Assembly: GCA_006738865.1 (NCBI GenBank)
Contig: AP019701.1
Location: 2,290,001-2,354,000 of the forward strand
Direction of reading: 5' to 3'
Source of the DNA: Allostella sp. ATCC 35155
GTDB taxonomy: Bacteria > Pseudomonadota > Alphaproteobacteria > ATCC43930 > Allostellaceae
DNA: 64,000 bases
Shown: in pieces, positions 1 to 64,000 of the stretch
Position numbering within the stretch: position 1 is the first letter of the stretch
How the letters are laid out: every line of letters begins with the position of its first letter
The notes under the pieces: generated by a model
Told to the model about the DNA's origin: nothing
The model's input: the letters and a program-made list of their open reading frames with translations, nothing else
Databases searched by the model: none
Program-made: the position numbers and the translations under genes

Positions 1-2
1 TC

Positions 3-353
3 GGGCTGTTGCTGGCACAGGTGCTGTCGGGGCTGGTCAGCGTCGATATCGACGCCATCGAGTCGGGGCCGCTCGCCCATCTCGTCTCGTTCGACGCCGG
101 CCGACAGGCGGCCGGGTTGCACGGCCTCTTCTTCGACGGGTTGCAGATCGCGGCCGGGCTGCACCTTCTGGCCGTCGCGTACTACATGATCGTCAAGCGG
201 ACCGACCTGATCGGGCCGATGATCACCGGTATCCGGCGCCTGCCGATCACCAATCGCCGCCCGGTTCGCATCGTCAGCCCCTGGATCGCCCTGGTGCTGT
301 TCGCGGTGGTGGCCGGTGCCGTCTGGATTCTCGTGACGCATCCGCCGCGCTGA
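3..353 (+). CDS. Cytochrome b561-type membrane protein, C-terminal part
   Basis: The frame is open from the left edge, so the gene starts upstream; the first TTG at 9 is unlikely to be its start. About 116 residues are visible. They hold a membrane helix with the spaced histidines typical of b-type haem ligands (GLHGLFFDGLQIAAGLHLL), then a basic loop, and a final hydrophobic helix just before the stop. In the cytochrome b561 / hydrogenase cytochrome-b family such proteins carry electrons across the inner membrane with two haems b. The natural electron donor cannot be told because the partner genes are outside the window. The call is family-level, from the His pattern and helix layout. Confidence 0.7.
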   Translation, partial: GLLLAQVLSGLVSVDIDAIESGPLAHLVSFDAGRQAAGLHGLFFDGLQIAAGLHLLAVAYYMIVKRTDLIGPMITGIRRLPITNRRPVRIVSPWIALVLFAVVAGAVWILVTHPPR

Positions 354-406
354 CAAGACCGGCGCTTGTTGCCGCCCATGTGGCGCGCGTATTACGTTCG
401 CGTTCC

Positions 407-2269
407 ATGGGGCCTTCACAGATCGTCAAGCTTTTCGGACTGCTCGCAGTGCCGGCCGTCGCCGTCGCGGCCGGCATTGTGTTCTGGCAGCCGCCGCAAC
501 CACCGGATACGGCGACGGCGCCGCCCTCGACGTCCGAGGCGGCCTCGGCGGCGACAACCGCAACGGGCAGCAGCCCGCCCGCTCCTCCCATGCCGGCGGC
601 TGTTCCGGGACCGACGGCTGCGGTCGTGCCGCCCGCCGCGGCGCTGGCGGCGCCTTCACCGCCCCAGGCTGCTCCTCCTTCGGACGCGGGCCGACTACAG
701 GCGGCCACGACGGCTCCACCCGTCACAGCCGCGCCGCCGGTGCCCGCCGCTGCGGGCCCGGCGGTGCGCTCGGATCGTCCGGCTCCTCCGCTACCTCCAC
801 TTCCTCCGGTGCGGGCAGCGGCGCCTTCGGCGGCCCAGCCGCCTGCAGTCGCGCCTGCACCGATCACGCGACCGCCGCCTCCCGCCGCTCCGGCGCCGGC
901 AGCGGTAGCGCGCGCGCCGGCACCGTCGCCCACCGCCGCTTCTCCCGCCGCACCGTCCTCCGCCGCACCCCCGCCCGCCTCGCCGGCCGCGGCCGCCGCC
1001 CATCGTCGCCCGCCGCAGTTCCCGGACGGCCGCACCGGGCGGCCGCGCCCTCACCAGCCGCGCGGCCCGCCGTCACCGTGTGGGTACAGGTGGGGCGCGG
1101 GTCCGCCGCAGTTGGCTCCGCCGGCGCCACTGGCGCGCACCATGGCGGGTGCGCCGGAAGGCTCGGTCCAGGGGCGCCCGGCAGCAACCGCGGGCGATCC
1201 GGCACGGCAGGGTCCGCCGGCGAGGCCGCCAGGGCAGCAGGATGCTGGGCCTGCGCCGCGGCCGCCAGCACCGGCACTCGCGCTCGCCACCCCGCCGGCG
1301 ATGGACCGGCCCGCCGCAGCCGCCCGCGAGCGGCCCCGTCCCGCCGCAATCAAGCCGAGCTTCGACATCGTCCGCGTCGATCCGCGCGGCTCGGCGGTGA
1401 TGGCGGGGCGCGCCGCGCCCGGCGCGACGGTGACCATCCTCAACGGCGGGCGGAGACTGGGATCGGCGACGGCCAACGCCCGCGGCGAGTGGGTGTTCAT
1501 TCCGGACGGGCCGCTGGCACCCGGATCCCATTCCCTGGCGCTGGAGGCGCAGGTCGGCGGCCAACGCACCGAGAGCGAGCAGGTGGTGGTCGTCGCGGTC
1601 GACCGTCCCGCGCCGGGTCCGGCGGCGGCGCCGCGCGCCGCGCCGCTCGTCGTCCTCAGCAGCCGCAGCGGCGAGACGGCATCGCGGCCGCTCCAACTGC
1701 CCAAGGCGGCAGAGCCGCCATCGCCGTCGGCGGCGGCCGACAACGCCGTCGTCGCCAGCCTGTCGGCGCCGACGCCCGCGGCGGAGCGGCAGGCACTGCC
1801 CCGGCTGCCGGCGGGCGCACCGCCGACGGTCGACGCCATCGATTACGGCCAGGAGGGCGCGGTGCGCTTCAGCGGGCGTTCGGCGCCCGGCGCGACCTTG
1901 CGGCTCTACCTCGACAACAAGCCGATCGGCGAGACGGTGGCCGGCAAGGACCAGGGGTGGCAGCACACGCCGCCCAGCGACGTGCCGCCGGGCAACTACC
2001 AGCTGCGGGTCGATCGCGTCACGCCCGACGGCCGGGTCTCCGGCCGGGTCGCCATTCCCTTCCAGCGCACGACGGTTCCGGTGGCGGAACTCTCCGAGGG
2101 GTCGGTGGTCGTGCAGCCCGGCAACACGCTGTGGCGGATCGCCCGCAACGAGTACGGGCGCGGCATCCGCTACACCGTCATCTTCCGCGCGAACCGCGAG
2201 AACATCCGCAATCCGCACCTCATCTATCCGGGGCAGGTGTTCACGATCCCCCGGCCTGCGCCGGGCTGA
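407..2269 (+). CDS. Membrane-anchored Pro/Ala-rich LysM-domain protein
   Basis: About 620 residues. A short basic N-terminus leads into one membrane helix (LLAVPAVAVAAGIVFW). A very long low-complexity linker rich in Pro, Ala and Arg follows, to about residue 310. Two Ig-like/adhesin-type beta domains come next (PGATVTILNGG and PGATLRLYLDNKPIG mark equivalent strands). The protein ends in a C-terminal LysM module (VVVQPGNTLWRIARNEYG ... LIYPGQVFTIP) that should bind peptidoglycan glycan. Likely role: an inner-membrane protein reaching across the periplasm to the wall. The ATG at 407 gives the cleanest membrane anchor; an in-frame GTG at 380 would add nine residues, and neither has a clear Shine-Dalgarno. 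The stop lies 3 nt from the stop of the convergent gene. Confidence 0.8.
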   Translation: MGPSQIVKLFGLLAVPAVAVAAGIVFWQPPQPPDTATAPPSTSEAASAATTATGSSPPAPPMPAAVPGPTAAVVPPAAALAAPSPPQAAPPSDAGRLQAATTAPPVTAAPPVPAAAGPAVRSDRPAPPLPPLPPVRAAAPSAAQPPAVAPAPITRPPPPAAPAPAAVARAPAPSPTAASPAAPSSAAPPPASPAAAAAHRRPPQFPDGRTGRPRPHQPRGPPSPCGYRWGAGPPQLAPPAPLARTMAGAPEGSVQGRPAATAGDPARQGPPARPPGQQDAGPAPRPPAPALALATPPAMDRPAAAARERPRPAAIKPSFDIVRVDPRGSAVMAGRAAPGATVTILNGGRRLGSATANARGEWVFIPDGPLAPGSHSLALEAQVGGQRTESEQVVVVAVDRPAPGPAAAPRAAPLVVLSSRSGETASRPLQLPKAAEPPSPSAAADNAVVASLSAPTPAAERQALPRLPAGAPPTVDAIDYGQEGAVRFSGRSAPGATLRLYLDNKPIGETVAGKDQGWQHTPPSDVPPGNYQLRVDRVTPDGRVSGRVAIPFQRTTVPVAELSEGSVVVQPGNTLWRIARNEYGRGIRYTVIFRANRENIRNPHLIYPGQVFTIPRPAPG

Positions 2270-2272
2270 GGC

Positions 2273-4363
2273 TCACTCCCGCAGGGCACGCAGATCGGTC
2301 GCGACCCGGCCGATCAGGTCGGGCCAGTCGCCGGCGGCGGCCTGGCGGTAGAGGCGCATCGTCGGATACCAGGGGCTGTCGCGGCGCTCGCGGAGCCAGT
2401 ACCAGAACAGGGCCTTGCCTCTCGGCAGCATGGTCCAGGTCGGCACGCCGAGGGCGGCCGACAGGTGGGCGCCGGTGTTGCTGATCGAAATCACGAGGTC
2501 GAGCGCGGCGATCTGTGCCGCGGCCGCGTCGAGATCGCGGATCGGGTCGATGGCGGGATCGACCAGGATGTCGATGGCGGCCTTTTGCAAAACGTCCCGG
2601 ACCTCGCTGCGATGGTCGCCATACTGCACGCTGACGAAGCGGCAGCCGGGCGCGCGCAGGATGGGGGTCCAGCTGTCGAGCGGCAGGCTCTTCTCGTCGC
2701 CGATGGTCGGGTGACGGCTGTTCCAGGAGAGGCCGACCAGCATCCGCCCGTCATGATAGCGCTGCCGCAGATCGCGGCCACGGGCGGCATCGGGGAGCAG
2801 ATGGGCGATCGGCTGCCGCGGCAGACCGTCTGCCGTCTCATGCATCCGGCCGAGCAGGCTGCCGGTCGGGCATTGAAGATCCGCGGCCGCCGCGGCCGGG
2901 TCGGGCGGATCGGCGCGCGGCACCACCGTCGCCGTCGGAAACGACCGGGCGAAGAGGGGCACCAGCCGCGGGTCGCATTCCACCACGACCGCCCCGCCCG
3001 CCGCCGTCAGTTCGAGGATCAGGCGGGAATACATGATCTCGTCGCCGGGTCCATGATCCCCCCAGACGAGGAGGCTGCGGCCGGTGAGCGGGCTGCCGTC
3101 CCACAGGGGCTGGCGATGCGGCCGGCTCCACTTGTCGAACCGGGGCAGGCGCCAGCGCCGGTCGAACCCCGCCTGCCCCTCGCGGAACCGCCCCTGGGAG
3201 AGCTGCAGCCAGCCGAGGCTGAACTCGGCCTCGGCGAAGCCGGGGCGGGCGGCGATGGCTTCCCGGAAGCGAAGTTCGGCGGCGGCCGGATCGTCCACGA
3301 CCTCGGCGACGGTGCCGGCGACGTGCAGGGCATCGGCGTTGCGGGGGGCGAGTTCGACCGCGCGGGCGGCCAGGGTCCTGGCGCTCTCGACCTCGCCCAG
3401 TTCCATCAGCACCAGGGCGAGATTCGCCGTGGCCTGGGCATCGTCCGGGGCCGCCGCCAGCACATGGCGGTAGGCGTCGGCGGCCTCGGTCCGCCGCTCG
3501 AGGATGCGCAGCGCGTTGCCGGCATGCAGCCAGGCTTCGTGGTGGGCGGGCTCCCTGGCGAGCGCGTCCTGCGCGGCGGCGAGGGCCGCCTCGGCCCGGC
3601 CGGCATCGAGCAGCGTCGCCGACAGCGCGACCGGCAGGCGGGGGGAGGCGGGCACGGCCGCAACCCCTTCCTCGGCGGCGAGCACGGCCGCGTCGCGGCG
3701 GCCGACCGCACGCAGACAGGCGATCAGCGCCAGGCGCAGATCCTCGCGCTCGGGCGCCCGTTCGATCGCCTCGCGATAGGCCTGGGCCGCGGCCTCGATC
3801 CGGCCGTCGAGCCGCAGCGTCGCGGCATGGTTGGCGCGATATTCGACCCGGTCGGGCTCCAGCGCGATCGCCTGTCGGATGGCAGCCGCGGCATCGTCGT
3901 TCCGACCTCGGCCGCGCAGGAAGATGCCGAGGTTGTTGTGCAGGGCCGCGTCGTCCGGCGCCAGGTCCAGCGCCCGCCGATAGGCCGCCTCGGCCGCGTC
4001 GGGATGGCCCAGCCGCTCCGCGATGATGGCACGGCGGCGCCAGGCGACGACATTGTCCGGATCGCCCGCGAGGGCTTCGTCGATCAGCTTCGCCGCGCCG
4101 GGGAGGTCCGACTGCAGCAGCCGTACGGCGGCGCGGTCCGACAGTCCGTCGGGGGAGAGCGGCGCCAATCCTTCGGCCCGCTGCAGGGCGGCCTCGGCGT
4201 CGGCCGGTCGCCGCAGCGCGATCATGGCCTTGGCCAGCAGCAGCCAGCCCTCTGCCGCCTCCGGTCGCTGTGCGGTTGCGGCTTGCGCCAGGGCGGCTGC
4301 AGCCGCGTTCCGCCCCTGGGCGAGCAGCCGGCGGATCTCCGCCGTATCGGCGGGCGCGCTCAT
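2273..4363 (-). CDS. TPR-repeat protein with C-terminal glycosyltransferase-like domain
   Basis: About 696 residues. Roughly the first 430 are tandem tetratricopeptide repeats with the usual spacing of A, Y and P residues (for example AAEAAYRRALDLAPDDAALHN). The rest is a glycosyltransferase-like fold related to GT9/GT41 proteins, with the signature WGDHGPGDEIMYSRL, a nucleotide-sugar-type segment VGLSWNSR and the late motif ISISNTGAHLSAALGVPTW. Many alphaproteobacteria carry this TPR plus GT arrangement; the acceptor is usually unknown. Start chosen at ATG 4363 because it overlaps the stop of the RraA-like gene as ATGA, implying translational coupling; the frame is open further upstream but that stretch is Arg-rich and non-coding in character. 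It is the last gene of the tct operon. Confidence 0.82.
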   Translation of the reverse strand: MSAPADTAEIRRLLAQGRNAAAAALAQAATAQRPEAAEGWLLLAKAMIALRRPADAEAALQRAEGLAPLSPDGLSDRAAVRLLQSDLPGAAKLIDEALAGDPDNVVAWRRRAIIAERLGHPDAAEAAYRRALDLAPDDAALHNNLGIFLRGRGRNDDAAAAIRQAIALEPDRVEYRANHAATLRLDGRIEAAAQAYREAIERAPEREDLRLALIACLRAVGRRDAAVLAAEEGVAAVPASPRLPVALSATLLDAGRAEAALAAAQDALAREPAHHEAWLHAGNALRILERRTEAADAYRHVLAAAPDDAQATANLALVLMELGEVESARTLAARAVELAPRNADALHVAGTVAEVVDDPAAAELRFREAIAARPGFAEAEFSLGWLQLSQGRFREGQAGFDRRWRLPRFDKWSRPHRQPLWDGSPLTGRSLLVWGDHGPGDEIMYSRLILELTAAGGAVVVECDPRLVPLFARSFPTATVVPRADPPDPAAAAADLQCPTGSLLGRMHETADGLPRQPIAHLLPDAARGRDLRQRYHDGRMLVGLSWNSRHPTIGDEKSLPLDSWTPILRAPGCRFVSVQYGDHRSEVRDVLQKAAIDILVDPAIDPIRDLDAAAAQIAALDLVISISNTGAHLSAALGVPTWTMLPRGKALFWYWLRERRDSPWYPTMRLYRQAAAGDWPDLIGRVATDLRALRE

Positions 4364-5025
4364 AGGATGCCGTGGCGCGCGAAGACGTCGGCGAGCTTGT
4401 GCCCGGCCTGGAGTTCCTCCCGGGTGCGATCCTCGCCCTCGACTTTCTCCAGCGCGAGTTCCAGGCATCGCCGCTCGATCTCGACCGGCACGACCACGAT
4501 GCCGTCGCCGTCGCCGAAGACGAGGTCGCCGGACCGCACATGGACGCCGCCGCAGAGCACCGGGACGTCGATGGCGATGACCTTGCCGCGGCCCTTCGAG
4601 TCGAGCGGCCCGATGCCGCCGTGGAATACCGGGAACTTCATGGCCCGGATCTGCCGGATGTCGCGGACCAGCCCGTCGGTGACGCATCCGGCGCCGCCGC
4701 GGGCGACGGAGGCGGTCGTCAGCAGCTCGCCCCAGGGCGCAATGCGCGGGCTGCCCTGGCACGCCAGCACCGGCACTTCCCCCGGTGCCAGATCGTCGAT
4801 GAGCGCGATCTCGAGCGCGTAGGGGTTCTCGCCCGGCTCGACCGAGTAGACTTCGGCATAGAGCCCGGTCCGCGCCCGGCCGAACAGGACGAGATCCTCG
4901 TCCAGCGGCCGGATTCCGGGACGGAACGCCTGGTCCCGGTGCCCCATGCCGTCCAGGGTGTCGGACAGCACGGCGGTGAACAGCCGCTCGCGCGCCCGTG
5001 CGAGCAGGGTGTCGTCGGCACGCAT
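4360..5025 (-). CDS. RraA-like / 4-hydroxy-4-methyl-2-oxoglutarate aldolase family protein
   Basis: 221 residues, the usual size for the family. The diagnostic block WGELLTTASVARGGAGCVTD plus the following GLVRDI (residues about 98-123) carries the Arg-Asp pair (R121, D122) that in HMG/CHA aldolases binds substrate and the divalent metal. Those enzymes split 4-carboxy-4-hydroxy-2-oxoadipate or 4-hydroxy-4-methyl-2-oxoglutarate to pyruvate plus an oxo-acid in aromatic meta-cleavage routes. The same fold also includes RraA, the RNase E inhibitor. Location 35 nt downstream of a tricarboxylate-type transporter favours a catabolic lyase over RNase regulation. The substrate is inference. Confidence 0.78.
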   Translation of the reverse strand: MRADDTLLARARERLFTAVLSDTLDGMGHRDQAFRPGIRPLDEDLVLFGRARTGLYAEVYSVEPGENPYALEIALIDDLAPGEVPVLACQGSPRIAPWGELLTTASVARGGAGCVTDGLVRDIRQIRAMKFPVFHGGIGPLDSKGRGKVIAIDVPVLCGGVHVRSGDLVFGDGDGIVVVPVEIERRCLELALEKVEGEDRTREELQAGHKLADVFARHGIL

Positions 5026-5060
5026 CGGTCGGGTTCTCCGGGTCGGGGATCAGGGACGAT

Positions 5061-6554
5061 TCAGCTCGCGGGAGCCTGCCACCGACGCATGGTTCGTATC
5101 AACAACGGTGCGAACCAGACCAGCAGCGTGACGGCCCCGAGCGTGCCGGCGATCGGGCGCTCGAACAGGCCCCAGATGTTGCCGTCGGACTTGATCATCG
5201 AGCTGACGAAGGTGTCCTCCAGCAGCGCACCCAGGACGAGGCCGAGGATCGCCGGCGCGACCGGAATTCCGTTGCTCTCCATCAGGTAGCCGACAATGCC
5301 GAACACGAGCATCAGCCCGACGCCGAAGGCGGTGTTGTTGATGGCGAAGGAACCGACGATGCAGAACAGCAGGATGATCGGCATCAGCACCGATCGCGGC
5401 ATCCGCAGGATCTGCTTGGCCGCCTTGATCGCCGCCCATCCGAACGGCAGCATCATGAGGTTGGCGATGAAGAAGACGATGAACACCGCATAGAGCTGCG
5501 GCGCGTTGTTCATGAAGACGGTCGGCCCGGGGTTCATGCCCTTCATGTAGAGCACGCCGATGACGATCGCGGTGATCGAATCGCCGGGAATCCCGAAGAC
5601 CAGCGCCGGAATCCAGGCGCCGCTGACCGCGGCGTTGTTGGCGGCGCCGCTCTCGACGATGCCCTCGGGATGTCCGGTGCCGAACTTCTCGGGCTCCTTC
5701 GAGAGTTTCTTGCTCATGGCGTAGGCGATCCAGGCCGCGATGTCGGCACCGGCACCGGGCAGGGCACCGATCAGGGTGCCGAGCACGCTGCCGCGGAGCA
5801 GCTGGCGGCGGTAGGTCACCATCATCCGGCCCATGCCCGTGAAGACGTTGCCGATATTGTTCTGGACGTGGAACGGGGCGGCGCCGGGCGATGCCGCCCA
5901 GCGGATGATCTCGGACACGGCGAACATGCCGATCATCGTCGGGATGAAGCTGACGCTGCCGAGCAACTCGATCGATCCGAAGGTGAGCCGCGGGTATCCG
6001 GCCGGATTGTCGAGCCCGACCAGCGAGACGGACAGGCCGAGGAAGAGCGAGATCAGTCCCTTGACCGGATCGCCGGTCGAGATGAAGACCGCACAGGTGA
6101 GGCCGAGGCAGACCAGCCAGAAATACTCGAAGCTGGAAAAGCGCAGCGCGACCTCGGCCAGCGCCGGCGCCGCCAGCACGAGCACGATCGAGCCGAAGAT
6201 GCCGCCGAGCGCCGAGAAAACCAGACCCGCGCCGAGGGCCTGCTCAGCCTGTCCCTTGCGGGTCATGGCGTAGGCTTCGTCGGTGTAGGCCGCCGAGGCC
6301 GGGGTGCCGGGGATGCGGACGAGGCATCCCGGAATGTCGCCGGAGAAGATCGCCATGGCGGTGGCGGTGACGATGGCGGCGATCGCCGGCACCGGTTCCA
6401 TGAAGAAGGTGACCGGTACCAGCAGCGCCGTCGCCATGGTCGCGGTCAGGCCGGGGACGGCGCCGACGAAGAGCCCGAAGGCGGCCGATCCGGCGATGAC
6501 GAGAAGGACGTAGGGGTCGAGGACGAGGCCGAAGGCCGTCAGCAGCGCATCCAT
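5061..6554 (-). CDS. tctA: Tripartite tricarboxylate transporter, large permease TctA
   Basis: 497 residues, with about 12 membrane segments. The two halves each carry the family glycine-proline motif: GAVPGLTATMATALLVP near residue 32 and GALPGAGADIAAWIAYAMSKK near residue 262. This is the large membrane subunit of a TTT-family secondary importer that moves a carboxylate delivered by the periplasmic TctC protein, driven by an ion gradient. It starts 7 nt after tctB ends, so the two are co-transcribed and probably coupled. The exact carboxylate cannot be read from sequence; the RraA/HMG-aldolase-like neighbour suggests a di- or tricarboxylate or an aromatic-derived oxo-acid. Confidence 0.95.
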   Translation of the reverse strand: MDALLTAFGLVLDPYVLLVIAGSAAFGLFVGAVPGLTATMATALLVPVTFFMEPVPAIAAIVTATAMAIFSGDIPGCLVRIPGTPASAAYTDEAYAMTRKGQAEQALGAGLVFSALGGIFGSIVLVLAAPALAEVALRFSSFEYFWLVCLGLTCAVFISTGDPVKGLISLFLGLSVSLVGLDNPAGYPRLTFGSIELLGSVSFIPTMIGMFAVSEIIRWAASPGAAPFHVQNNIGNVFTGMGRMMVTYRRQLLRGSVLGTLIGALPGAGADIAAWIAYAMSKKLSKEPEKFGTGHPEGIVESGAANNAAVSGAWIPALVFGIPGDSITAIVIGVLYMKGMNPGPTVFMNNAPQLYAVFIVFFIANLMMLPFGWAAIKAAKQILRMPRSVLMPIILLFCIVGSFAINNTAFGVGLMLVFGIVGYLMESNGIPVAPAILGLVLGALLEDTFVSSMIKSDGNIWGLFERPIAGTLGAVTLLVWFAPLLIRTMRRWQAPAS

Positions 6555-6561
6555 GCCGGCG

Positions 6562-7035
6562 TCACCAGGAGAAGGGGGTGAGGAGGCCCCAGGGCAGCGG
6601 CACCCGCAGGAGCTTGTAGAACGCGAAGTGGACGAGCAGCGAGGCGACGACGGCGATGGTGATGGCGCTGAACCACCGCACGCCCTGGCTGCGGAACAGC
6701 ACGAGCAGCATCAGCGGCGCGACGATGAGGAAACCCAGTTCGTCGGCGGCCAGCAGATAGAACAGGATGCCGCCGAGGACGGCGGCCACGCCGGCGAGGC
6801 CGCGGCGATCCCGCAGCCCGGTATCGAGCTCCATGAGGCCGGTGCCCCGGCCCGCCGCCATGCCGCGGGCGATCAGGACGAGCGAAGTCAGTCCCATGCC
6901 GGCGCCGACGATGGTGGGGAAGAAGCCCGGCCCGAAGTCCTGGCCGGGCATCGCCGGCAGGCTTCGGGCATAGGCGACGAGGGCCAGTGCTCCGATCAGG
7001 AGCACCAGCCCCACGATACCGTCGTGGAAGCGCAA
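6562..7035 (-). CDS. tctB: Tripartite tricarboxylate transporter, small permease TctB
   Basis: 157 residues with four predicted membrane helices, the normal build of TctB, the small poorly conserved permease subunit. The conserved N-terminal block contains PGQDFGPGFFPTIVGAGMG, typical of the family. The reading frame offers only a TTG start (at 7035), 7 nt after the tctC stop, so translation is probably coupled to tctC. The gene lies exactly between tctC and tctA, which fixes the assignment even though the sequence itself is weakly conserved. Confidence 0.88.
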   Translation of the reverse strand: MRFHDGIVGLVLLIGALALVAYARSLPAMPGQDFGPGFFPTIVGAGMGLTSLVLIARGMAAGRGTGLMELDTGLRDRRGLAGVAAVLGGILFYLLAADELGFLIVAPLMLLVLFRSQGVRWFSAITIAVVASLLVHFAFYKLLRVPLPWGLLTPFSW

Positions 7036-7042
7036 GGGTGCG

Positions 7043-8008
7043 CTACTTCGCGATGCCGACCGCCTTCATGACGTCGCCGAGCGCGGTGTTGGACTTGGTC
7101 AGGAATGCCGTCGCCTCGGCACCCTCCGCCCAGAACACGCCGAAGCCCTGCTTGGCCATGAAGTCGCGGAACTCCTTGCTGCCATGGATCTTCTTGAGCG
7201 CCGGCAGGAGCTTGTCGGTGACCTCCTTGGGCAGCCCCTTGGGGCCGACGACGGCGCGCCACGCCGCCATCGTCCAGTCGGAGCCAGTGGCCTCCTTCAG
7301 CGTCGGCACGTCCGGATAGACCGGGTTGCGCTTGCCATCCATGATCACGAGCGAGCGCACCTTGCCGGCATCGAGCATGGCGCGGGCCTCGGGAATGGAG
7401 CAGGGGACGACCTGGACGCCGCCGGCGACCATGTCCTGCAAGCCCGACGCCGCACCCTGGCTCGGGACCCACGGGGCCGCCGCGGGATCGATCCCGGCGT
7501 CCTTGAGCATACCGGCGATGGCGAGATGCCAGATGCCGCCCTGGCCGGTGCCCGAAGCCTTCAGCTTGCCGGGATTGGCCTTGATCGCATCCAGCAGGTC
7601 CTTGATGGACTTGTAGGGGGCGTCGGCCGCGACCTGGACGCCGGCCGGGTCGATATTGTAGATAGCGATCGGCGTATAGTTCTCGTGGGTGAGCTTCGTC
7701 AGCCCCTGCCAGTGCATCATGTTGATTTCGACGGTCATGATGCCGAGCGTGTAGCCGTCGGGGGACGCCGTCGCGATGGCGGTATGTCCGACGACGCCGC
7801 TGCCGCCGGTCCGGTTCACGACGTTGACGGGCTGGCCCAGCTCCTTCTCGAGCAGGCTGCCGATGACGCGGGCGGTCGCATCGGTGCCGCCGCCGGCGCC
7901 CCACGGCACGACCATGGTGATCGGCCGGGTCGGCCATGCGGCCGCGGTGCCGGCGAATGCCACCATCGCCGCACCGGCGGCGAGCGCGAACAGGGATCTG
8001 CGGTTCAT
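7043..8008 (-). CDS. tctC: Tripartite tricarboxylate transporter substrate-binding protein (TctC/Bug)
   Basis: 321 residues. A Sec signal peptide (about residues 1-24) is followed by the Bug-family opening WPTRPITMVVPWGAGGGTDA and the later VNRTGGSGVVGH motif, which in solved family members contact the ligand carboxylates through main-chain amides and water. It is periplasmic and captures the carboxylate for TctAB. A strong Shine-Dalgarno (GGAGGAG) lies about 7 nt before the ATG. It is the first gene of the tctC-tctB-tctA-rraA-TPR operon. Alphaproteobacteria often carry many orphan Bug proteins; here the complete transporter is present. Confidence 0.94.
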   Translation of the reverse strand: MNRRSLFALAAGAAMVAFAGTAAAWPTRPITMVVPWGAGGGTDATARVIGSLLEKELGQPVNVVNRTGGSGVVGHTAIATASPDGYTLGIMTVEINMMHWQGLTKLTHENYTPIAIYNIDPAGVQVAADAPYKSIKDLLDAIKANPGKLKASGTGQGGIWHLAIAGMLKDAGIDPAAAPWVPSQGAASGLQDMVAGGVQVVPCSIPEARAMLDAGKVRSLVIMDGKRNPVYPDVPTLKEATGSDWTMAAWRAVVGPKGLPKEVTDKLLPALKKIHGSKEFRDFMAKQGFGVFWAEGAEATAFLTKSNTALGDVMKAVGIAK

Positions 8009-8052
8009 TCGGGGTCTCCTCCAGTTGTTCGGGCCTTGAGCGATTCAATGCC

Positions 8053-8065
8053 CGCAATTGTTGCG
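8053..8065. promoter_or_regulatory. Candidate operator of the tct operon, CGCAA-N3-TTGCG
   Basis: A perfect 5-bp dyad with a 3-nt centre lies between the proposed tct promoter and the tctC start. Its place, at or just after the expected transcription start, suits a repressor site. No regulator gene sits next to it, so the cognate protein is unknown. Confidence 0.35.
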
Positions 8066-8070
8066 CGAGA

Positions 8071-8099
8071 CCCTAACAGCACGTCGCCCGGGCGGGCAA
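8071..8099 (-). promoter_or_regulatory. Candidate promoter of the tctC operon
   Basis: On the minus strand TTGCCC (8094-8099) and TTAGGG (8071-8076) are separated by 17 nt, about 63 nt upstream of the tctC start. The fit to a housekeeping sigma-70 promoter is fair at -35 and weak at -10. Called from sequence alone. Confidence 0.35.
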
Positions 8100-8168
8100 C
8101 GCTGCACGAACGATAGAAGCCGAAGCCGCGGCGCGTCCGCCGGCAGACCGGCCGGACGAGGTGAAACG

Positions 8169-9605
8169 ATGAGCGGGCTCCAGATTCGATCCGATCGCCA
8201 AAGGGCGGTCCTCGGCGAGATGCGGGCGCTGCTGGCGCTCGCGGGGCCGCTGACCCTGACGAACCTCGGCCAGATCGCGATGATGACGACCGACGTGCTG
8301 ATGGTGGCCCAGCTCGGCGCGCACGCGCTGGCGGCCTCGGCACTCGGCAGCGCGCTGTTCTTCACGCTCTGGATGTTCGGCGTCGGCACCGTGACCGCGG
8401 TCGCGCCGATGGTGGCGCAGGCCCGCGGCCGCGGCCGCGACGTCAGGACGGAGTGCCGGCGCTCCGCGCAGCAGGGGCTGTGGCTGGCGATTCTCGTCTC
8501 GCTGCCGGCGATCGGCCTGCTGCTGCTGGCCGAGCCGATCCTGCTGCGCATGGGGCAGGATCCGGCGCTGACCGGCGACACCATGACCTATCTCATGCCG
8601 CTGATGTGGTGCATGCCGCCATCGCTGTGCTTCATCGTGCTGCGCACCTTCCTCGCGGCGCTGGAGCGCATCCGCCCGGCGGTGGTGGTCACCTTCGCCG
8701 CCATATTCGTCAACGCGCTCGCGAACTGGGTGCTGATCCACGGCAAGCTCGGGTTTCCGGCGCTGGGCCTGTTCGGCGCCGGGCTCGCCTCGACGCTGGC
8801 CGCGCTCTTCATGGCGGTCGCGCTCGGCCTCGTCGTCGGCTTCGACCACGGATTGCGGCGCTACCGCATCTGGTCTCGGCTCTGGCGGCCCGACCTGCGC
8901 CGGCTGCGCGAGCTGACCGCGATCGGCGTTCCGATCGGCGCCATGATGACGCTCGAATGCGCGCTGTTCTCGGGCGCCACGCTCGCCATGGGTCTGATCG
9001 GCGCCGATGCGGTCGCCGCCCACCAGATCGCGCTGCAGTGCGCGTCGGTCACCTTCATGGTGCCGCTCGGCATCGGGCAGGCCGCCACCGTGCGCGTCGG
9101 GGTCGCCGCCGGGCGGGGGGATGCCGTCGCCGTCGCCCGCGCCGGCTGGACGGCGATTCTCTCCGGCTGCGCCTTCATGGCGACGATGGCGGTGCTCTTC
9201 TTCGCGCTCGCCCATCCGATCGTCGGCCTCTTTCTCGACTGGGGCGATGCGGCGACGGCGCCGACCGCGGCCCTGGCGGCCGGCTTCCTGTTCTACGCGG
9301 CGGTGTTCCAGCTCGCCGACGGGGGACAGGTCATCGCGGCCGGCGCCCTGCGGGGCCTCAAGGACACGCGTGTCCCGATGGCGATCGCCGCGTTCGGCTA
9401 TTGGGGGATCGGTTTTCCCCTCGGCTTGGCGTTCGCGTTCCCGCTCGGCTGGGACGGGGATGGCATCTGGATCGGGTTGACGGGCGGGCTCGGCGTCGTG
9501 GCGGTGCTGCTGGTCCTGCGGTTCCGTCAGCGCTCGCGCGGCGGCTCAGCCCGGCACGACCGGGCCCATGCCCGGCCGGGAGCGGTGGCGGTAGAGGTGC
9601 CATAG
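8169..9605 (+). CDS. MATE family multidrug/Na+ antiporter
   Basis: About 478 residues with 12 membrane helices in two related halves, the standard MATE (NorM-like) build. The first helices begin LALAGPLTLTNLGQIAMMTTDVLM, matching the family pattern with the early Pro and paired Met/Asp. MATE proteins export cationic drugs and metabolites in exchange for H+ or Na+. Start at ATG 8169 is supported by a GAGGTGA Shine-Dalgarno; the frame is open 37 codons further up without membrane character. The last 60 nt overlap the 3' end of the convergent DNA glycosylase gene, and the terminal 20 residues are a hydrophilic tail. Confidence 0.92.
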   Translation: MSGLQIRSDRQRAVLGEMRALLALAGPLTLTNLGQIAMMTTDVLMVAQLGAHALAASALGSALFFTLWMFGVGTVTAVAPMVAQARGRGRDVRTECRRSAQQGLWLAILVSLPAIGLLLLAEPILLRMGQDPALTGDTMTYLMPLMWCMPPSLCFIVLRTFLAALERIRPAVVVTFAAIFVNALANWVLIHGKLGFPALGLFGAGLASTLAALFMAVALGLVVGFDHGLRRYRIWSRLWRPDLRRLRELTAIGVPIGAMMTLECALFSGATLAMGLIGADAVAAHQIALQCASVTFMVPLGIGQAATVRVGVAAGRGDAVAVARAGWTAILSGCAFMATMAVLFFALAHPIVGLFLDWGDAATAPTAALAAGFLFYAAVFQLADGGQVIAAGALRGLKDTRVPMAIAAFGYWGIGFPLGLAFAFPLGWDGDGIWIGLTGGLGVVAVLLVLRFRQRSRGGSARHDRAHARPGAVAVEVP

Positions 9606-10190
9606 CAGCAGCGCCGCGGCGCTGCGGGCCGGCCGGAACTCCTCGCCCAGCGGACGCAGCGTCCGCCCGTCGGGACGCAGGCCGAGCCCGCGGAGATGGC
9701 CGTAGGCGGTCTGGATGGCGATGTCGTCGGCCGGCCAGATGTCCGGGCGGCCCTCGGCGAAGAGCAGGTAGATCTCGGCCGTCCAGCGGCCGATGCCGCG
9801 GACCGCCGAAAGGGCGCCGATCGCCGCCTCGTCGTCCAGTCGCCGCAGTGCCTCGAGGTCGAGCCGCCCCTCGGCGAGCAGCCGGGCGAGATCGCGGCAA
9901 TAGACGATCTTGGACCGGCTGAAGCCCGCCTCGCGCAAGGCGTCGTCGCCGAGGTCCAGCCAGGCGGCCGGGGTGAGGGGGCTGGCCAGCCGCGCCACCC
10001 GCTGCCAGATGGCGGCTGCCGCCTGGGTCGAGACCTGCTGGCCGGTGATGATCTGCAGCAGCGTCGCGAAGCCGGCCGGCCGGGTCCGCGGCGGCGGCAG
10101 TCCGGCCTCGGCGACCAGCGCCGCCAGCGCCGGCTCCCGGGCGATCAGGCCCGCGAGCCCCTCGGCGATCGCCGGCGGATGGTCGGTCAC
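9546..10190 (-). CDS. DNA-3-methyladenine glycosylase II-type (AlkA-like), short form
   Basis: 214 residues. Contains LLQIITGQQVS, the helix-hairpin-helix LSAVRGIGRWTAEIYLLF, and the downstream catalytic aspartate in IWPADDIA (HhH-GPD superfamily). The enzyme excises alkylated purines, starting base excision repair. It lacks the N-terminal TBP-like domain of E. coli AlkA, as is usual for short bacterial homologues. The GTG start overlaps the stop of the RND pump as GTGA, so it is translationally coupled and forms the last gene of the PadR-controlled efflux operon. Coupling a repair glycosylase to a drug pump suggests a joint response to an electrophilic or alkylating chemical; that is inference. 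Confidence 0.88.
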   Translation of the reverse strand: MTDHPPAIAEGLAGLIAREPALAALVAEAGLPPPRTRPAGFATLLQIITGQQVSTQAAAAIWQRVARLASPLTPAAWLDLGDDALREAGFSRSKIVYCRDLARLLAEGRLDLEALRRLDDEAAIGALSAVRGIGRWTAEIYLLFAEGRPDIWPADDIAIQTAYGHLRGLGLRPDGRTLRPLGEEFRPARSAAALLLWHLYRHRSRPGMGPVVPG

Positions 10191-13100
10191 TGTGCGGGCG
10201 CCGGCCGGCTCTCCCCGCGCGCCGCGCGGCGACGCTCGCGCCACGCGGCGACGTTGCCGCGGATCATCAGGGCGCAGGGCGTGACCAGGAGCGTCAGGAT
10301 CGTCGAGAAGCCGAGCCCGAAGCAGATGGCGGTCGACAGGCCGATCCACCACTGCGTCGCCGGCGCGTCGATCGTCACTTCGCGCTCGAAGAGGTCGATG
10401 TTGACGCCGATCATCAGCGGCAGCAGTCCGAGCACCGTGTTGAACGCGGTCAGCAGCACCGGCCGCAGGCGTTCCCGCCCGGTCTGCAGCAGCGCCTCCA
10501 TGACCGACGGGCTGGTCTTCACCAGCTGGTCGAAGGTGTCGATCAGCACGATGTTGTTCTGCACGACGATGCCCGCCAGCGCTACGACGCCGATGCCGGT
10601 CATGACGATGCCGAAGGGCTGGCCCGTCACGATCAGGCCGACGAAGACGCCGATGGTGGACATGACGACGCCGGTCAGGATGACGAAGGTCGTGTAGAAG
10701 CTGTTGAACTGGGCCAGCAGGATCACGAAGATCAGGAAGATCGCCGCGAGGAAGGCCTGGGAGAGGAATTCCTGCGCCTTCTGCTGCTCCTCGTCCTGGC
10801 CCTTGAAGCGCACCGACAGTCCGGGCGGCAGCGGTTCCTCGCGGGCCTTGGCGCGGAACTCGCGCAGCTTGTCGTCAGCCAGTACGCCCGCCTCGACATC
10901 GGCCTTGACGGTCATCGTGCGGCGCCCGTCGACGCGCTGGATCTCGCTGACGCTGGGTGCCGGGCGCCGCGTCACGAAGTTCTCGATCGGAACGAGGCCG
11001 GCGTTCGTCTGTACGCGGACGAGGCCGAGCTGGGCGATGCCGCGCTCGTCCCGCGGATAGCGCGCGACGATATCGATCTCGTCGTCCGAATCGTCCGGGC
11101 GGTACTCGCCGAACTTGAGGCCGTTGGTGACCAGCCGGATGGAGCTCCCGACCGACTGGACGTCCGCGCCGAACTTCGCCGCCTGCGCCCGGTCGACCAG
11201 GATCTGCCACTCGACGCCGGGCAGCGGGCGGCTGTCCTCGATGTCCTTCAGCCCCTCGATACCTTCGAGAATCTCGCGCACGCGCCGTGCCGCCGGCTCG
11301 AGCATGGCGGGATCGCGCGCGGCGAGCTGCACCTGGATCGGCTTGCCGATCGGCGGCCCCGCCTCCTGGCGGCGGGTCTCGACGACGATGCCGGCGAGCT
11401 GCCGGGTGCGCTGCATGATGTCGGCGAGGATGGCGGAGGCCTTGCGCCGGGTCTTCCAGTCGGCGAACTCCAGCTGGATGACGCCGACCACGTCCTCGGC
11501 CATGTCCTTGCCGAGTTCGCGGGTCCGGGTCGCGCTGTAGATCGTCGCGAACTCGCCGCGCTCGCGGTGCAGCGCCAGGATGCGGTTCTCGACCTCGCGC
11601 ACGAGGCGGTCCTTCTCGTCCGTCGACAGGTTGCCGCGGGCCGACACCGTCACGATGGCGAGGTCGGGCTCGACGTCGGGGAAGAACTCGACGCCGTTGC
11701 CGTGCGTCGCATACCACCATTGCACGCCGACCAGCGCGACGACCGTCGCCAGCAGGACCATGACCGGCCGGCGCAGCGACCAGCCCAGCATCCGGACATA
11801 GAGGCGCGTGCCGGCATCGTCGGGCGGCGGTTCGTCGATCGCTCCGCCGGGCGAGCTGCGACCGAACCAGGTGCCCAGCACCGGGATGAACACCAGCGCC
11901 ATCAGGACCGAGGCCGACAGCACCACCAGCTGCGTGATCGGCAGGAATTTCATGAACTCGCCGACGACGCCCGGCCAGAAGAGGAGGGGCAGGAAGGCCG
12001 CGATCTGGGTCGCGATGGCCGAGATGATCGGCCACGCCATGCGGGTGGCGGCGAGGCGGTAGGCGGCGGCGCGCTCCATGCCCTCGGCCATGCGGCGATC
12101 GGCGAATTCGGTCACGACGATGGCGCCGTCGACGACGTTGCCGGCCGCGAAGATCAGTCCGAACAGGACCACGATGTTGATCGTCAGCCCCATCCCGGCG
12201 AGCAGCAGGATGGCGGTCAGGAAAGAGCCGACGATCGACACGCCGACGAGGATGGTGGAGCGCATCCCGAGCGACGCCAGGACGATCACCATGACCAGAA
12301 GCACCGCGATGCCGAGATTGTTCTCGAGATCGGCCAGCATCATCTTGATGTCGTCGGACTTGTCCTGCGTGAAGCCCACGACCACGTTGGCGGGCCAGCG
12401 CTCCTGCTCCTCCTCGGTCGCCTTCCGCACCTCGTCGATGGTGTCGATGATGTTCTGGCCGATGCGCTTGGAGACCTCGAGCGCGATCGCCGGCCTGCCG
12501 TCGACCCGCGCGTAGGACTGGCGGTCCTTGTAGGTCCGCCGCACCTCGGCGATGTCACGGACCCGGACGACGGCGTCGCCTTCGACCTTGACCGGCATGT
12601 CGAGGATCTCGCGGACGCTCTCGAACAGCCCGGGAACCTTGATTGCGAAACGCCCCTGGCCGGTGTCGATCTGGCCGGCGGCGATCAGCTGGTTGTTGCG
12701 CGAGATCGACTGGGCGAGGTCGCCGGCCGACAGCCCGTAGGTCTCGACGCGCAGCGGGTCGATCAGGATTTCGACCAGCTCCTCGCGGTCGCCGGCGATG
12801 CGGACCGAGAGGACGGACGGGATCGTCTCCAGCCGGTCGCGCAGGTCGCGCGCCAGGCGCAGCAGGGTGCGCTCCGGCACCTCGCCCGACAGCGTCACCA
12901 CCAGAACCGGGAAGAGGCTGACATTGACCTCCTTCACCAGCGGCTCGTCGGTGTCCTGGGGAAGCTCCGACTTGGCGCGGTTGACGCTCTCGCGCACGTC
13001 GGTCAAGGCCTTCTGGGCGTCGAACCCGGCCTCGAACTCCAGGATGACGTAGCCGCCGCCGAGATAGGCCGTCGAGCGCATCTCCTTGACGCCCTCGACC

Positions 13101-13321
13101 GAACGCAGCTCCTTTTCCATCGGGCGTAGCAGCAGGCGCTCGGAATCCTCCGGCGAGACGCCCTCCAGTGCCATCGAGACGTAGATGATGGGGATGTTGA
13201 CGTCCGGCTCGGCCTCCTTGGGGATCGATCGCCAGGCCATCGCGCCGAACAGGAGGATCAGGACCAGCAGCGCGACCGTGACGCGCCCGCGCTGGATCGC
13301 GGCGTCGATCAGGGTCTTCAC
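10187..13321 (-). CDS. RND efflux transporter, inner-membrane pump subunit
   Basis: About 1044 residues, the full AcrB-family length, with the first helix at residues 14-30, the large periplasmic loops and two six-helix blocks. It should exchange protons for substrates, working with the adaptor encoded just upstream. The helix-4 motif reads FAAGNVVDGAIVV (about 392-403): the first Asp of the AcrB Asp-Asp pair is present but the second is Gly, and the helix-10 lysine position reads VVQNNIVLID. Such changes occur in several RND subfamilies, so the pump need not be dead. GTG start overlaps the adaptor's TGA. No outer-membrane factor gene is adjacent; a TolC-type channel must come from elsewhere. 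Confidence 0.93.
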   Translation of the reverse strand: MKTLIDAAIQRGRVTVALLVLILLFGAMAWRSIPKEAEPDVNIPIIYVSMALEGVSPEDSERLLLRPMEKELRSVEGVKEMRSTAYLGGGYVILEFEAGFDAQKALTDVRESVNRAKSELPQDTDEPLVKEVNVSLFPVLVVTLSGEVPERTLLRLARDLRDRLETIPSVLSVRIAGDREELVEILIDPLRVETYGLSAGDLAQSISRNNQLIAAGQIDTGQGRFAIKVPGLFESVREILDMPVKVEGDAVVRVRDIAEVRRTYKDRQSYARVDGRPAIALEVSKRIGQNIIDTIDEVRKATEEEQERWPANVVVGFTQDKSDDIKMMLADLENNLGIAVLLVMVIVLASLGMRSTILVGVSIVGSFLTAILLLAGMGLTINIVVLFGLIFAAGNVVDGAIVVTEFADRRMAEGMERAAAYRLAATRMAWPIISAIATQIAAFLPLLFWPGVVGEFMKFLPITQLVVLSASVLMALVFIPVLGTWFGRSSPGGAIDEPPPDDAGTRLYVRMLGWSLRRPVMVLLATVVALVGVQWWYATHGNGVEFFPDVEPDLAIVTVSARGNLSTDEKDRLVREVENRILALHRERGEFATIYSATRTRELGKDMAEDVVGVIQLEFADWKTRRKASAILADIMQRTRQLAGIVVETRRQEAGPPIGKPIQVQLAARDPAMLEPAARRVREILEGIEGLKDIEDSRPLPGVEWQILVDRAQAAKFGADVQSVGSSIRLVTNGLKFGEYRPDDSDDEIDIVARYPRDERGIAQLGLVRVQTNAGLVPIENFVTRRPAPSVSEIQRVDGRRTMTVKADVEAGVLADDKLREFRAKAREEPLPPGLSVRFKGQDEEQQKAQEFLSQAFLAAIFLIFVILLAQFNSFYTTFVILTGVVMSTIGVFVGLIVTGQPFGIVMTGIGVVALAGIVVQNNIVLIDTFDQLVKTSPSVMEALLQTGRERLRPVLLTAFNTVLGLLPLMIGVNIDLFEREVTIDAPATQWWIGLSTAICFGLGFSTILTLLVTPCALMIRGNVAAWRERRRAARGESRPAPAQ

Positions 13322-14403
13322 GACGCGGTCGCCGGCTCGCCGGTCGCCGGACGCACCGTCTGGCCTGCCCGCACGAATTCCTGCCCGACCGTGATCAGGC
13401 GGACGCGATCGGGCAGGCCCTCGATCCACATGCCGTCCGGGCCGTCATCCAGGATGCGCACCGGGTGGAACACGACGCGGTCTTGCGCGTCGACGGTCTT
13501 GACGCCGACGACGCCGCGCTCGTCCAGCGACAGCAGGGCGGGGGTGATCCGGTGCGCGGCGACCCGCTCGACCTCGAGCAGGATCTCGGCGGTGATGCCG
13601 CCGATGACCGCCCGGTCCGGGTTGGCGGCCTCCAGTTCGACCCGGAACGTGCGGGTCGCGGGGTCCGCATTGGCCGCGAGATAGCGGACGCGCGTCGCGA
13701 TGCGCTGGCCGGTGGCGAGCTTCGCCTCGCCGGTCTGTCCGAGGCGGACCCGGCCGCGCTCGGTTTCGGTGAGGTGGGCCACGACGATCACGGGATCGAG
13801 GTCGACCAGGGTCGCGATGGCCTCGCCCTCCTTGAGGTAGTCGCCGAGTTCGACCCGACGCTCTTCCAGCACACCCGCGAACGGGGCGCGGACCCGCGTG
13901 CGCCGCAGTTCGAGCTCCATCCGCGTCACCATGGCGCGGGCGGCATCGAGCTGGGCGCGGGCAACGGCATGCTGGTTGTCGGCGCGGAACCCTCGCTCCG
14001 ACAAGGTCCGCGAGGCGCGGAACTCGATCTCCCGCTGCGTGAGCAGCGCGCGCGCCTCGGTCAGTCGGGCCGGACGATCGTCCTCGGCCAGTTCGACGAT
14101 CGCCTGCCCCTCGGTGACGGGGTCGCCGCGGGTGGCGTTGATCGCGGCGACGCGGCCCATGGTTTCGGCCTTCAGGACGACCTGGCGGTTGGGCTCGGTG
14201 CGGCCGCGCAGCACGACCCGGCGCGCATGCTGCTCGGCGTCGGAGGGAGCGACCCGGACCGTCGCGAGCGGGGCCGCCGCCGCGGTCTCGGGCGGCCGGG
14301 GCGGCGGGTCGGCCGGGTTCTCGCCGCCGACGATATGCCCCGAGGCGACCCAGGCCGTGGCGCCGGCCGTGACCGCCAGGGCCATCCAGTAGGAACTTCG
14401 CAT
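13318..14403 (-). CDS. RND efflux periplasmic adaptor subunit (membrane fusion protein)
   Basis: 361 residues. An N-terminal membrane anchor (about residues 5-24), no lipobox cysteine, then the lipoyl/biotinyl half-motifs (VVLKAETMGRVAAINATRGD and VRAPFAGVLEERRVELGDYL) around an alpha-helical hairpin rich in Arg/Glu/Ala, and beta-barrel and membrane-proximal domains (DPVIVVAHLTETERGRV). It bridges the RND pump to an outer-membrane channel. It starts 12 nt after the PadR gene ends and its stop overlaps the pump's GTG, so regulator, adaptor, pump and glycosylase form one transcription unit. Confidence 0.92.
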   Translation of the reverse strand: MRSSYWMALAVTAGATAWVASGHIVGGENPADPPPRPPETAAAAPLATVRVAPSDAEQHARRVVLRGRTEPNRQVVLKAETMGRVAAINATRGDPVTEGQAIVELAEDDRPARLTEARALLTQREIEFRASRTLSERGFRADNQHAVARAQLDAARAMVTRMELELRRTRVRAPFAGVLEERRVELGDYLKEGEAIATLVDLDPVIVVAHLTETERGRVRLGQTGEAKLATGQRIATRVRYLAANADPATRTFRVELEAANPDRAVIGGITAEILLEVERVAAHRITPALLSLDERGVVGVKTVDAQDRVVFHPVRILDDGPDGMWIEGLPDRVRLITVGQEFVRAGQTVRPATGEPATAS

Positions 14404-14415
14404 CCAGGTGCTCCG

Positions 14416-14961
14416 CTAGCCCCTCTTCGAGGGGTCCGAGGACAGTTGGTCGACGAACTCGCCGCGATGGTTTTCCAGGTAGCGCGCCGCCGCCTCATAT
14501 ACGGCGACGCCCAGCCCATGGACGAAACGCTGACCGGGGGTGCCGCAGTCCCTGGCGTCCTCTTTCCTGTCGAGCTGGGCGATCAGGCGGCGGTGGCAGG
14601 CGATGTAGCCGTCGAGCACCTCGACCGCTTCGTCCGGCGGCACGAGATGCGCGAAGAAGAGGATGACCAGGGCGTCCGAGCGCAGAACGTCCGCGCGTGG
14701 GGGCTGGCGCAGGGCGCGGACGAGCCGCCGCCGCCCGTCGTCGGTCAGGGCATAGATGCGGCGATCGGGCCGCCGGTCCTGGGGCTCCTCGGTCGCGGTG
14801 ACCGCGCCGGTCTCCTCGAGGCGGCGCAGCGCCGGATAGATCGATCCGAAGCTGGCCTCGTGGAAATGGGCGAACGGCCCGTCCTCGAACGCCTTGCGGA
14901 TGCCGTAGCCGGTGGCGGGGCCGCGGGACAGGGCGGCGAGGCACAGGGTCGGCACATCCAA
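14416..14961 (-). CDS. PadR family transcriptional regulator
   Basis: About 181 residues. A winged-helix PadR domain at the N-terminus (LCLAALSRGPATGYGIRKAF, then SFGSIYPALRRLEETG with the recognition helix) and a C-terminal dimerisation helix region of the PadR_C type. PadR proteins are usually repressors of detoxification or efflux genes, released by small phenolics or drugs. The TTG at 14961 is preferred as start: GGAG lies 9 nt upstream and the domain begins at once. The frame is open further but upstream codons run through the proposed promoter. Gene order puts it at the head of the RND operon, so it most likely controls that operon and itself. Confidence 0.86.
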   Translation of the reverse strand: MDVPTLCLAALSRGPATGYGIRKAFEDGPFAHFHEASFGSIYPALRRLEETGAVTATEEPQDRRPDRRIYALTDDGRRRLVRALRQPPRADVLRSDALVILFFAHLVPPDEAVEVLDGYIACHRRLIAQLDRKEDARDCGTPGQRFVHGLGVAVYEAAARYLENHRGEFVDQLSSDPSKRG

Positions 14962-14999
14962 GGGCGTCGGCTCCGAAAGTCGGGTCGTTGGCAGATCGC

Positions 15000-15031
15000 A
15001 TATGACGATCCGGAATATGTCGGATCGATAT
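15000..15031. promoter_or_regulatory. Candidate PadR operator (inverted repeat)
   Basis: Perfect inverted repeat CGATCCG-N8-CGGATCG (15006-15012 and 15021-15027), flanked on both sides by ATAT. It overlaps the -10 box and start region of the predicted PadR promoter, the expected place for an autorepressor. It also lies upstream of the divergent TAXI-TRAP gene. Confidence 0.55.
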
Positions 15032-15055
15032 GGTCCCCTGGGTGCGCTGCGGCAA
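15027..15055 (-). promoter_or_regulatory. Candidate promoter of the PadR-RND-glycosylase operon
   Basis: Minus-strand TTGCCG (15050-15055), a 17-nt spacer, then CATATC (15027-15032). The start of transcription would fall in the inverted repeat, about 60 nt upstream of the PadR start codon. Confidence 0.5.
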
Positions 15056-15071
15056 GCGGAAAGCGCCGCTC

Positions 15072-15100
15072 TTGACATGACGCCACCACTTCGCCGCATT
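15072..15100 (+). promoter_or_regulatory. Candidate promoter of the TAXI-TRAP gene
   Basis: A consensus -35 element TTGACA at 15072-15077 with a poor -10 (CGCATT, 15095-15100) at 17 nt. The predicted start lies about 35 nt before the ATG of the binding-protein gene. Confidence 0.4.
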
Positions 15101-15142
15101 TGTCGGAATTCGAAACGCGAGTTGCTCACAGGGGGTGCATCC

Positions 15143-16153
15143 ATGCGCGTTCTATCGACCTTCGCCGCCGCGCTGCTCGGCACGGCCCTGCTGGCGCCGA
15201 CCATGGCTTCGGCCCAGGCGCCGCAGTTCTTCCGCATCGGGACGGGTGGTGCCGGCGGCACCTACTTCCCGATTGGCGGCATCATCGCCACGGGCATTTC
15301 CAATCCGCCCGGCTCCCGCCCGTGCGACAAGGGCGGCGCCTGCGGCGTCCCCGGCCTCGTTGCCATCGTCCAGGCCTCCGACGGCTCGGTCGGCAACGTG
15401 AATGCGGTCAATTCCGGCCAGATGGAGTCCGGTCTCGCCCAGTCCGACGTGACCCACTGGGCCTATACCGGCACCGGCCTCTTCGAGGGCAAGCCCAAGG
15501 TCGACTCGCTGCGGGTGATCGCGAACCTCTTCCCCGAGCACATCCAGGTCTTCGCCAAGGCATCCAGCGGCCTTTCGAAGATCGAAGATCTCAAGGGCAA
15601 GAAGGTCAACTACGGTCCGCCGGCCTCGGGCACCCTGGTCGGCGCGCGCCTCTTCTTCGACACCTACGGTCTGAAGGAGAAGGTCGACATCCAGCCGGAA
15701 TACCTCAACCCGCAGCCGGCTGCCGACCGCATCCGCGATGGCCAGCTCGACGCGGCGTTCCTGATCTCCGGCACGCCGACGGCGGCGCTGGTCGAACTCG
15801 CATCGACGGCGGGCATGAGCCTGCTGCCGGTCGAGGGCGCGATGCGCGACAAGGTCCTGAAGGCGATCCCGTTCTGGTTCGCGACGAGCGTCCCGGCCGG
15901 AACCTACAAGGGCATCGACAAGGAGATCCAGACGGTCGCCGTCGGCGCCTGGTGGATCACCAGCGTCAAGCAGCCGGAGGACCTCGTCTACAAGGTCACC
16001 CAGGCGATGTGGAACAAGAACACCCGCAACCTCCTCGACAACGGCCATGCCAAGGGCAAGGCGATCCTCCGCGAGAACGCCGTCAAGGGCGTCAGCGTCC
16101 CGTTCCATCCGGGCGCGGAGAAGTTCTACAAGGAAGTCGGCCTGCTGAAGTAG
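15143..16153 (+). CDS. TAXI family TRAP transporter solute-binding protein
   Basis: 336 residues. Signal peptide (residues 1-25, cleavage after ASA-QA), then the TAXI hallmark FRIGTGGAGGTYFPIGGIIA and later SVGNVNAVNSGQMESGLAQSD, which form the ligand pocket in this family. TAXI proteins deliver small organic acids (glutamate/2-oxoglutarate in studied cases) to a fused DctQM permease; here that permease follows after a terminator-like hairpin. ATG at 15143 follows a G-rich ribosome site. The true ligand is unknown. Confidence 0.93.
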   Translation: MRVLSTFAAALLGTALLAPTMASAQAPQFFRIGTGGAGGTYFPIGGIIATGISNPPGSRPCDKGGACGVPGLVAIVQASDGSVGNVNAVNSGQMESGLAQSDVTHWAYTGTGLFEGKPKVDSLRVIANLFPEHIQVFAKASSGLSKIEDLKGKKVNYGPPASGTLVGARLFFDTYGLKEKVDIQPEYLNPQPAADRIRDGQLDAAFLISGTPTAALVELASTAGMSLLPVEGAMRDKVLKAIPFWFATSVPAGTYKGIDKEIQTVAVGAWWITSVKQPEDLVYKVTQAMWNKNTRNLLDNGHAKGKAILRENAVKGVSVPFHPGAEKFYKEVGLLK

Positions 16154-16176
16154 GCCTTCGACCGACTGGCTGCGAC

Positions 16177-16206
16177 GGGGCCGGGGGATACCTCCGGCCC
16201 CGTTTT
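16177..16206 (+). terminator. Intrinsic terminator or attenuating hairpin
   Basis: GGGGCCGG (16177-16184) pairs with CCGGCCCC (16194-16201); with inner GG/CC and one G-T pair the stem reaches 11 bp around an ATA loop. It is followed by GTTTTG. It sits between the binding-protein gene and the permease, so it may let the abundant periplasmic protein be made in excess over the permease. Confidence 0.65.
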
Positions 16207-16235
16207 GCATGGCGCCGACGGACGGGATTGGCGGA

Positions 16236-18281
16236 ATGACGACGGACAAGCTCGACCTGAAGGCGGCCGCGGAGCTCGAGGCTCGCTACGATCCCGAGAT
16301 GCACTTCCGCCCGATGGTGCAGCCGGCGAAGCTGGTCACGGGCGCGCTGCTGCTGGCGATGTCGCTCTGGCACATCTACATCGCCGGCACCGGCATGCCG
16401 CAGACCCATTGGCTGGCGGCCATGCACCTCGCCTTCGTGCTGTCGACGTGCTTCCTCGTCTACGGCGCGACCAAGCGCCACCATGACGACATGCCGCCCT
16501 CGCGCTGGTACGCGCCGGGCGGCGTGCCGCTGTACGACTGGGCGCTGGCGGCGATCGGCGCCCTTGCGGCCCTCTACATACCCTGGACGCTCGACGATCT
16601 CGCCTTCCGGGTCGGCAATCCGACCAATCTCGACATCCTGTTCGGCACGATCCTGATCTTCGTGGTGATCGAGGCGGCTCGCCGGTCGATGGGCTGGCCC
16701 CTGACGGTCATCGTGCTGATCGCGCTTGCCTACGCGCTCTACGGCTACGTCGTCCCCGGACTCCTGGCCCATCCCGGCTCGACCTGGGGTGGCGTGATCA
16801 GCCACATCTATCTTCTCGACCAGGGCATCTTCGGCATCCCCATCCAGGTGATGGCGACGCTGGTCTTCCATTTCGTGCTGTTCGGCGTGATCGCCACCCG
16901 CATGGGCCTGGGCCAGCTCTTCATCGACATCGGCTACTGCATCGCCGGCCGCTCGCCGGGTGGGCCGGCCAAGGTCAGCGTGATTTCCTCGGCCATGATG
17001 GGCACGATCTCGGGCTCGTCGGTCGCGAACACGGTGACGACCGGATCGCTCACCATCCCGGCCATGAAGAAGATCGGCTACCGGCCGCACTTCGCGGGCG
17101 CGGTCGAGGCGGCGTCCAGTACCGGCGGGCAGATCACGCCGCCCATCATGGGCGCGGCCGCCTTCGTCATGGCCGAGTTCCTGGCCATCCCCTATCTCGA
17201 CATCTGCATTGCCGCCGCGGTGCCGGCGCTCATGCATTATGTCGGCGTCTTCACGATCGTCCATTTCGAGGCCCGGCGGACCGGGCTGCGCGGGCTGACG
17301 ACGGAGGAACTGCCGCGGCTCGGCAAGGTGCTGTGGGAAGGCTGGCCGACCGTCATTCCGCTGGTCGTCCTCGTCACGATCATCTTCCGGGGCTACACGC
17401 CCTACATGGCGGCCTTCTGGGGCATTCTGGTCGCCCTGGCGGTCGGCGTGATCAACCCGCGCAGCAAGATGGGCTGGCGCGACATCCCCCATACGCTGAT
17501 GGAGGGCGCACGCTATGCCATCGCCGTCGGCGCGGCGGCCGCGGCGGTCGGCATCTTCGTCGGCGTGATCACCCTGTCGGGCCTCGGCTTCAAGGTCTCC
17601 TACGCGGTCACGCAGACCGCCGCCCAGGTCGCCGAGGACCTGCTGCCGCTGTTCGCCTTCCTGCCGACCGATGCGGTGACGCTACCGGATCTGACGCTGT
17701 TCTTCACGCTGGTCTTCGTCGGCCTCGCCTGCGTCGCCATGGGGACGGGCATCCCGACCACCGCCCTCTACATCATCCTGGCGGCGATCGCCGCGCCGGC
17801 GATCGTGCTGCTGGGCGTGCCGCCGCTGGCGGCGCACCTCTTCGTCCTCTACTACGGCGTCCTGGCCGACCTGACGCCGCCCGTCTGCGTCGCCGCCTAC
17901 GCGGCCGCGGGCATCGCCGGCGCCAATCCGTTCCGAACCGGCGTCCAGGCCTTCCAGATGGGCAATGCCAAGGTGCTGGTGCCGTTCGTCTTCGTCTACT
18001 CGCCGGTCATGCTGATCGTCGCCAAGCCGGGGTTCAGCTGGATCGACTTCGTGGTCACGACGGGCAGCTGCATTGCCGGAATCTTCTTCCTCGGCATGGC
18101 CATCGCCGGCTTCGCCTTCGGCCGGCTGGGGGGCCTGTCGCGGCTGCTGCTGGCGGTCGCGGCCGTGATGATGATCTCGCCGAACGTGTCCGCGACCATG
18201 CTCGGCATCGCGGTGGCAATGATCCCGCTCGGCCTCAACTGGCTGGCGGGACGCCGAGCGGGAAGCGGCGTGCCAGCCTGA
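16236..18281 (+). CDS. TRAP transporter permease, DctQ-DctM fusion (4TM/12TM)
   Basis: About 681 residues. The N-terminal region has about four membrane helices (DctQ-like) and the remainder the DctM core, with the signature GTISGSSVANTVTTGSLTIP and the second-half equivalent GMGIPTTALYIILAA-like stretch (here CVAMGTGIPTTALYI). The fused QM form is the standard partner of TAXI binding proteins; import is driven by an ion gradient. An alternative ATG at 16209 sits directly after the terminator stem and has no better ribosome site; 16236 is preferred. The last 47 nt overlap the 3' end of the convergent DUF1045 gene. Confidence 0.92.
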   Translation: MTTDKLDLKAAAELEARYDPEMHFRPMVQPAKLVTGALLLAMSLWHIYIAGTGMPQTHWLAAMHLAFVLSTCFLVYGATKRHHDDMPPSRWYAPGGVPLYDWALAAIGALAALYIPWTLDDLAFRVGNPTNLDILFGTILIFVVIEAARRSMGWPLTVIVLIALAYALYGYVVPGLLAHPGSTWGGVISHIYLLDQGIFGIPIQVMATLVFHFVLFGVIATRMGLGQLFIDIGYCIAGRSPGGPAKVSVISSAMMGTISGSSVANTVTTGSLTIPAMKKIGYRPHFAGAVEAASSTGGQITPPIMGAAAFVMAEFLAIPYLDICIAAAVPALMHYVGVFTIVHFEARRTGLRGLTTEELPRLGKVLWEGWPTVIPLVVLVTIIFRGYTPYMAAFWGILVALAVGVINPRSKMGWRDIPHTLMEGARYAIAVGAAAAAVGIFVGVITLSGLGFKVSYAVTQTAAQVAEDLLPLFAFLPTDAVTLPDLTLFFTLVFVGLACVAMGTGIPTTALYIILAAIAAPAIVLLGVPPLAAHLFVLYYGVLADLTPPVCVAAYAAAGIAGANPFRTGVQAFQMGNAKVLVPFVFVYSPVMLIVAKPGFSWIDFVVTTGSCIAGIFFLGMAIAGFAFGRLGGLSRLLLAVAAVMMISPNVSATMLGIAVAMIPLGLNWLAGRRAGSGVPA

Positions 18282-18936
18282 ACGGTTCGCCCGGCGCCGG
18301 TTCGGCGAACAGGGCCAGATCGGCAAAGGGCAGCGGCGCTCGGCAGAACGGCGCGACCAGCGGCGCCAGTGCCGCCCGTACGAGCGTGCGCTCGTCCTCC
18401 GCCAGGGGACCGGTCAGGGTCAGATGGAACCCGAAGCGGTCGAGCAGGTAGGGGTAGCCCCACCGCGCGAGCAACTGCTCCTGGCGCGGATCGAGCGTCG
18501 CCCGCCGCCGCCGTTCGAGTTCGGCGGCGGTCGGCGGTGCGCGCAGCGCATCGAGGCCGGTGACGCAGGCCGCCGCGACCGCCGCCAGCGTCGGCGACGG
18601 TGCCTCCGGCACGAGCGCCAGGAAGCGGCCGAGCGCCCGGAGGTCCAGCGGCGGCAGCACGAAGCCGGCAAGGCCGGCCGCGATGTCCGCGAGGCGTTCG
18701 GCGAGTTCGGGCTCGCTCTGACCCTCGGCCAGCCGGAAGGGCGGCTTCAGAGTGCCGTGGAAGCCGTACCGCGCCGGCTCGGCGACGATCTGCCCCAGCC
18801 GTTCGCGATCGACCCCGGCGATGGCGGGGCGTGGACCGATCGGCCCGCCCTCGGGGCACCGTCCGAGCCATCCCGAGGCGAATCGGGACAGCGGATGGTC
18901 GGCGGGCGGCGCGAAATAGACGGCATATCGGTACAT
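18235..18936 (-). CDS. DUF1045 family 2H phosphoesterase-like protein
   Basis: 233 residues. Two His-x-Thr motifs characteristic of the 2H phosphoesterase superfamily are plain: YGFHGTLKPPF near residue 57 and FGFHLTLTGPL near residue 167. It opens MYRYAVYFAPP, as in DUF1045 proteins. Members of DUF1045 occur in phosphonate-utilisation clusters, but no phn gene is visible here, so the substrate (a cyclic phosphodiester or phosphonate-derived cyclic phosphate) is unknown. The gene stands alone on the minus strand, overlapping the convergent permease at its 3' end. Confidence 0.78.
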   Translation of the reverse strand: MYRYAVYFAPPADHPLSRFASGWLGRCPEGGPIGPRPAIAGVDRERLGQIVAEPARYGFHGTLKPPFRLAEGQSEPELAERLADIAAGLAGFVLPPLDLRALGRFLALVPEAPSPTLAAVAAACVTGLDALRAPPTAAELERRRRATLDPRQEQLLARWGYPYLLDRFGFHLTLTGPLAEDERTLVRAALAPLVAPFCRAPLPFADLALFAEPAPGEPFRLARRFPLGVPPAS

Positions 18937-19047
18937 GGCGGCGGACCCTATCGGCCCCCGTCGGCCGGTGCCAGTGGATCATCGCGACGCCTCCTCCGTC
19001 GGGCGGGGCGCCACGTCGGAACGGCCGCTCGCGCGAAAGCACCCGGC

Positions 19048-19076
19048 TTCTCCCCGCGGGCGGATCGCACTATGCT
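19048..19076 (+). promoter_or_regulatory. Weak candidate promoter of the FAD oxidoreductase gene
   Basis: TTCTCC (19048-19053) and TATGCT (19071-19076) are 17 nt apart in the 287-nt gap between the divergent DUF1045 and oxidoreductase genes. The -35 is poor; I see no other clear signal in the gap. Confidence 0.25.
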
Positions 19077-19223
19077 GGCCCCTGGCGTGCCTGGAGCAGG
19101 GACGGGACGGCCGGCATCGAGGATCGGCGGTCGCATGCTTCCCAGGGCGCGCCGGAGCGTTTCCGTTCCGCCCGGTTCTTCCGACCCTCCCGCCAACGCC
19201 TCCGCTTCGAGAGGAGCCGACCC

Positions 19224-20540
19224 ATGGCCGCCCATCCGCTGTTCGCCGAGGGTTTCAAGACCACGCCCTACTGGTGGGAAGCCGCCAAGCCCGCACGCTT
19301 CGATGCAGCCCTGCCCGACCAGGCCGACGTGGTCGTCATCGGCGGCGGCTATGCCGGACTGAACTGCGCCCTGACCCTGGCCAGGGCGGGAACCTCGGTC
19401 GTCGTCGTCGATGCCGCCGAGATCGGCTGGGGCGCCAGCTCGCGCAACGGCGGCATGGTCTCGGGCGGGATGAAAGTGTCCGACCCCAAGATCGAGAAGG
19501 CTTATGGCGCCGACGTCGCCCGCGGCATCCGCGAGGACGGCTGGAGTTCCTTCTCGCACATCGAGGACCTGATCCGCCGCGAGGGCATCGACTGCGACTA
19601 TGTGCGCTCGGGCCGCTTCGTCGGCGCCCACACGCCCGCCGACTATGCCGGCATGGCCGCCCGCGCACCCAAGCTGCGCGAGGTCACGGGCGCCGTCGTC
19701 GAGATGATCCCGCGCGAGCGCCAGCGCGAAGAGATCGGCAGCGACTATTATTTCGGCGGCATGGTCGTGGAGGGCACGGGCAGCCTGCACCCGGCCAAGT
19801 ATGTCCGCGCCCTGGCCCAGCGCGTCGCCGACGCCGGCGCCGTCCTGTGCTCCCACGCGCGGGTCGAGGGGATCGTCCGGGAAGGGCAGGGCTTCGTCAT
19901 CAAGACCACCCGCGGCTCGCTCCAGGCGCGCGAGGTGATGGCGGCGACCAACGGCTATACGGGGGGCGTGACGCCCTGGCTGCGCCGCCGCCTGATCCCG
20001 GTCGGCAGCTACATCATCGCCACCGAGCCGTTACCGGCCGAAGTCACCCGCCGGCTCTCGCCGCGCGGGCGGATGTTCTCGGACAGCAAGAAGGTGCTCT
20101 ATTATTTCCGCCTGTCGCCGGACGGCGCGCGGGTGCTGTTCGGCGGCCGCGCCAGCTTCCGCCAGACGACGCCGGAGGCGGCCGCTCCGGTGCTGCACGG
20201 CTTCATGACCGGCGTCTGGCCGGAACTGGCGGGTACGAAGATCACCCACAGCTGGACCGGCAACGTCGCCTTCACCTTCGACATGGTGCCGCATATGGGC
20301 GTGCATGACGGCGTCCACTACGCCATGGGTTGCCAGGGCAGCGGCGTTGCCATGGCCAGCTATCTCGGCAACCAGGTCGCGCTGAAGATCCTCGGGCGCA
20401 CAAATCGCCAATGCGCATTCGACGGCCTGCCGTTCCCGACCCGTCCGCTCTATCGCGGCAACCCCTGGTTCCTGCCGATCGTCGGGTCCTGGTACCGGCT
20501 GTCGGACCGCGTGGCGCGCCTGCGCGCCCGCCCGCAATGA
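19224..20540 (+). CDS. FAD-dependent oxidoreductase (DAO/PuuB-like amine or amino-acid oxidase)
   Basis: 438 residues. N-terminal Rossmann FAD fold VVVIGGGYAGLNCALTLARA, then GWGASSRNGGMVSGG, and the C-terminal FAD-binding HSWTGNVAFTFDMVPHMG with a GCQGSGVAMA motif. This matches the gamma-glutamylputrescine oxidoreductase/glycine-oxidase-like group, including the early PYWWEA block. It oxidises a C-N bond of an amine or N-substituted amino acid; the substrate is not determined. A GAGAGGAG ribosome site precedes ATG 19224. The downstream metallopeptidase could start by ATGA overlap, so the genes are likely co-transcribed; amide hydrolysis by the peptidase could feed the oxidase. Confidence 0.85.
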   Translation: MAAHPLFAEGFKTTPYWWEAAKPARFDAALPDQADVVVIGGGYAGLNCALTLARAGTSVVVVDAAEIGWGASSRNGGMVSGGMKVSDPKIEKAYGADVARGIREDGWSSFSHIEDLIRREGIDCDYVRSGRFVGAHTPADYAGMAARAPKLREVTGAVVEMIPRERQREEIGSDYYFGGMVVEGTGSLHPAKYVRALAQRVADAGAVLCSHARVEGIVREGQGFVIKTTRGSLQAREVMAATNGYTGGVTPWLRRRLIPVGSYIIATEPLPAEVTRRLSPRGRMFSDSKKVLYYFRLSPDGARVLFGGRASFRQTTPEAAAPVLHGFMTGVWPELAGTKITHSWTGNVAFTFDMVPHMGVHDGVHYAMGCQGSGVAMASYLGNQVALKILGRTNRQCAFDGLPFPTRPLYRGNPWFLPIVGSWYRLSDRVARLRARPQ

Positions 20541-20569
20541 CTGCCCAAGAAGAAAGAGGCCGTTTTCCG

Positions 20570-21673
20570 ATGGATGTCCTGCAGTCCGTTTCCGCGAGCT
20601 TCGCCGTCGACTATCTCGAAGCGCGCCGCAAGTTCGCCGATGCCGTCGCCGAGACCGGCGGTCGCATGCGCAGCTATCGCAATCCCAACCGCGGACCGCG
20701 CGGCGAGGAGCTGGCGACCGACACCGCATGGTACGGCGCGCCCGACGCGCCGACGGTGATGGTCGCCATCTCGGGCACGCACGGCGCGGAGGGCTTCTGC
20801 GGCTCGGGCGCCCAGGTCGACTGGCTGCGCTCGGGCGCGCTGGCGTCGGTGCCCGGCAACGTCGCGGTCCTGATGGTCCATGCCATCAATCCGCACGGGT
20901 TCGCCTGGATCCGCCGGGTGACGGAGGAGGGCTGCGATCTCAATCGCAACTACATCGATTTCACCAAGCCGCTGCCCGAGAACCCCGGCTACGACGAGTT
21001 GGCGGATGCCTATATCCCGGCGGAGCTGTCAGGGCCGGCCTTCGAGGCCGCCGAGGAACGGGTGCGGGCCTATCGCGAGAAGCACGGCGTCTACGCCGCG
21101 TCCGTCGCCCGGTCCGGCGGCCAGTACCGGCATCCGGGCGGCCTCTTCTATGGCGGCAACGGCCCGACCTGGTCGCGCCGCACGATCGAGGCGATCGCCG
21201 CCGACGAGAAGCTGGCGGATCGCCGGCTCGTCGCCGTCGTCGACTATCACACCGGCCTCGGCCCCTACGGCTATGGCGAGCTGATCTGCGACCACACCGT
21301 CGACAGCATCAATGTGCGCCGGGCCAAGGAATGGTGGGGCGAATCCGTCACCGAGCCGCAGCTCGGCACCTCGGCCTCGGTACCCAAGCACGGGCTGGGC
21401 GAGATCGGCTGGGAGCGGATGCTGGGCGACCGGGTGTCGTTCGTCGCGATCGAGTACGGCACCTTCCCGCCGGAATCGGGGCGCATCGCGCTGCGCGACG
21501 ACCACTGGCTGCACAATCGCGGGCCGGTCGACTGGGATGCGGCCGAAACCCGCCGCATCAAGGCCGCGCTGCGCCGCCAGTTCTATCCCGACACGGACGA
21601 GTGGCGGGAGATGGTCCTGTGGCGGTCGCGCATGGTGATGCGCCAGGGCATTGAGGCGCTGGCGAAGGGCTGA
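20570..21673 (+). CDS. M14-type (DUF2817) metallopeptidase/amidohydrolase, copy 1
   Basis: 367 residues. All M14 carboxypeptidase landmarks can be placed: zinc ligands H71 and E74 in SGTHGAEGF and H227 in VVDYHTGLG, the substrate-carboxylate pair N125-R126 in CDLNRNYIDF, and the general base E295 in VAIEYGTF. The protein has no signal peptide, so it is cytoplasmic and probably trims an acylated amino acid or small peptide. ATG 20570 has an AAGAAAGAGG ribosome site; a second in-frame ATG at 20537 overlaps the oxidoreductase stop (ATGA) and would add 11 residues. Copy 2 follows directly. Confidence 0.84.
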   Translation: MDVLQSVSASFAVDYLEARRKFADAVAETGGRMRSYRNPNRGPRGEELATDTAWYGAPDAPTVMVAISGTHGAEGFCGSGAQVDWLRSGALASVPGNVAVLMVHAINPHGFAWIRRVTEEGCDLNRNYIDFTKPLPENPGYDELADAYIPAELSGPAFEAAEERVRAYREKHGVYAASVARSGGQYRHPGGLFYGGNGPTWSRRTIEAIAADEKLADRRLVAVVDYHTGLGPYGYGELICDHTVDSINVRRAKEWWGESVTEPQLGTSASVPKHGLGEIGWERMLGDRVSFVAIEYGTFPPESGRIALRDDHWLHNRGPVDWDAAETRRIKAALRRQFYPDTDEWREMVLWRSRMVMRQGIEALAKG

Positions 21674-21791
21674 CGCGGCCCTGCGGAGGGTAGATCCGCC
21701 CGCTTCCCCGCCGCGCCACCTTGGCCTTGGGCGGCGGGCGGCTACCGCTGCGCCCGCAATGGCTGCCCGAAAGGACGGAGGCCGCTCCGGG

Positions 21792-22895
21792 ATGGATGTC
21801 CTGCAGTCCGTTTGCTCCAGCTTCGCCGTCGATCATGCGGCGGCGCGCCGAAAGTTCGCCGATGCCGTCGCCGAGAGCGGTGGGCGGCTGCGCAGCTATC
21901 GCAACCCGAACCGTGGGCCGCACGGCGAGGAACTGGCGACGGATACCGCATGGTACGGCGCGCCCGACGCGCCGTCGGTGCTGGTCGCGATCTCCGGCAC
22001 GCACGGGGCGGAGGGGTTCTGCGGCTCGGGCTGCCAGGTCGACTGGCTGCGCTCCGGCGCCCTGCGGTCGCTGCCGGAGCCTGTCGCCGTGCTGCTGGTG
22101 CACGCGATCAATCCGCACGGCTTCGCCTGGATCCGGCGGGTGACGGAGGAGGGCTGCGATCTCGACCGCAACTACATCGACTTCTCCCGGCCCCTGCCGG
22201 AGAACCCGGGCTACGACGAACTGGCCGACGCCTTCGTTCCGGTCGCGCTGACAGGCCCCGATTTCGAAGCGGCGGAAGAGCGCATCCGAGCCTATCGCGA
22301 GGAGCACGGCCTGCACGCCGCCCTGGTCGCGCGTGCCGCCGGCCAGTACCGGCATCCCGGCGGCCTCTTCTATGGCGGCACCGGCCCAACTTGGTCGCGC
22401 CGGACGCTGGAGGCGATCATCGCCGACGAGAATCTGGCCGGCCGTCGGCTCGTCGCCGTCGTCGACTATCACACCGGCCTCGGCCCCTACGGTCATGGCG
22501 AGCTGATGTCCGACCACACGCTCGGCAGCATCAATGTCCGCCGGGCCAAGGAATGGTGGGGCGAGGGGGTGACCCAGCCCCAGCTCGGCACTTCGGCCTC
22601 GGTGCCCAAGCACGGGCTGGGCGAGATCGGCTGGGAGCGGATGCTGGGCGAGCGGGTGTCGTTCGTCGCGCTGGAGTTCGGGACATATCCGCTGGAATCG
22701 GCCCGCATCGCGTTGCGTGACGACCACTGGCTGCACAATCGCGGGCCGGTCGATTGGGATGCCCCCGAGACGCGGCGGATCAAGGCCGCGCTGCGCCGCC
22801 AGTTCTATCCCGACACCGACGAGTGGCGGGAGATGGTCCTGTGGCGGTCGCGCATGGTCATGCGCCAGGGCATCGCGGCGCTGGCGAAAGGCTGA
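21792..22895 (+). CDS. M14-type (DUF2817) metallopeptidase/amidohydrolase, copy 2 with altered substrate site
   Basis: 367 residues, a paralogue of the preceding gene with no indels and long identical blocks (for example NVRRAKEWWGE and the whole C-terminal 40 residues bar one). Zinc ligands H71, E74, H227 and base E295 are kept, but the substrate-anchoring Asn125 is Asp (CDLDRNYIDF). In M14 enzymes that Asn holds the substrate's terminal carboxylate with the adjacent Arg, so this copy probably prefers a different substrate. Other changes cluster at residues 149-154 and 240-246. A GGAGG ribosome site precedes the ATG. A strong palindromic terminator follows. Confidence 0.83.
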   Translation: MDVLQSVCSSFAVDHAAARRKFADAVAESGGRLRSYRNPNRGPHGEELATDTAWYGAPDAPSVLVAISGTHGAEGFCGSGCQVDWLRSGALRSLPEPVAVLLVHAINPHGFAWIRRVTEEGCDLDRNYIDFSRPLPENPGYDELADAFVPVALTGPDFEAAEERIRAYREEHGLHAALVARAAGQYRHPGGLFYGGTGPTWSRRTLEAIIADENLAGRRLVAVVDYHTGLGPYGHGELMSDHTLGSINVRRAKEWWGEGVTQPQLGTSASVPKHGLGEIGWERMLGERVSFVALEFGTYPLESARIALRDDHWLHNRGPVDWDAPETRRIKAALRRQFYPDTDEWREMVLWRSRMVMRQGIAALAKG

Positions 22896-22900
22896 CGCAG

Positions 22901-22926
22901 AGGGGCTCCCGGTTCCGGGAGCCCCT
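22901..22926. terminator. Palindromic bidirectional terminator
   Basis: A perfect palindrome: AGGGGCTCCCGG, a TT centre, then the exact complement, giving an 11-12 bp stem. It is placed between the convergent metallopeptidase copy 2 and TauD-type genes and can serve both strands. The T-tract is short on the plus side (CCATTCTT). Confidence 0.7.
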
Positions 22927-22939
22927 CCATTCTTGTCGA

Positions 22940-23974
22940 TCAGGCCGGCTCCGGCTCGCGCCGCGGGATCCAGCTGCGTTCCTCGCCGTCATATTCGCGG
23001 CCGGGATTGCCGCGGACGGTGGTGCGCCACATCAGGCGCCGGTGCCTGTCCGCGTCGAACCAGGTGGCGGCGTGGACGAGGCAGCGATTGTCCCAGATGA
23101 TCATGTCGCCGTCGTCCCAGTCCTGGGCGTAGGTGAAGTCCGGGCCGGTCAGGTGGTGCATCAGCTCGCGCACCAGTTCGGCTCCCTCGCTCTCCGGCCC
23201 CTTGCCGAGCCCGACGACCGGGCCCTCGATCCAGTCCATCTGGCCGTGTTCGCAGAGATAGAGCGACGGCTTGCCGGTGACCGGATGGATGCGCACCAGG
23301 GGCTGGCGCTGCGGCTGCTCGTGTGCGCGCAGCGGCTTGGGCGGCCGGCCGTCGCGGATCGCCTCGGGCGAGCGGTTGCTGCCGGGCATCACGTGCAACC
23401 CGTCGAGGTCGGCAATCCGCCTCTTGGTCGCCTCCGGCAACGCCTCGTAGGCGCCGGCGCAGTTGGCGAACAGCGTCTGGCCCTGGCCCTTCGGAACGGC
23501 GATGGCGGCGAAGAAGAGCGAGATGTCCGGCGGCGGCCGGCGATAGCTCTGGTCGGTATGCCAGCCCTTGCGATGCGGATACTGCATCGGTAGCCCGCCA
23601 TCGGCCCTGCGCGGCGGGTCGGGCAGGGCCGGCGGCGGCTTGCTGGCGGGCGGCATGTTGGAGACGACGAGGATCTCCTTCACCGTCTCGTGCACCTTGC
23701 TCCGCTCGGTCAGGGTCTCGTGGTAGTTCTCGACCTCCGGGCCGAACAGGCGGCTCAGCCGGACGAGCAGTTCGGGGTCCTGGCGGATGCCGTGCAGGCC
23801 GGGCACCAGCAGCAGGCCCTCGTAGCGGTAGAGGGCATCGGGCACGGCCTGCGGCGCGGCCTCGGCGGCGGCGATGAAAGCCTGGGTATAGTCCGGGCCG
23901 GCGGCCCCTTGCAGGCGGACCAGTCCACCGAACGGGGAATTCGGCAGGGGAACGATCTCGAACCCGGCGCTCAT
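22940..23974 (-). CDS. TauD/TfdA family Fe(II)/2-oxoglutarate dioxygenase
   Basis: About 344 residues. Iron ligands fit the 2-His-1-carboxylate facial triad: H139 and D141 in GWHTDQSY and the distal H301 in NRCLVHAATWF, with R317 (LMWRTTVRG) for the 2-oxoglutarate carboxylate. The enzyme hydroxylates a small acid with release of CO2 and succinate, often cleaving C-S, C-O or C-N bonds. The substrate is not identifiable here. The ATG at 23974 begins MSAGFEIVPLP, the normal start of the family; the frame is open 21 codons further. Its 5' gap to rluE is 114 nt and holds no clear terminator. Confidence 0.9.
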   Translation of the reverse strand: MSAGFEIVPLPNSPFGGLVRLQGAAGPDYTQAFIAAAEAAPQAVPDALYRYEGLLLVPGLHGIRQDPELLVRLSRLFGPEVENYHETLTERSKVHETVKEILVVSNMPPASKPPPALPDPPRRADGGLPMQYPHRKGWHTDQSYRRPPPDISLFFAAIAVPKGQGQTLFANCAGAYEALPEATKRRIADLDGLHVMPGSNRSPEAIRDGRPPKPLRAHEQPQRQPLVRIHPVTGKPSLYLCEHGQMDWIEGPVVGLGKGPESEGAELVRELMHHLTGPDFTYAQDWDDGDMIIWDNRCLVHAATWFDADRHRRLMWRTTVRGNPGREYDGEERSWIPRREPEPA

Positions 23975-24088
23975 CGTCGGCAGTCCTCGGCGTTTGGCAG
24001 GGACCGCCAGAGTGCGGCAGCCGAATGCGAATCTCAAGGCGCGGGCATCAAGGAGGCGGGTAGTTTTCGGGCGCCTTGAACGGCGCGG

Positions 24089-24703
24089 TCATCGCGCCCG
24101 TCGCCGCGGTCCAGCCGGCCGGCGCGCCGCCGGCCCGCTCCCAGGCAAGGCCGCGGATACGTCCGCCCGGCGCCACTGGCCCGGCGCCAGCCCGTCGAGC
24201 GTCCAGGCACCGACGCTCCAGCGCACGAGCCGCAGCGTCGGGTGCCCGACCGCGGCCGTCATCCGGCGCACCTGCCGGTTGCGCCCCTCGCGGATCGTCA
24301 GTGCCAGCCAGCGGTCGGGCACGGTCTTGCGGAAGCGCACCGGCGGATCGCGCGGCCAGAGGTCGGGGGCATCGATCAGGCGCGCCTCGGCCGGCAGGGT
24401 CGGGCCGTCGTTCAGGTCGATTCCCCCGCGCAGCAGGGCGAGCGCGTCCTCGTCCGGCACGCCCTCGACCTGGACAAGGTAGGTCTTGGGCAGCTTGTGC
24501 CGGGGATGGGTGATGCGGGCCTGCAGCTCGCCATCGTCGGTCAGGATCAGGAGGCCTTCGCTGTCGCTGTCGAGGCGCCCGGCCGGATAGACGTCCGGCA
24601 GGTCGATATGGCCGGACAGGGTCGGGCGCCCCGCCGCCGTGCCGCGGTCGCTGAATTGCGACAGCGTGCCGTAGGGCTTGTTGAAGAGGATGACCTGGCT
24701 CAT
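24089..24703 (-). CDS. rluE: 23S rRNA pseudouridine synthase, RluE type
   Basis: 204 residues. It opens [16 protein letters not shown], the RluE-type start, and carries the catalytic Asp motif [19 protein letters not shown], then [16 protein letters not shown] and the late [20 protein letters not shown]. It lacks an S4 domain, as RluE does. In E. coli RluE makes pseudouridine 2457 in 23S rRNA. The C-terminus has an extra Arg/Pro-rich tail of about 20 residues. It diverges from queA across 114 nt. Confidence 0.85.
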
Positions 24704-24817
24704 CGGCTGGCGTCCCGCACCCCATCGCCCTTGTCCCGACCGGGGGTGCGCGCCCGGCAGCGCCCCGCGGTCGACGCTCGCATATTGCCGCGCAAATCCC
24801 TATATCTCGCGGCCCCG

Positions 24818-27428
<2,611 letters not shown>

Positions 27429-27441
27429 CATCCGCGCGGCC

Positions 27442-28476
27442 GTGCGCGAGCGCGCGCTGGCCGAAGGGTTCGATGCCGTCGGGTTTGCGCCGGCCGTGCT
27501 GGATGCGCGGGTCCGGGGCTGGCTCGCCGATTTCCTCGCCGCCGGACGGCATGGCGACATGGGGTGGCTCGCGGCCAAGGCGGAATGGCGGACCGACCCC
27601 CGCGCGATGTGGCCGGAGGCGCGCAGCGTCGTGGCCCTCGGTCTCTCCTATGCGCCTGCGCGCGACCCGATGGCGCTGCTCGACCATCCGGACCGCGGCA
27701 TCGTCTCCGTCTATGCCCAGGGGCGCGACTATCACGACGTGGTCAAGCGCCGGCTGAAGCGCCTCGCGCGATGGCTGCACGAGGCGCACGGCGCCGGCGT
27801 CAAGGTCTTCGTGGATACCGCCGCGGTCATGGAAAAGCCGCTCGCTGCTCGCGCCGGCGTCGGCTGGCAGGGCAAGCACACCAACCTCGTGTCGCGCGAG
27901 CACGGTTCCTGGCTCTTCCTCGGCATGGTCTACACCGACCTGGAGTTGGAGCCCGACCCGGCCGAAGAGGATCATTGCGGCAGCTGCCGCCGCTGCCTCG
28001 ACGCCTGCCCGACCGACGCCTTTCCCGCGCCCTACCAACTCGACGCGCGGCGCTGCATCTCCTACCTGACGATCGAGCATGCCGGGCCGGTCGACCCGGA
28101 ACTGCGGCCCAAGCTCGGCAATCGCATCTATGGCTGCGACGATTGCCTCGCCGTCTGCCCCTGGAACAAGTTCGCGCAGCGCGCCAGCGAGGACGAGTTC
28201 CTGCCCCGCGCGGAACTGACCGCGCCGCGCCTCGCCGATCTGGCGCGGCTCGACGATGCGGCGTTCCGTCAGGTCTTCTCGGGCTCGCCCGTCAAGCGCA
28301 TCGGCCGCGACCGCTTCGTGCGCAACGTTCTCTACGCGCTTGGGAATTCGGGTGATCCAGAGAGCCTGCGGGCGGCCGCGCATCTGATCCAGGACCCTGA
28401 TCCGGTCGTCCGCGACGCGGCCAAGTGGGCTGTAGAACGGCTCGATACCTGCAAGGGAGAGGAGGGCGCTCCATGA
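27442..28476 (+). CDS. queG: Epoxyqueuosine reductase
   Basis: About 344 residues from this start. Two ferredoxin-type [4Fe-4S] clusters are clear ([16 protein letters not shown] and [13 protein letters not shown]), with the catalytic Asp region [24 protein letters not shown] and a C-terminal HEAT-like repeat. With cobalamin it reduces epoxyqueuosine to queuosine in tRNA. The frame offers a GTG at 27442 (14 nt after the queF stop, no good ribosome site) or an ATG at 27376 inside queF; GTG is taken because family proteins begin close to the [15 protein letters not shown] block. The stop overlaps the OsmC gene (ATGA). Confidence 0.93.
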
Positions 28477-28880
28477 CCACGATGACCGTGCAACTGCGCA
28501 GCATCCCGGACACGGCGGCCGCCGTCGGCTGGGCCGGCAGCCATACGATTGTGGTCGACCGGCCGGCCGGACGGGCCGGGGGCCAGGGGCTCGGCTTCAA
28601 CGGCGGCCAGCTGCTGGCACTGGCGATCGGTGGATGCCTCTGCAACGACCTGTACTATGTGGCCGAGGCCATGGGCGTGACGCTGACGGCGGTTTCGGTC
28701 GGCGTGACGGTTCATTTTGCGGGGCAGCCGCTGCTGGCGACGTCGGCCGAGGTGGTCGCCACGGTCGAGGCGGCTGATGCGGATGTTGACACCAATGCGA
28801 TCATCCGCCGTGCCGAAGCCATCTCGACCGTGAGCAACTCGATCGCACGCGGACTGCCGGTCCGGCTGAAGGCGGGCTAG
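28473..28880 (+). CDS. OsmC family protein
   Basis: 135 residues. It has an OsmC/Ohr-like fold pattern with [21 protein letters not shown], giving the conserved Cys, followed by an amphipathic helix and beta strands. OsmC/Ohr proteins reduce organic hydroperoxides with paired cysteines. Here the two visible cysteines are adjacent in CLC rather than far apart, and the classic N-terminal Arg/Glu are not obvious, so peroxidase activity is uncertain. ATGA overlap with queG makes it the last gene of the queuosine chain, an odd partner whose reason is unclear. Confidence 0.8.
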
Positions 28881-28914
28881 GGGCGTCCCGGCAGGCTCGC
28901 GCGCGGCGCGGTGC

Positions 28915-29931
28915 TCAGCCGCCCTTCACACCCTGCGTATTGACGTAGAGCGCGTAGAGCGACTTGCTGCCGGCCATGAAGAGGCGGTTGCGCTTGACCC
29001 CGCCGAAGCAGACGTTGGCACAGCGCTCCGGCAGGTTGATCCGGACGATCGGCTTGCCCGACGGGTTGACGACCAGCACCCCGTCATGCCCTTCGCCCAT
29101 CCCCCAGCCGATCCAGAGGTTGCCGTCGACGTCGCAGCGCATGCCGTCGGGGGTTCCGGACTGGCCCGCGTCCATGAACGTCCGCGGGTTGGTCAGCTTC
29201 GTGCCGTTCTCGACCACGTCGTAGACCCGGATGACGCGCGGCAGCACGCCGCCCTCGACGACATAGAACTTGCGCTCGTCCGGGGAGAAGCAGAGGCCGT
29301 TCGGGCGGTTGATGTCGCCGATCATCACGCTCGCCTGGCCGGTGCGTCCGTCGAGGCGATAGACGTTGGTCGGCAGTTCCGGCGTCGCCGTGTGGCCCTC
29401 GTAATGGCCGAGGATTCCGAAGGGCGGGTCGGTGAACCAGATCGAATCGTCCGACTTCACGATGACGTCGTTGGGTGAATTGAGCGGCTTGCCCTCGAAC
29501 TTGTCGATGAGGACGGTGATCGTCCCGTCATGTTCGGTGCGGGTCACCCGCCTGGTATCGTGCTCGCAGGTGACGAGGCGTCCCTGCCGGTCGCGGGTGT
29601 TGCCGTTGGAGAAGTTGGACGGCTGCCGGAAGGTGCTGACCCGGCCGGTGGTCTCGTCCCAGCGCAGCATGCGGTTGTTCGGGATGTCGCTCCACAGGAG
29701 ATAGCGGCCGTCGCCGAACCACACGGGGCCCTCTGACCAGCGGAAGCCGGTGGCGAGGCGCTCCACGCCGGCCAGCGCCAGGCGATAGCGGCCGAACGAG
29801 GGGTCGAGGATCTCGACGAGCGGGTCGGGATAGCGGCGCTCCGGCTGCCACTGGGCGAGCGCGGCGGGGGCCGCCGTCGCTGCGGTGGCCGCGGTGGTCC
29901 ATCCGAGGAAGTCTCTTCGTGTGCCGATCAT
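28915..29931 (-). CDS. SMP-30/gluconolactonase family lactonase, Tat-exported
   Basis: 338 residues. The N-terminus RRDFLGWTTAATAATAAPAA is a twin-arginine signal. The six-bladed propeller has family metal-site motifs: FRWSEGPVWF (Glu ligand), LNSPNDVIVKSD (Asn ligand), RPNGLCFSPDE and GTPDGMRCDVDGNLWIG (Asp ligand). Such enzymes open sugar lactones. GGAGGAA precedes the ATG. It follows the dctM gene by 61 nt on the same strand, suggesting that a sugar lactone is hydrolysed in the periplasm and the acid imported by the TRAP transporter. Confidence 0.9.
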   Translation of the reverse strand: MIGTRRDFLGWTTAATAATAAPAALAQWQPERRYPDPLVEILDPSFGRYRLALAGVERLATGFRWSEGPVWFGDGRYLLWSDIPNNRMLRWDETTGRVSTFRQPSNFSNGNTRDRQGRLVTCEHDTRRVTRTEHDGTITVLIDKFEGKPLNSPNDVIVKSDDSIWFTDPPFGILGHYEGHTATPELPTNVYRLDGRTGQASVMIGDINRPNGLCFSPDERKFYVVEGGVLPRVIRVYDVVENGTKLTNPRTFMDAGQSGTPDGMRCDVDGNLWIGWGMGEGHDGVLVVNPSGKPIVRINLPERCANVCFGGVKRNRLFMAGSKSLYALYVNTQGVKGG

Positions 29932-29992
29932 CGGTCGTTCCTCCGGCGGTGTTGCGGGCGCGACAGACTTCCCCCGCGCCCGGAGGGGGTGC

Positions 29993-31276
29993 TCACAGCC
30001 GTACCAGGCTGGGCACGAACAGCGAGACCTCGGGCACATAGGTGACGAGCGCCAGGACGACGAGCATGGCGAGGTAGAAGGGCCAGATCTCGCGCGCCAC
30101 CTGCTCGATCCGCACGCGCCCGACGGCGCAGCCGACGAACATGGTCGCGCCGACCGGCGGCGTGATCAGGCCGATGCCGAGATTGACCAGCATGATCATC
30201 CCGAAATGCACGGGATCGACGCCGAACGTCTTCACGACCGGCAGCAGGATCGGCGTGCAGATCAGCAGCAGGGGCGCCAAGTCCATCAGGCAGCCGAGCA
30301 CCAGCAGCATGATGTTGATGAAGAAGAGGATGACGTACTTGTTGTCGGACAGGGTGAGGAAGAAGGCCGTCACCTGGGCCGGCAGCTGCATCAGGGCCAT
30401 GATGTAGCCGAAGGACGATGCGAACCCGATCAGGATCATCACCATCGCCACGGTTTTGACGACCCGGTGCAGCAGCTTCGGCAGCTCGCGCCAGCGATAG
30501 TCGCGATAGACGAACATCGTGATGAGGAACGCGTAGACGCAGGCGACGGCCGCGGATTCGGTCGCGGTGAAGACGCCGGACAGGATCCCGCCGAGAATGA
30601 TCACCATGGTCAGCAGGCCGTAGAAGGCCTCGATCACGATCCGCACCGCCTGACGCAGCGGCACGGGCTCGCCCTTGGGATAGCCCTTGCGGTGGGCGAT
30701 GAAGATGCAGAGCCCGATCAGCGAGCCGCCGAGCAGCAGGCCCGGCACGAAGCCGGCCAGGAAGAGGTGCGCGATCGAGACCGTGCCGCCGGCGGCCAGC
30801 GAATAGATCACCGCGTTGTGGCTGGGCGGGATCAGGATGGCCTGCACCGAGCCGGCGATCGTCACGTTGGTCGCGAAGACGCGCGGATAGCCCGCCCGGA
30901 CCATCTGCGGGATCATCACCGAGCCGATCGAGGAGGTGTCGGCGACCGACGAGCCGGAGATGCAGCCGAAGAAGCTGGAGGCGAGGATATTGACGAGCGC
31001 GAGCCCGCCGCGGATGAAGCCGACCAGGACGTTGGCGAGCGCGACGAGCCGGCGGGCCATGCCGCCCTCGGCCATGATGGCGCCCGCCAGCACGAAGAAG
31101 GGGATCGCCAGCAGCGAGAAGTTGCGCACGCCGTCCGAGATCTTGAGCATCACCGCTTCCCACGGGATGTCGATCCAGACGGCACCGACCAGCGCCGCGG
31201 CGCCGAGGGCGTAGGCGACCGGCAGGCCGAGCGCGATGAGCGCGAAGAGGCTGCCGAGCAGAACAAGCGCGTCCAT
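29993..31276 (-). CDS. dctM: TRAP transporter large permease DctM
   Basis: 427 residues with about 12 membrane segments. It has the DctM motifs GCISGSSVADTSSIGSVMIP and, in the second half, LVNLGIGLITPPVGATMFVG. This subunit forms the ion-coupled transport path for the ligand bound by DctP. ATG 31276 lies 5 nt after the dctQ stop. The order DctP-DctQ-DctM-lactonase is shared with sugar-acid (uronate/aldonate) uptake loci. Confidence 0.95.
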   Translation of the reverse strand: MDALVLLGSLFALIALGLPVAYALGAAALVGAVWIDIPWEAVMLKISDGVRNFSLLAIPFFVLAGAIMAEGGMARRLVALANVLVGFIRGGLALVNILASSFFGCISGSSVADTSSIGSVMIPQMVRAGYPRVFATNVTIAGSVQAILIPPSHNAVIYSLAAGGTVSIAHLFLAGFVPGLLLGGSLIGLCIFIAHRKGYPKGEPVPLRQAVRIVIEAFYGLLTMVIILGGILSGVFTATESAAVACVYAFLITMFVYRDYRWRELPKLLHRVVKTVAMVMILIGFASSFGYIMALMQLPAQVTAFFLTLSDNKYVILFFINIMLLVLGCLMDLAPLLLICTPILLPVVKTFGVDPVHFGMIMLVNLGIGLITPPVGATMFVGCAVGRVRIEQVAREIWPFYLAMLVVLALVTYVPEVSLFVPSLVRL

Positions 31277-31281
31277 GGTCG

Positions 31282-31800
31282 CTATTCCTCCTCGATCGCC
31301 GTGTCCTTGAAGACGATCGAGTCCGGCGGCGGCGGCCCGATCCACAGGCGCTCGATGATGAAGAGGAGGGTGATCGCCCCGCCGATCGGCAGCGGCAGGT
31401 AGGTGATCCCGACCGAGAGGAAGGGGAACTCGGCGATCACCTGGTTCCAGGTCGTGAGGGCGAGCTCGTAGCCGTAGACGACCATGAACAGGCTGACCGC
31501 GCCGAGCAGCAGGTCGACCAGCAGCGCCAGCAGGCGCCGGACGGGCGGCGGTGTCGCGCCGGCGACCATGTCGACCGCGATATGCGAGCCGGCGCGGTAG
31601 CAGGCGGCGGCGCCGAGGAAGGTGAAGAGCACCATGAGGAGGATCGCCAGCGGCTCCGGCCAGGCCGACCCGCGGTTCAGCACATAGCGGGTGAAGACCC
31701 CCCAGGGAACGACCAGGGTGATGACGACCACCGCGAGGCCGGCGACGGAGACGCTCGCGAGGTACAGCGCGTCCATCGCGCGGCGATAGGCATGGGACAT
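31282..31800 (-). CDS. dctQ: TRAP transporter small permease DctQ
   Basis: 172 residues with four membrane helices. It contains the typical MVLFTFLGAAACYRAGSHIAVD stretch with the conserved Gly/Asp and RYVLNRG in the first loop. It is the small subunit that works with DctM. The frame is open 20 codons above ATG 31800 but that part is Arg/Pro-rich and lacks helix character. Confidence 0.9.
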   Translation of the reverse strand: MSHAYRRAMDALYLASVSVAGLAVVVITLVVPWGVFTRYVLNRGSAWPEPLAILLMVLFTFLGAAACYRAGSHIAVDMVAGATPPPVRRLLALLVDLLLGAVSLFMVVYGYELALTTWNQVIAEFPFLSVGITYLPLPIGGAITLLFIIERLWIGPPPPDSIVFKDTAIEEE

Positions 31801-31864
31801 CGGCGTTCGGACCCGGAAAAGGGCCGGCCGGCGGGAAGTTCCGCCGGCCGGCCGGGGCAATCGA

Positions 31865-32866
31865 CTACTGGACCGCCTGGATGCGCTTCACGAGTTCGGC
31901 ATACTTGCCGCCGTACTTGTCCCAGACGGGCTTCACCGCGTCCTGGAACTGCTTCTTGTCGGCGAAGGTCACGATCTCGATGCCGGCCGCCTTCATCTTG
32001 GCGACCGATTCCTCCTCCATCTTGTACCAGAGGGCCCGCTGCTCCTGCTGGGCCTCCTTGGAGACCTTGCGGATCAGCGCCTGGTCTTCCTTGGAAAGCG
32101 TGTCCCAGGTGCGGCGCGAGAACACGAAGATCTCGGGAATGATCAGGTGCTCGGTCATCGAGAAGTACTTGGCGACCTGATAGTGGTTCTGGACGATGTA
32201 GGTCGGCGGATTGTTCTCCGCGCCGTCGACCACGCCGGTCTGCATCGCGCTGTACAGCTCGTTGAAGCCCATCGCGATGCCGTTGCCGCCCATCGCGTTC
32301 ATCGTGTCGACGAAGATGGGATTGCCCATCATGCGGATCTTGAGGCCCTTCAGATCTTCGGCCGAGCGGATCGGGCGCTTGCTGTTGTAGACGTTGCGCG
32401 ATCCGGCGTTCATCCAGCCGAGCGCGATCAGCCGGGTCTGCGGGTTGCTGGAGATCTTGGCCAGCAGTTCGTCGCCGATCTCGCCGTCGATCACCTTCTC
32501 CATGTGCTTGGAGTCGCGGAAGACGAACGGCATGTTGAAGACGTTGAGTTCGTCGACGATCGTGCCGACCGGCCCGACGCTGATGCGGGCGATCTGGAGG
32601 GCGCCGAGCTGCGCCTGCTCGATCATCTCCTTCTCGCCGCCGAGCTGCATCGACGGGAACATCTGGACGCTGAGGCGGCCGCCGGTCGCGGCCTCCAGCT
32701 TCTTGCCCATGCGGACGATCGCCTCGACCGTGGGATAGCCCAGCGGATGCACGTCGCTGGCCTTCAGCACCATCTTCTGCTGGGCAAGGGCCGGGGGCGT
32801 CGCGAACGTGCCGAGGGTGAGCGCAGCCGCGGTCGCGGCCGCCAGAACGAGCCGATAATGGAACAT
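31865..32866 (-). CDS. dctP: TRAP transporter solute-binding protein DctP
   Basis: 333 residues. Signal peptide (about 1-28), then the DctP pattern: VLKASDVHPLGYPTVEA, MGNPIFVDTMNAMGGNGIAM (ligand-carboxylate Arg lies just before, in KIRMM) and VVDGAENNPPTY. It binds an organic or sugar acid in the periplasm. A GGGAGGAG ribosome site is 6 nt before ATG 32866. First gene of the dctPQM-lactonase unit, divergent from the dehydrogenase genes. Confidence 0.94.
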   Translation of the reverse strand: MFHYRLVLAAATAAALTLGTFATPPALAQQKMVLKASDVHPLGYPTVEAIVRMGKKLEAATGGRLSVQMFPSMQLGGEKEMIEQAQLGALQIARISVGPVGTIVDELNVFNMPFVFRDSKHMEKVIDGEIGDELLAKISSNPQTRLIALGWMNAGSRNVYNSKRPIRSAEDLKGLKIRMMGNPIFVDTMNAMGGNGIAMGFNELYSAMQTGVVDGAENNPPTYIVQNHYQVAKYFSMTEHLIIPEIFVFSRRTWDTLSKEDQALIRKVSKEAQQEQRALWYKMEEESVAKMKAAGIEIVTFADKKQFQDAVKPVWDKYGGKYAELVKRIQAVQ

Positions 32867-32915
32867 CTTGTCTCCTCCCGACGCCGCTTCGTGGATGGCG
32901 GCATTCAGCGCGAAG

Positions 32916-32944
32916 ACGCTAGCATGGCCCCGGATTGGCAACAA
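32916..32944 (-). promoter_or_regulatory. Candidate dctP promoter with overlapping CAATCGG direct repeats
   Basis: Minus-strand TTGTTG (32939-32944), a 17-nt spacer and TAGCGT (32916-32921). On the plus strand CAATCGG occurs at 32942-32948 and 32953-32959, one helical turn apart, touching the -35 box. The repeats could bind a regulator serving both divergent units. Confidence 0.4.
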
Positions 32945-32987
32945 TCGGACTGCAATCGGTCGGCGATCCGGCGGAGGAAACACGCGT

Positions 32988-33992
32988 ATGGCGACGATCC
33001 TGCTCACCCATCCCGAGAGCGCGCGGCGCCTCTATTACGGCGAACGGGCCCTCGGCGGCCTCGCGGCGCTCGGGGCCCTGCGCGTCAACCCGCACGACCG
33101 GCCCTTCTCGGAGGCGGAGCTGATTGCGGCGGCCGCTGAGTCGGATGTGATCGTCTCGGATCGGCAGACCCCCGGATGGCCCGGGGTCTTCGATGCGCTG
33201 CCGGGCCTCGTGGCCTTCGTCCGCTGCGCGGTCGACATCCGCAACATCGAGGTGCCGGCGGCGAGCCGCAATGGCGTGCTCGTCACGCGGGCCGGGCCCG
33301 GCTTCGGGCCGGCAGTGGCGGAGTGGATCGTCGGCGCCATGATCGGCCTTGCCCGCCATTCCGCTCACTACGTCGCCGGCTATGCCGCGGGCGCCGTGCC
33401 GGGATCCCGGATGGGCCGGGAGATCCGCGGCAGTACGGTCGGGATCGTCGGCTACGGCACCATCGCGCGCCGGCTCTGCCGACTGCTCGCTCCGTTCGAG
33501 CCGCGCCTGCTGGTCCATGATCCCTATGTCGCGATCGAGGACGCCGGCGTGCACCAGGTCGACCTCGCGACGCTCTTGGCCGAAGCTGATTTCCTGATCC
33601 CGCTGGCGGTTGCCACGCCGGAGACCGAGAACCTCGTCAATGCGGACCTGCTGGCGCGCCTGAAGCCCGGGGCGCTGCTGGTCAATGCCTCGCGCGGCAA
33701 CCTGATGGACGAGGCGGCGGTCGCGGCGGCGCTCGATTCCGGCCGGCTCGGCGGCCTTGCCATGGATGTCGGGCGGGCGGCAGACCAGATGCCGTCACCG
33801 GAACTGGCCGGCCGCCATGACGTCCTTGCGACCCCGCACATCGGCGGCCTGACGCCGGAGGCGATCGCCTATCAGGCCGACGAGACGGTCCGCCAGGTGG
33901 CGGAGATCGTGGCGGGCCGCGTCCCACCCGGCGCGGTCAATGCCGAGGCCGCGAGCCGGCTCTCACGCCTCGGCAACGGCGCGCCGGCGTGA
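32988..33992 (+). CDS. D-isomer-specific 2-hydroxyacid dehydrogenase family protein
   Basis: 334 residues. The NAD-binding glycine motif is GIVGYGTIARRL, the substrate Arg is in NASRGNLMDEAAV and the catalytic His in LATPHIGGLTPEA. The catalytic Glu expected after the DV motif is missing: the stretch reads MDVGRAADQMPSPEL, with Ala at the Glu position and Asp next to it. It is therefore a divergent subfamily. Likely acts on a sugar-derived hydroxy/oxo-acid. GGCGGAGGAA precedes ATG 32988; the stop overlaps the next gene as GTGA. Confidence 0.85.
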   Translation: MATILLTHPESARRLYYGERALGGLAALGALRVNPHDRPFSEAELIAAAAESDVIVSDRQTPGWPGVFDALPGLVAFVRCAVDIRNIEVPAASRNGVLVTRAGPGFGPAVAEWIVGAMIGLARHSAHYVAGYAAGAVPGSRMGREIRGSTVGIVGYGTIARRLCRLLAPFEPRLLVHDPYVAIEDAGVHQVDLATLLAEADFLIPLAVATPETENLVNADLLARLKPGALLVNASRGNLMDEAAVAAALDSGRLGGLAMDVGRAADQMPSPELAGRHDVLATPHIGGLTPEAIAYQADETVRQVAEIVAGRVPPGAVNAEAASRLSRLGNGAPA

Positions 33993-35023
33993 ACCGCCCC
34001 TTCGGCGTCGCCCTGGTCGGCCTCGGCATGGCGGTCTCGCCCCATGCGAGGGCGCTGGCCGATCTCCGCGAGAGCGTTGTGGTGCGTCACGCCTGGAGCC
34101 CGTCCGCCGCACGCCGGGCCGCTTTCCATGCCGCGACGGGGTTCCCCGTCGCGGACAGCCTGGAGGCGGTCCTGGAGGACGCGGCGGTCGAGGCCGTCAT
34201 CCTGCTGACGCCGCCCGACACCCATCTCGAACTGGTGGAACGTGTCCTGGCCGCGGGCAAGCATGTCCTCTTGGAGAAGCCGCTCGAAGCGGACCCGCAG
34301 CGCGCGGAAGCCGTGGTGGCGTCCTGTGCCGCCGCGGGCCGCGTCCTCGGACTCGTGCTGCAGCACCGTTTCCGTCCCGCGGCTGAGCGCCTTTCGGCGC
34401 TGATTCAGGACGGAGCGTTGGGCGCGATCGTCGGGGCTGGAGCGGTCATCCGGCTGTGGCGGCCGCAATCCTACTACGACCAGCCCGGCCGCGGCCGGCG
34501 CGCGCGGGACGGCGGCGGCGTGCTGCTGACCCAGGGCATCCACACGCTGGACCTGCTGCTGTCCCTGGCCGGACCGGTCGCCGAGGTCGCCGCCTTCGCG
34601 GTCACCTCGGCGGTGCACCGCATGGAAACCGAGGACCTCGTCGCGGCGGCCTTGAAGTTCGGCTCCGGCGCGATCGGCACGGTCGATGCCACCACGGCGG
34701 CCTTTCCCGGGCAGCCCGAGCGGATCGAGATCATCGGCACGCGCGCGACCGCTTCGCTCATCGGCGCCGAACTCGATGTCCGCTGGCACGACGGCCGGAC
34801 CGAGCAGGTCCGCGGCGAGACGGGGACGGGCGGCGCCGGTGCCGATCCGATGGCGTTTCCCCACGACTGGCACCGCGCCCTCATTGCGGACTTCGCCGCC
34901 GCCGTGCGGGCCGGCCGCAGCCCGCGCGCGGACGGGGCGGCCGGCTTGGCCGTGCACGACCTGATCGGCGCGATCCTCCGATCGGCCGAGCAGGGTGCCG
35001 CGGTGGCAGTGCCGGTGCGTTAG
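33989..35023 (+). CDS. Gfo/Idh/MocA family NAD(P)-dependent oxidoreductase
   Basis: 344 residues. The N-terminal Rossmann fold opens FGVALVGLGMAVSPHARAL and has the family EKP motif (HVLLEKPLEADP) with the catalytic Lys. The C-terminal alpha/beta domain includes GGGVLLTQGIHTLDLLL, where the His is the usual catalytic residue. These enzymes oxidise sugars, inositols or sugar acids. The GTG start overlaps the upstream stop (GTGA), so it is coupled to the hydroxyacid dehydrogenase; with the divergent TRAP/lactonase genes this makes a sugar-acid pathway. Its last 4 nt overlap the convergent PCuAC gene. Confidence 0.88.
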   Translation: MNRPFGVALVGLGMAVSPHARALADLRESVVVRHAWSPSAARRAAFHAATGFPVADSLEAVLEDAAVEAVILLTPPDTHLELVERVLAAGKHVLLEKPLEADPQRAEAVVASCAAAGRVLGLVLQHRFRPAAERLSALIQDGALGAIVGAGAVIRLWRPQSYYDQPGRGRRARDGGGVLLTQGIHTLDLLLSLAGPVAEVAAFAVTSAVHRMETEDLVAAALKFGSGAIGTVDATTAAFPGQPERIEIIGTRATASLIGAELDVRWHDGRTEQVRGETGTGGAGADPMAFPHDWHRALIADFAAAVRAGRSPRADGAAGLAVHDLIGAILRSAEQGAAVAVPVR

Positions 35024-35478
35024 TGCCGCATATGCCCGGCTGCCGCGGCTGCTCCGACGGTCACGTCGACGACACGCCGGCCGGCCTTCTCGAAGGTCAG
35101 GTCGAGCGGGAAGCGGTCCCCGGCCTTCAGCGGAGCCTTCAGTCCGATCAGCATGATGTGATAGCCGCCCGGCTGCAGCTTCTGCGTCGCACCGGCGGCG
35201 ACCTCGATCGCCTGCACCGGCCGCATCCGCATGACGTCGCCGTCCTTGACCACGGTGTGCAGTTCGACCGCCTTGGCGACGGAGGCCGCGGCCGAGACGA
35301 GACGATCGGCGTCCGAACCGCGGTTGTGGATCGTGAGATAGGCCGCGCTCATCTTGCCGCTCCCGGCGGACGGGCGTGCCCACGGGGCGCTGACCTCGAT
35401 CGATGCATTCTGGGCGAGGGCGGGCAGGGCGGGGAGGATGGCGAGGGCCGCAACCGCGGCCAGGGTGCGAATGCGCAT
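35020..35478 (-). CDS. Periplasmic PCu(A)C-type copper chaperone
   Basis: 152 residues. Signal peptide (1-22, ALA-QN), then the PCuAC copper site: H74 in VELHTVVKDG, M83/M85 in DVMRMRPV, and H107/M109 in QPGGYHIML. Known members hand Cu(I) to the Cu-A or Cu-B centre of cytochrome oxidase. It ends GHMRH, adding more soft ligands. ATG 35478 has an AAAGGAA ribosome site; ATG 35502, which overlaps the upstream stop (ATGA), would add eight residues. Last gene of the copper operon. Confidence 0.92.
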   Translation of the reverse strand: MRIRTLAAVAALAILPALPALAQNASIEVSAPWARPSAGSGKMSAAYLTIHNRGSDADRLVSAAASVAKAVELHTVVKDGDVMRMRPVQAIEVAAGATQKLQPGGYHIMLIGLKAPLKAGDRFPLDLTFEKAGRRVVDVTVGAAAAAGHMRH

Positions 35479-35498
35479 GTCGGTTCCTTTCGTCTGTT

Positions 35499-35816
35499 TC
35501 ATGGCGTTCCGGCCAGCTTGCGCGGGTCGAGACGCCCGATCTCGAACGCGATGCGGACGGCCTGCGCCAGTCCGGATTCGTAGGCGCGATCGGCACAGGC
35601 CGTCTGCGCGGCCTCGATCGCCTGCCGCAGGCGGGCCGCCGCCTCGGGCGAGGGCCGTGCGGCAGCCAGCATCTGCGAGACCTCCCGCAGCGGCCCGTGG
35701 CAGAGTTCGGTCAGATGCTCGTCGAGGGCATCGGGATCGCAGGCGCCGGCGGGGGCGGGCGCGACCGCCGCCGCGAGCGCGATGGCGCTCGCGGCGGCGA
35801 TGCGGATGAGCGGCAT
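35499..35816 (-). CDS. Small secreted Cys-containing protein of the copper operon, unknown function
   Basis: 105 residues; not recognised. A clear signal peptide (residues 1-25, cleavage near AGA-C) leaves a mature protein that begins at or next to C26, with C39 in ELCHGPL and C74 in QTACADRAY; the rest is helical and Ala/Arg-rich. C26 sits where a lipobox Cys might be, but the preceding AGA fits the consensus poorly. GGAGG lies 7 nt before ATG 35816. It is placed between a TonB receptor and a PCuAC chaperone, 45 nt after the receptor gene, so a role in copper passage is the natural guess, not shown by sequence. Confidence 0.75.
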   Translation of the reverse strand: MPLIRIAAASAIALAAAVAPAPAGACDPDALDEHLTELCHGPLREVSQMLAAARPSPEAAARLRQAIEAAQTACADRAYESGLAQAVRIAFEIGRLDPRKLAGTP

Positions 35817-35861
35817 CGTGGCACCTCCTCGGGATTGGGGACGGATCGACAAGGGCTGGCC

Positions 35862-37928
35862 CTACCAGCGCAGCCGCAGCCCGCCATAGACGGCGGTGCC
35901 GGTGCCCGGTTCGAACAGGGCCGAAGCCGGCGTCGCGACGGCGGCGACGCTGGTGCTGGCGATGTACCTCTTGTCGAGCAGGTTCCGGCCGTCGACGAAG
36001 AGCGAGACGTGCTCGTTCACGTCCCAGCCGGCGCGGAAGCCGAGCAGGGCGTAGCTCTCGGTCTTCAGCGTGTTGGCGTTGTCGACATGGTAGGCGGTCG
36101 GCACCCACTCGACGTTCGGGCCGAAATAGAAGCCGGCCGGGTTGCGATAGAGCAACTCCGCCCGCAGGAAGTGCCGCGGCGCGCCGGGCAGGTCATTGTC
36201 GCCCCAGTTGCGGTCCCCGTCGAAGCGGAAGTCGCTGAAGGTGTAGGCGGCGTTGATCCACAGCCGGTCGGGATCGCTGCCGGTGGCGAAGAGGCCCTTG
36301 GCAAAGGCCCAGCCGCCGGCGGCCTCGATCCCCTGGTGGATCGTGCGGTCGGCATTGGTGACCTGATAGTTGCCGCCGCCGAGGTCGAAGAACTGGAACT
36401 CGTTCTTCAGGCGCATGTGGTAGAGGGCGACGTCCCAGGTGATGTCCGGCCGCCGGCCGCGGGTGCCGACTTCGAAGGTGGTTGCGCGCTGGGCCTTGGT
36501 TTCGGCGAGGACTACGTTCGTGAAGTTCAACTCGCCGAAGGTCGGTGCCTCGCCGCTGCGCGAGACGTTGGCGAAGACCTGCCAGCCGGCATCGACCTGC
36601 CAGAGGACACCGACCTTCGGATTGAAGAAGCTGTAGTCGTTCTCGCCGGAAGTGTCGGTCGCGTCCGGCAACCGGTCCTCGCGCTTGCGGGTTGCGCGGA
36701 CATACTGTCCGCCGGCGATCAGCGACACGCCCTGCACCACCTCGAACGCGTTCTCCGCAAAGACGGTCGTCGTCTGCGAACTGTCCTTCGAGCGGGACAG
36801 AAGGTTGCCCTTCACCGCGCCCGGCAGGTTGACGTACTGGCGGTTGTCGACATGGCCGAACGCATGGTTGACGCCGACCGTCAGCCGGTTGCGATGCCCG
36901 GCGATGTCGCGCTCGTCGGTGACGCGCGCGAACCCGCCGAAGTCCCGGTACTCGTAGTCGAGATACTGGAAGATGGGATGGATGAGGTGCTTGTCGACGG
37001 CGTAGCCGCCCACCTCGAAGGTCGTGCCCCCGATCCTGAGCGTCGTCTTGTTCGCCACCCGCAGCGAATCCATGTTCCGCTGGTAGTGCTGCACGAGGTT
37101 GCCGGCGGCGGCCCGCCTGGGATCGGTCAGGGCAGAATGCCGGGTGACCGAGCCCGGGATCTCCTGCCGGATGTCGGTGGCGTTGAAATAGAAGCGCGTC
37201 TCCAGGTCGGGCGCGATCTTCCATCCGACGTTTCCGGCGGCGCGGGTGGAGCGGCCGGCGCTGTGGTCGCGAAAGCCGTCCTGCTCCTGCCAGGAGCCGG
37301 TGATGTATCCGTCGACCGTGCCGTAGACGCCCCCGGCGCTGCCCTGCAGTCGACGGAAGCCGAAGCTGCCGAGGTCGGCCCGTCCCTGGACGAGGTCGGC
37401 GTCGTAGCCGGTCGGGGAGACGAAGTTGACTGCCCCGCCGATCGTGTTCGACCCGTAGCGCAGGGCATTGGCGCCCTTGAAGACCTCGGCGTAGCGGAAG
37501 CCGGTGACGTCGAGTTCCTGGAAGTCGCTGCTGCCGTCGGACGCGTTGATCGGCACCCCGTCCTGGAGGATCGCGACGCCGCGCATGTGGAAGTTGCGCG
37601 ACAGGCCCGAGCCGCGAATGGAGAGGCGGGAATCCTCGCCCCACTTGGGCTGGACGAAGACGCCGGGGGTGTAGTCGAGCACGTCCTTCAGGGTCGTGGC
37701 GGGCGTATCCGCCCATTGCGTGCCGGGAACGAGGGAGACGGCACCGGGGGTCTGTTCGATGGCGGTGCGGGCCGCGTCGGTCGTCGGGACCGTCAGGCTC
37801 TCCGCCGGTCGCGTGCCTTCGACGGCCAGCGGCTGCAGCTGGACCTGGGCCGCCGCGCCGCCCGCGGCGAGTGCCGAGGCGGCCGTGGCGACGCCGAGCA
37901 GATGCCGGGCCGAATGGATGTGGCGCAT
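35862..37928 (-). CDS. TonB-dependent outer-membrane receptor, probably for copper or a metal chelate
   Basis: 688 residues. Signal peptide to about residue 26, then a TonB-box-like segment, a plug domain (LKDVLDYTPGVFVQPKWGED, SIRGSGLSRNFHMRGVAIL, GANALRYGSNTIGGAVNFVS) and a 22-strand barrel ending in an aromatic residue (GLRLRW). The family imports iron chelates, vitamins or metals. Specificity is inferred from neighbours: DUF2946 and YcnI upstream and PCuAC downstream are all copper-linked families. GAGGA precedes ATG 37928, 10 nt after ycnI ends. Confidence 0.88.
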   Translation of the reverse strand: MRHIHSARHLLGVATAASALAAGGAAAQVQLQPLAVEGTRPAESLTVPTTDAARTAIEQTPGAVSLVPGTQWADTPATTLKDVLDYTPGVFVQPKWGEDSRLSIRGSGLSRNFHMRGVAILQDGVPINASDGSSDFQELDVTGFRYAEVFKGANALRYGSNTIGGAVNFVSPTGYDADLVQGRADLGSFGFRRLQGSAGGVYGTVDGYITGSWQEQDGFRDHSAGRSTRAAGNVGWKIAPDLETRFYFNATDIRQEIPGSVTRHSALTDPRRAAAGNLVQHYQRNMDSLRVANKTTLRIGGTTFEVGGYAVDKHLIHPIFQYLDYEYRDFGGFARVTDERDIAGHRNRLTVGVNHAFGHVDNRQYVNLPGAVKGNLLSRSKDSSQTTTVFAENAFEVVQGVSLIAGGQYVRATRKREDRLPDATDTSGENDYSFFNPKVGVLWQVDAGWQVFANVSRSGEAPTFGELNFTNVVLAETKAQRATTFEVGTRGRRPDITWDVALYHMRLKNEFQFFDLGGGNYQVTNADRTIHQGIEAAGGWAFAKGLFATGSDPDRLWINAAYTFSDFRFDGDRNWGDNDLPGAPRHFLRAELLYRNPAGFYFGPNVEWVPTAYHVDNANTLKTESYALLGFRAGWDVNEHVSLFVDGRNLLDKRYIASTSVAAVATPASALFEPGTGTAVYGGLRLRW

Positions 37929-37938
37929 GTCGGCGTCC

Positions 37939-38502
37939 TCAGGAGCGCGGCAGGAGGAGGAGGACGGGCGCCGGCTCGCGCAGCCGTTCGCGCTGTTGTC
38001 CGGGAGCCGGCTCCTCGATCCAGCGATGCTCGCCCTCGCTGCAGCGCTGAATGACGGGAAAGGCCAGGGAGTCGCCCGGACGGTTCGGAAGCCGGACATG
38101 GAAGGCGAATTCGTCGAACTGCCAATCCTCGAGGCGTCCACCCGTCCAGACGATGCGGCCGACCCGCTCCGTCACCATGGTGCCGTGGCCGTCGCGGAAG
38201 GGCGCCGCCAGCGGCTCGCGGACGACCGAGACCTGCCACCCCGGCTTGGGTTGCGGCTTGGCGCCGACGACGCCTTCGGGAAGCTGGAGTTCGATTTCGA
38301 CGGTCGGCGAGGCCTTGCAGCCATGGCCGATCCGGACCGAGAGCTTCTGATAGCCGCCGGCGACGGCGGTCCGGCTGTCCAGCACCGCATGGGCGCCGGC
38401 ATCGACGGGGAAGAGGATCGCCGCCGCGACGAGCGCGGCGCCGATCATGGGAGCGCGGGTGAGCCGCTCGCCGGGCGAGCGGCCGCAATGGCCGATATTC
38501 AT
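37939..38502 (-). CDS. YcnI/DUF1775 family copper-binding protein
   Basis: 187 residues. After the signal peptide (cleavage at DAGA-H) the mature chain would begin with H38 (HAVLDSRTAVAGGYQKLSVR), as in YcnI, where an N-terminal histidine makes a mono-histidine brace for Cu(II) with nearby Glu and Trp. Acidic and Trp candidates are present in EIELQLPEG and GRIVWTGGRLEDWQFDEF. The usual C-terminal membrane helix is absent, so the protein may be soluble. A TCCGGAG ribosome site precedes ATG 38502. Confidence 0.87.
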   Translation of the reverse strand: MNIGHCGRSPGERLTRAPMIGAALVAAAILFPVDAGAHAVLDSRTAVAGGYQKLSVRIGHGCKASPTVEIELQLPEGVVGAKPQPKPGWQVSVVREPLAAPFRDGHGTMVTERVGRIVWTGGRLEDWQFDEFAFHVRLPNRPGDSLAFPVIQRCSEGEHRWIEEPAPGQQRERLREPAPVLLLLPRS

Positions 38503-38571
38503 CGGGATCTCCGGAAACGATATTCGCAAGCGCCGGCGGCGAGCGCGAGGCCGCGGCCGGCTACGGGTCGT

Positions 38572-39000
38572 TCAGGAGAGGGCGGGCGGTCCCCGGGCGG
38601 TCTGGGGGCGGTGATCGCGGGCGCCGGGTGCGGCGGCGGCAAACGGCGGCAGCCAGACGGAGCCGGGTTCGAACTGCGGCAGTGTCGCCGCCGGAGCGGC
38701 TGGCGGCGGCACGGCCGGCGTGATGCAGAGCTGGCAGTGCCAGCCGCCGTCCGGCGGGAGCACGTCGCCGGCCGGCGCGGTCTCGCCAGTCGCCGGCTCG
38801 GCGAGGCGGAGGCCGTCGATCGTGCAGATCGGAACGATGCGGCCGAGCGCGGCCGTGGCGGTCCCGTCCCCGAGGCGGATTGGGCCCAGGGCGGGGACGA
38901 GAAGCTGGAGGAGGAGCGCCCAGACGAGCAGGCCGGACAGCCAAGCGCGTCGCGCCGAACCGCCGGTTTCGCCCTTGTCTCTGTCGTGTGCCCGCCCCAT
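38572..39000 (-). CDS. DUF2946 family protein, possible copper-sensing leader ORF (CruR-like)
   Basis: 142 residues. A membrane/signal helix (about residues 20-38) precedes C59 (IVPICTIDG) and the family motif HCQLC (C89, C92). Just after come VPPPAAPAA (prolines 98-100 and 103), PP at 118-119 and PP at 138-139. DUF2946 proteins head copper-linked TonB operons; one, CruR of Bordetella, is to my knowledge a regulatory upstream ORF in which copper binding to the CxxC of the nascent chain interacts with proline-dependent stalling. The same parts are present here, and 69 nt separate it from ycnI. Function as a regulator is inference. Confidence 0.78.
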   Translation of the reverse strand: MGRAHDRDKGETGGSARRAWLSGLLVWALLLQLLVPALGPIRLGDGTATAALGRIVPICTIDGLRLAEPATGETAPAGDVLPPDGGWHCQLCITPAVPPPAAPAATLPQFEPGSVWLPPFAAAAPGARDHRPQTARGPPALS

Positions 39001-39011
39001 GGTCGGTGGGG

Positions 39012-39040
39012 AGGGTAGGTGTCCAGGCCGGACGAGGCAA
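39012..39040 (-). promoter_or_regulatory. Candidate promoter of the copper operon
   Basis: Minus-strand TTGCCT (39035-39040), a 17-nt spacer and TACCCT (39012-39017). The start would fall only a few nucleotides before the DUF2946 ATG, so if correct the leader is almost absent. Shared gap with the divergent kinase gene. Confidence 0.3.
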
Positions 39041-39094
39041 GCGTCACCCTGTCACGGGTCGCCCATTCACGGTGAGGCAACGGGAGATGTCCGG

Positions 39095-40807
39095 ATGACC
39101 GAATCCTTGCTGCCCGACTTCGTCCTGCGCGGTGAGATGGCGGCGCTCGTCCGTGGCTTCGACTGGGGCAGGACCAGGCTGGGCCCCCGCGAATCCTGGC
39201 CCGCCAGCCTCAGTGCCTGCGTCGACATCGTCCTGGCGACCCCGGTACCGATGGTCATCCTCGGCGGGCCCGAAGGCGTCATGATCTACAACGACGCCTA
39301 TGCCGTCTTTGCCGGCGGCCGGCATCCGGCCCTTCTCGGCAGCGTGGTGGTCGAGGGCTGGCCCGAAGTGGCGGACTTCAACCGCCGGGTTCTCGACGTC
39401 TGTCTGAAGGGCGGTACGCTCTCGTTCCGGGACGAGCATCTGGTCCTCCATCGCCATGGCGTGCCCGAGGACGTCTGGATGGACCTGAACTACAGCCCCG
39501 TCCGCTGCGCCGACGGCCGGCCCTGTGGGGTGCTGGCCGTCGTGGTCGAAACGACTGGGCGGATGCTGGCCGAGCGGCATCGGCAGGAGGCGGAGGAGCA
39601 GCTGCGCCAGCTCAATGCCAGTCTCGAGGATATGGTCGTGGCGCGCACCGAGGAACTGCGGCGTGCCGAGGCGCATCTCCAGCAGGCCCAGCGCATGGAG
39701 GCCATGGGTCAGCTGACGGGCGGAATCGCCCATGACTTCAACAACTTACTGCAGGCACTTGCGGCTTGCCTTTCGATCATCGGCCGGCGGGTCGACGAGC
39801 CTGCGATCGCTCCGATCCTGGCCGCCGGGCAGCAGGCGGTCGATCGCGGGGCCAAGCTGACCCAGCAGCTGATGGGCTTCGCGCGACGCGAGAGCTTGCG
39901 GCCACAAGCCTTTGATGTCCGTGAGCAACTGGTCGGCATGACGGGGCTCATCGAACGTGCGCTGCGGGCCGATATCGCGGTGCGCCTCGCGCTGGCTCCC
40001 GATCTCTGGCCGGCGGAGGCCGACCCGACCCAGTTCGAACTCGCCGTCCTCAATCTGGCCGTCAATGCCCGCGACGCCGTACCGGGGGCGGGACAGTTCG
40101 AAATCACCGCCGAGAACCAGCCCGCCGGCGACGGGGGCGCGGCCGGAGGCGACCTTGTGCGCATCCAGGTCCGCGACACCGGCAGCGGCATGGCGCCGGA
40201 CGTGGTCGCCCGCGTCTTCGAACCCTTCTTCACGACCAAGGCGGTCGGTAAGGGCTCCGGGCTCGGCCTGTCGCAAGTCTACGGCTTCTGCCGGCAGTCG
40301 GGCGGCAGCGTGACGGTCGAGAGCACGCCGGGCGCGGGAACGACCGTGACGATGCTGCTGCCGCGGGCGGTCGCGAGCGTCGAGCCGGCAGAGGCCGCGC
40401 CGCCGGCGCCGGTGGGTGTGCCCTCCGGCGCCCGGCTGCTGCTGGTCGAGGACGATCCGCTGGTCGGCAGCGTCGTCGCGTCCTCCCTCGATGAGCTGGG
40501 ATACGCCGTCACCCTGGTGACGACGGGCGACGAGGCGCTGAACCGCCTGCGCGGCGCGGCCGAATTCGACCTGCTCTTCAGCGACATGGTGATGCCGGGC
40601 AGCATCGGCGGGGCAAAGCTTGCGCAGGCGGCCGCGGCCTTGCGGCCCGGCCTGCCGGTCATTCTCGCCACCGGCTACAGCGAGGAGGTGCGGATGGTGG
40701 GGGAACTGAGGATCCTGCCCAAGCCCTACCGGATCGAGGAACTGGTAGCCGCCATCGAGCAGGAACTGGCGGTGCGCCGGGCCGCTCAGCCCCCGGCGTC
40801 GGAATAG
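39095..40807 (+). CDS. Hybrid sensor histidine kinase/response regulator with PAS input
   Basis: 570 residues. A PAS domain (about 25-165; VPMVILGGPEGVMIYNDAYA), a coiled-coil of Glu/Gln/Arg heptads (about 165-205), the phospho-accepting His in QLTGGIAHDFNNLLQAL, an HATPase domain with N box (LNLAVNARDAV), GSGMAP and GKGSGLGLSQVYGF, and a C-terminal receiver domain (LLLVEDDPLVG with acidic pair, phospho-Asp in LLFSDMVMPG, Lys in ILPKPYR). No membrane segment, so it senses a cytoplasmic cue. There is no separate response regulator beside it. The last 22 nt overlap the convergent dehydratase gene. Confidence 0.93.
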   Translation: MTESLLPDFVLRGEMAALVRGFDWGRTRLGPRESWPASLSACVDIVLATPVPMVILGGPEGVMIYNDAYAVFAGGRHPALLGSVVVEGWPEVADFNRRVLDVCLKGGTLSFRDEHLVLHRHGVPEDVWMDLNYSPVRCADGRPCGVLAVVVETTGRMLAERHRQEAEEQLRQLNASLEDMVVARTEELRRAEAHLQQAQRMEAMGQLTGGIAHDFNNLLQALAACLSIIGRRVDEPAIAPILAAGQQAVDRGAKLTQQLMGFARRESLRPQAFDVREQLVGMTGLIERALRADIAVRLALAPDLWPAEADPTQFELAVLNLAVNARDAVPGAGQFEITAENQPAGDGGAAGGDLVRIQVRDTGSGMAPDVVARVFEPFFTTKAVGKGSGLGLSQVYGFCRQSGGSVTVESTPGAGTTVTMLLPRAVASVEPAEAAPPAPVGVPSGARLLLVEDDPLVGSVVASSLDELGYAVTLVTTGDEALNRLRGAAEFDLLFSDMVMPGSIGGAKLAQAAAALRPGLPVILATGYSEEVRMVGELRILPKPYRIEELVAAIEQELAVRRAAQPPASE

Positions 40808-42009
40808 TCCATCCGGCGCGTCGGAAAGCCCCCGTCCGCCAGCGCCGCGACCAGCCGGCCGGCATGGCGGTGGCTGCGCACCTCGACCACCGCGTCCACC
40901 TCCGCCCGCTTGACGGGCACGTCGAAGAACAGGCGCTGGTGGTAGATCTCGATGATGTTTCCGCCGGCATCGGCGACCAGCCGCGTCATGCGCGACAACG
41001 CGCCGGGCTGGTCGTTCAGATCGACGCGCAGGCGGATGAGCCGGCCGTCGCGGGCGAGGCCGCGCATCAGGATCGAGGCGAGCAGCCGGTCGTCGATGTT
41101 GCCGCCGCCGACCACGGCGACGACGCGGCGGCCGCGGAAGCGGTCGCCGTTGGCGAGCAGCGCTGCGACGGGAGCGGCACCGGCACCTTCGGCCACGATC
41201 TTGGATTCGCCGACCAGCAGATGGACCGCGCGCTCGATGGCGATCTCGTCGACGAGCAGGATGTCCTCCAGCTGGCCGGCGAGCATCGCGCGGGGCAGCC
41301 GGCCGGGTTCTGCGACGGCGATGCCTTCGGCGAGCGTGTCGCCGCCGGCCGAGATCGTCTCGCCCGCGAGCGCCTGCCGCATGGCCGGAAAGAGCGCGCT
41401 CTGGACGCCCCAGATGCGGACGTCCGGCCGCAGTCCGTGGATGGCCGCGGCGATGCCGGCGACCAGCCCGCCGCCGCCGATCGGCACGACGACGTCCTCG
41501 ACATCGGCGACCTGTTCCAGGATCTCCAGCCCGATGGTGCCCTGGCCGGCCACCACCATCGGGTCGTCATAGGGGTGGACGAACGTCAGGCCCTCCTGCT
41601 CGGCCAGCGCCAGGGCATGGGTGCGGGCGGCCGCCAGCGTCTCGCCGTGCAGCACGACGCGGGCACCAAAGGACTCGGTGCGCTCGACCTTCGTGAAGGG
41701 CGTGCCCGCGGGCATGACGATGGTGGCGGGAATGCCGAGCCGCGCCGCATGGCAGGCCACGCCCTGGGCGTGATTTCCTGCCGACATGGCGATGACGCCG
41801 GCCTTTGCTGCCTCCGGCTCGAGCGTCAGCAGGCGGGCGAGCGCGCCGCGTTCCTTGAACGCGCCCGTTGCGTGCACGGTCTCGAGCTTGAGGAACACCT
41901 CCGCGCCGATGCGTTCGCCCAGCCGCGGCGCCGCCACGGCGGGCGATCGTGCGATGGCGCCGTCGATCAGGCGGGCCGCGCGCCGGACATCCTCGAGGCC
42001 GACCGTCAT
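40786..42009 (-). CDS. Threonine dehydratase-type PLP enzyme with C-terminal ACT domain
   Basis: 407 residues. PLP lysine in ATGAFKERGAL (about residue 51), phosphate-binding loop GGGGLVAGIA, and SAGNHAQG. A C-terminal ACT-type domain (RLRVDLNDQPGALSRMTRLV) suggests allosteric control. Members deaminate threonine or serine to 2-oxo-acids. Length and ACT pattern match the catabolic/TdcB-like group common in alphaproteobacteria rather than the long biosynthetic IlvA with two ACT-like repeats. ATGA overlap with the penicillin acylase stop. Confidence 0.9.
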   Translation of the reverse strand: MTVGLEDVRRAARLIDGAIARSPAVAAPRLGERIGAEVFLKLETVHATGAFKERGALARLLTLEPEAAKAGVIAMSAGNHAQGVACHAARLGIPATIVMPAGTPFTKVERTESFGARVVLHGETLAAARTHALALAEQEGLTFVHPYDDPMVVAGQGTIGLEILEQVADVEDVVVPIGGGGLVAGIAAAIHGLRPDVRIWGVQSALFPAMRQALAGETISAGGDTLAEGIAVAEPGRLPRAMLAGQLEDILLVDEIAIERAVHLLVGESKIVAEGAGAAPVAALLANGDRFRGRRVVAVVGGGNIDDRLLASILMRGLARDGRLIRLRVDLNDQPGALSRMTRLVADAGGNIIEIYHQRLFFDVPVKRAEVDAVVEVRSHRHAGRLVAALADGGFPTRRMDYSDAGG

Positions 42010-44291
42010 GGCGGCACCAGCCGCAGGCTGCGGCTGGCGGGCATCGGCGTACCTGCGGCCGGCAACGCGATCCAGGCGAAGTCGCGCCACGGTTCGGCAA
42101 GATCGAGGAAGTTGCGCGAGAGCGGATTGCCGGACTGGCCCGGGACGACCATGAAGCGCGACCGGTCGAGATCGGCGAGATCGAAGATGGCGCGGAAGCC
42201 CGCGCCATGGACGTTCGCGAAGGGGGCGTCCTCGCGGGCGACGCGCATCTGCCCGCGATTGATCGTGTCGTGCCCGCCATCGGTCGCGAGTTCGGCCGAG
42301 AACCACCGGCCGAGCAGCGGTATGTCGCCGAGATAGGGCGGGGAGAAGCGAACCGTGTGTGCCGCACCCCATTGCCAGCGGCTGCGGTCGCGGCCATGGC
42401 GCGCCTCCAGGAACGCCAGCGCCTGGCGCAGGGCCGTCGCCGCCTGGTCGGAGCAGTTCTCGGTCCGATCTGCCGTCATCTCGTCGTCGCACCAGGCCGG
42501 TTCGGCGCGCAGCACCTGCTCGACCAGGGCGGGACGGAGGTCCCAGAATTCCTCGAAATGGGCGCCGAGTTCGTCGGCGAACACGGCCCGGACGAACTCC
42601 CGCAGCCACGCCACGAAGACCAGTGGCTCGGGGCGGAACCGGTCCATGGTGCCGTCCCACGCAGCGAGGCGATCGAGAATCTCGGCGTTGCCGGGCTCGC
42701 GCGGAACCAGGGGCAGCAGGATGGGCAGCAGGTCGCGGGCGGACTGGGACACGGCGTCGGCCATGATCGCGGCACTGGTCTCGACCCGGTGCCGGCCGGG
42801 CTCGTCCAGGCGCTCCAGCAGGCGGCGGGCGCGATAGGGCGCGTCCCATTCGCGGGTGATGAAATAGGGATAGCTCTCGTCGACGACGCGATTGTTGGCG
42901 TTGGCGATGGCGTCGTAGGGCCGGCCGGTGCGCTGCGGCAGGCGCTCGAAGGGGATGAAGGCGGGCCACCGGTCGCGCACCGCACGACCCTCGGCCGGCA
43001 TCCAGCCGTCGCCGTCGGAGCGGATGGGAATGCGCCCGGCGGTCACCATACCGAACGCCCCGGCGGTGTCGGCGAAGTGGATGTTCTGCGGCGGTCCGTG
43101 GAAGCGTTCGAGGGCCGCCCGGAAGGCGGCGGCGTCGCCGGCCCGGGTCATTGCGCGGAGCGCATCGGCCGTGCGGTCGCCCGGCATCAGCCACGTCGCC
43201 TGAAGCGCCACGACATGCCCCGGGGAGGGCGGCTCGACCCACGAGACGACGTCGGAGACGACGGGGCCGTGCCGCGTCGTCCGGACCTGGAGGGTGACCG
43301 GCGCGCCGCCGCGGACCAGGATCCGCTCCTCGCGCACCGCGAAGGGGACCGGTCCGTCGGGGGTGACATAGTGCGAGGGATCGCCGGCCGCGATCTCCTC
43401 GACGACGAGGTCGGCGACGTCGGCGTTCGTCGTCGTCATGCCCCAGGCGACGCGGCCATTGTGGCCGAGGACGTGGAACGGCGCGCCCGGGAATGCGGCG
43501 CCCGCCACCGTCAGACCGGGGGCTTCCAGCCGGGAAAGGTGCCAGACGCCGGGCACCCGGAGGCCGAGATGCGGGTCGTTGGCGAGCACCGGCTTGCCCG
43601 AGGCGCTGCGGTCGCCGCCGACGATCCAGGCGTTCGATGCACCCTCCGTCGTGCTCGGGCCACCGGCCGCCGGCCAGAGGGCGTCGATCCGCTGCTGCGA
43701 CAGCCGCTGGCGCATGCGCTGGCGCAGCGCCTCGCCCCGGAAATTGCCGGACAGCTGGAGCGCCATGAGCTTGCCCCAGGCCACGCTGTCCGCCACCGTC
43801 CACGGCTCGGGCCGATGGCGCAGCACCAGGAATTCCGGGGGCGGCGTGCGGGCTCCATAGCTGATGTAATGGTTTATGCCTGCCGCATAAGACTCTAGGA
43901 TACTTGCCGTTTCTGCGTCGAGCGTCGGCACGATGCGGCGCGCCATCTCGTGGATGCCGAGCGTGCGCATGAAACGGTCCGTGTCCAAGCCGTTGGCGCC
44001 GATCACCTCGGCCAGGCGTCCCTGCGCGATGCGGCGCTGGAGTTCCATCTGGACGAGCCGGTCCTGGGCGTGGGCGAGGCCGAGGGCGAAGTAGGCGTCG
44101 GCGGTCGATTCCGCGGATATCCGCACGAGCCCGGCTTCGTCGCGCTCGATGGTGGCCGGCGCCGAGATGCCGGCCGCCCGCTGCATGCCGTCGGCCTGCG
44201 GCAGCGATGTCCAGAGATAGAGGAAGCCGCCTGCCAGAAGGCAGGCGGCCGCCGGGAGCGAGAGCAGAAGGACGCGGCGGATCAGTCCCAT
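42006..44291 (-). CDS. Penicillin acylase family protein (Ntn-hydrolase precursor)
   Basis: 761 residues. An N-terminal membrane anchor or signal (LLLSLPAAACLLAGGFLYL), alpha-chain segment, then the self-cleavage site GASNAWIVGGDRSASG, where Ser becomes the N-terminal nucleophile of the beta chain. The conserved ANDPHLGLRVPGVWH follows. These enzymes hydrolyse amides: beta-lactams, acyl-homoserine lactones or N-acyl amino acids. Here the natural substrate may be an acylated amine or a quorum signal; no regulator is near to decide. The gene follows the aldehyde dehydrogenase by 20 nt. Confidence 0.91.
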   Translation of the reverse strand: MGLIRRVLLLSLPAAACLLAGGFLYLWTSLPQADGMQRAAGISAPATIERDEAGLVRISAESTADAYFALGLAHAQDRLVQMELQRRIAQGRLAEVIGANGLDTDRFMRTLGIHEMARRIVPTLDAETASILESYAAGINHYISYGARTPPPEFLVLRHRPEPWTVADSVAWGKLMALQLSGNFRGEALRQRMRQRLSQQRIDALWPAAGGPSTTEGASNAWIVGGDRSASGKPVLANDPHLGLRVPGVWHLSRLEAPGLTVAGAAFPGAPFHVLGHNGRVAWGMTTTNADVADLVVEEIAAGDPSHYVTPDGPVPFAVREERILVRGGAPVTLQVRTTRHGPVVSDVVSWVEPPSPGHVVALQATWLMPGDRTADALRAMTRAGDAAAFRAALERFHGPPQNIHFADTAGAFGMVTAGRIPIRSDGDGWMPAEGRAVRDRWPAFIPFERLPQRTGRPYDAIANANNRVVDESYPYFITREWDAPYRARRLLERLDEPGRHRVETSAAIMADAVSQSARDLLPILLPLVPREPGNAEILDRLAAWDGTMDRFRPEPLVFVAWLREFVRAVFADELGAHFEEFWDLRPALVEQVLRAEPAWCDDEMTADRTENCSDQAATALRQALAFLEARHGRDRSRWQWGAAHTVRFSPPYLGDIPLLGRWFSAELATDGGHDTINRGQMRVAREDAPFANVHGAGFRAIFDLADLDRSRFMVVPGQSGNPLSRNFLDLAEPWRDFAWIALPAAGTPMPASRSLRLVPP

Positions 44292-44311
44292 ACCGGCCTC
44301 CGGGGCCTGCG

Positions 44312-45808
44312 CTACAGCATATTGATGATGACGGTCTTCTTGTGCGTGAAGTGCTCGAGCATCGCTTCGAGCGAGGCCTCCTTGCCGAGGCCGGACTGCT
44401 TCACGCCGCCATAGGAGATGTTCGGCTGGACCACGAGGTTCTGGTTGACCTGGACGATGCCGGCCTCCAGGCGGCGCGAGGCATCGAGGGCGGTGCGCAG
44501 GTCGCGCGTCCAGATGGTCGCCGCGAGGCCGTATTCGGAATCGTTGGCCTGTTCCAGCACGTCCTCGTACTCGTCGAAGCGGATGATGCAGGTCACCGGG
44601 CCGAAGATCTCCTCGCGGGCGATCCGGCTGTCGTTGTCGACGCCGGTGAATATCACCGGCTGGACGTAGAGACCGTTCGCCAGCTTCGGATCGGTCGGCA
44701 TGGCGGAGCAGACATTCGCTGTCGCTCCAGCTAGTTCGCTGCCGATCTTGATGTAGGACTTCACCTTCTCGAACTGCTGCGTCGAGATGATCGTGCCGAT
44801 GTCGGTCTTCTCGTCGAGCGGATCGCCCATGACCATCGCATCGACCTTCGCCTTGAGGCGTTCGGCGAAGGTGTCGTGGATGCTGGAATGGACGAAGATG
44901 CGGCTGGCGGCCGTGCAGCTCTGGCCCTGGCGGGTGAAGCGCATGCCGGTGATGGCGCCGGCCACGGCCTTGTCGAGGTCGGCGTCGCCCATGACGATCA
45001 TCGGGCTCTTGCCGCCGAGTTCGAGCGTCACCGGGATCAGCTTGTCGGCCGCGGCGCGGTAGACGATCTTGCCGGTCTCGACCGAACCGGTGAAGGTGAT
45101 CTTGCCGACCTTGGGGTGCGTGACCAGCGGCGCGCCGCACTCGGGACCGAATCCCGACAGGATGTTGAAGACGCCGGGCGGCAGCACCTGGTTCATGATC
45201 TGGCAAGCGCGCAGGACGGCGAGCGGTGCCTCCTCGGCCGACTTCACGACGACGGCGTTCCCGGCGACCATGGCGGGCGCGATCTTCAGCGCCATCAGCA
45301 TCATGGGCACGTTCCACGGGATGATCGCGCCGACGACGCCGATCGGCTCGCGGAGCGTCAGCGACAGCATGTCGGGATTGAAGGGCACGGTCTCGCCCTT
45401 CAGCTCGCCGCCGAGGCCGCCGTAAAAGACGAAGGCGTCGGCCAGGACCGACGCCTCGACGCGGCTTTCGGTGCGCAGCGCCTTGCCGGTCTCCAGCGCG
45501 ATCAGGCGGCCCAACTCCTCGACATGCTCGGTCAGGCGGCGCCCGCATTCGGCGACGAGGCGCCCGCGTTCGCGCGCGGGCAGGCGGGCCCAGCTCTTCT
45601 GCGCCTTGACGGCGGCGGCAACGGCGGCATCGACGTCCGCCGCCTCGCCATAGGCGGCGGTGGAGACTTCCTCGCCGGTGGCGGGATTGACCACGGGAAA
45701 GGTGCGGCCGGAGGCGGCCGGGACGAGCGCCCCGTCGATCAGGTTGCGGCCGGCCAGCTCGCGGGCGAGGGCGAACGGGTCGAGCTGGGGCGTGAGTGCG
45801 TTCTGCAT
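44312..45808 (-). CDS. NAD(P)+-dependent aldehyde dehydrogenase
   Basis: 498 residues. Catalytic Cys in TRQGQSCTAASRIFVH, catalytic Glu in VTLELGGKSPMIVMG, NAD site GKITFTGSVETG and the C-terminal GLGKEASLEAMLEHFTHKKT. It oxidises an aldehyde to the acid. ATG 45808 has a CGAGGA ribosome site; an ATG at 45826 would add six residues. It follows the CoA-transferase by 20 nt. The group of CoA-transferase, aldehyde dehydrogenase and acylase suggests catabolism of an amide- or amine-derived acid, a weak inference. Confidence 0.93.
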   Translation of the reverse strand: MQNALTPQLDPFALARELAGRNLIDGALVPAASGRTFPVVNPATGEEVSTAAYGEAADVDAAVAAAVKAQKSWARLPARERGRLVAECGRRLTEHVEELGRLIALETGKALRTESRVEASVLADAFVFYGGLGGELKGETVPFNPDMLSLTLREPIGVVGAIIPWNVPMMLMALKIAPAMVAGNAVVVKSAEEAPLAVLRACQIMNQVLPPGVFNILSGFGPECGAPLVTHPKVGKITFTGSVETGKIVYRAAADKLIPVTLELGGKSPMIVMGDADLDKAVAGAITGMRFTRQGQSCTAASRIFVHSSIHDTFAERLKAKVDAMVMGDPLDEKTDIGTIISTQQFEKVKSYIKIGSELAGATANVCSAMPTDPKLANGLYVQPVIFTGVDNDSRIAREEIFGPVTCIIRFDEYEDVLEQANDSEYGLAATIWTRDLRTALDASRRLEAGIVQVNQNLVVQPNISYGGVKQSGLGKEASLEAMLEHFTHKKTVIINML

Positions 45809-45828
45809 ATGGTCCTCGAAAAGCATTC

Positions 45829-46983
45829 TCAGGCGCGGCCGAGCGCCTTCAGGATGGCGTCCCGGTCCGCGTCGAGCGCGGGGGCCGGGTCGCGGGTCGT
45901 CGGGTCTTCGAATCCCCAGATCTTCACCGGGTTGCCGACGAACGGCATCGATCCCATCACCGGGTCGTCGATGGTCACCAGCATGTTGCGGGCCGCGGCC
46001 TGGGGGAACTCGACGGCCTGCTGGACATTGTTGATCGGCCCGGCCGGCACGCCGGCCGCATCGAGCACCGACGACCAGTGCACGGTGCCGGCCGTCTTCA
46101 ACGTCTCCTCCAGCTGAGCCTTCAGCGCGTCGACGTTCTGGTTCCGCAGGTCGTTGGTGATGTAGCGCAGGTCGTTGGCCAGCTCGGGCCGGCCCAGCGC
46201 GTCGCACAGCTTGCGGTAGAGGGCGTCATTGCCGGCGGCGATGATGATGTAGCCGTCGCCAGTGCTGAAGACCTCGAACGGGGTGATCGAGGGGTGGCGC
46301 GCGCCGAGCGGGCCCGGCGGCTTGCCGGTCACGAAAAAGCGCATGATCGCGTTCTCCAGCAGCGCGAGCTGGCAGTCGAACATGGCGATGTCGACCTTGC
46401 GGCCCTCGCCGGACTGGGCACGGTCGAAGAGCGCCGAGACGACCCCGATGGTCGTGTAGAGGCCGGCGCCGATATCGCCGATCGAAGTGCCGATGCGGGT
46501 CGGCGGGCCGCCCTCGTGGCCGGTGACGCTCATGATGCCGCCCATGCCCTGGACGACCATGTCGTAGGCGGCGCGCTTCGATTCCGGACCGGTGTGGCCG
46601 AAGCCGGACGCGGAGGCGTAGATCAGCTTCGGGTATCGCCGGTGGAGTTCCTCCCAGCCATAGCCGAGCTTCTCCATCGTGCCGGGCCGGAAATTCTCGA
46701 CGACGACGTCGGCGATGCCCAGCAGATCCTCGAAGATCGCACGGTCGCCGTCGTTCTTGAGGTCGAGGGCGATCGATTCCTTGCCGCGGTTGACCGACTG
46801 GAAATAGGCGGACTTGCCCTTCACGAACGGTCCGTAGTGCCGGGCGTCGTCGCCGCGCTCCGGCGGCTCGACCTTGATCACGCGGGCGCCGAGTTCGGCC
46901 ATCAGCATGGTGCAGTAGGGGCCGGCGAGGATGCGCGAAAGATCGACGACGGTGACGCCGCTGAGCGGCCCTGCAGCGGTCAT
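45829..46983 (-). CDS. CaiB/BaiF (type III) CoA-transferase
   Basis: 384 residues. It opens PLSGVTVVDLSRILAGPYCTMLMAELGARVIKVE, cut here as the typical first Rossmann half, and carries the catalytic Asp in SKRAAYDMVVQGMGG. The RGKESIALDLK motif is standard. It transfers CoA between carboxylic acids, activating one for breakdown. A CGAGGAGG ribosome site precedes ATG 46983; an open stretch upstream to 47103 lacks family homology. Confidence 0.93.
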   Translation of the reverse strand: MTAAGPLSGVTVVDLSRILAGPYCTMLMAELGARVIKVEPPERGDDARHYGPFVKGKSAYFQSVNRGKESIALDLKNDGDRAIFEDLLGIADVVVENFRPGTMEKLGYGWEELHRRYPKLIYASASGFGHTGPESKRAAYDMVVQGMGGIMSVTGHEGGPPTRIGTSIGDIGAGLYTTIGVVSALFDRAQSGEGRKVDIAMFDCQLALLENAIMRFFVTGKPPGPLGARHPSITPFEVFSTGDGYIIIAAGNDALYRKLCDALGRPELANDLRYITNDLRNQNVDALKAQLEETLKTAGTVHWSSVLDAAGVPAGPINNVQQAVEFPQAAARNMLVTIDDPVMGSMPFVGNPVKIWGFEDPTTRDPAPALDADRDAILKALGRA

Positions 46984-47026
46984 GCCGCAACCTCCTCGGG
47001 TTCGTTCCATGGGCGGGGAGCCGTTG

Positions 47027-47920
47027 TCATAGCTCGCGCGGTGCCGCGGCGGCAAGGGCGGGTCGGCGGCCTGCCCGGCCCTGGTGCAGTGCGTAGGCGG
47101 CAAGCGCCGCCACGATGAGCCCGCCGCCCGCCAGCGTGCGCTGATCGGGCACCTCGCCGGCGCCGAGCCACGCCCAGACGGGCGCCAGGACCGTCTCGGT
47201 CAGCGTCAGCAGGCCGGCGCGGGCGGCGGGCAGCAGCGCGATCCCGAGGACGAACAGCGTCAGCCCCAGACCGACCTGGAAGACGCCCATGAAGGCGCAG
47301 ATCGCGATGTCCTTGGCCGAGACGCCGAGCGGATCGCCGACGAACGCCGATCCGACCGCCAGGAACAGCCCGCTCAGCACCACGGCCGGCACCATGTCGG
47401 TCCCGGGGCGCGTGCCGCGCACCACGACGATGTTGATCGCGCCGAAGAACGCGACGCCGAGGCCGAGCAGCCCGCGCCAGCCGCCGGCCAGCAGGTCGAC
47501 CGGCCCGACCATGATGCCGATCCCGGCCATGGTCGCCGTGATCGCCAGCAGGGTCGCCGCCCCGAACCGCTCGCCGAGGACGACCCATGCCAGGAGCGCC
47601 GTCAGCAGCGGCGTCGTGCTCATCAGCACCAGCACGGTCGCGACCGAGGCGTCGGCCAGGGCGACGAAGTAGAAGAGGGATGAGCCGGCAACCGCAATGC
47701 CCGAGGCCGGCCCGCGCCAGCCCATGGCCCGGAACGCGCCCGGCAGGCCGCGGCGGTGCCGCCACAGGACATAGGCCCCGACCGCGACGGCGAGGAAGAC
47801 CGAGCGCCAGAACGCGGCTTCCCAGGGGCCGGCATCCATGAAGCGCACGGCGACGCCGCCCGTGCTCCAGCACGTCGCCGCACCCGCGACGAGGAGGCCG
47901 CCGCGCATCGTTGGGGTCAT
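47027..47920 (-). CDS. EamA/DMT family transporter
   Basis: 297 residues with ten membrane helices in two EamA repeats (GAATCWSTGGVAVRF at the start, and WVVLGERFGAATLLAI ending the first half). EamA proteins export amino acids or metabolites, but individual substrates are not predictable. It sits 43 nt upstream of the CoA-transferase on the same strand. The ribosome site is poor and an ATG five codons downstream is possible. Confidence 0.86.
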   Translation of the reverse strand: MTPTMRGGLLVAGAATCWSTGGVAVRFMDAGPWEAAFWRSVFLAVAVGAYVLWRHRRGLPGAFRAMGWRGPASGIAVAGSSLFYFVALADASVATVLVLMSTTPLLTALLAWVVLGERFGAATLLAITATMAGIGIMVGPVDLLAGGWRGLLGLGVAFFGAINIVVVRGTRPGTDMVPAVVLSGLFLAVGSAFVGDPLGVSAKDIAICAFMGVFQVGLGLTLFVLGIALLPAARAGLLTLTETVLAPVWAWLGAGEVPDQRTLAGGGLIVAALAAYALHQGRAGRRPALAAAAPREL

Positions 47921-48020
47921 GGGAGGTTCCGCTTCCGCGCCGGCGGGGTGGGGAGTGTCGGCGCGGCAGCCGTGATAGCCAAGCTGCGGCAACTAGTCCA
48001 CAGTCAGGCCGATGCGGGTC

Positions 48021-48045
48021 TTATCGAACCGATATCGGGCGATAA
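48021..48045. promoter_or_regulatory. Extended palindrome upstream of the diguanylate cyclase gene
   Basis: TTATCG, two bases, the self-complementary CCGATATCGG, one base, then CGATAA. The outer arms are exact complements and the inner 10 bp is a perfect palindrome. It lies about 120 nt before the cyclase ATG in a 246-nt gap between divergent genes. Part of it (GATAAT, 48041-48046) resembles a -10 box. Likely a protein-binding site; the factor is unknown. Confidence 0.4.
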
Positions 48046-48166
48046 TGTGGGCCGCGCGTGGCCGGCGCACGTTTTTCGACTTGCCGGATGCTCCGGGGCC
48101 GGATACTCGACCGCTCGCCCGCTGCGGCCAGCCCACGAATCCCGCCTTGGAACAGCAAGGATCGAC

Positions 48167-49081
48167 ATGGTCGAGAACAAGCCGACGGTTCTGATCGTCG
48201 ACGACGTGTCGGTGAACCTGGCGCTGATGAGCGCGATTCTCGAGAACGACTGCCGCACCATCTGCTCGGACGACAGCGCGCAGGTGCTGTCGCTCGCCCT
48301 CGAGCATCAGCCGGACCTCATCCTGCTCGATATCATGATGCCGGGCATGAACGGTTTCGAGGTCTGCGAACGGCTGAAGGCGAACCCCAGCACCAGCCGC
48401 ATCCCGGTGATCTTCCTGACCTCCCTGACCGAGGAGGAAGACGAGGAGCGCGGCTTGAGCCTGGGGGCCATCGACTACATCACCAAGCCGTTCAGCGTGC
48501 CGGTGGTTCGCGCGCGCGTGCGTAATCATCTGGAGATGCAGCGCCAGCGCGACATCCTGGAGCGGCTGTCGAGCATCGACGGCCTGACCGGGATCTCGAA
48601 CCGGCGTGCCTTCGACCAGGCGCTGGAGCGCGAGTGGCTGCGGGCCCTGCGCCACGAATCGCCGCTGTCCCTGCTGCTCATCGACGTCGACCTGTTCAAG
48701 CAATTCAACGACGGCTACGGCCATATCGCCGGCGACGACTGCCTGAAGCTGATCGCGCGCACGGTCGCCGATCAGGCCGGACGGACGGCCGATCTCGTCG
48801 CGCGCTACGGCGGAGAGGAGTTCGCCTGCATCCTGCCGGACACCTGCCGCGGCGGGGCCATCCGGGTCGCCGAGAAGATCCGGCAGGCGGTGGCCGCCCT
48901 GCACATCCCGCACGCGTTCTCGAGCGTGGCGAACGAGGTGACGGTGTCGATCGGCGGCGCCACGACGCACCCGTCCAAGCGCATCGACCTGGCGGAGATG
49001 GTGCAGCGCGCCGACGCCCAGCTCTACGAAAGCAAGAATTCGGGACGGAACCGCATTTCCTACGCGCGGGACGATCGCTAG
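48167..49081 (+). CDS. PleD-like response regulator with GGDEF diguanylate cyclase domain
   Basis: 304 residues. An N-terminal receiver domain (LIVDDVSVNLALM, phospho-Asp in LILLDIMMPGMNGFEV, Lys in DYITKPFSV) is joined to a GGDEF domain with an intact active site GGEEF (ARYGGEEFACIL) and an RTAD inhibitory I-site five residues before it. It should make c-di-GMP when phosphorylated and be product-inhibited. It has a single receiver domain, unlike PleD, which has two. No partner kinase adjoins it; the hybrid kinase at 39-41 kb is not linked. Confidence 0.94.
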   Translation: MVENKPTVLIVDDVSVNLALMSAILENDCRTICSDDSAQVLSLALEHQPDLILLDIMMPGMNGFEVCERLKANPSTSRIPVIFLTSLTEEEDEERGLSLGAIDYITKPFSVPVVRARVRNHLEMQRQRDILERLSSIDGLTGISNRRAFDQALEREWLRALRHESPLSLLLIDVDLFKQFNDGYGHIAGDDCLKLIARTVADQAGRTADLVARYGGEEFACILPDTCRGGAIRVAEKIRQAVAALHIPHAFSSVANEVTVSIGGATTHPSKRIDLAEMVQRADAQLYESKNSGRNRISYARDDR

Positions 49082-49126
49082 CCTGGAGCAGTCCATTTTC
49101 CCGCCCCGACCGGAGTTGCTGCGGTG

Positions 49127-49975
49127 ATGCCCGAAACCCGATACCTGTCCTGCCTCGGCGCCAAGGGATTCCACCGGATCGCCTATCATGTCTGGCCCGG
49201 CCCGACCGACCGGCCGCCGGTGGTCTGCGTCCACGGGCTGACGCGCAACGGGCGCGACTTCGACCGGCTGGCCGAGGCCCTGTCGGCGAGGCGGACGGTC
49301 GTCTGCCCCGATGTCGTCGGCCGCGGCGACAGCGACCGCCTGGCCGATCCGGCCGAGTACGGCTATCCGCGCTACATGGCGGACGCCGCAGCCCTGGTTG
49401 CCCGCCTCGGCATCGAGCAGGTGGACTGGGTCGGCACTTCGATGGGCGGTTTCCTCGGCATGCTGCTGGCGGCGATGCCCGGCAATCCGATCCGGCGCAT
49501 GGTCCTGAACGATGTCGGTCCCGTCATCCCGAAGGCGGCGCTGGAGCAGATCGGCACCTATGTCGGGCAGGATCCGCGCTTCGCCGATCTCGCCGAGGCC
49601 GAGGCCTATCAGCGGCGGGTCGCGGCCGGCTTCGGGCGGCTGCCGGACGAGGGCTGGGCGCACATGGCGCGCCACATGACCCGGGCGGATCCCGATGGCG
49701 GCTTCCGGCTGGCCTACGATCCCGGCATCGCCCATCCGTTCCGCACGCAGCCGATCCGCGATGTCGATATCTGGCCGGTCTATGACCGGGTCCGCGCCCC
49801 CAGCCTGGTGCTGCGCGGCGCCGAATCCGGGCTGCTGCTCGCGGATACCGCACAGGAGATGACGGTGCGCGGCCCGCGAGCCGAACTGGCGACGATCGCG
49901 GACTGCGCCCACGCCCCGGCGCTGATGACGGCGGATCAGATCGCGCTGGTGGCGGAGTTCCTCGACCGCGGCTGA
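49127..49975 (+). CDS. Alpha/beta-fold hydrolase
   Basis: 282 residues. The oxyanion motif is VVCVHGLTRNGRDF, the nucleophile elbow GTSMGGFLG gives the Ser, the acid is probably in the APSLVLRGAESGLLLAD region and the His in IADCAHAPAL. The fold suits esters, lactones or C-C bonds; the substrate is unknown. A CGGAG ribosome site lies 11 nt before ATG 49127 and 8 nt before GTG 49124, so either may serve. The last 40 nt overlap the 3' end of the convergent EamA gene. Confidence 0.85.
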   Translation: MPETRYLSCLGAKGFHRIAYHVWPGPTDRPPVVCVHGLTRNGRDFDRLAEALSARRTVVCPDVVGRGDSDRLADPAEYGYPRYMADAAALVARLGIEQVDWVGTSMGGFLGMLLAAMPGNPIRRMVLNDVGPVIPKAALEQIGTYVGQDPRFADLAEAEAYQRRVAAGFGRLPDEGWAHMARHMTRADPDGGFRLAYDPGIAHPFRTQPIRDVDIWPVYDRVRAPSLVLRGAESGLLLADTAQEMTVRGPRAELATIADCAHAPALMTADQIALVAEFLDRG

Positions 49976-50841
49976 CGGGGCTCGGTCAGGGCGATCCGCA
50001 AGCCGGCGAGGACTGCGCCGAGGCCGGCCAGCGGCAGCCAGCCCAGCGGCTCGCCGAGCAGGCCGGCACCCAGGAACGTGGCGGTCACGGGGCCGAGCCC
50101 GAGGAACATGGTGACGCGCGTCGGCGAGGTGCGGCGCAACGCCCACAGCCACAGGAAGTATCCGGCCCCGCTGCCGGTGCCGATGAAGAGGATGGCGCCC
50201 CATGCGCCGGCCTCGATCCTGCCGAGGGTGGCGAACGGCGCCTCCCACAGCGCCGGGACGGCGAGAAAGAGGACGGAGGCCAGCATCGCCAGCGCGCCGA
50301 CCGACAGGGGCGAGTAGCGCGCGACGTAGGGCCGGTAGAGGATGGTGCACACGGCCCCGCAGAGTGCGGCCAGCAGGATGATCGCTTCTCCGATGCCGGC
50401 CCTGAACTTCGCAAGGTCGAGCCCGTCGGCCATGGCGAGGCCGACACCGAGGATGGTCAGGACGACGCCCGCGGCCTTGCGGCTGTCGAGCCGCTCGCGG
50501 CCGATGGCGGCAGCGACGAGCATGGTCAGCAGGGGGAAGGTCGCGAAGACCAGGGCGGCCCGGCCGGCCGGCACCGTCTGCAGGCCGACATTGAGCAGCG
50601 CGATCAGGACCCCGAACTGGACGATCCCGAGCCCCGCGATCGGCAGCAGGTCGCGCGGCGCACAGCGCAGGCCGGTGCCGGTGGCGACGAGCGCCGGCAC
50701 GAGGCAGAGGAAGCCGATCGCGTAGCGCAGGAAGGCCAGCGAGGCGGGTCCGACATCGGCCCCGATCCAGCGCGTGGCGACCATCGCGGCACCGACCTGG
50801 ATCCCGGTGAAGGCCGCCGCCGCGATCGCCGCCGCCGGCAT
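49936..50841 (-). CDS. EamA/DMT family transporter
   Basis: About 301 residues with ten membrane helices and the two-repeat EamA layout (first helix AFTGIQVGAAMVATRW, late block GYFLWLWALRRTSPTRVTMF with the usual second-repeat pattern). Substrate unknown. ATG 50841 is used; a GTG at 50859 overlapping the upstream stop (TAGTG) would add six residues. It follows the MarR-GNAT gene directly, so it is probably under the same control; an exporter under a MarR-type regulator is a common arrangement. Confidence 0.85.
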   Translation of the reverse strand: MPAAAIAAAAFTGIQVGAAMVATRWIGADVGPASLAFLRYAIGFLCLVPALVATGTGLRCAPRDLLPIAGLGIVQFGVLIALLNVGLQTVPAGRAALVFATFPLLTMLVAAAIGRERLDSRKAAGVVLTILGVGLAMADGLDLAKFRAGIGEAIILLAALCGAVCTILYRPYVARYSPLSVGALAMLASVLFLAVPALWEAPFATLGRIEAGAWGAILFIGTGSGAGYFLWLWALRRTSPTRVTMFLGLGPVTATFLGAGLLGEPLGWLPLAGLGAVLAGLRIALTEPRQPRSRNSATSAI

Positions 50842-50858
50842 CGGCCCGGCGGGCGGCA

Positions 50859-51791
50859 CTACAGGTCGATCGACCAAGTCTCGGCGACCAGATCCTGGCC
50901 GTAGCTGCGCTCCGGCTGCTGGTCGACGAGCCGGAAGCCGGCCTTCTCGTAGATGCCGCGGGCAGCGGTGAGGCAACTGTAGGTCGAGAGCGTCATCTGC
51001 CGGTAGTCGGCGGTGCGGCGGGCGAAGGCGAGGCATTCCTCGACGAGGCGGCGCCCGACGCCCAGCCCGCGGGCTTTGGGGTCGACGATGAGGATGCGGA
51101 GTTGCGCCAGCCCTGGCGCCTTGGCGACCACCGCGACCGAACCGATGCGCCGACCGTCCTTCTCGGCGACCCAGCAGGCGTCGGTCGCGGGATCGAAGCG
51201 CGCGACGATCTCCGCCGCGATGCCGGCGACCACGCCCTCGAAGCGGCCGTCCCAGCCGAACTCGGCAGCGTAGAGTTCGCCATGCCGTTGCACGATCCAG
51301 CCGAAGTCGCCGATGCGATGCGAGCGCAGCAGCCAGCCTGACGTCTGCTCCGAGGGCGGCGCCAGCAACGCGCGGATCGTCCGCATCGCCGCGAGAAGGT
51401 TCTGCTGGGCGTCCGGCGGCAGTTCCGTCAGCAGGGCGGCGATATCATGGCTCGATGCCTCCTCGAGCGGGTCGAAGACGGCGATCCCCTCGTCGGTGAG
51501 GCGCAGCCGATGGCGGCGCGCGTCGGCCGGTTCCGGCTCGCGGCGGATCCAGCCCTTCTTCTCGAAGCGGGCGAGCAGGCGGCTGAGATGCCCGGCATCC
51601 AGGCCGAGATCGCGGGCGAGGGCCGCGGCGGCCGGGCCGTCCCGGTGGCGCAGCTCGTAGAGCAGGCGCACCTCGGTGAGCGAGAAGGGGCTGCGGAGGT
51701 AGCCCTTGTCGAGGACGCCGATCGCCTTGGTGTAGAAGCGGTTGAAGGCCCGGACTTCCTCCGTCCGCGCCTGAAGCTCGGGATCCCGCAT
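50859..51791 (-). CDS. Bifunctional MarR-type regulator / GNAT acetyltransferase
   Basis: 310 residues. N-terminal MarR winged helix (FSLTEVRLLYELRHRDGPAA, DAGHLSRLLARFEKKGWI) to about residue 145, then a GNAT domain with the acetyl-CoA loop (LRILIVDPKARGLGVGRRLV, that is the Q/R-x-x-G-x-G/A type motif) and a final YEKAGFRLV. Such fusions are well known in proteobacteria; the acetylated target is unknown. The gene heads a unit with an EamA exporter. A strong inverted repeat lies in its promoter. Confidence 0.93.
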   Translation of the reverse strand: MRDPELQARTEEVRAFNRFYTKAIGVLDKGYLRSPFSLTEVRLLYELRHRDGPAAAALARDLGLDAGHLSRLLARFEKKGWIRREPEPADARRHRLRLTDEGIAVFDPLEEASSHDIAALLTELPPDAQQNLLAAMRTIRALLAPPSEQTSGWLLRSHRIGDFGWIVQRHGELYAAEFGWDGRFEGVVAGIAAEIVARFDPATDACWVAEKDGRRIGSVAVVAKAPGLAQLRILIVDPKARGLGVGRRLVEECLAFARRTADYRQMTLSTYSCLTAARGIYEKAGFRLVDQQPERSYGQDLVAETWSIDL

Positions 51792-51820
51792 TGCCTTCCG
51801 CTCCCACCGATGAGGCGGTC

Positions 51821-51848
51821 ACGATAGCTCGGTAATTGTCGTTGGCAA
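51821..51848 (-). promoter_or_regulatory. Candidate promoter of the marR-GNAT gene
   Basis: Minus-strand TTGCCA (51843-51848), a 16-nt spacer, TATCGT (51821-51826). The -35 box lies inside the inverted repeat next to it, suggesting repression by steric block. Transcription would start some 25 nt before the ATG. Confidence 0.45.
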
Positions 51849-51869
51849 CCAAATCGTTGCTAACGGCAA

Positions 51870-51871
<2 letters not shown>
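51834..51871. promoter_or_regulatory. Candidate MarR operator (16-bp inverted repeat)
   Basis: Left arm AATTGTCGTTGGCAAC (51834-51849) and the complement of the right arm (51856-51871), AATTGCCGTTAGCAAC, differ at two positions around a 6-nt centre. It is AT-rich in a GC-rich genome, covers the -35 box and runs into the hemB stop codon. Symmetry and length fit a MarR dimer site. Confidence 0.6.
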
Positions 51872-54141
<2,270 letters not shown>

Positions 54142-54183
54142 CCAGCATGGCCCGGCCGCGCGCCGGGCAGGGAGCAGAACGAC

Positions 54184-55071
54184 ATGGCCAGGATTGCCTT
54201 CATCGGCGTCGGCAACATGGGCGGCCCGATGGCCGCCAATCTCGTCAAGGCGCAGCACCAGGTCCGCGCGTTCGACCTGTCGGCGGAGAATCTCGATCGC
54301 GCCGAGGCCGCCGGGGCCGAGCGGGCGGCCTCCCTGGCCGACGCGGTGCGCGACGTCGATGCCGTCGTCACCATGCTGCCGGCGGGCCCCGAGGTCCGCG
54401 CGGTCTATCTCGGCGAGGGCGGGATCGTCGGCTTGGTCGCGCCGGGCACCCTGCTGATCGACGCCTCGACGATCGACGTCGACGCGGCGCGCGCGGTGGC
54501 GGCCGGCGCCGCCGCGGCCGGCTTCGAGATGATCGACGCGCCCGTGTCGGGCGGGGTCGGCGGGGCGAGCGCCGGCACGCTCACCTTCATGGTCGGGGGC
54601 AGCGAGGCCGCCTTCGCGCGGGCCGAGCCGATCCTGCAGCACATGGGCAAGACCATCGTCCATACCGGGGCGTCCGGGGCAGGGCAGGCGGCGAAGATCT
54701 GCAACAACATGATCCTCGGCATCTCGATGATCGCGGTCAGCGAGGGCTTCAACCTCGCCGAGAAACTCGGCCTCGATCCGCAGAAGCTCTTCGACGTCGC
54801 CAGCCGGTCCTCGGGCCAGTGCTGGTCGATGACGACCTACTGCCCGGTGCCGGGGCCGGTGCCGGCCTCGCCCGCCAACCGCGACTACCAGGCGGGATTC
54901 ACCGCGGCGATGATGGCCAAGGACATGCGCCTGGCGCAGCAGGCGGCGCAGACGTCGGGCGCCGTCACGCCGCTCGGCGCGGCGGCGGCACAGCTCTACG
55001 GGTTGATGAATGCCGTCGGCCGCGGCGGCCAGGACTTCTCCGGCATCATCCGGGTGCTGGCCGGGAAGTAG
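54184..55071 (+). CDS. mmsB: 3-hydroxyisobutyrate dehydrogenase
   Basis: 295 residues. NAD fold IAFIGVGNMGGPMAANLVKA, substrate motif DAPVSGGVGGASAGTLTFM and catalytic Lys in GQAAKICNNMILGISMIAV. It oxidises 3-hydroxyisobutyrate to methylmalonate semialdehyde. A GGGAG ribosome site lies before the ATG. The 42-nt gap to the hydrolase holds a small GCCCGG/CCGGGC hairpin (54150-54168). It ends in a very long hairpin shared with convergent gcdH. Confidence 0.95.
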   Translation: MARIAFIGVGNMGGPMAANLVKAQHQVRAFDLSAENLDRAEAAGAERAASLADAVRDVDAVVTMLPAGPEVRAVYLGEGGIVGLVAPGTLLIDASTIDVDAARAVAAGAAAAGFEMIDAPVSGGVGGASAGTLTFMVGGSEAAFARAEPILQHMGKTIVHTGASGAGQAAKICNNMILGISMIAVSEGFNLAEKLGLDPQKLFDVASRSSGQCWSMTTYCPVPGPVPASPANRDYQAGFTAAMMAKDMRLAQQAAQTSGAVTPLGAAAAQLYGLMNAVGRGGQDFSGIIRVLAGK

Positions 55072-55126
55072 CGAACGGACGGGTCGGGTGACGTGGCATC
55101 GATGCCGCGTCACCCGACCCTTGCCG

Positions 55127-55135
<9 letters not shown>
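55071..55135. terminator. Very long bidirectional hairpin spanning both stop codons
   Basis: The core 55081-55120 is a near-perfect 40-nt palindrome: two 20-nt arms, one non-Watson-Crick position (a G-T pair as RNA), centre GGCATCGATGCC. Outer arms GCGAAC (55071-55076) and GTTCGC (55130-55135) plus GAC/GTC extend it, with a short bulge. It covers the last base of the mmsB stop and the gcdH stop at 55127-55129, so it likely ends both converging transcripts. Confidence 0.65.
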
Positions 55136-56347
<1,212 letters not shown>

Positions 56348-56382
56348 GGCTTGGGCTCCGGATAGGGCTAGATTGGCGATCT

Positions 56383-56410
56383 TATATAGAGCGGCAGCGG
56401 CGGCTGGAAG
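56383..56410 (-). promoter_or_regulatory. Candidate gcdH promoter
   Basis: Minus-strand TATATA (56383-56388) with CTTCCA (56405-56410) 16 nt upstream. The TATATAAG run stands out from the GC-rich surroundings; transcription would start about 30 nt before the ATG. Confidence 0.4.
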
Positions 56411-56449
56411 TGCGGCACCGCGGCACGACCTCGAGGGAGCGGCAGAGCG

Positions 56450-57235
56450 ATGAGCGAGCAGGAAGGCGCGGTGGGGCGCGCCTGGGACCGGAATGCCGAT
56501 GCCTGGACACGACAGGTCCGGGCCGGAGGCGACCTTCTGCGCGAGCGGATGAACCGGCCCATGTTCATGGCCTTCCTGCCCGACCTCGAGGGCCGCAACG
56601 TCATCGACCTCGGCTGCGGCGAGGGCAGCAGCGCCCGCATGCTGGCCGAGGTCGGCGCGCGGGTGACGGGCATCGACCTTTCCGAGGGATTCCTTGCAGC
56701 GGCTGCCGCCGAGGAGGCGGCGCGCCCACGCGGCATCGCATACCGGCGCGATTCCTTCACCAGCCTCGCGACCTGCGACGACGCGAGCTTCGATGCCGCG
56801 GTCTCGTTCATGGCCCTGATGGACGGGCCGAGTTTCCCAGAGGCGATGCGGGCGACCGCGCGGGTGCTGCGATCCGGCGGCACGCTGCATTTCTCGGTCC
56901 TGCATCCCTGCTTCTGGCGTCGGGACAGCCGCTGGATCGCCGGCGGCGAAGGCAAGATCCTCGGTATCGTGGTCAGCAACTACTGGAGCGAAACACCCTA
57001 CGAGGATCGGGTGGCGTTCTTCGGCCAGAACGCCGGGCCGGGCGAACGCTTTGCCGTGCCGCGCTTCCCCATGCGGATGGAGGACTATGTCTGCGGCATC
57101 GCGGCGGCCGGTCTCGTCATCACCGGCATGTCCGAACCGCGCCCCAGCGAGGAACTGGCGCGCGAGCATGCGATTTTCCGCCGTCAGCGCGATCACGCGC
57201 CCATGTTGCTCTACATCGCCGCCCGCAAGCCTTGA
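56450..57235 (+). CDS. Class I SAM-dependent methyltransferase
   Basis: 261 residues. SAM motif I is [20 protein letters not shown] with the acidic motif II in [11 protein letters not shown], and a motif-IV-like [11 protein letters not shown]. The fold is that of methyltransferase_11/25. Methyl acceptor unknown. A GGGAGCGGCAGAG stretch precedes the ATG. It is flanked by gcdH (divergent) and the liv operon and has no obvious functional link to either. Confidence 0.85.
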
Positions 57236-57258
57236 GCGTTGCGCAAGGGAAGGGCAGC

Positions 57259-57287
57259 TTGCCGTCTCCGCATGAGCGCGCTAGCTT
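57259..57287 (+). promoter_or_regulatory. Candidate promoter of the liv operon
   Basis: TTGCCG (57259-57264), a 17-nt spacer, TAGCTT (57282-57287), about 55 nt before the livH ATG. The 106-nt gap shows no other clear signal. Confidence 0.4.
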
Positions 57288-57341
57288 GGTCGGAAGAGAG
57301 GCGGGCGGCACAACAGAACCGCTCCTGACCCGGCAGGGGGC

Positions 57342-58256
<915 letters not shown>

Positions 58257-58261
58257 CGCCC

Positions 58262-59709
<1,448 letters not shown>

Positions 59710-59713
<4 letters not shown>

Positions 59714-60549
59714 GCCGGCTGCTGACCGTCGAGCACCTCACCATGCGGTTCGGCGGCCTGACGGCCGTCGACGATCTCTCCTTCGTTGCCGACGCGCGGT
59801 CGATCACGGCCATCATCGGCCCGAACGGAGCCGGCAAGACGACGGTCTTCAACTGCCTGACCGGCTTCTACAAGCCGACCGTCGGCCGCCTGACCCTCAG
59901 CCATGGCGGCGACGACTACCTCCTGGAGCAGCTCGAAGGGCATCGCATCGCCAAGGATGCGCGGGTCGCGCGGACGTTTCAGAACATCCGCCTCTTCCAG
60001 CGCATGACGGTGCTGGAGAACCTGATGGTCGCCCAGCACAACCGGCTGATGCGCGCATCGGGCTTCACGTTGCTGGGCCTGGTCGGGCATCCGTCCTACG
60101 CCCGTGCCGAACGCGAGGGTGTGGATCTGGCGCAGCACTGGCTGGAGCGGACGCGGCTGACCGATGTCGCCGACTGGGAGGCGGGCAACCTGCCCTATGG
60201 GGCACAGCGGCGGCTGGAGATCGCGCGCGCCATGTGCACGCGGCCAGTGCTGCTGTGCCTGGACGAGCCGGCGGCCGGGCTCAATCCCCGGGAATCCTCC
60301 GAGCTCAACCAGCTGCTGCGCTCGATCCGCGACGAGGAGGGCTGCGGCGTGCTCCTGATCGAGCATGACATGACCGTCGTGATGGAAATCTCGGACCATG
60401 TCGTCGTCCTCGACTACGGACGCCGGATCGCGGAGGGGGCGCCGGCTGCGGTGCGGAACGACCCGGCCGTCATCCGCGCCTATCTCGGCGAGGAGGAGGA
60501 CGAGGAACTGCCGCCGGAGATCGCCTCCGACCTGGCGGAGCAGGGCTGA
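59710..60549 (+). CDS. livG: Branched-chain amino acid ABC transporter ATPase LivG
   Basis: 279 residues. Walker [11 protein letters not shown], signature region [15 protein letters not shown], Walker [14 protein letters not shown]. The LivG type is confirmed by the long loop after Walker A (THGG...-like segment [14 protein letters not shown]) and the YGAQR signature in place of LSGGQ. The C-terminus is acidic ([12 protein letters not shown]). The start overlaps the livM stop by ATGA. Confidence 0.96.
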
Positions 60550-60554
60550 GCGAG

Positions 60555-61258
<704 letters not shown>

Positions 61259-61262
<4 letters not shown>

Positions 61263-61612
61263 GTGCGATGGAAGCGCTGCTGGGAACGAGCCTGCCGGTC
61301 TTCGTCGGCCTGACGGTGATCCTCTTCGGTGCTGCGGCCTTCATGACGGGGCAGGCGGTGGCCGCCACCTGGCGACCCTGGTGGCAGATCGTGCCCTATT
61401 CCCTGCTGCTGGGGATCGGCGACCGGTTCCTCACCTTCGCGCTGTTCGAGGGCGAGTTGCTGTCGCCCGTCGGCTATCTCGTGCATTCGCTGGTGCTCCT
61501 CGGCATTGCCGGGTTCGCCTTTCGCGTGACCCATGTCCACCGGATGGTCGCGCAGTACCCGTGGCTGTACGAGCGGTCCGGCCTGTTGTCATGGCGATCG
61601 CGGGCGGGCTGA
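61259..61612 (+). CDS. DUF6867 family small membrane protein
   Basis: 117 residues with three membrane helices (VFVGLTVILFGAAAFMTGQAV, then LLLGIGDRFLTFALF and LVLLGIAGFAFRVTHV). Homologues lie at this place in alphaproteobacterial liv operons; their function is unknown. The TTG at 61259 overlaps the livF stop as TTGA with GAGG 7 nt upstream; an ATG at 61268 is the alternative. It may be an accessory membrane subunit of the importer, by position only. Confidence 0.75.
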
Positions 61613-61627
61613 CCGCTCGCGCGGGGC

Positions 61628-61651
61628 CCGTCGATCCCATAGGATCGACGG
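61628..61651 (+). terminator. Intercistronic hairpin before livK
   Basis: Perfect 10-bp stem (CCGTCGATCC and its complement, 61628-61637 and 61642-61651) with a CATA loop, without a T-run. It lies in the 136-nt gap between DUF6867 and livK and could be a partial terminator or an RNA-stability element. Confidence 0.4.
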
Positions 61652-61748
61652 CAGGGAGCGGCGCTTGCGGTGCCCACGGTACCGGCGCCGACGACTGGGC
61701 GGAGCGGCGACGTTCCGCCAGAGGCAACAATCACTTGGAGCGGAGACC

Positions 61749-62873
61749 ATGCGCAAAGTGACAGGTTTCGTCGTGGCGGCTGCAGCGGCGGCGGGCTTCG
61801 GCGGGATGGCGGCAGCTCAGGACATTGTCGTCGCCTCGGTGGGTCCGATGACCGGCCAGTACGCCGCCTTCGGCGAGCAGCTGCGGCGCGGTGCCGAACT
61901 CGCCGTCGCGAACATCAATGCCAAGGGCGGGGTGCTCGGTCGGAAGCTGAAGCTCGAGATCGGCGACGACGCCTGCGATCCGAAGCAGGCCGTCGCGGTC
62001 GCCAATCAGCTTTCGTCCAGGCGTGTCGCGCTCGTCGCCGGCCACTTCTGTTCGTCGTCCTCGATCCCGGCATCGGCCGTCTACAACGAGAACGGCATCC
62101 TGCAGATCACGCCGGCCTCGACCAATCCGGCGCTGACCGAAGACGCGGCCAAGAAGGGCTGGAAGAACGTGTTCCGCACCTGCGGACGTGACGATGCGCA
62201 GGGGCTGGTCGCCGGCAAGTATCTCGCCACGAAGTACAAGGGAAAGCCGGTCGCGATCCTCCACGACAAGTCGGCCTATGGTAAGGGGCTGGCCGACGAG
62301 ACCAAGAAAGCGATGAACGGCGCCGGTCTCAAGGAAGTGATGTACGAGGCGATCACCCAGGGCGACAAGGACTTCACCGCGCTCATCAGCAAGATGAAGG
62401 CGGCCAAGGTCGAGGCGATCTACCTCGGCGGGTACCATACCGAAGCCGGCCTGCTGGTCCGCCAGGCGCGCGAGCAGGGCTTCGGCGCCCAGCTCATCTC
62501 GGGCGACGCGCTGGTCACCGACGAGTTCTGGCGCATCACCGGCAAGCCGGGCGAGGGCACGCGGATGACCTTCGCACCCGATCCGCGCCGGGCGCCCGAA
62601 GCCAAGGACGTCGTCGCCCAGTTCAAGGCGAAGAACTACGATCCCGAGGGCTACACCCTCTACACCTATGCCGCGATCCAGGTCTGGGCGGAGGCCGCGA
62701 ACAAGGCGAAGTCGATCAAGACGGCGGACGTCGCCAAGCAGCTCCGCGGCGGCAAGTACAAGTCCGTGATCGGCACGCTCGATTTCGACGCCAAGGGCGA
62801 CGTCGTCAATCCGCTCTACGTCTTTTACGAGTGGAAGGACGGCAAGTACGCCGAAGTCGCGTCCGGCAGCTGA
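61749..62873 (+). CDS. livK: Branched-chain amino acid ABC transporter substrate-binding protein
   Basis: 374 residues. Signal peptide (1-23, AAA-QD) and a type-I periplasmic binding fold: IVVASVGPMTGQYAAFGEQL, HFCSSSSIPASAVYNENGI and LISGDALVTDEFW. The conserved Ser/Thr cluster of the ligand site is present and two Cys (in GDDACDPKQ and GHFCSSSS) could form a disulfide. A TTGGAG ribosome site precedes ATG 61749. It is last in the operon and is followed by a strong terminator. Confidence 0.94.
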   Translation: MRKVTGFVVAAAAAAGFGGMAAAQDIVVASVGPMTGQYAAFGEQLRRGAELAVANINAKGGVLGRKLKLEIGDDACDPKQAVAVANQLSSRRVALVAGHFCSSSSIPASAVYNENGILQITPASTNPALTEDAAKKGWKNVFRTCGRDDAQGLVAGKYLATKYKGKPVAILHDKSAYGKGLADETKKAMNGAGLKEVMYEAITQGDKDFTALISKMKAAKVEAIYLGGYHTEAGLLVRQAREQGFGAQLISGDALVTDEFWRITGKPGEGTRMTFAPDPRRAPEAKDVVAQFKAKNYDPEGYTLYTYAAIQVWAEAANKAKSIKTADVAKQLRGGKYKSVIGTLDFDAKGDVVNPLYVFYEWKDGKYAEVASGS

Positions 62874-62903
62874 TCGCGGCCGCGATCCCGGACCCCTCGT
62901 GAA

Positions 62904-62933
62904 GACGGCCCGGCGGGAAACCGCCGGGCCGTC
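62904..62933 (+). terminator. Strong terminator hairpin of the liv operon
   Basis: Perfect 13-bp stem GACGGCCCGGCGG with its exact complement closed by a GAAA tetraloop, followed by GTCGTCT rather than a pure T-run. It lies 31 nt after the livK stop. Confidence 0.7.
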
Positions 62934-62951
62934 GTCGTCTGTGCCGCAATG

Positions 62952-62972
62952 CGGCCGGCCACCGGCCGGCCG
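62952..62972 (-). terminator. Hairpin downstream of mucR
   Basis: CGGCCGGCC-ACC-GGCCGGCCG, a perfect 9-bp dyad just after the mucR stop on the minus strand. No T-run follows on either strand, so termination is possible but unproven. Confidence 0.4.
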
Positions 62973-62980
62973 TCGGGGTG

Positions 62981-63427
62981 CTACTTCTTGCCGCGCTTAT
63001 TGGCGGTCCGGCCGCCGGTCCGGCCGAGCCCGATCTTCTTGGCGAAGTCCGAACGCTGGGCCGCATAGTTCGGCGCGACCATCGGATAGTCGGGCGCCAG
63101 GCCCCACTTCGCCCGATAGTCCTCCGGGGTCATGTTGTAGGTCGTGCGGAGGTGGCGCTTCAGCATCTTCAGCTTCTTGCCATCCTCGAGGCAGATCAGG
63201 TAGTCGGGATTGACCGACCGCTTGATCGGCACCGCCGGCTTGAGCGGCTCGGCCTTCACTTCGGGAGTGCCGCCTTCCAGCGCCTTCAGCGACGTGTAGA
63301 CCGCGCCGATGACATCGGAAATCTGCGTCGCCGGCAGTTCGTTGTTGCTGACATAGGCGGCGACAACCTCGGTCGTCATCCGCAGCAGTTCGTCATGCTG
63401 GTCGCTGTTCATGCGCTCTTCATCCAT
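62981..63427 (-). CDS. mucR: MucR/Ros family transcriptional regulator
   Basis: 148 residues from ATG 63427. The zinc-finger-like DNA-binding block is YLICLEDGKKLKMLKRHL with TTYNMTPEDYRAKWGL after it; the second Cys of the Ros finger is replaced by Asp, as in many MucR. The N-terminal oligomerisation helix contains LLRMTTEVVAAYVSNNELP. MucR proteins are H-NS-like silencers of AT-rich genes. The basic tail (TANKRGKK) is typical. Start is uncertain: ATG 63412 or 63493 are in frame; a TTGACT at 63488-63493 (minus) may be its -35. Confidence 0.92.
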   Translation of the reverse strand: MDEERMNSDQHDELLRMTTEVVAAYVSNNELPATQISDVIGAVYTSLKALEGGTPEVKAEPLKPAVPIKRSVNPDYLICLEDGKKLKMLKRHLRTTYNMTPEDYRAKWGLAPDYPMVAPNYAAQRSDFAKKIGLGRTGGRTANKRGKK

Positions 63428-63520
63428 GGAGTAAAGCCCCGGTAGATCTGAATAAGATGAGCGGAAACTGGCACCGTCGATATTCGAAGTCAACGATGGA
63501 CCGGTCAGAAGATCGGGAAC

Positions 63521-63540
63521 GGGCCGCGAATGTGCGGCCC
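63521..63540. other. Small inverted repeat in the mucR-rpiB intergenic region
   Basis: GGGCCGC-GAATGT-GCGGCCC, a perfect 7-bp dyad with a 6-nt centre. It lies in the divergent gap and could be a regulator site. Nothing else clear is seen between 63494 and 63693. Confidence 0.3.
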
Positions 63541-63693
63541 ATAGTCGATTTCATCTCTTGCCCACACGGCAGATTTCCCGTTGTCGGTGCCACAATCGCG
63601 GACGACTCGCGCCGGCGACCACGGCTTGGGGGCAGTTGGTAGAGGCCGTCGACATATGGTAATGGAACCCGCCACCATTCGGGAATTGCAACG

Positions 63694-64000
63694 ATGAGCG
63701 CCGCGTCGGAGACGCCGGAAGTGATCGGTCTCGCTTCGGATCACGCCGGAGCGCAACTGAAGGCCGTCCTGATCGGCGAACTCGAACGTCTTGGTTACCA
63801 TCCGCTCGATCTCGGCACCGCGCCGGGCGCGGCGGTCGACTATCCCGACATGGCCGACCGGCTGGCCACCGCGCTCGCCGATGGCCGGTGCCGGCGCGGC
63901 GTCCTGGTCTGCGGGACCGGCATCGGCATCTCGATCGCGGCCAATCGCCACAGGCACGTCCGGGCGGGGCTGTGTCACGACGTGACCGGCGCGCGGCTCT
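63694..64000 (+). CDS. rpiB: Ribose 5-phosphate isomerase B, N-terminal part
   Basis: Truncated by the right edge; 102 residues are visible. RpiB motifs are clear: GLASDHAGAQLK, AVDYPDMADRLA, and the active-site loop LVCGTGIGISIAANRH, with the catalytic Cys in VCGTG and a later Cys in AGLCHD. The family interconverts ribose 5-phosphate and ribulose 5-phosphate (or allose phosphate). ATG 63694 follows GGGAATTGCAACG. The downstream neighbour is outside the window. Confidence 0.93.
   Translation, partial: MSAASETPEVIGLASDHAGAQLKAVLIGELERLGYHPLDLGTAPGAAVDYPDMADRLATALADGRCRRGVLVCGTGIGISIAANRHRHVRAGLCHDVTGARL

Follow-up and report, generated by a model that had tools for sequence, protein, structure and literature searches.

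A probable DUF2946 copper leader of Allostella sp. ATCC 35155 with predicted pairing between its last codons and the Shine-Dalgarno sequence of ycnI

Background

Within a 64,000-nucleotide stretch of the Allostella sp. ATCC 35155 genome (contig AP019701.1, positions 2,290,001 to 2,354,000; hereafter the window), a short open reading frame with a Cys pair and several proline pairs stands in front of a set of copper-handling genes. The locus raises the question of whether this frame is a nascent-chain copper sensor and, if so, where the ribosome would arrest and how the arrest would reach the next gene. In Bordetella pertussis, CruR is the poorly structured DUF2946 leader of the cruR-bfrG/crtA-bp2921 operon, with CxxC at residues 90-93 and RAPP at residues 139-142, three residues from the end, and a spacing between these motifs of 45 that is conserved to within one or two residues (PMC9426467). 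Copper sensed by the CxxC is reported to relieve the arrest, upon which Rho stops transcription, as shown with bicyclomycin and in vitro Rho assays; YcnI, PCuAC and TonB receptors are already listed among the CruR-type operons, in which the first position is the rule for the leader (PMC9426467). RAPP and RGPP are described as robust arrest motifs that are refractory to EF-P, CruR arrests in vitro with its third motif codon in the P site and its fourth in the A site, and upstream frames with RAPP or RGPP, considered putative arrest peptides, are over-represented before YcnI-family, TonB and PCu(A)C genes (PMC12992588), while RAPP arrest is also known by cryo-EM (PMC10951233). The CutF leader of R. 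capsulatus incorporates a CxxxC motif and ends in PEGPPPRL (PMC8456105). A stem-loop lies over the Shine-Dalgarno (SD) sequence of its target cutO, which copper turns on, and for the 5,334 CutF-like proteins counted in the same paper the action of the groups is said to need more study (PMC9973294).

The leader and its putative operon

The leader protein (Table 1) reached 26.3 bits against DUF2946 (PF11162; cut-off 23.7) in an hmmscan comparison with Pfam and covered profile positions 4-117 of 117, in line with the family that an earlier note on this DNA had named. Its frame, HCQLC at residues 88-92, PPP at 98-100, further proline pairs and a distance of 69 nt to ycnI are all as that note had described them, and the membrane or signal helix it had claimed is visible as a single N-terminal hydrophobic stretch at approximately residues 19-41. 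In full, the motifs are H88-C89-Q-L-C92, PPP 98-100, PP 118-119 and 138-139, and RGPP 136-139, followed by A-L-S and TGA. Both Stella relatives that carry the leader (G001 and G003) have an ATG at the place matching its start. A whole-genome Pfam search did not list the leader, though the protein exceeds the cut-off in hmmscan, and such searches were therefore not used for counts. A second DUF2946 gene in the genome was considered and rejected, as the whole-genome Pfam search gave only one weak match with an internal stop; an alignment search of this genome likewise returned a single match, the leader itself, and no second copy.

Table 1. Features of the leader locus, in positions of the window
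Feature	Position	Strand	Basis
DUF2946 leader ORF, 142 aa, first gene of putative operon	38572..39000	-	Pfam
CxxC (C89-C92) preceded by H88, proposed copper site	38725..38736	-	sequence, alignment
RGPP (136-139), proposed arrest motif, expected stall with P138/P139 in the P/A sites	38584..38595	-	analogy with PMC12992588
Tail codons A-L-S, footprint of a ribosome stalled on RGPP	38575..38583	-	prediction
69-nt intergenic hairpin region	38503..38571	-	prediction
ycnI SD sequence GGAGA, predicted to pair with the leader tail codons	38508..38512	-	prediction
ycnI (DUF1775), 187 aa, ATG at 38502	37939..38502	-	Pfam, 4.6e-45
TonB-dependent receptor, start codon uncertain	35862..37928	-	Pfam
Small Cys-containing protein, signal-like N-terminus	35499..35816	-	occurrence in genus
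PCuAC copper chaperone	35020..35478	-	Pfam, 2.9e-40

The gene upstream of the leader is divergent, and the leader heads a putative operon with the copper genes behind it, namely ycnI, the TonB receptor, the small Cys protein and PCuAC, as had been proposed. The same order of genes is found in G001 and G003, while no leader match was found in G002, a fourth member of the genus in 570 contigs. The divergent neighbour that adjoins the leader is a PAS/histidine kinase with a receiver domain; its frame as listed (38720-40807, plus strand) overlaps the leader and its true start is therefore probably further in. The nearest solved structures to the TonB receptor, by sequence, are PqqU/YncD. An OprC-type copper receptor was rejected, as TIGR01778 is not among the 21 families matching the receptor. 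No family matched the small Cys protein above its cut-off. Among the 99 genomes searched it occurs in 3/4 genomes of the genus, the window's included, with one weak match (E 3.3e-5) in one further genome, and its Cys residues are common to the three Stella genomes.

The proposed arrest motif

In the earlier reading of this locus the ribosome arrests at PPP 98-100, directly after the CxxC. This PPP is present in the window and prolines occur thereabouts in some other leaders, but both Stella relatives lack it, with VAPVEA (G003) and VAPPAE (G001) in its place, so that it is unconserved even within the genus. In the alignment of 33 leaders, no proline column of this region reaches 90 % and one reaches at least 70 %. 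Furthermore, the PPP lies only six residues past the CxxC and, given the length of the ribosomal exit tunnel, the sensor would be left sitting inside the tunnel. PPP 98-100 was therefore rejected as the arrest site, and this reading is given almost no credence. The arrest motif is instead taken to be RGPP 136-139, and as arrest on RAPP-like motifs, that of CruR among them, has been mapped with the third motif residue in the P site and the fourth in the A site (PMC12992588), a pause is to be expected at codons 138/139 rather than near codon 100. What stands of the earlier proposal is the CruR kind of DUF2946 leader in an alphaproteobacterium, without the polyproline just after the CxxC as its arrest site.

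The RGPP lies three residues before the end of the leader and 43 after the CxxC. Among the 344 stop-to-stop frames of at least 90 codons in the window, two end in R[AG]PP followed by at most six residues, of which the leader is one. The other frame, at 1073-2272 on the minus strand, ends in RAPPVPTR. Among the ycnI loci of relatives (the best 80 of 125, two of them without upstream sequence), 27/80 have, in the 600 nt that precede the ycnI match, a frame with a Cys motif and a near-terminal R-x-PP. In the window and these 27 relatives the x of the motif, which the filter left unconstrained, is G in fourteen and A in fourteen, the last Cys is 42-47 residues from the R in 25/28, and the PP is followed by three residues in 23/28 and two in 5/28. 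When the alignment of 33 leaders described below was used as the query, 65 of 386 alphaproteobacterial genomes and 73 of 398 from Pseudomonadota gave a match, the two groups overlapping in part. Fifty-four of the 58 new loci gave a leader with x-x-PP near its end (the other four gave none), and 53/54 of these are R[AG]PP (42 RAPP, 11 RGPP), a count favoured by a profile built from R[AG]PP leaders and by a script that preferred R/H/Q and then A/G/S where several frames fitted. The spacing from Cys to R is 42-48 residues in 45/53 leaders of this second set, and a three-residue tail is found in 39/53 of them and in 31/46 leaders of the first set described below.

In the alignment of 33 leaders the second Cys of the CxxC and the R, P and P of R-x-P-P are invariant, in part by selection, since the rows were chosen for R[AG]PP and for Cys in the right region; the first Cys of the CxxC and C59 are conserved at 90 % or above. 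RGPP is kept in all three Stella leaders, including that of G001, in which CVIA replaces the CxxC (codon GCC for the second Cys). This leader (4699-5124 of locus L093), with its second Cys changed to Ala, offers a naturally occurring variant in which the part played by the two Cys can be probed. Taken together, the leader is very probably a copper leader of the CruR kind. With R[AG]PP copper leaders already in print, the device as such is known, and the locus is one more member of it.

Predicted SD pairing in the window and in Stella

In the predicted fold of the window junction, TCTCC of codons 141-142 (38575-38579) pairs with the GGAGA of the ycnI SD sequence, and GAACGA (38568-38573), which overlaps the stop codon, has TCGTTT (38515-38520) as its partner. 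In all three Stella junctions the predicted fold pairs the ycnI SD with the end of the leader, both its final codons and its stop codon, the strongest of the three being the 11-bp stem of G001, despite its lost second Cys. The window hairpin by itself is unremarkable (z -1.48; 14/200 shuffles fold equally well), and the hiding of its SD ranks at 0.122 against 40 of its own shuffles and 0.024 against other gene ends. If the message is masked as far as an RGPP-stalled ribosome would reach, the predicted accessibility of the window SD rises from 0.19 to 0.55, with a small gain in G003 (0.22 to 0.27). By prediction, the locus combines a CutF-like stem-loop over the next SD, with the leader's own last codons as the partner strand, and a SecM-type position of the SD partner beneath the arrested ribosome.

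Family-wide fold tests

The first set comprised 46 leader junctions, in which the next gene is ycnI (27), a TonB receptor (18) or PCuAC (1). Thirteen frames ending in R[AG]PP were left out, eleven with no next gene recognised and two without Cys, and locus L013 was replaced by the equivalent region of G003. Start codons were chosen by script, with seven shifted by the script and that of L030 shifted by hand to an ATG; L048 was set back to its original start for the fold tests, and the stem-score test below used other starts for L030 and L048. The 53 R[AG]PP leaders of the new loci (one of the 54 being otherwise) formed the second set, with starts chosen by a script with a slightly different score, including a bonus for a hydrophobic N-terminus; 52 were used in the fold test, one duplicate of the first set having been dropped, and 53 in the footprint, masking and end counts.

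In the first set (n = 46) the mean unpaired probability of the SD was 0.199 when the final 40 nt of its own leader were included and 0.345 with no leader end, compared to 0.309 with dinucleotide shuffles (p 2.7e-6) and 0.339 with the ends of other genes (p 4.3e-7), p-values here and below ignoring phylogeny save for the removal of six near-duplicates from the first set and one duplicate from the second, in which near-relatives were retained. An earlier run on this set, against other gene ends only, gave p 3.7e-6, and without the six near-duplicates (n = 40) the values were 4.7e-5 against shuffles and 7.7e-6 against other ends. The own end fell in the lowest tenth in 22/46 junctions against shuffles and 23/46 against other gene ends. 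The second set (n = 52) gave 0.266 with the own end, 0.336 with shuffles (p 1.3e-4) and 0.352 with other ends (p 6.3e-5), with 16/52 and 18/52, respectively, in the lowest tenth. Controls lacked the effect: seventeen other junctions of the same operons gave 0.459 vs 0.460 (p 0.54; lowest tenth 0/17 against shuffles and 2/17 against other gene ends), and 46 script-called ordinary junctions with spacers of 40-120 nt gave 0.326 vs 0.335 (p 0.44; lowest tenth 4/46). The signal was weaker in an ungapped stem-score test that dispenses with folding, with p 1.4e-4 relative to the tails of other genes and 0.02 relative to other SDs (279/20000 permutations).

The predicted partner of the SD peaks at the very end of the leader, where the first set has values of 0.32, 0.36, 0.39, 0.50, 0.61 and 0.38 for codons -5 to 0 and the second 0.23, 0.44, 0.51 and 0.34 for codons -4 to -1; further upstream the values are at most 0.15 and 0.09, respectively. 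In leaders with a three-residue tail, codons -5 and -4 occupy the P and A sites at an RxP|P stall and codons -3 to -1 are covered by the ribosome, as a stalled ribosome shields 15-16 nt past its P site. Predicted pairing of the last 18 nt of the leader with 40 % or more of the SD occurs in 23/46 and 20/53 leaders, compared to 3/46 ordinary junctions; the remaining 56/99 leader junctions fall below this threshold. Masking to the ribosome edge raised the mean accessibility from 0.199 to 0.353 (46 junctions) and from 0.265 to 0.361 (53 junctions), with a small rise in the ordinary junctions too (0.326 to 0.369, p 0.04; 46 junctions), and gains above 0.2 occurred in 17/46 and 13/53 leaders and in 5/46 ordinary junctions.

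The hiding of the SD is clearest at spacers of 56-100 nt, where 18/33 first-set and 11/34 second-set junctions lie in the lowest tenth against shuffles, compared to 2/8 and 3/12 at spacers above 100 nt and 2/5 and 2/6 below 56 nt. None was found in eight junctions of family f173 (L126-L130, L132, L134 and L136), whose ranks against shuffles run from 0.29 to 1.0.

Base composition of the leader ends

In the window, the final 78 nt of the leader show an excess of C over G of 0.28, or of 0.24 when Pro and Gly codons are removed. The family mean is 0.151 vs 0.019 at 123 other gene ends, or 0.084 vs 0.020 without Pro and Gly codons (p 3e-5), a skew that fits a Rho loading site as well. CTGA ends 81/99 leaders and 40/108 other genes (p 4e-11), and CCTGA ends 55/99 leaders (loci L014-L092 and L095-L153) and 8/108 other genes. 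TCAG near the start was found in 19/46 first-set junctions, 7/53 of the second set and 7/79 other starts; as it is enriched in the first set only, SD pairing explains the CTGA excess just in part, and something besides SD pairing may shape the leader ends.

Proposed mechanism and alternatives

The mechanism that we propose joins a sensor of the CruR type to an output of the SecM type. The leader would be translated with its N-terminal segment targeting the membrane, and the ribosome would arrest on R136-G-P-P139 while its P site holds P138 and its A site P139, by analogy with the mapped RAPP/RGPP peptides. With that place free of a ribosome, folding predicts that the ycnI SD is paired to the end of the leader, stop codon included, which would shut the first structural gene. 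A ribosome arrested on RGPP would cover codons 140-142, the strand that hides the SD, so that ycnI could be initiated and the message downstream would be translated and shielded from Rho. The CxxC, 43 residues before the arrest motif, would lie near or outside the tunnel exit, and copper on C89-xx-C92 would release the arrest, as reported for CruR; copper would thereby shut the uptake operon, which in its absence would be kept on by the stall and the free SD. We give this full mechanism a probability of about 0.6. The folding of both sets, with their controls, supports the SD-hiding step across part of the family only.

The skew of C over G at the leader end, in the window and across the family, could also serve the mode of CruR itself, in which arrest does no more than keep Rho off a loading site within the leader, copper leads to Rho termination before ycnI and the SD pairing is incidental. 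This mode was demonstrated for the B. pertussis leader with bicyclomycin and in vitro Rho assays (PMC9426467). Against it, the predicted SD pairing is stronger in both sets than with shuffles or the ends of other genes and centres on the stretch that a stalled ribosome would cover, and the 69-nt spacer is shorter than the 162 nt of CruR (PMC9973294), so that Rho as the sole output appears rather unlikely. A hidden SD and Rho may well cooperate, as Rho would have access to a ycnI message that is not being translated. More improbable is the reverse polarity, in which periplasmic copper prolongs the arrest and the operon is on with copper: CutF, a DUF2946-like leader that also comes from an alphaproteobacterium, has a stem-loop which hides an SD (PMC9973294), but the motifs found here are CruR-like (CxxC and R-x-PP three residues from the end) instead of CxxxC and PEGPPPRL, and the operon, with its TonB receptor and PCuAC, resembles uptake and delivery and not a detoxifying oxidase. 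The signal-like segment and the CxxC would also suit a periplasmic copper-binding protein that acts in trans, with its C-terminal prolines for protein contacts, a role initially considered for CutF (PMC8456105). However, the bases at the leader ends are biased, as the CTGA counts illustrate, and are predicted to pair with the SD of the next gene, and cutF and cruR have no action in trans (PMC9973294, PMC9426467), which makes such a protein very improbable.

Wider reading

Under the proposed CruR-type sensor with SecM-type output, the new part of this locus is likely the output, that is, the predicted uncovering of the ycnI SD by the arrested ribosome. A literature search of open-licence papers found no description of SD hiding by the tail codons of copper DUF2946 leaders. 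A term search of the main text of PMC12992588 found neither stem-loop nor Shine-Dalgarno, and no output mechanism was found in its passages on copper RAPP/RGPP leaders. There is perhaps an even chance that copper DUF2946 leaders with R[AG]PP and spacers of approximately 56-100 nt make up a class of their own, whose two or three codons behind the motif act as an anti-Shine-Dalgarno strand, with amino acids that vary and bases that are held to the pairing, long-spacer relatives such as the Bordetella CruR being the Rho-only branch. If so, the near-fixed distance from R[AG]PP to the stop codon would be set by the ribosome footprint, which would explain why three codons mostly separate the motif from the stop. 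The same type of nascent-chain copper sensor would then drive two kinds of output in different lineages, a metal-sensing nascent chain being shown to be wirable to different outputs, and tail codons acting as anti-Shine-Dalgarno would provide a sequence-level answer for a share of the CutF-like proteins.

Comparison with known systems

SecM controls secA by an arrest near its C-terminus that opens a stem and frees the Shine-Dalgarno sequence. The leader described here is predicted to share this C-terminal-near arrest and the freeing of an SD from a stem, whereas SecM senses secretion, arrests at RAGP and has no known copper site. SecM has been discussed in both PMC9973294 and PMC10951233. With CutF the leader has in common an alphaproteobacterial DUF2946-like protein, copper and, by prediction, a stem-loop over the SD of the next gene. 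It differs in its CxxC and RGPPALS, where CutF has CxxxC and PEGPPPRL; furthermore, published descriptions place the CutF stem-loop between cutF and cutO, and copper turns the CutF target on. The motif and the downstream families are the same as those of the RAPP/RGPP upstream frames reported in PMC12992588. The closest likeness in parts is to CruR, with DUF2946, an export signal, the CxxC, R-x-P-P three residues from the end and the head position in a copper TonB operon, the spacing from CxxC to motif being 43 in the leader and 45 in CruR and the tail three residues in both. The differences from CruR are RGPP instead of RAPP, a spacer of 69 nt vs 162 nt, ycnI as the next gene and the predicted pairing of tail codons with the SD, where CruR is described with Rho termination.
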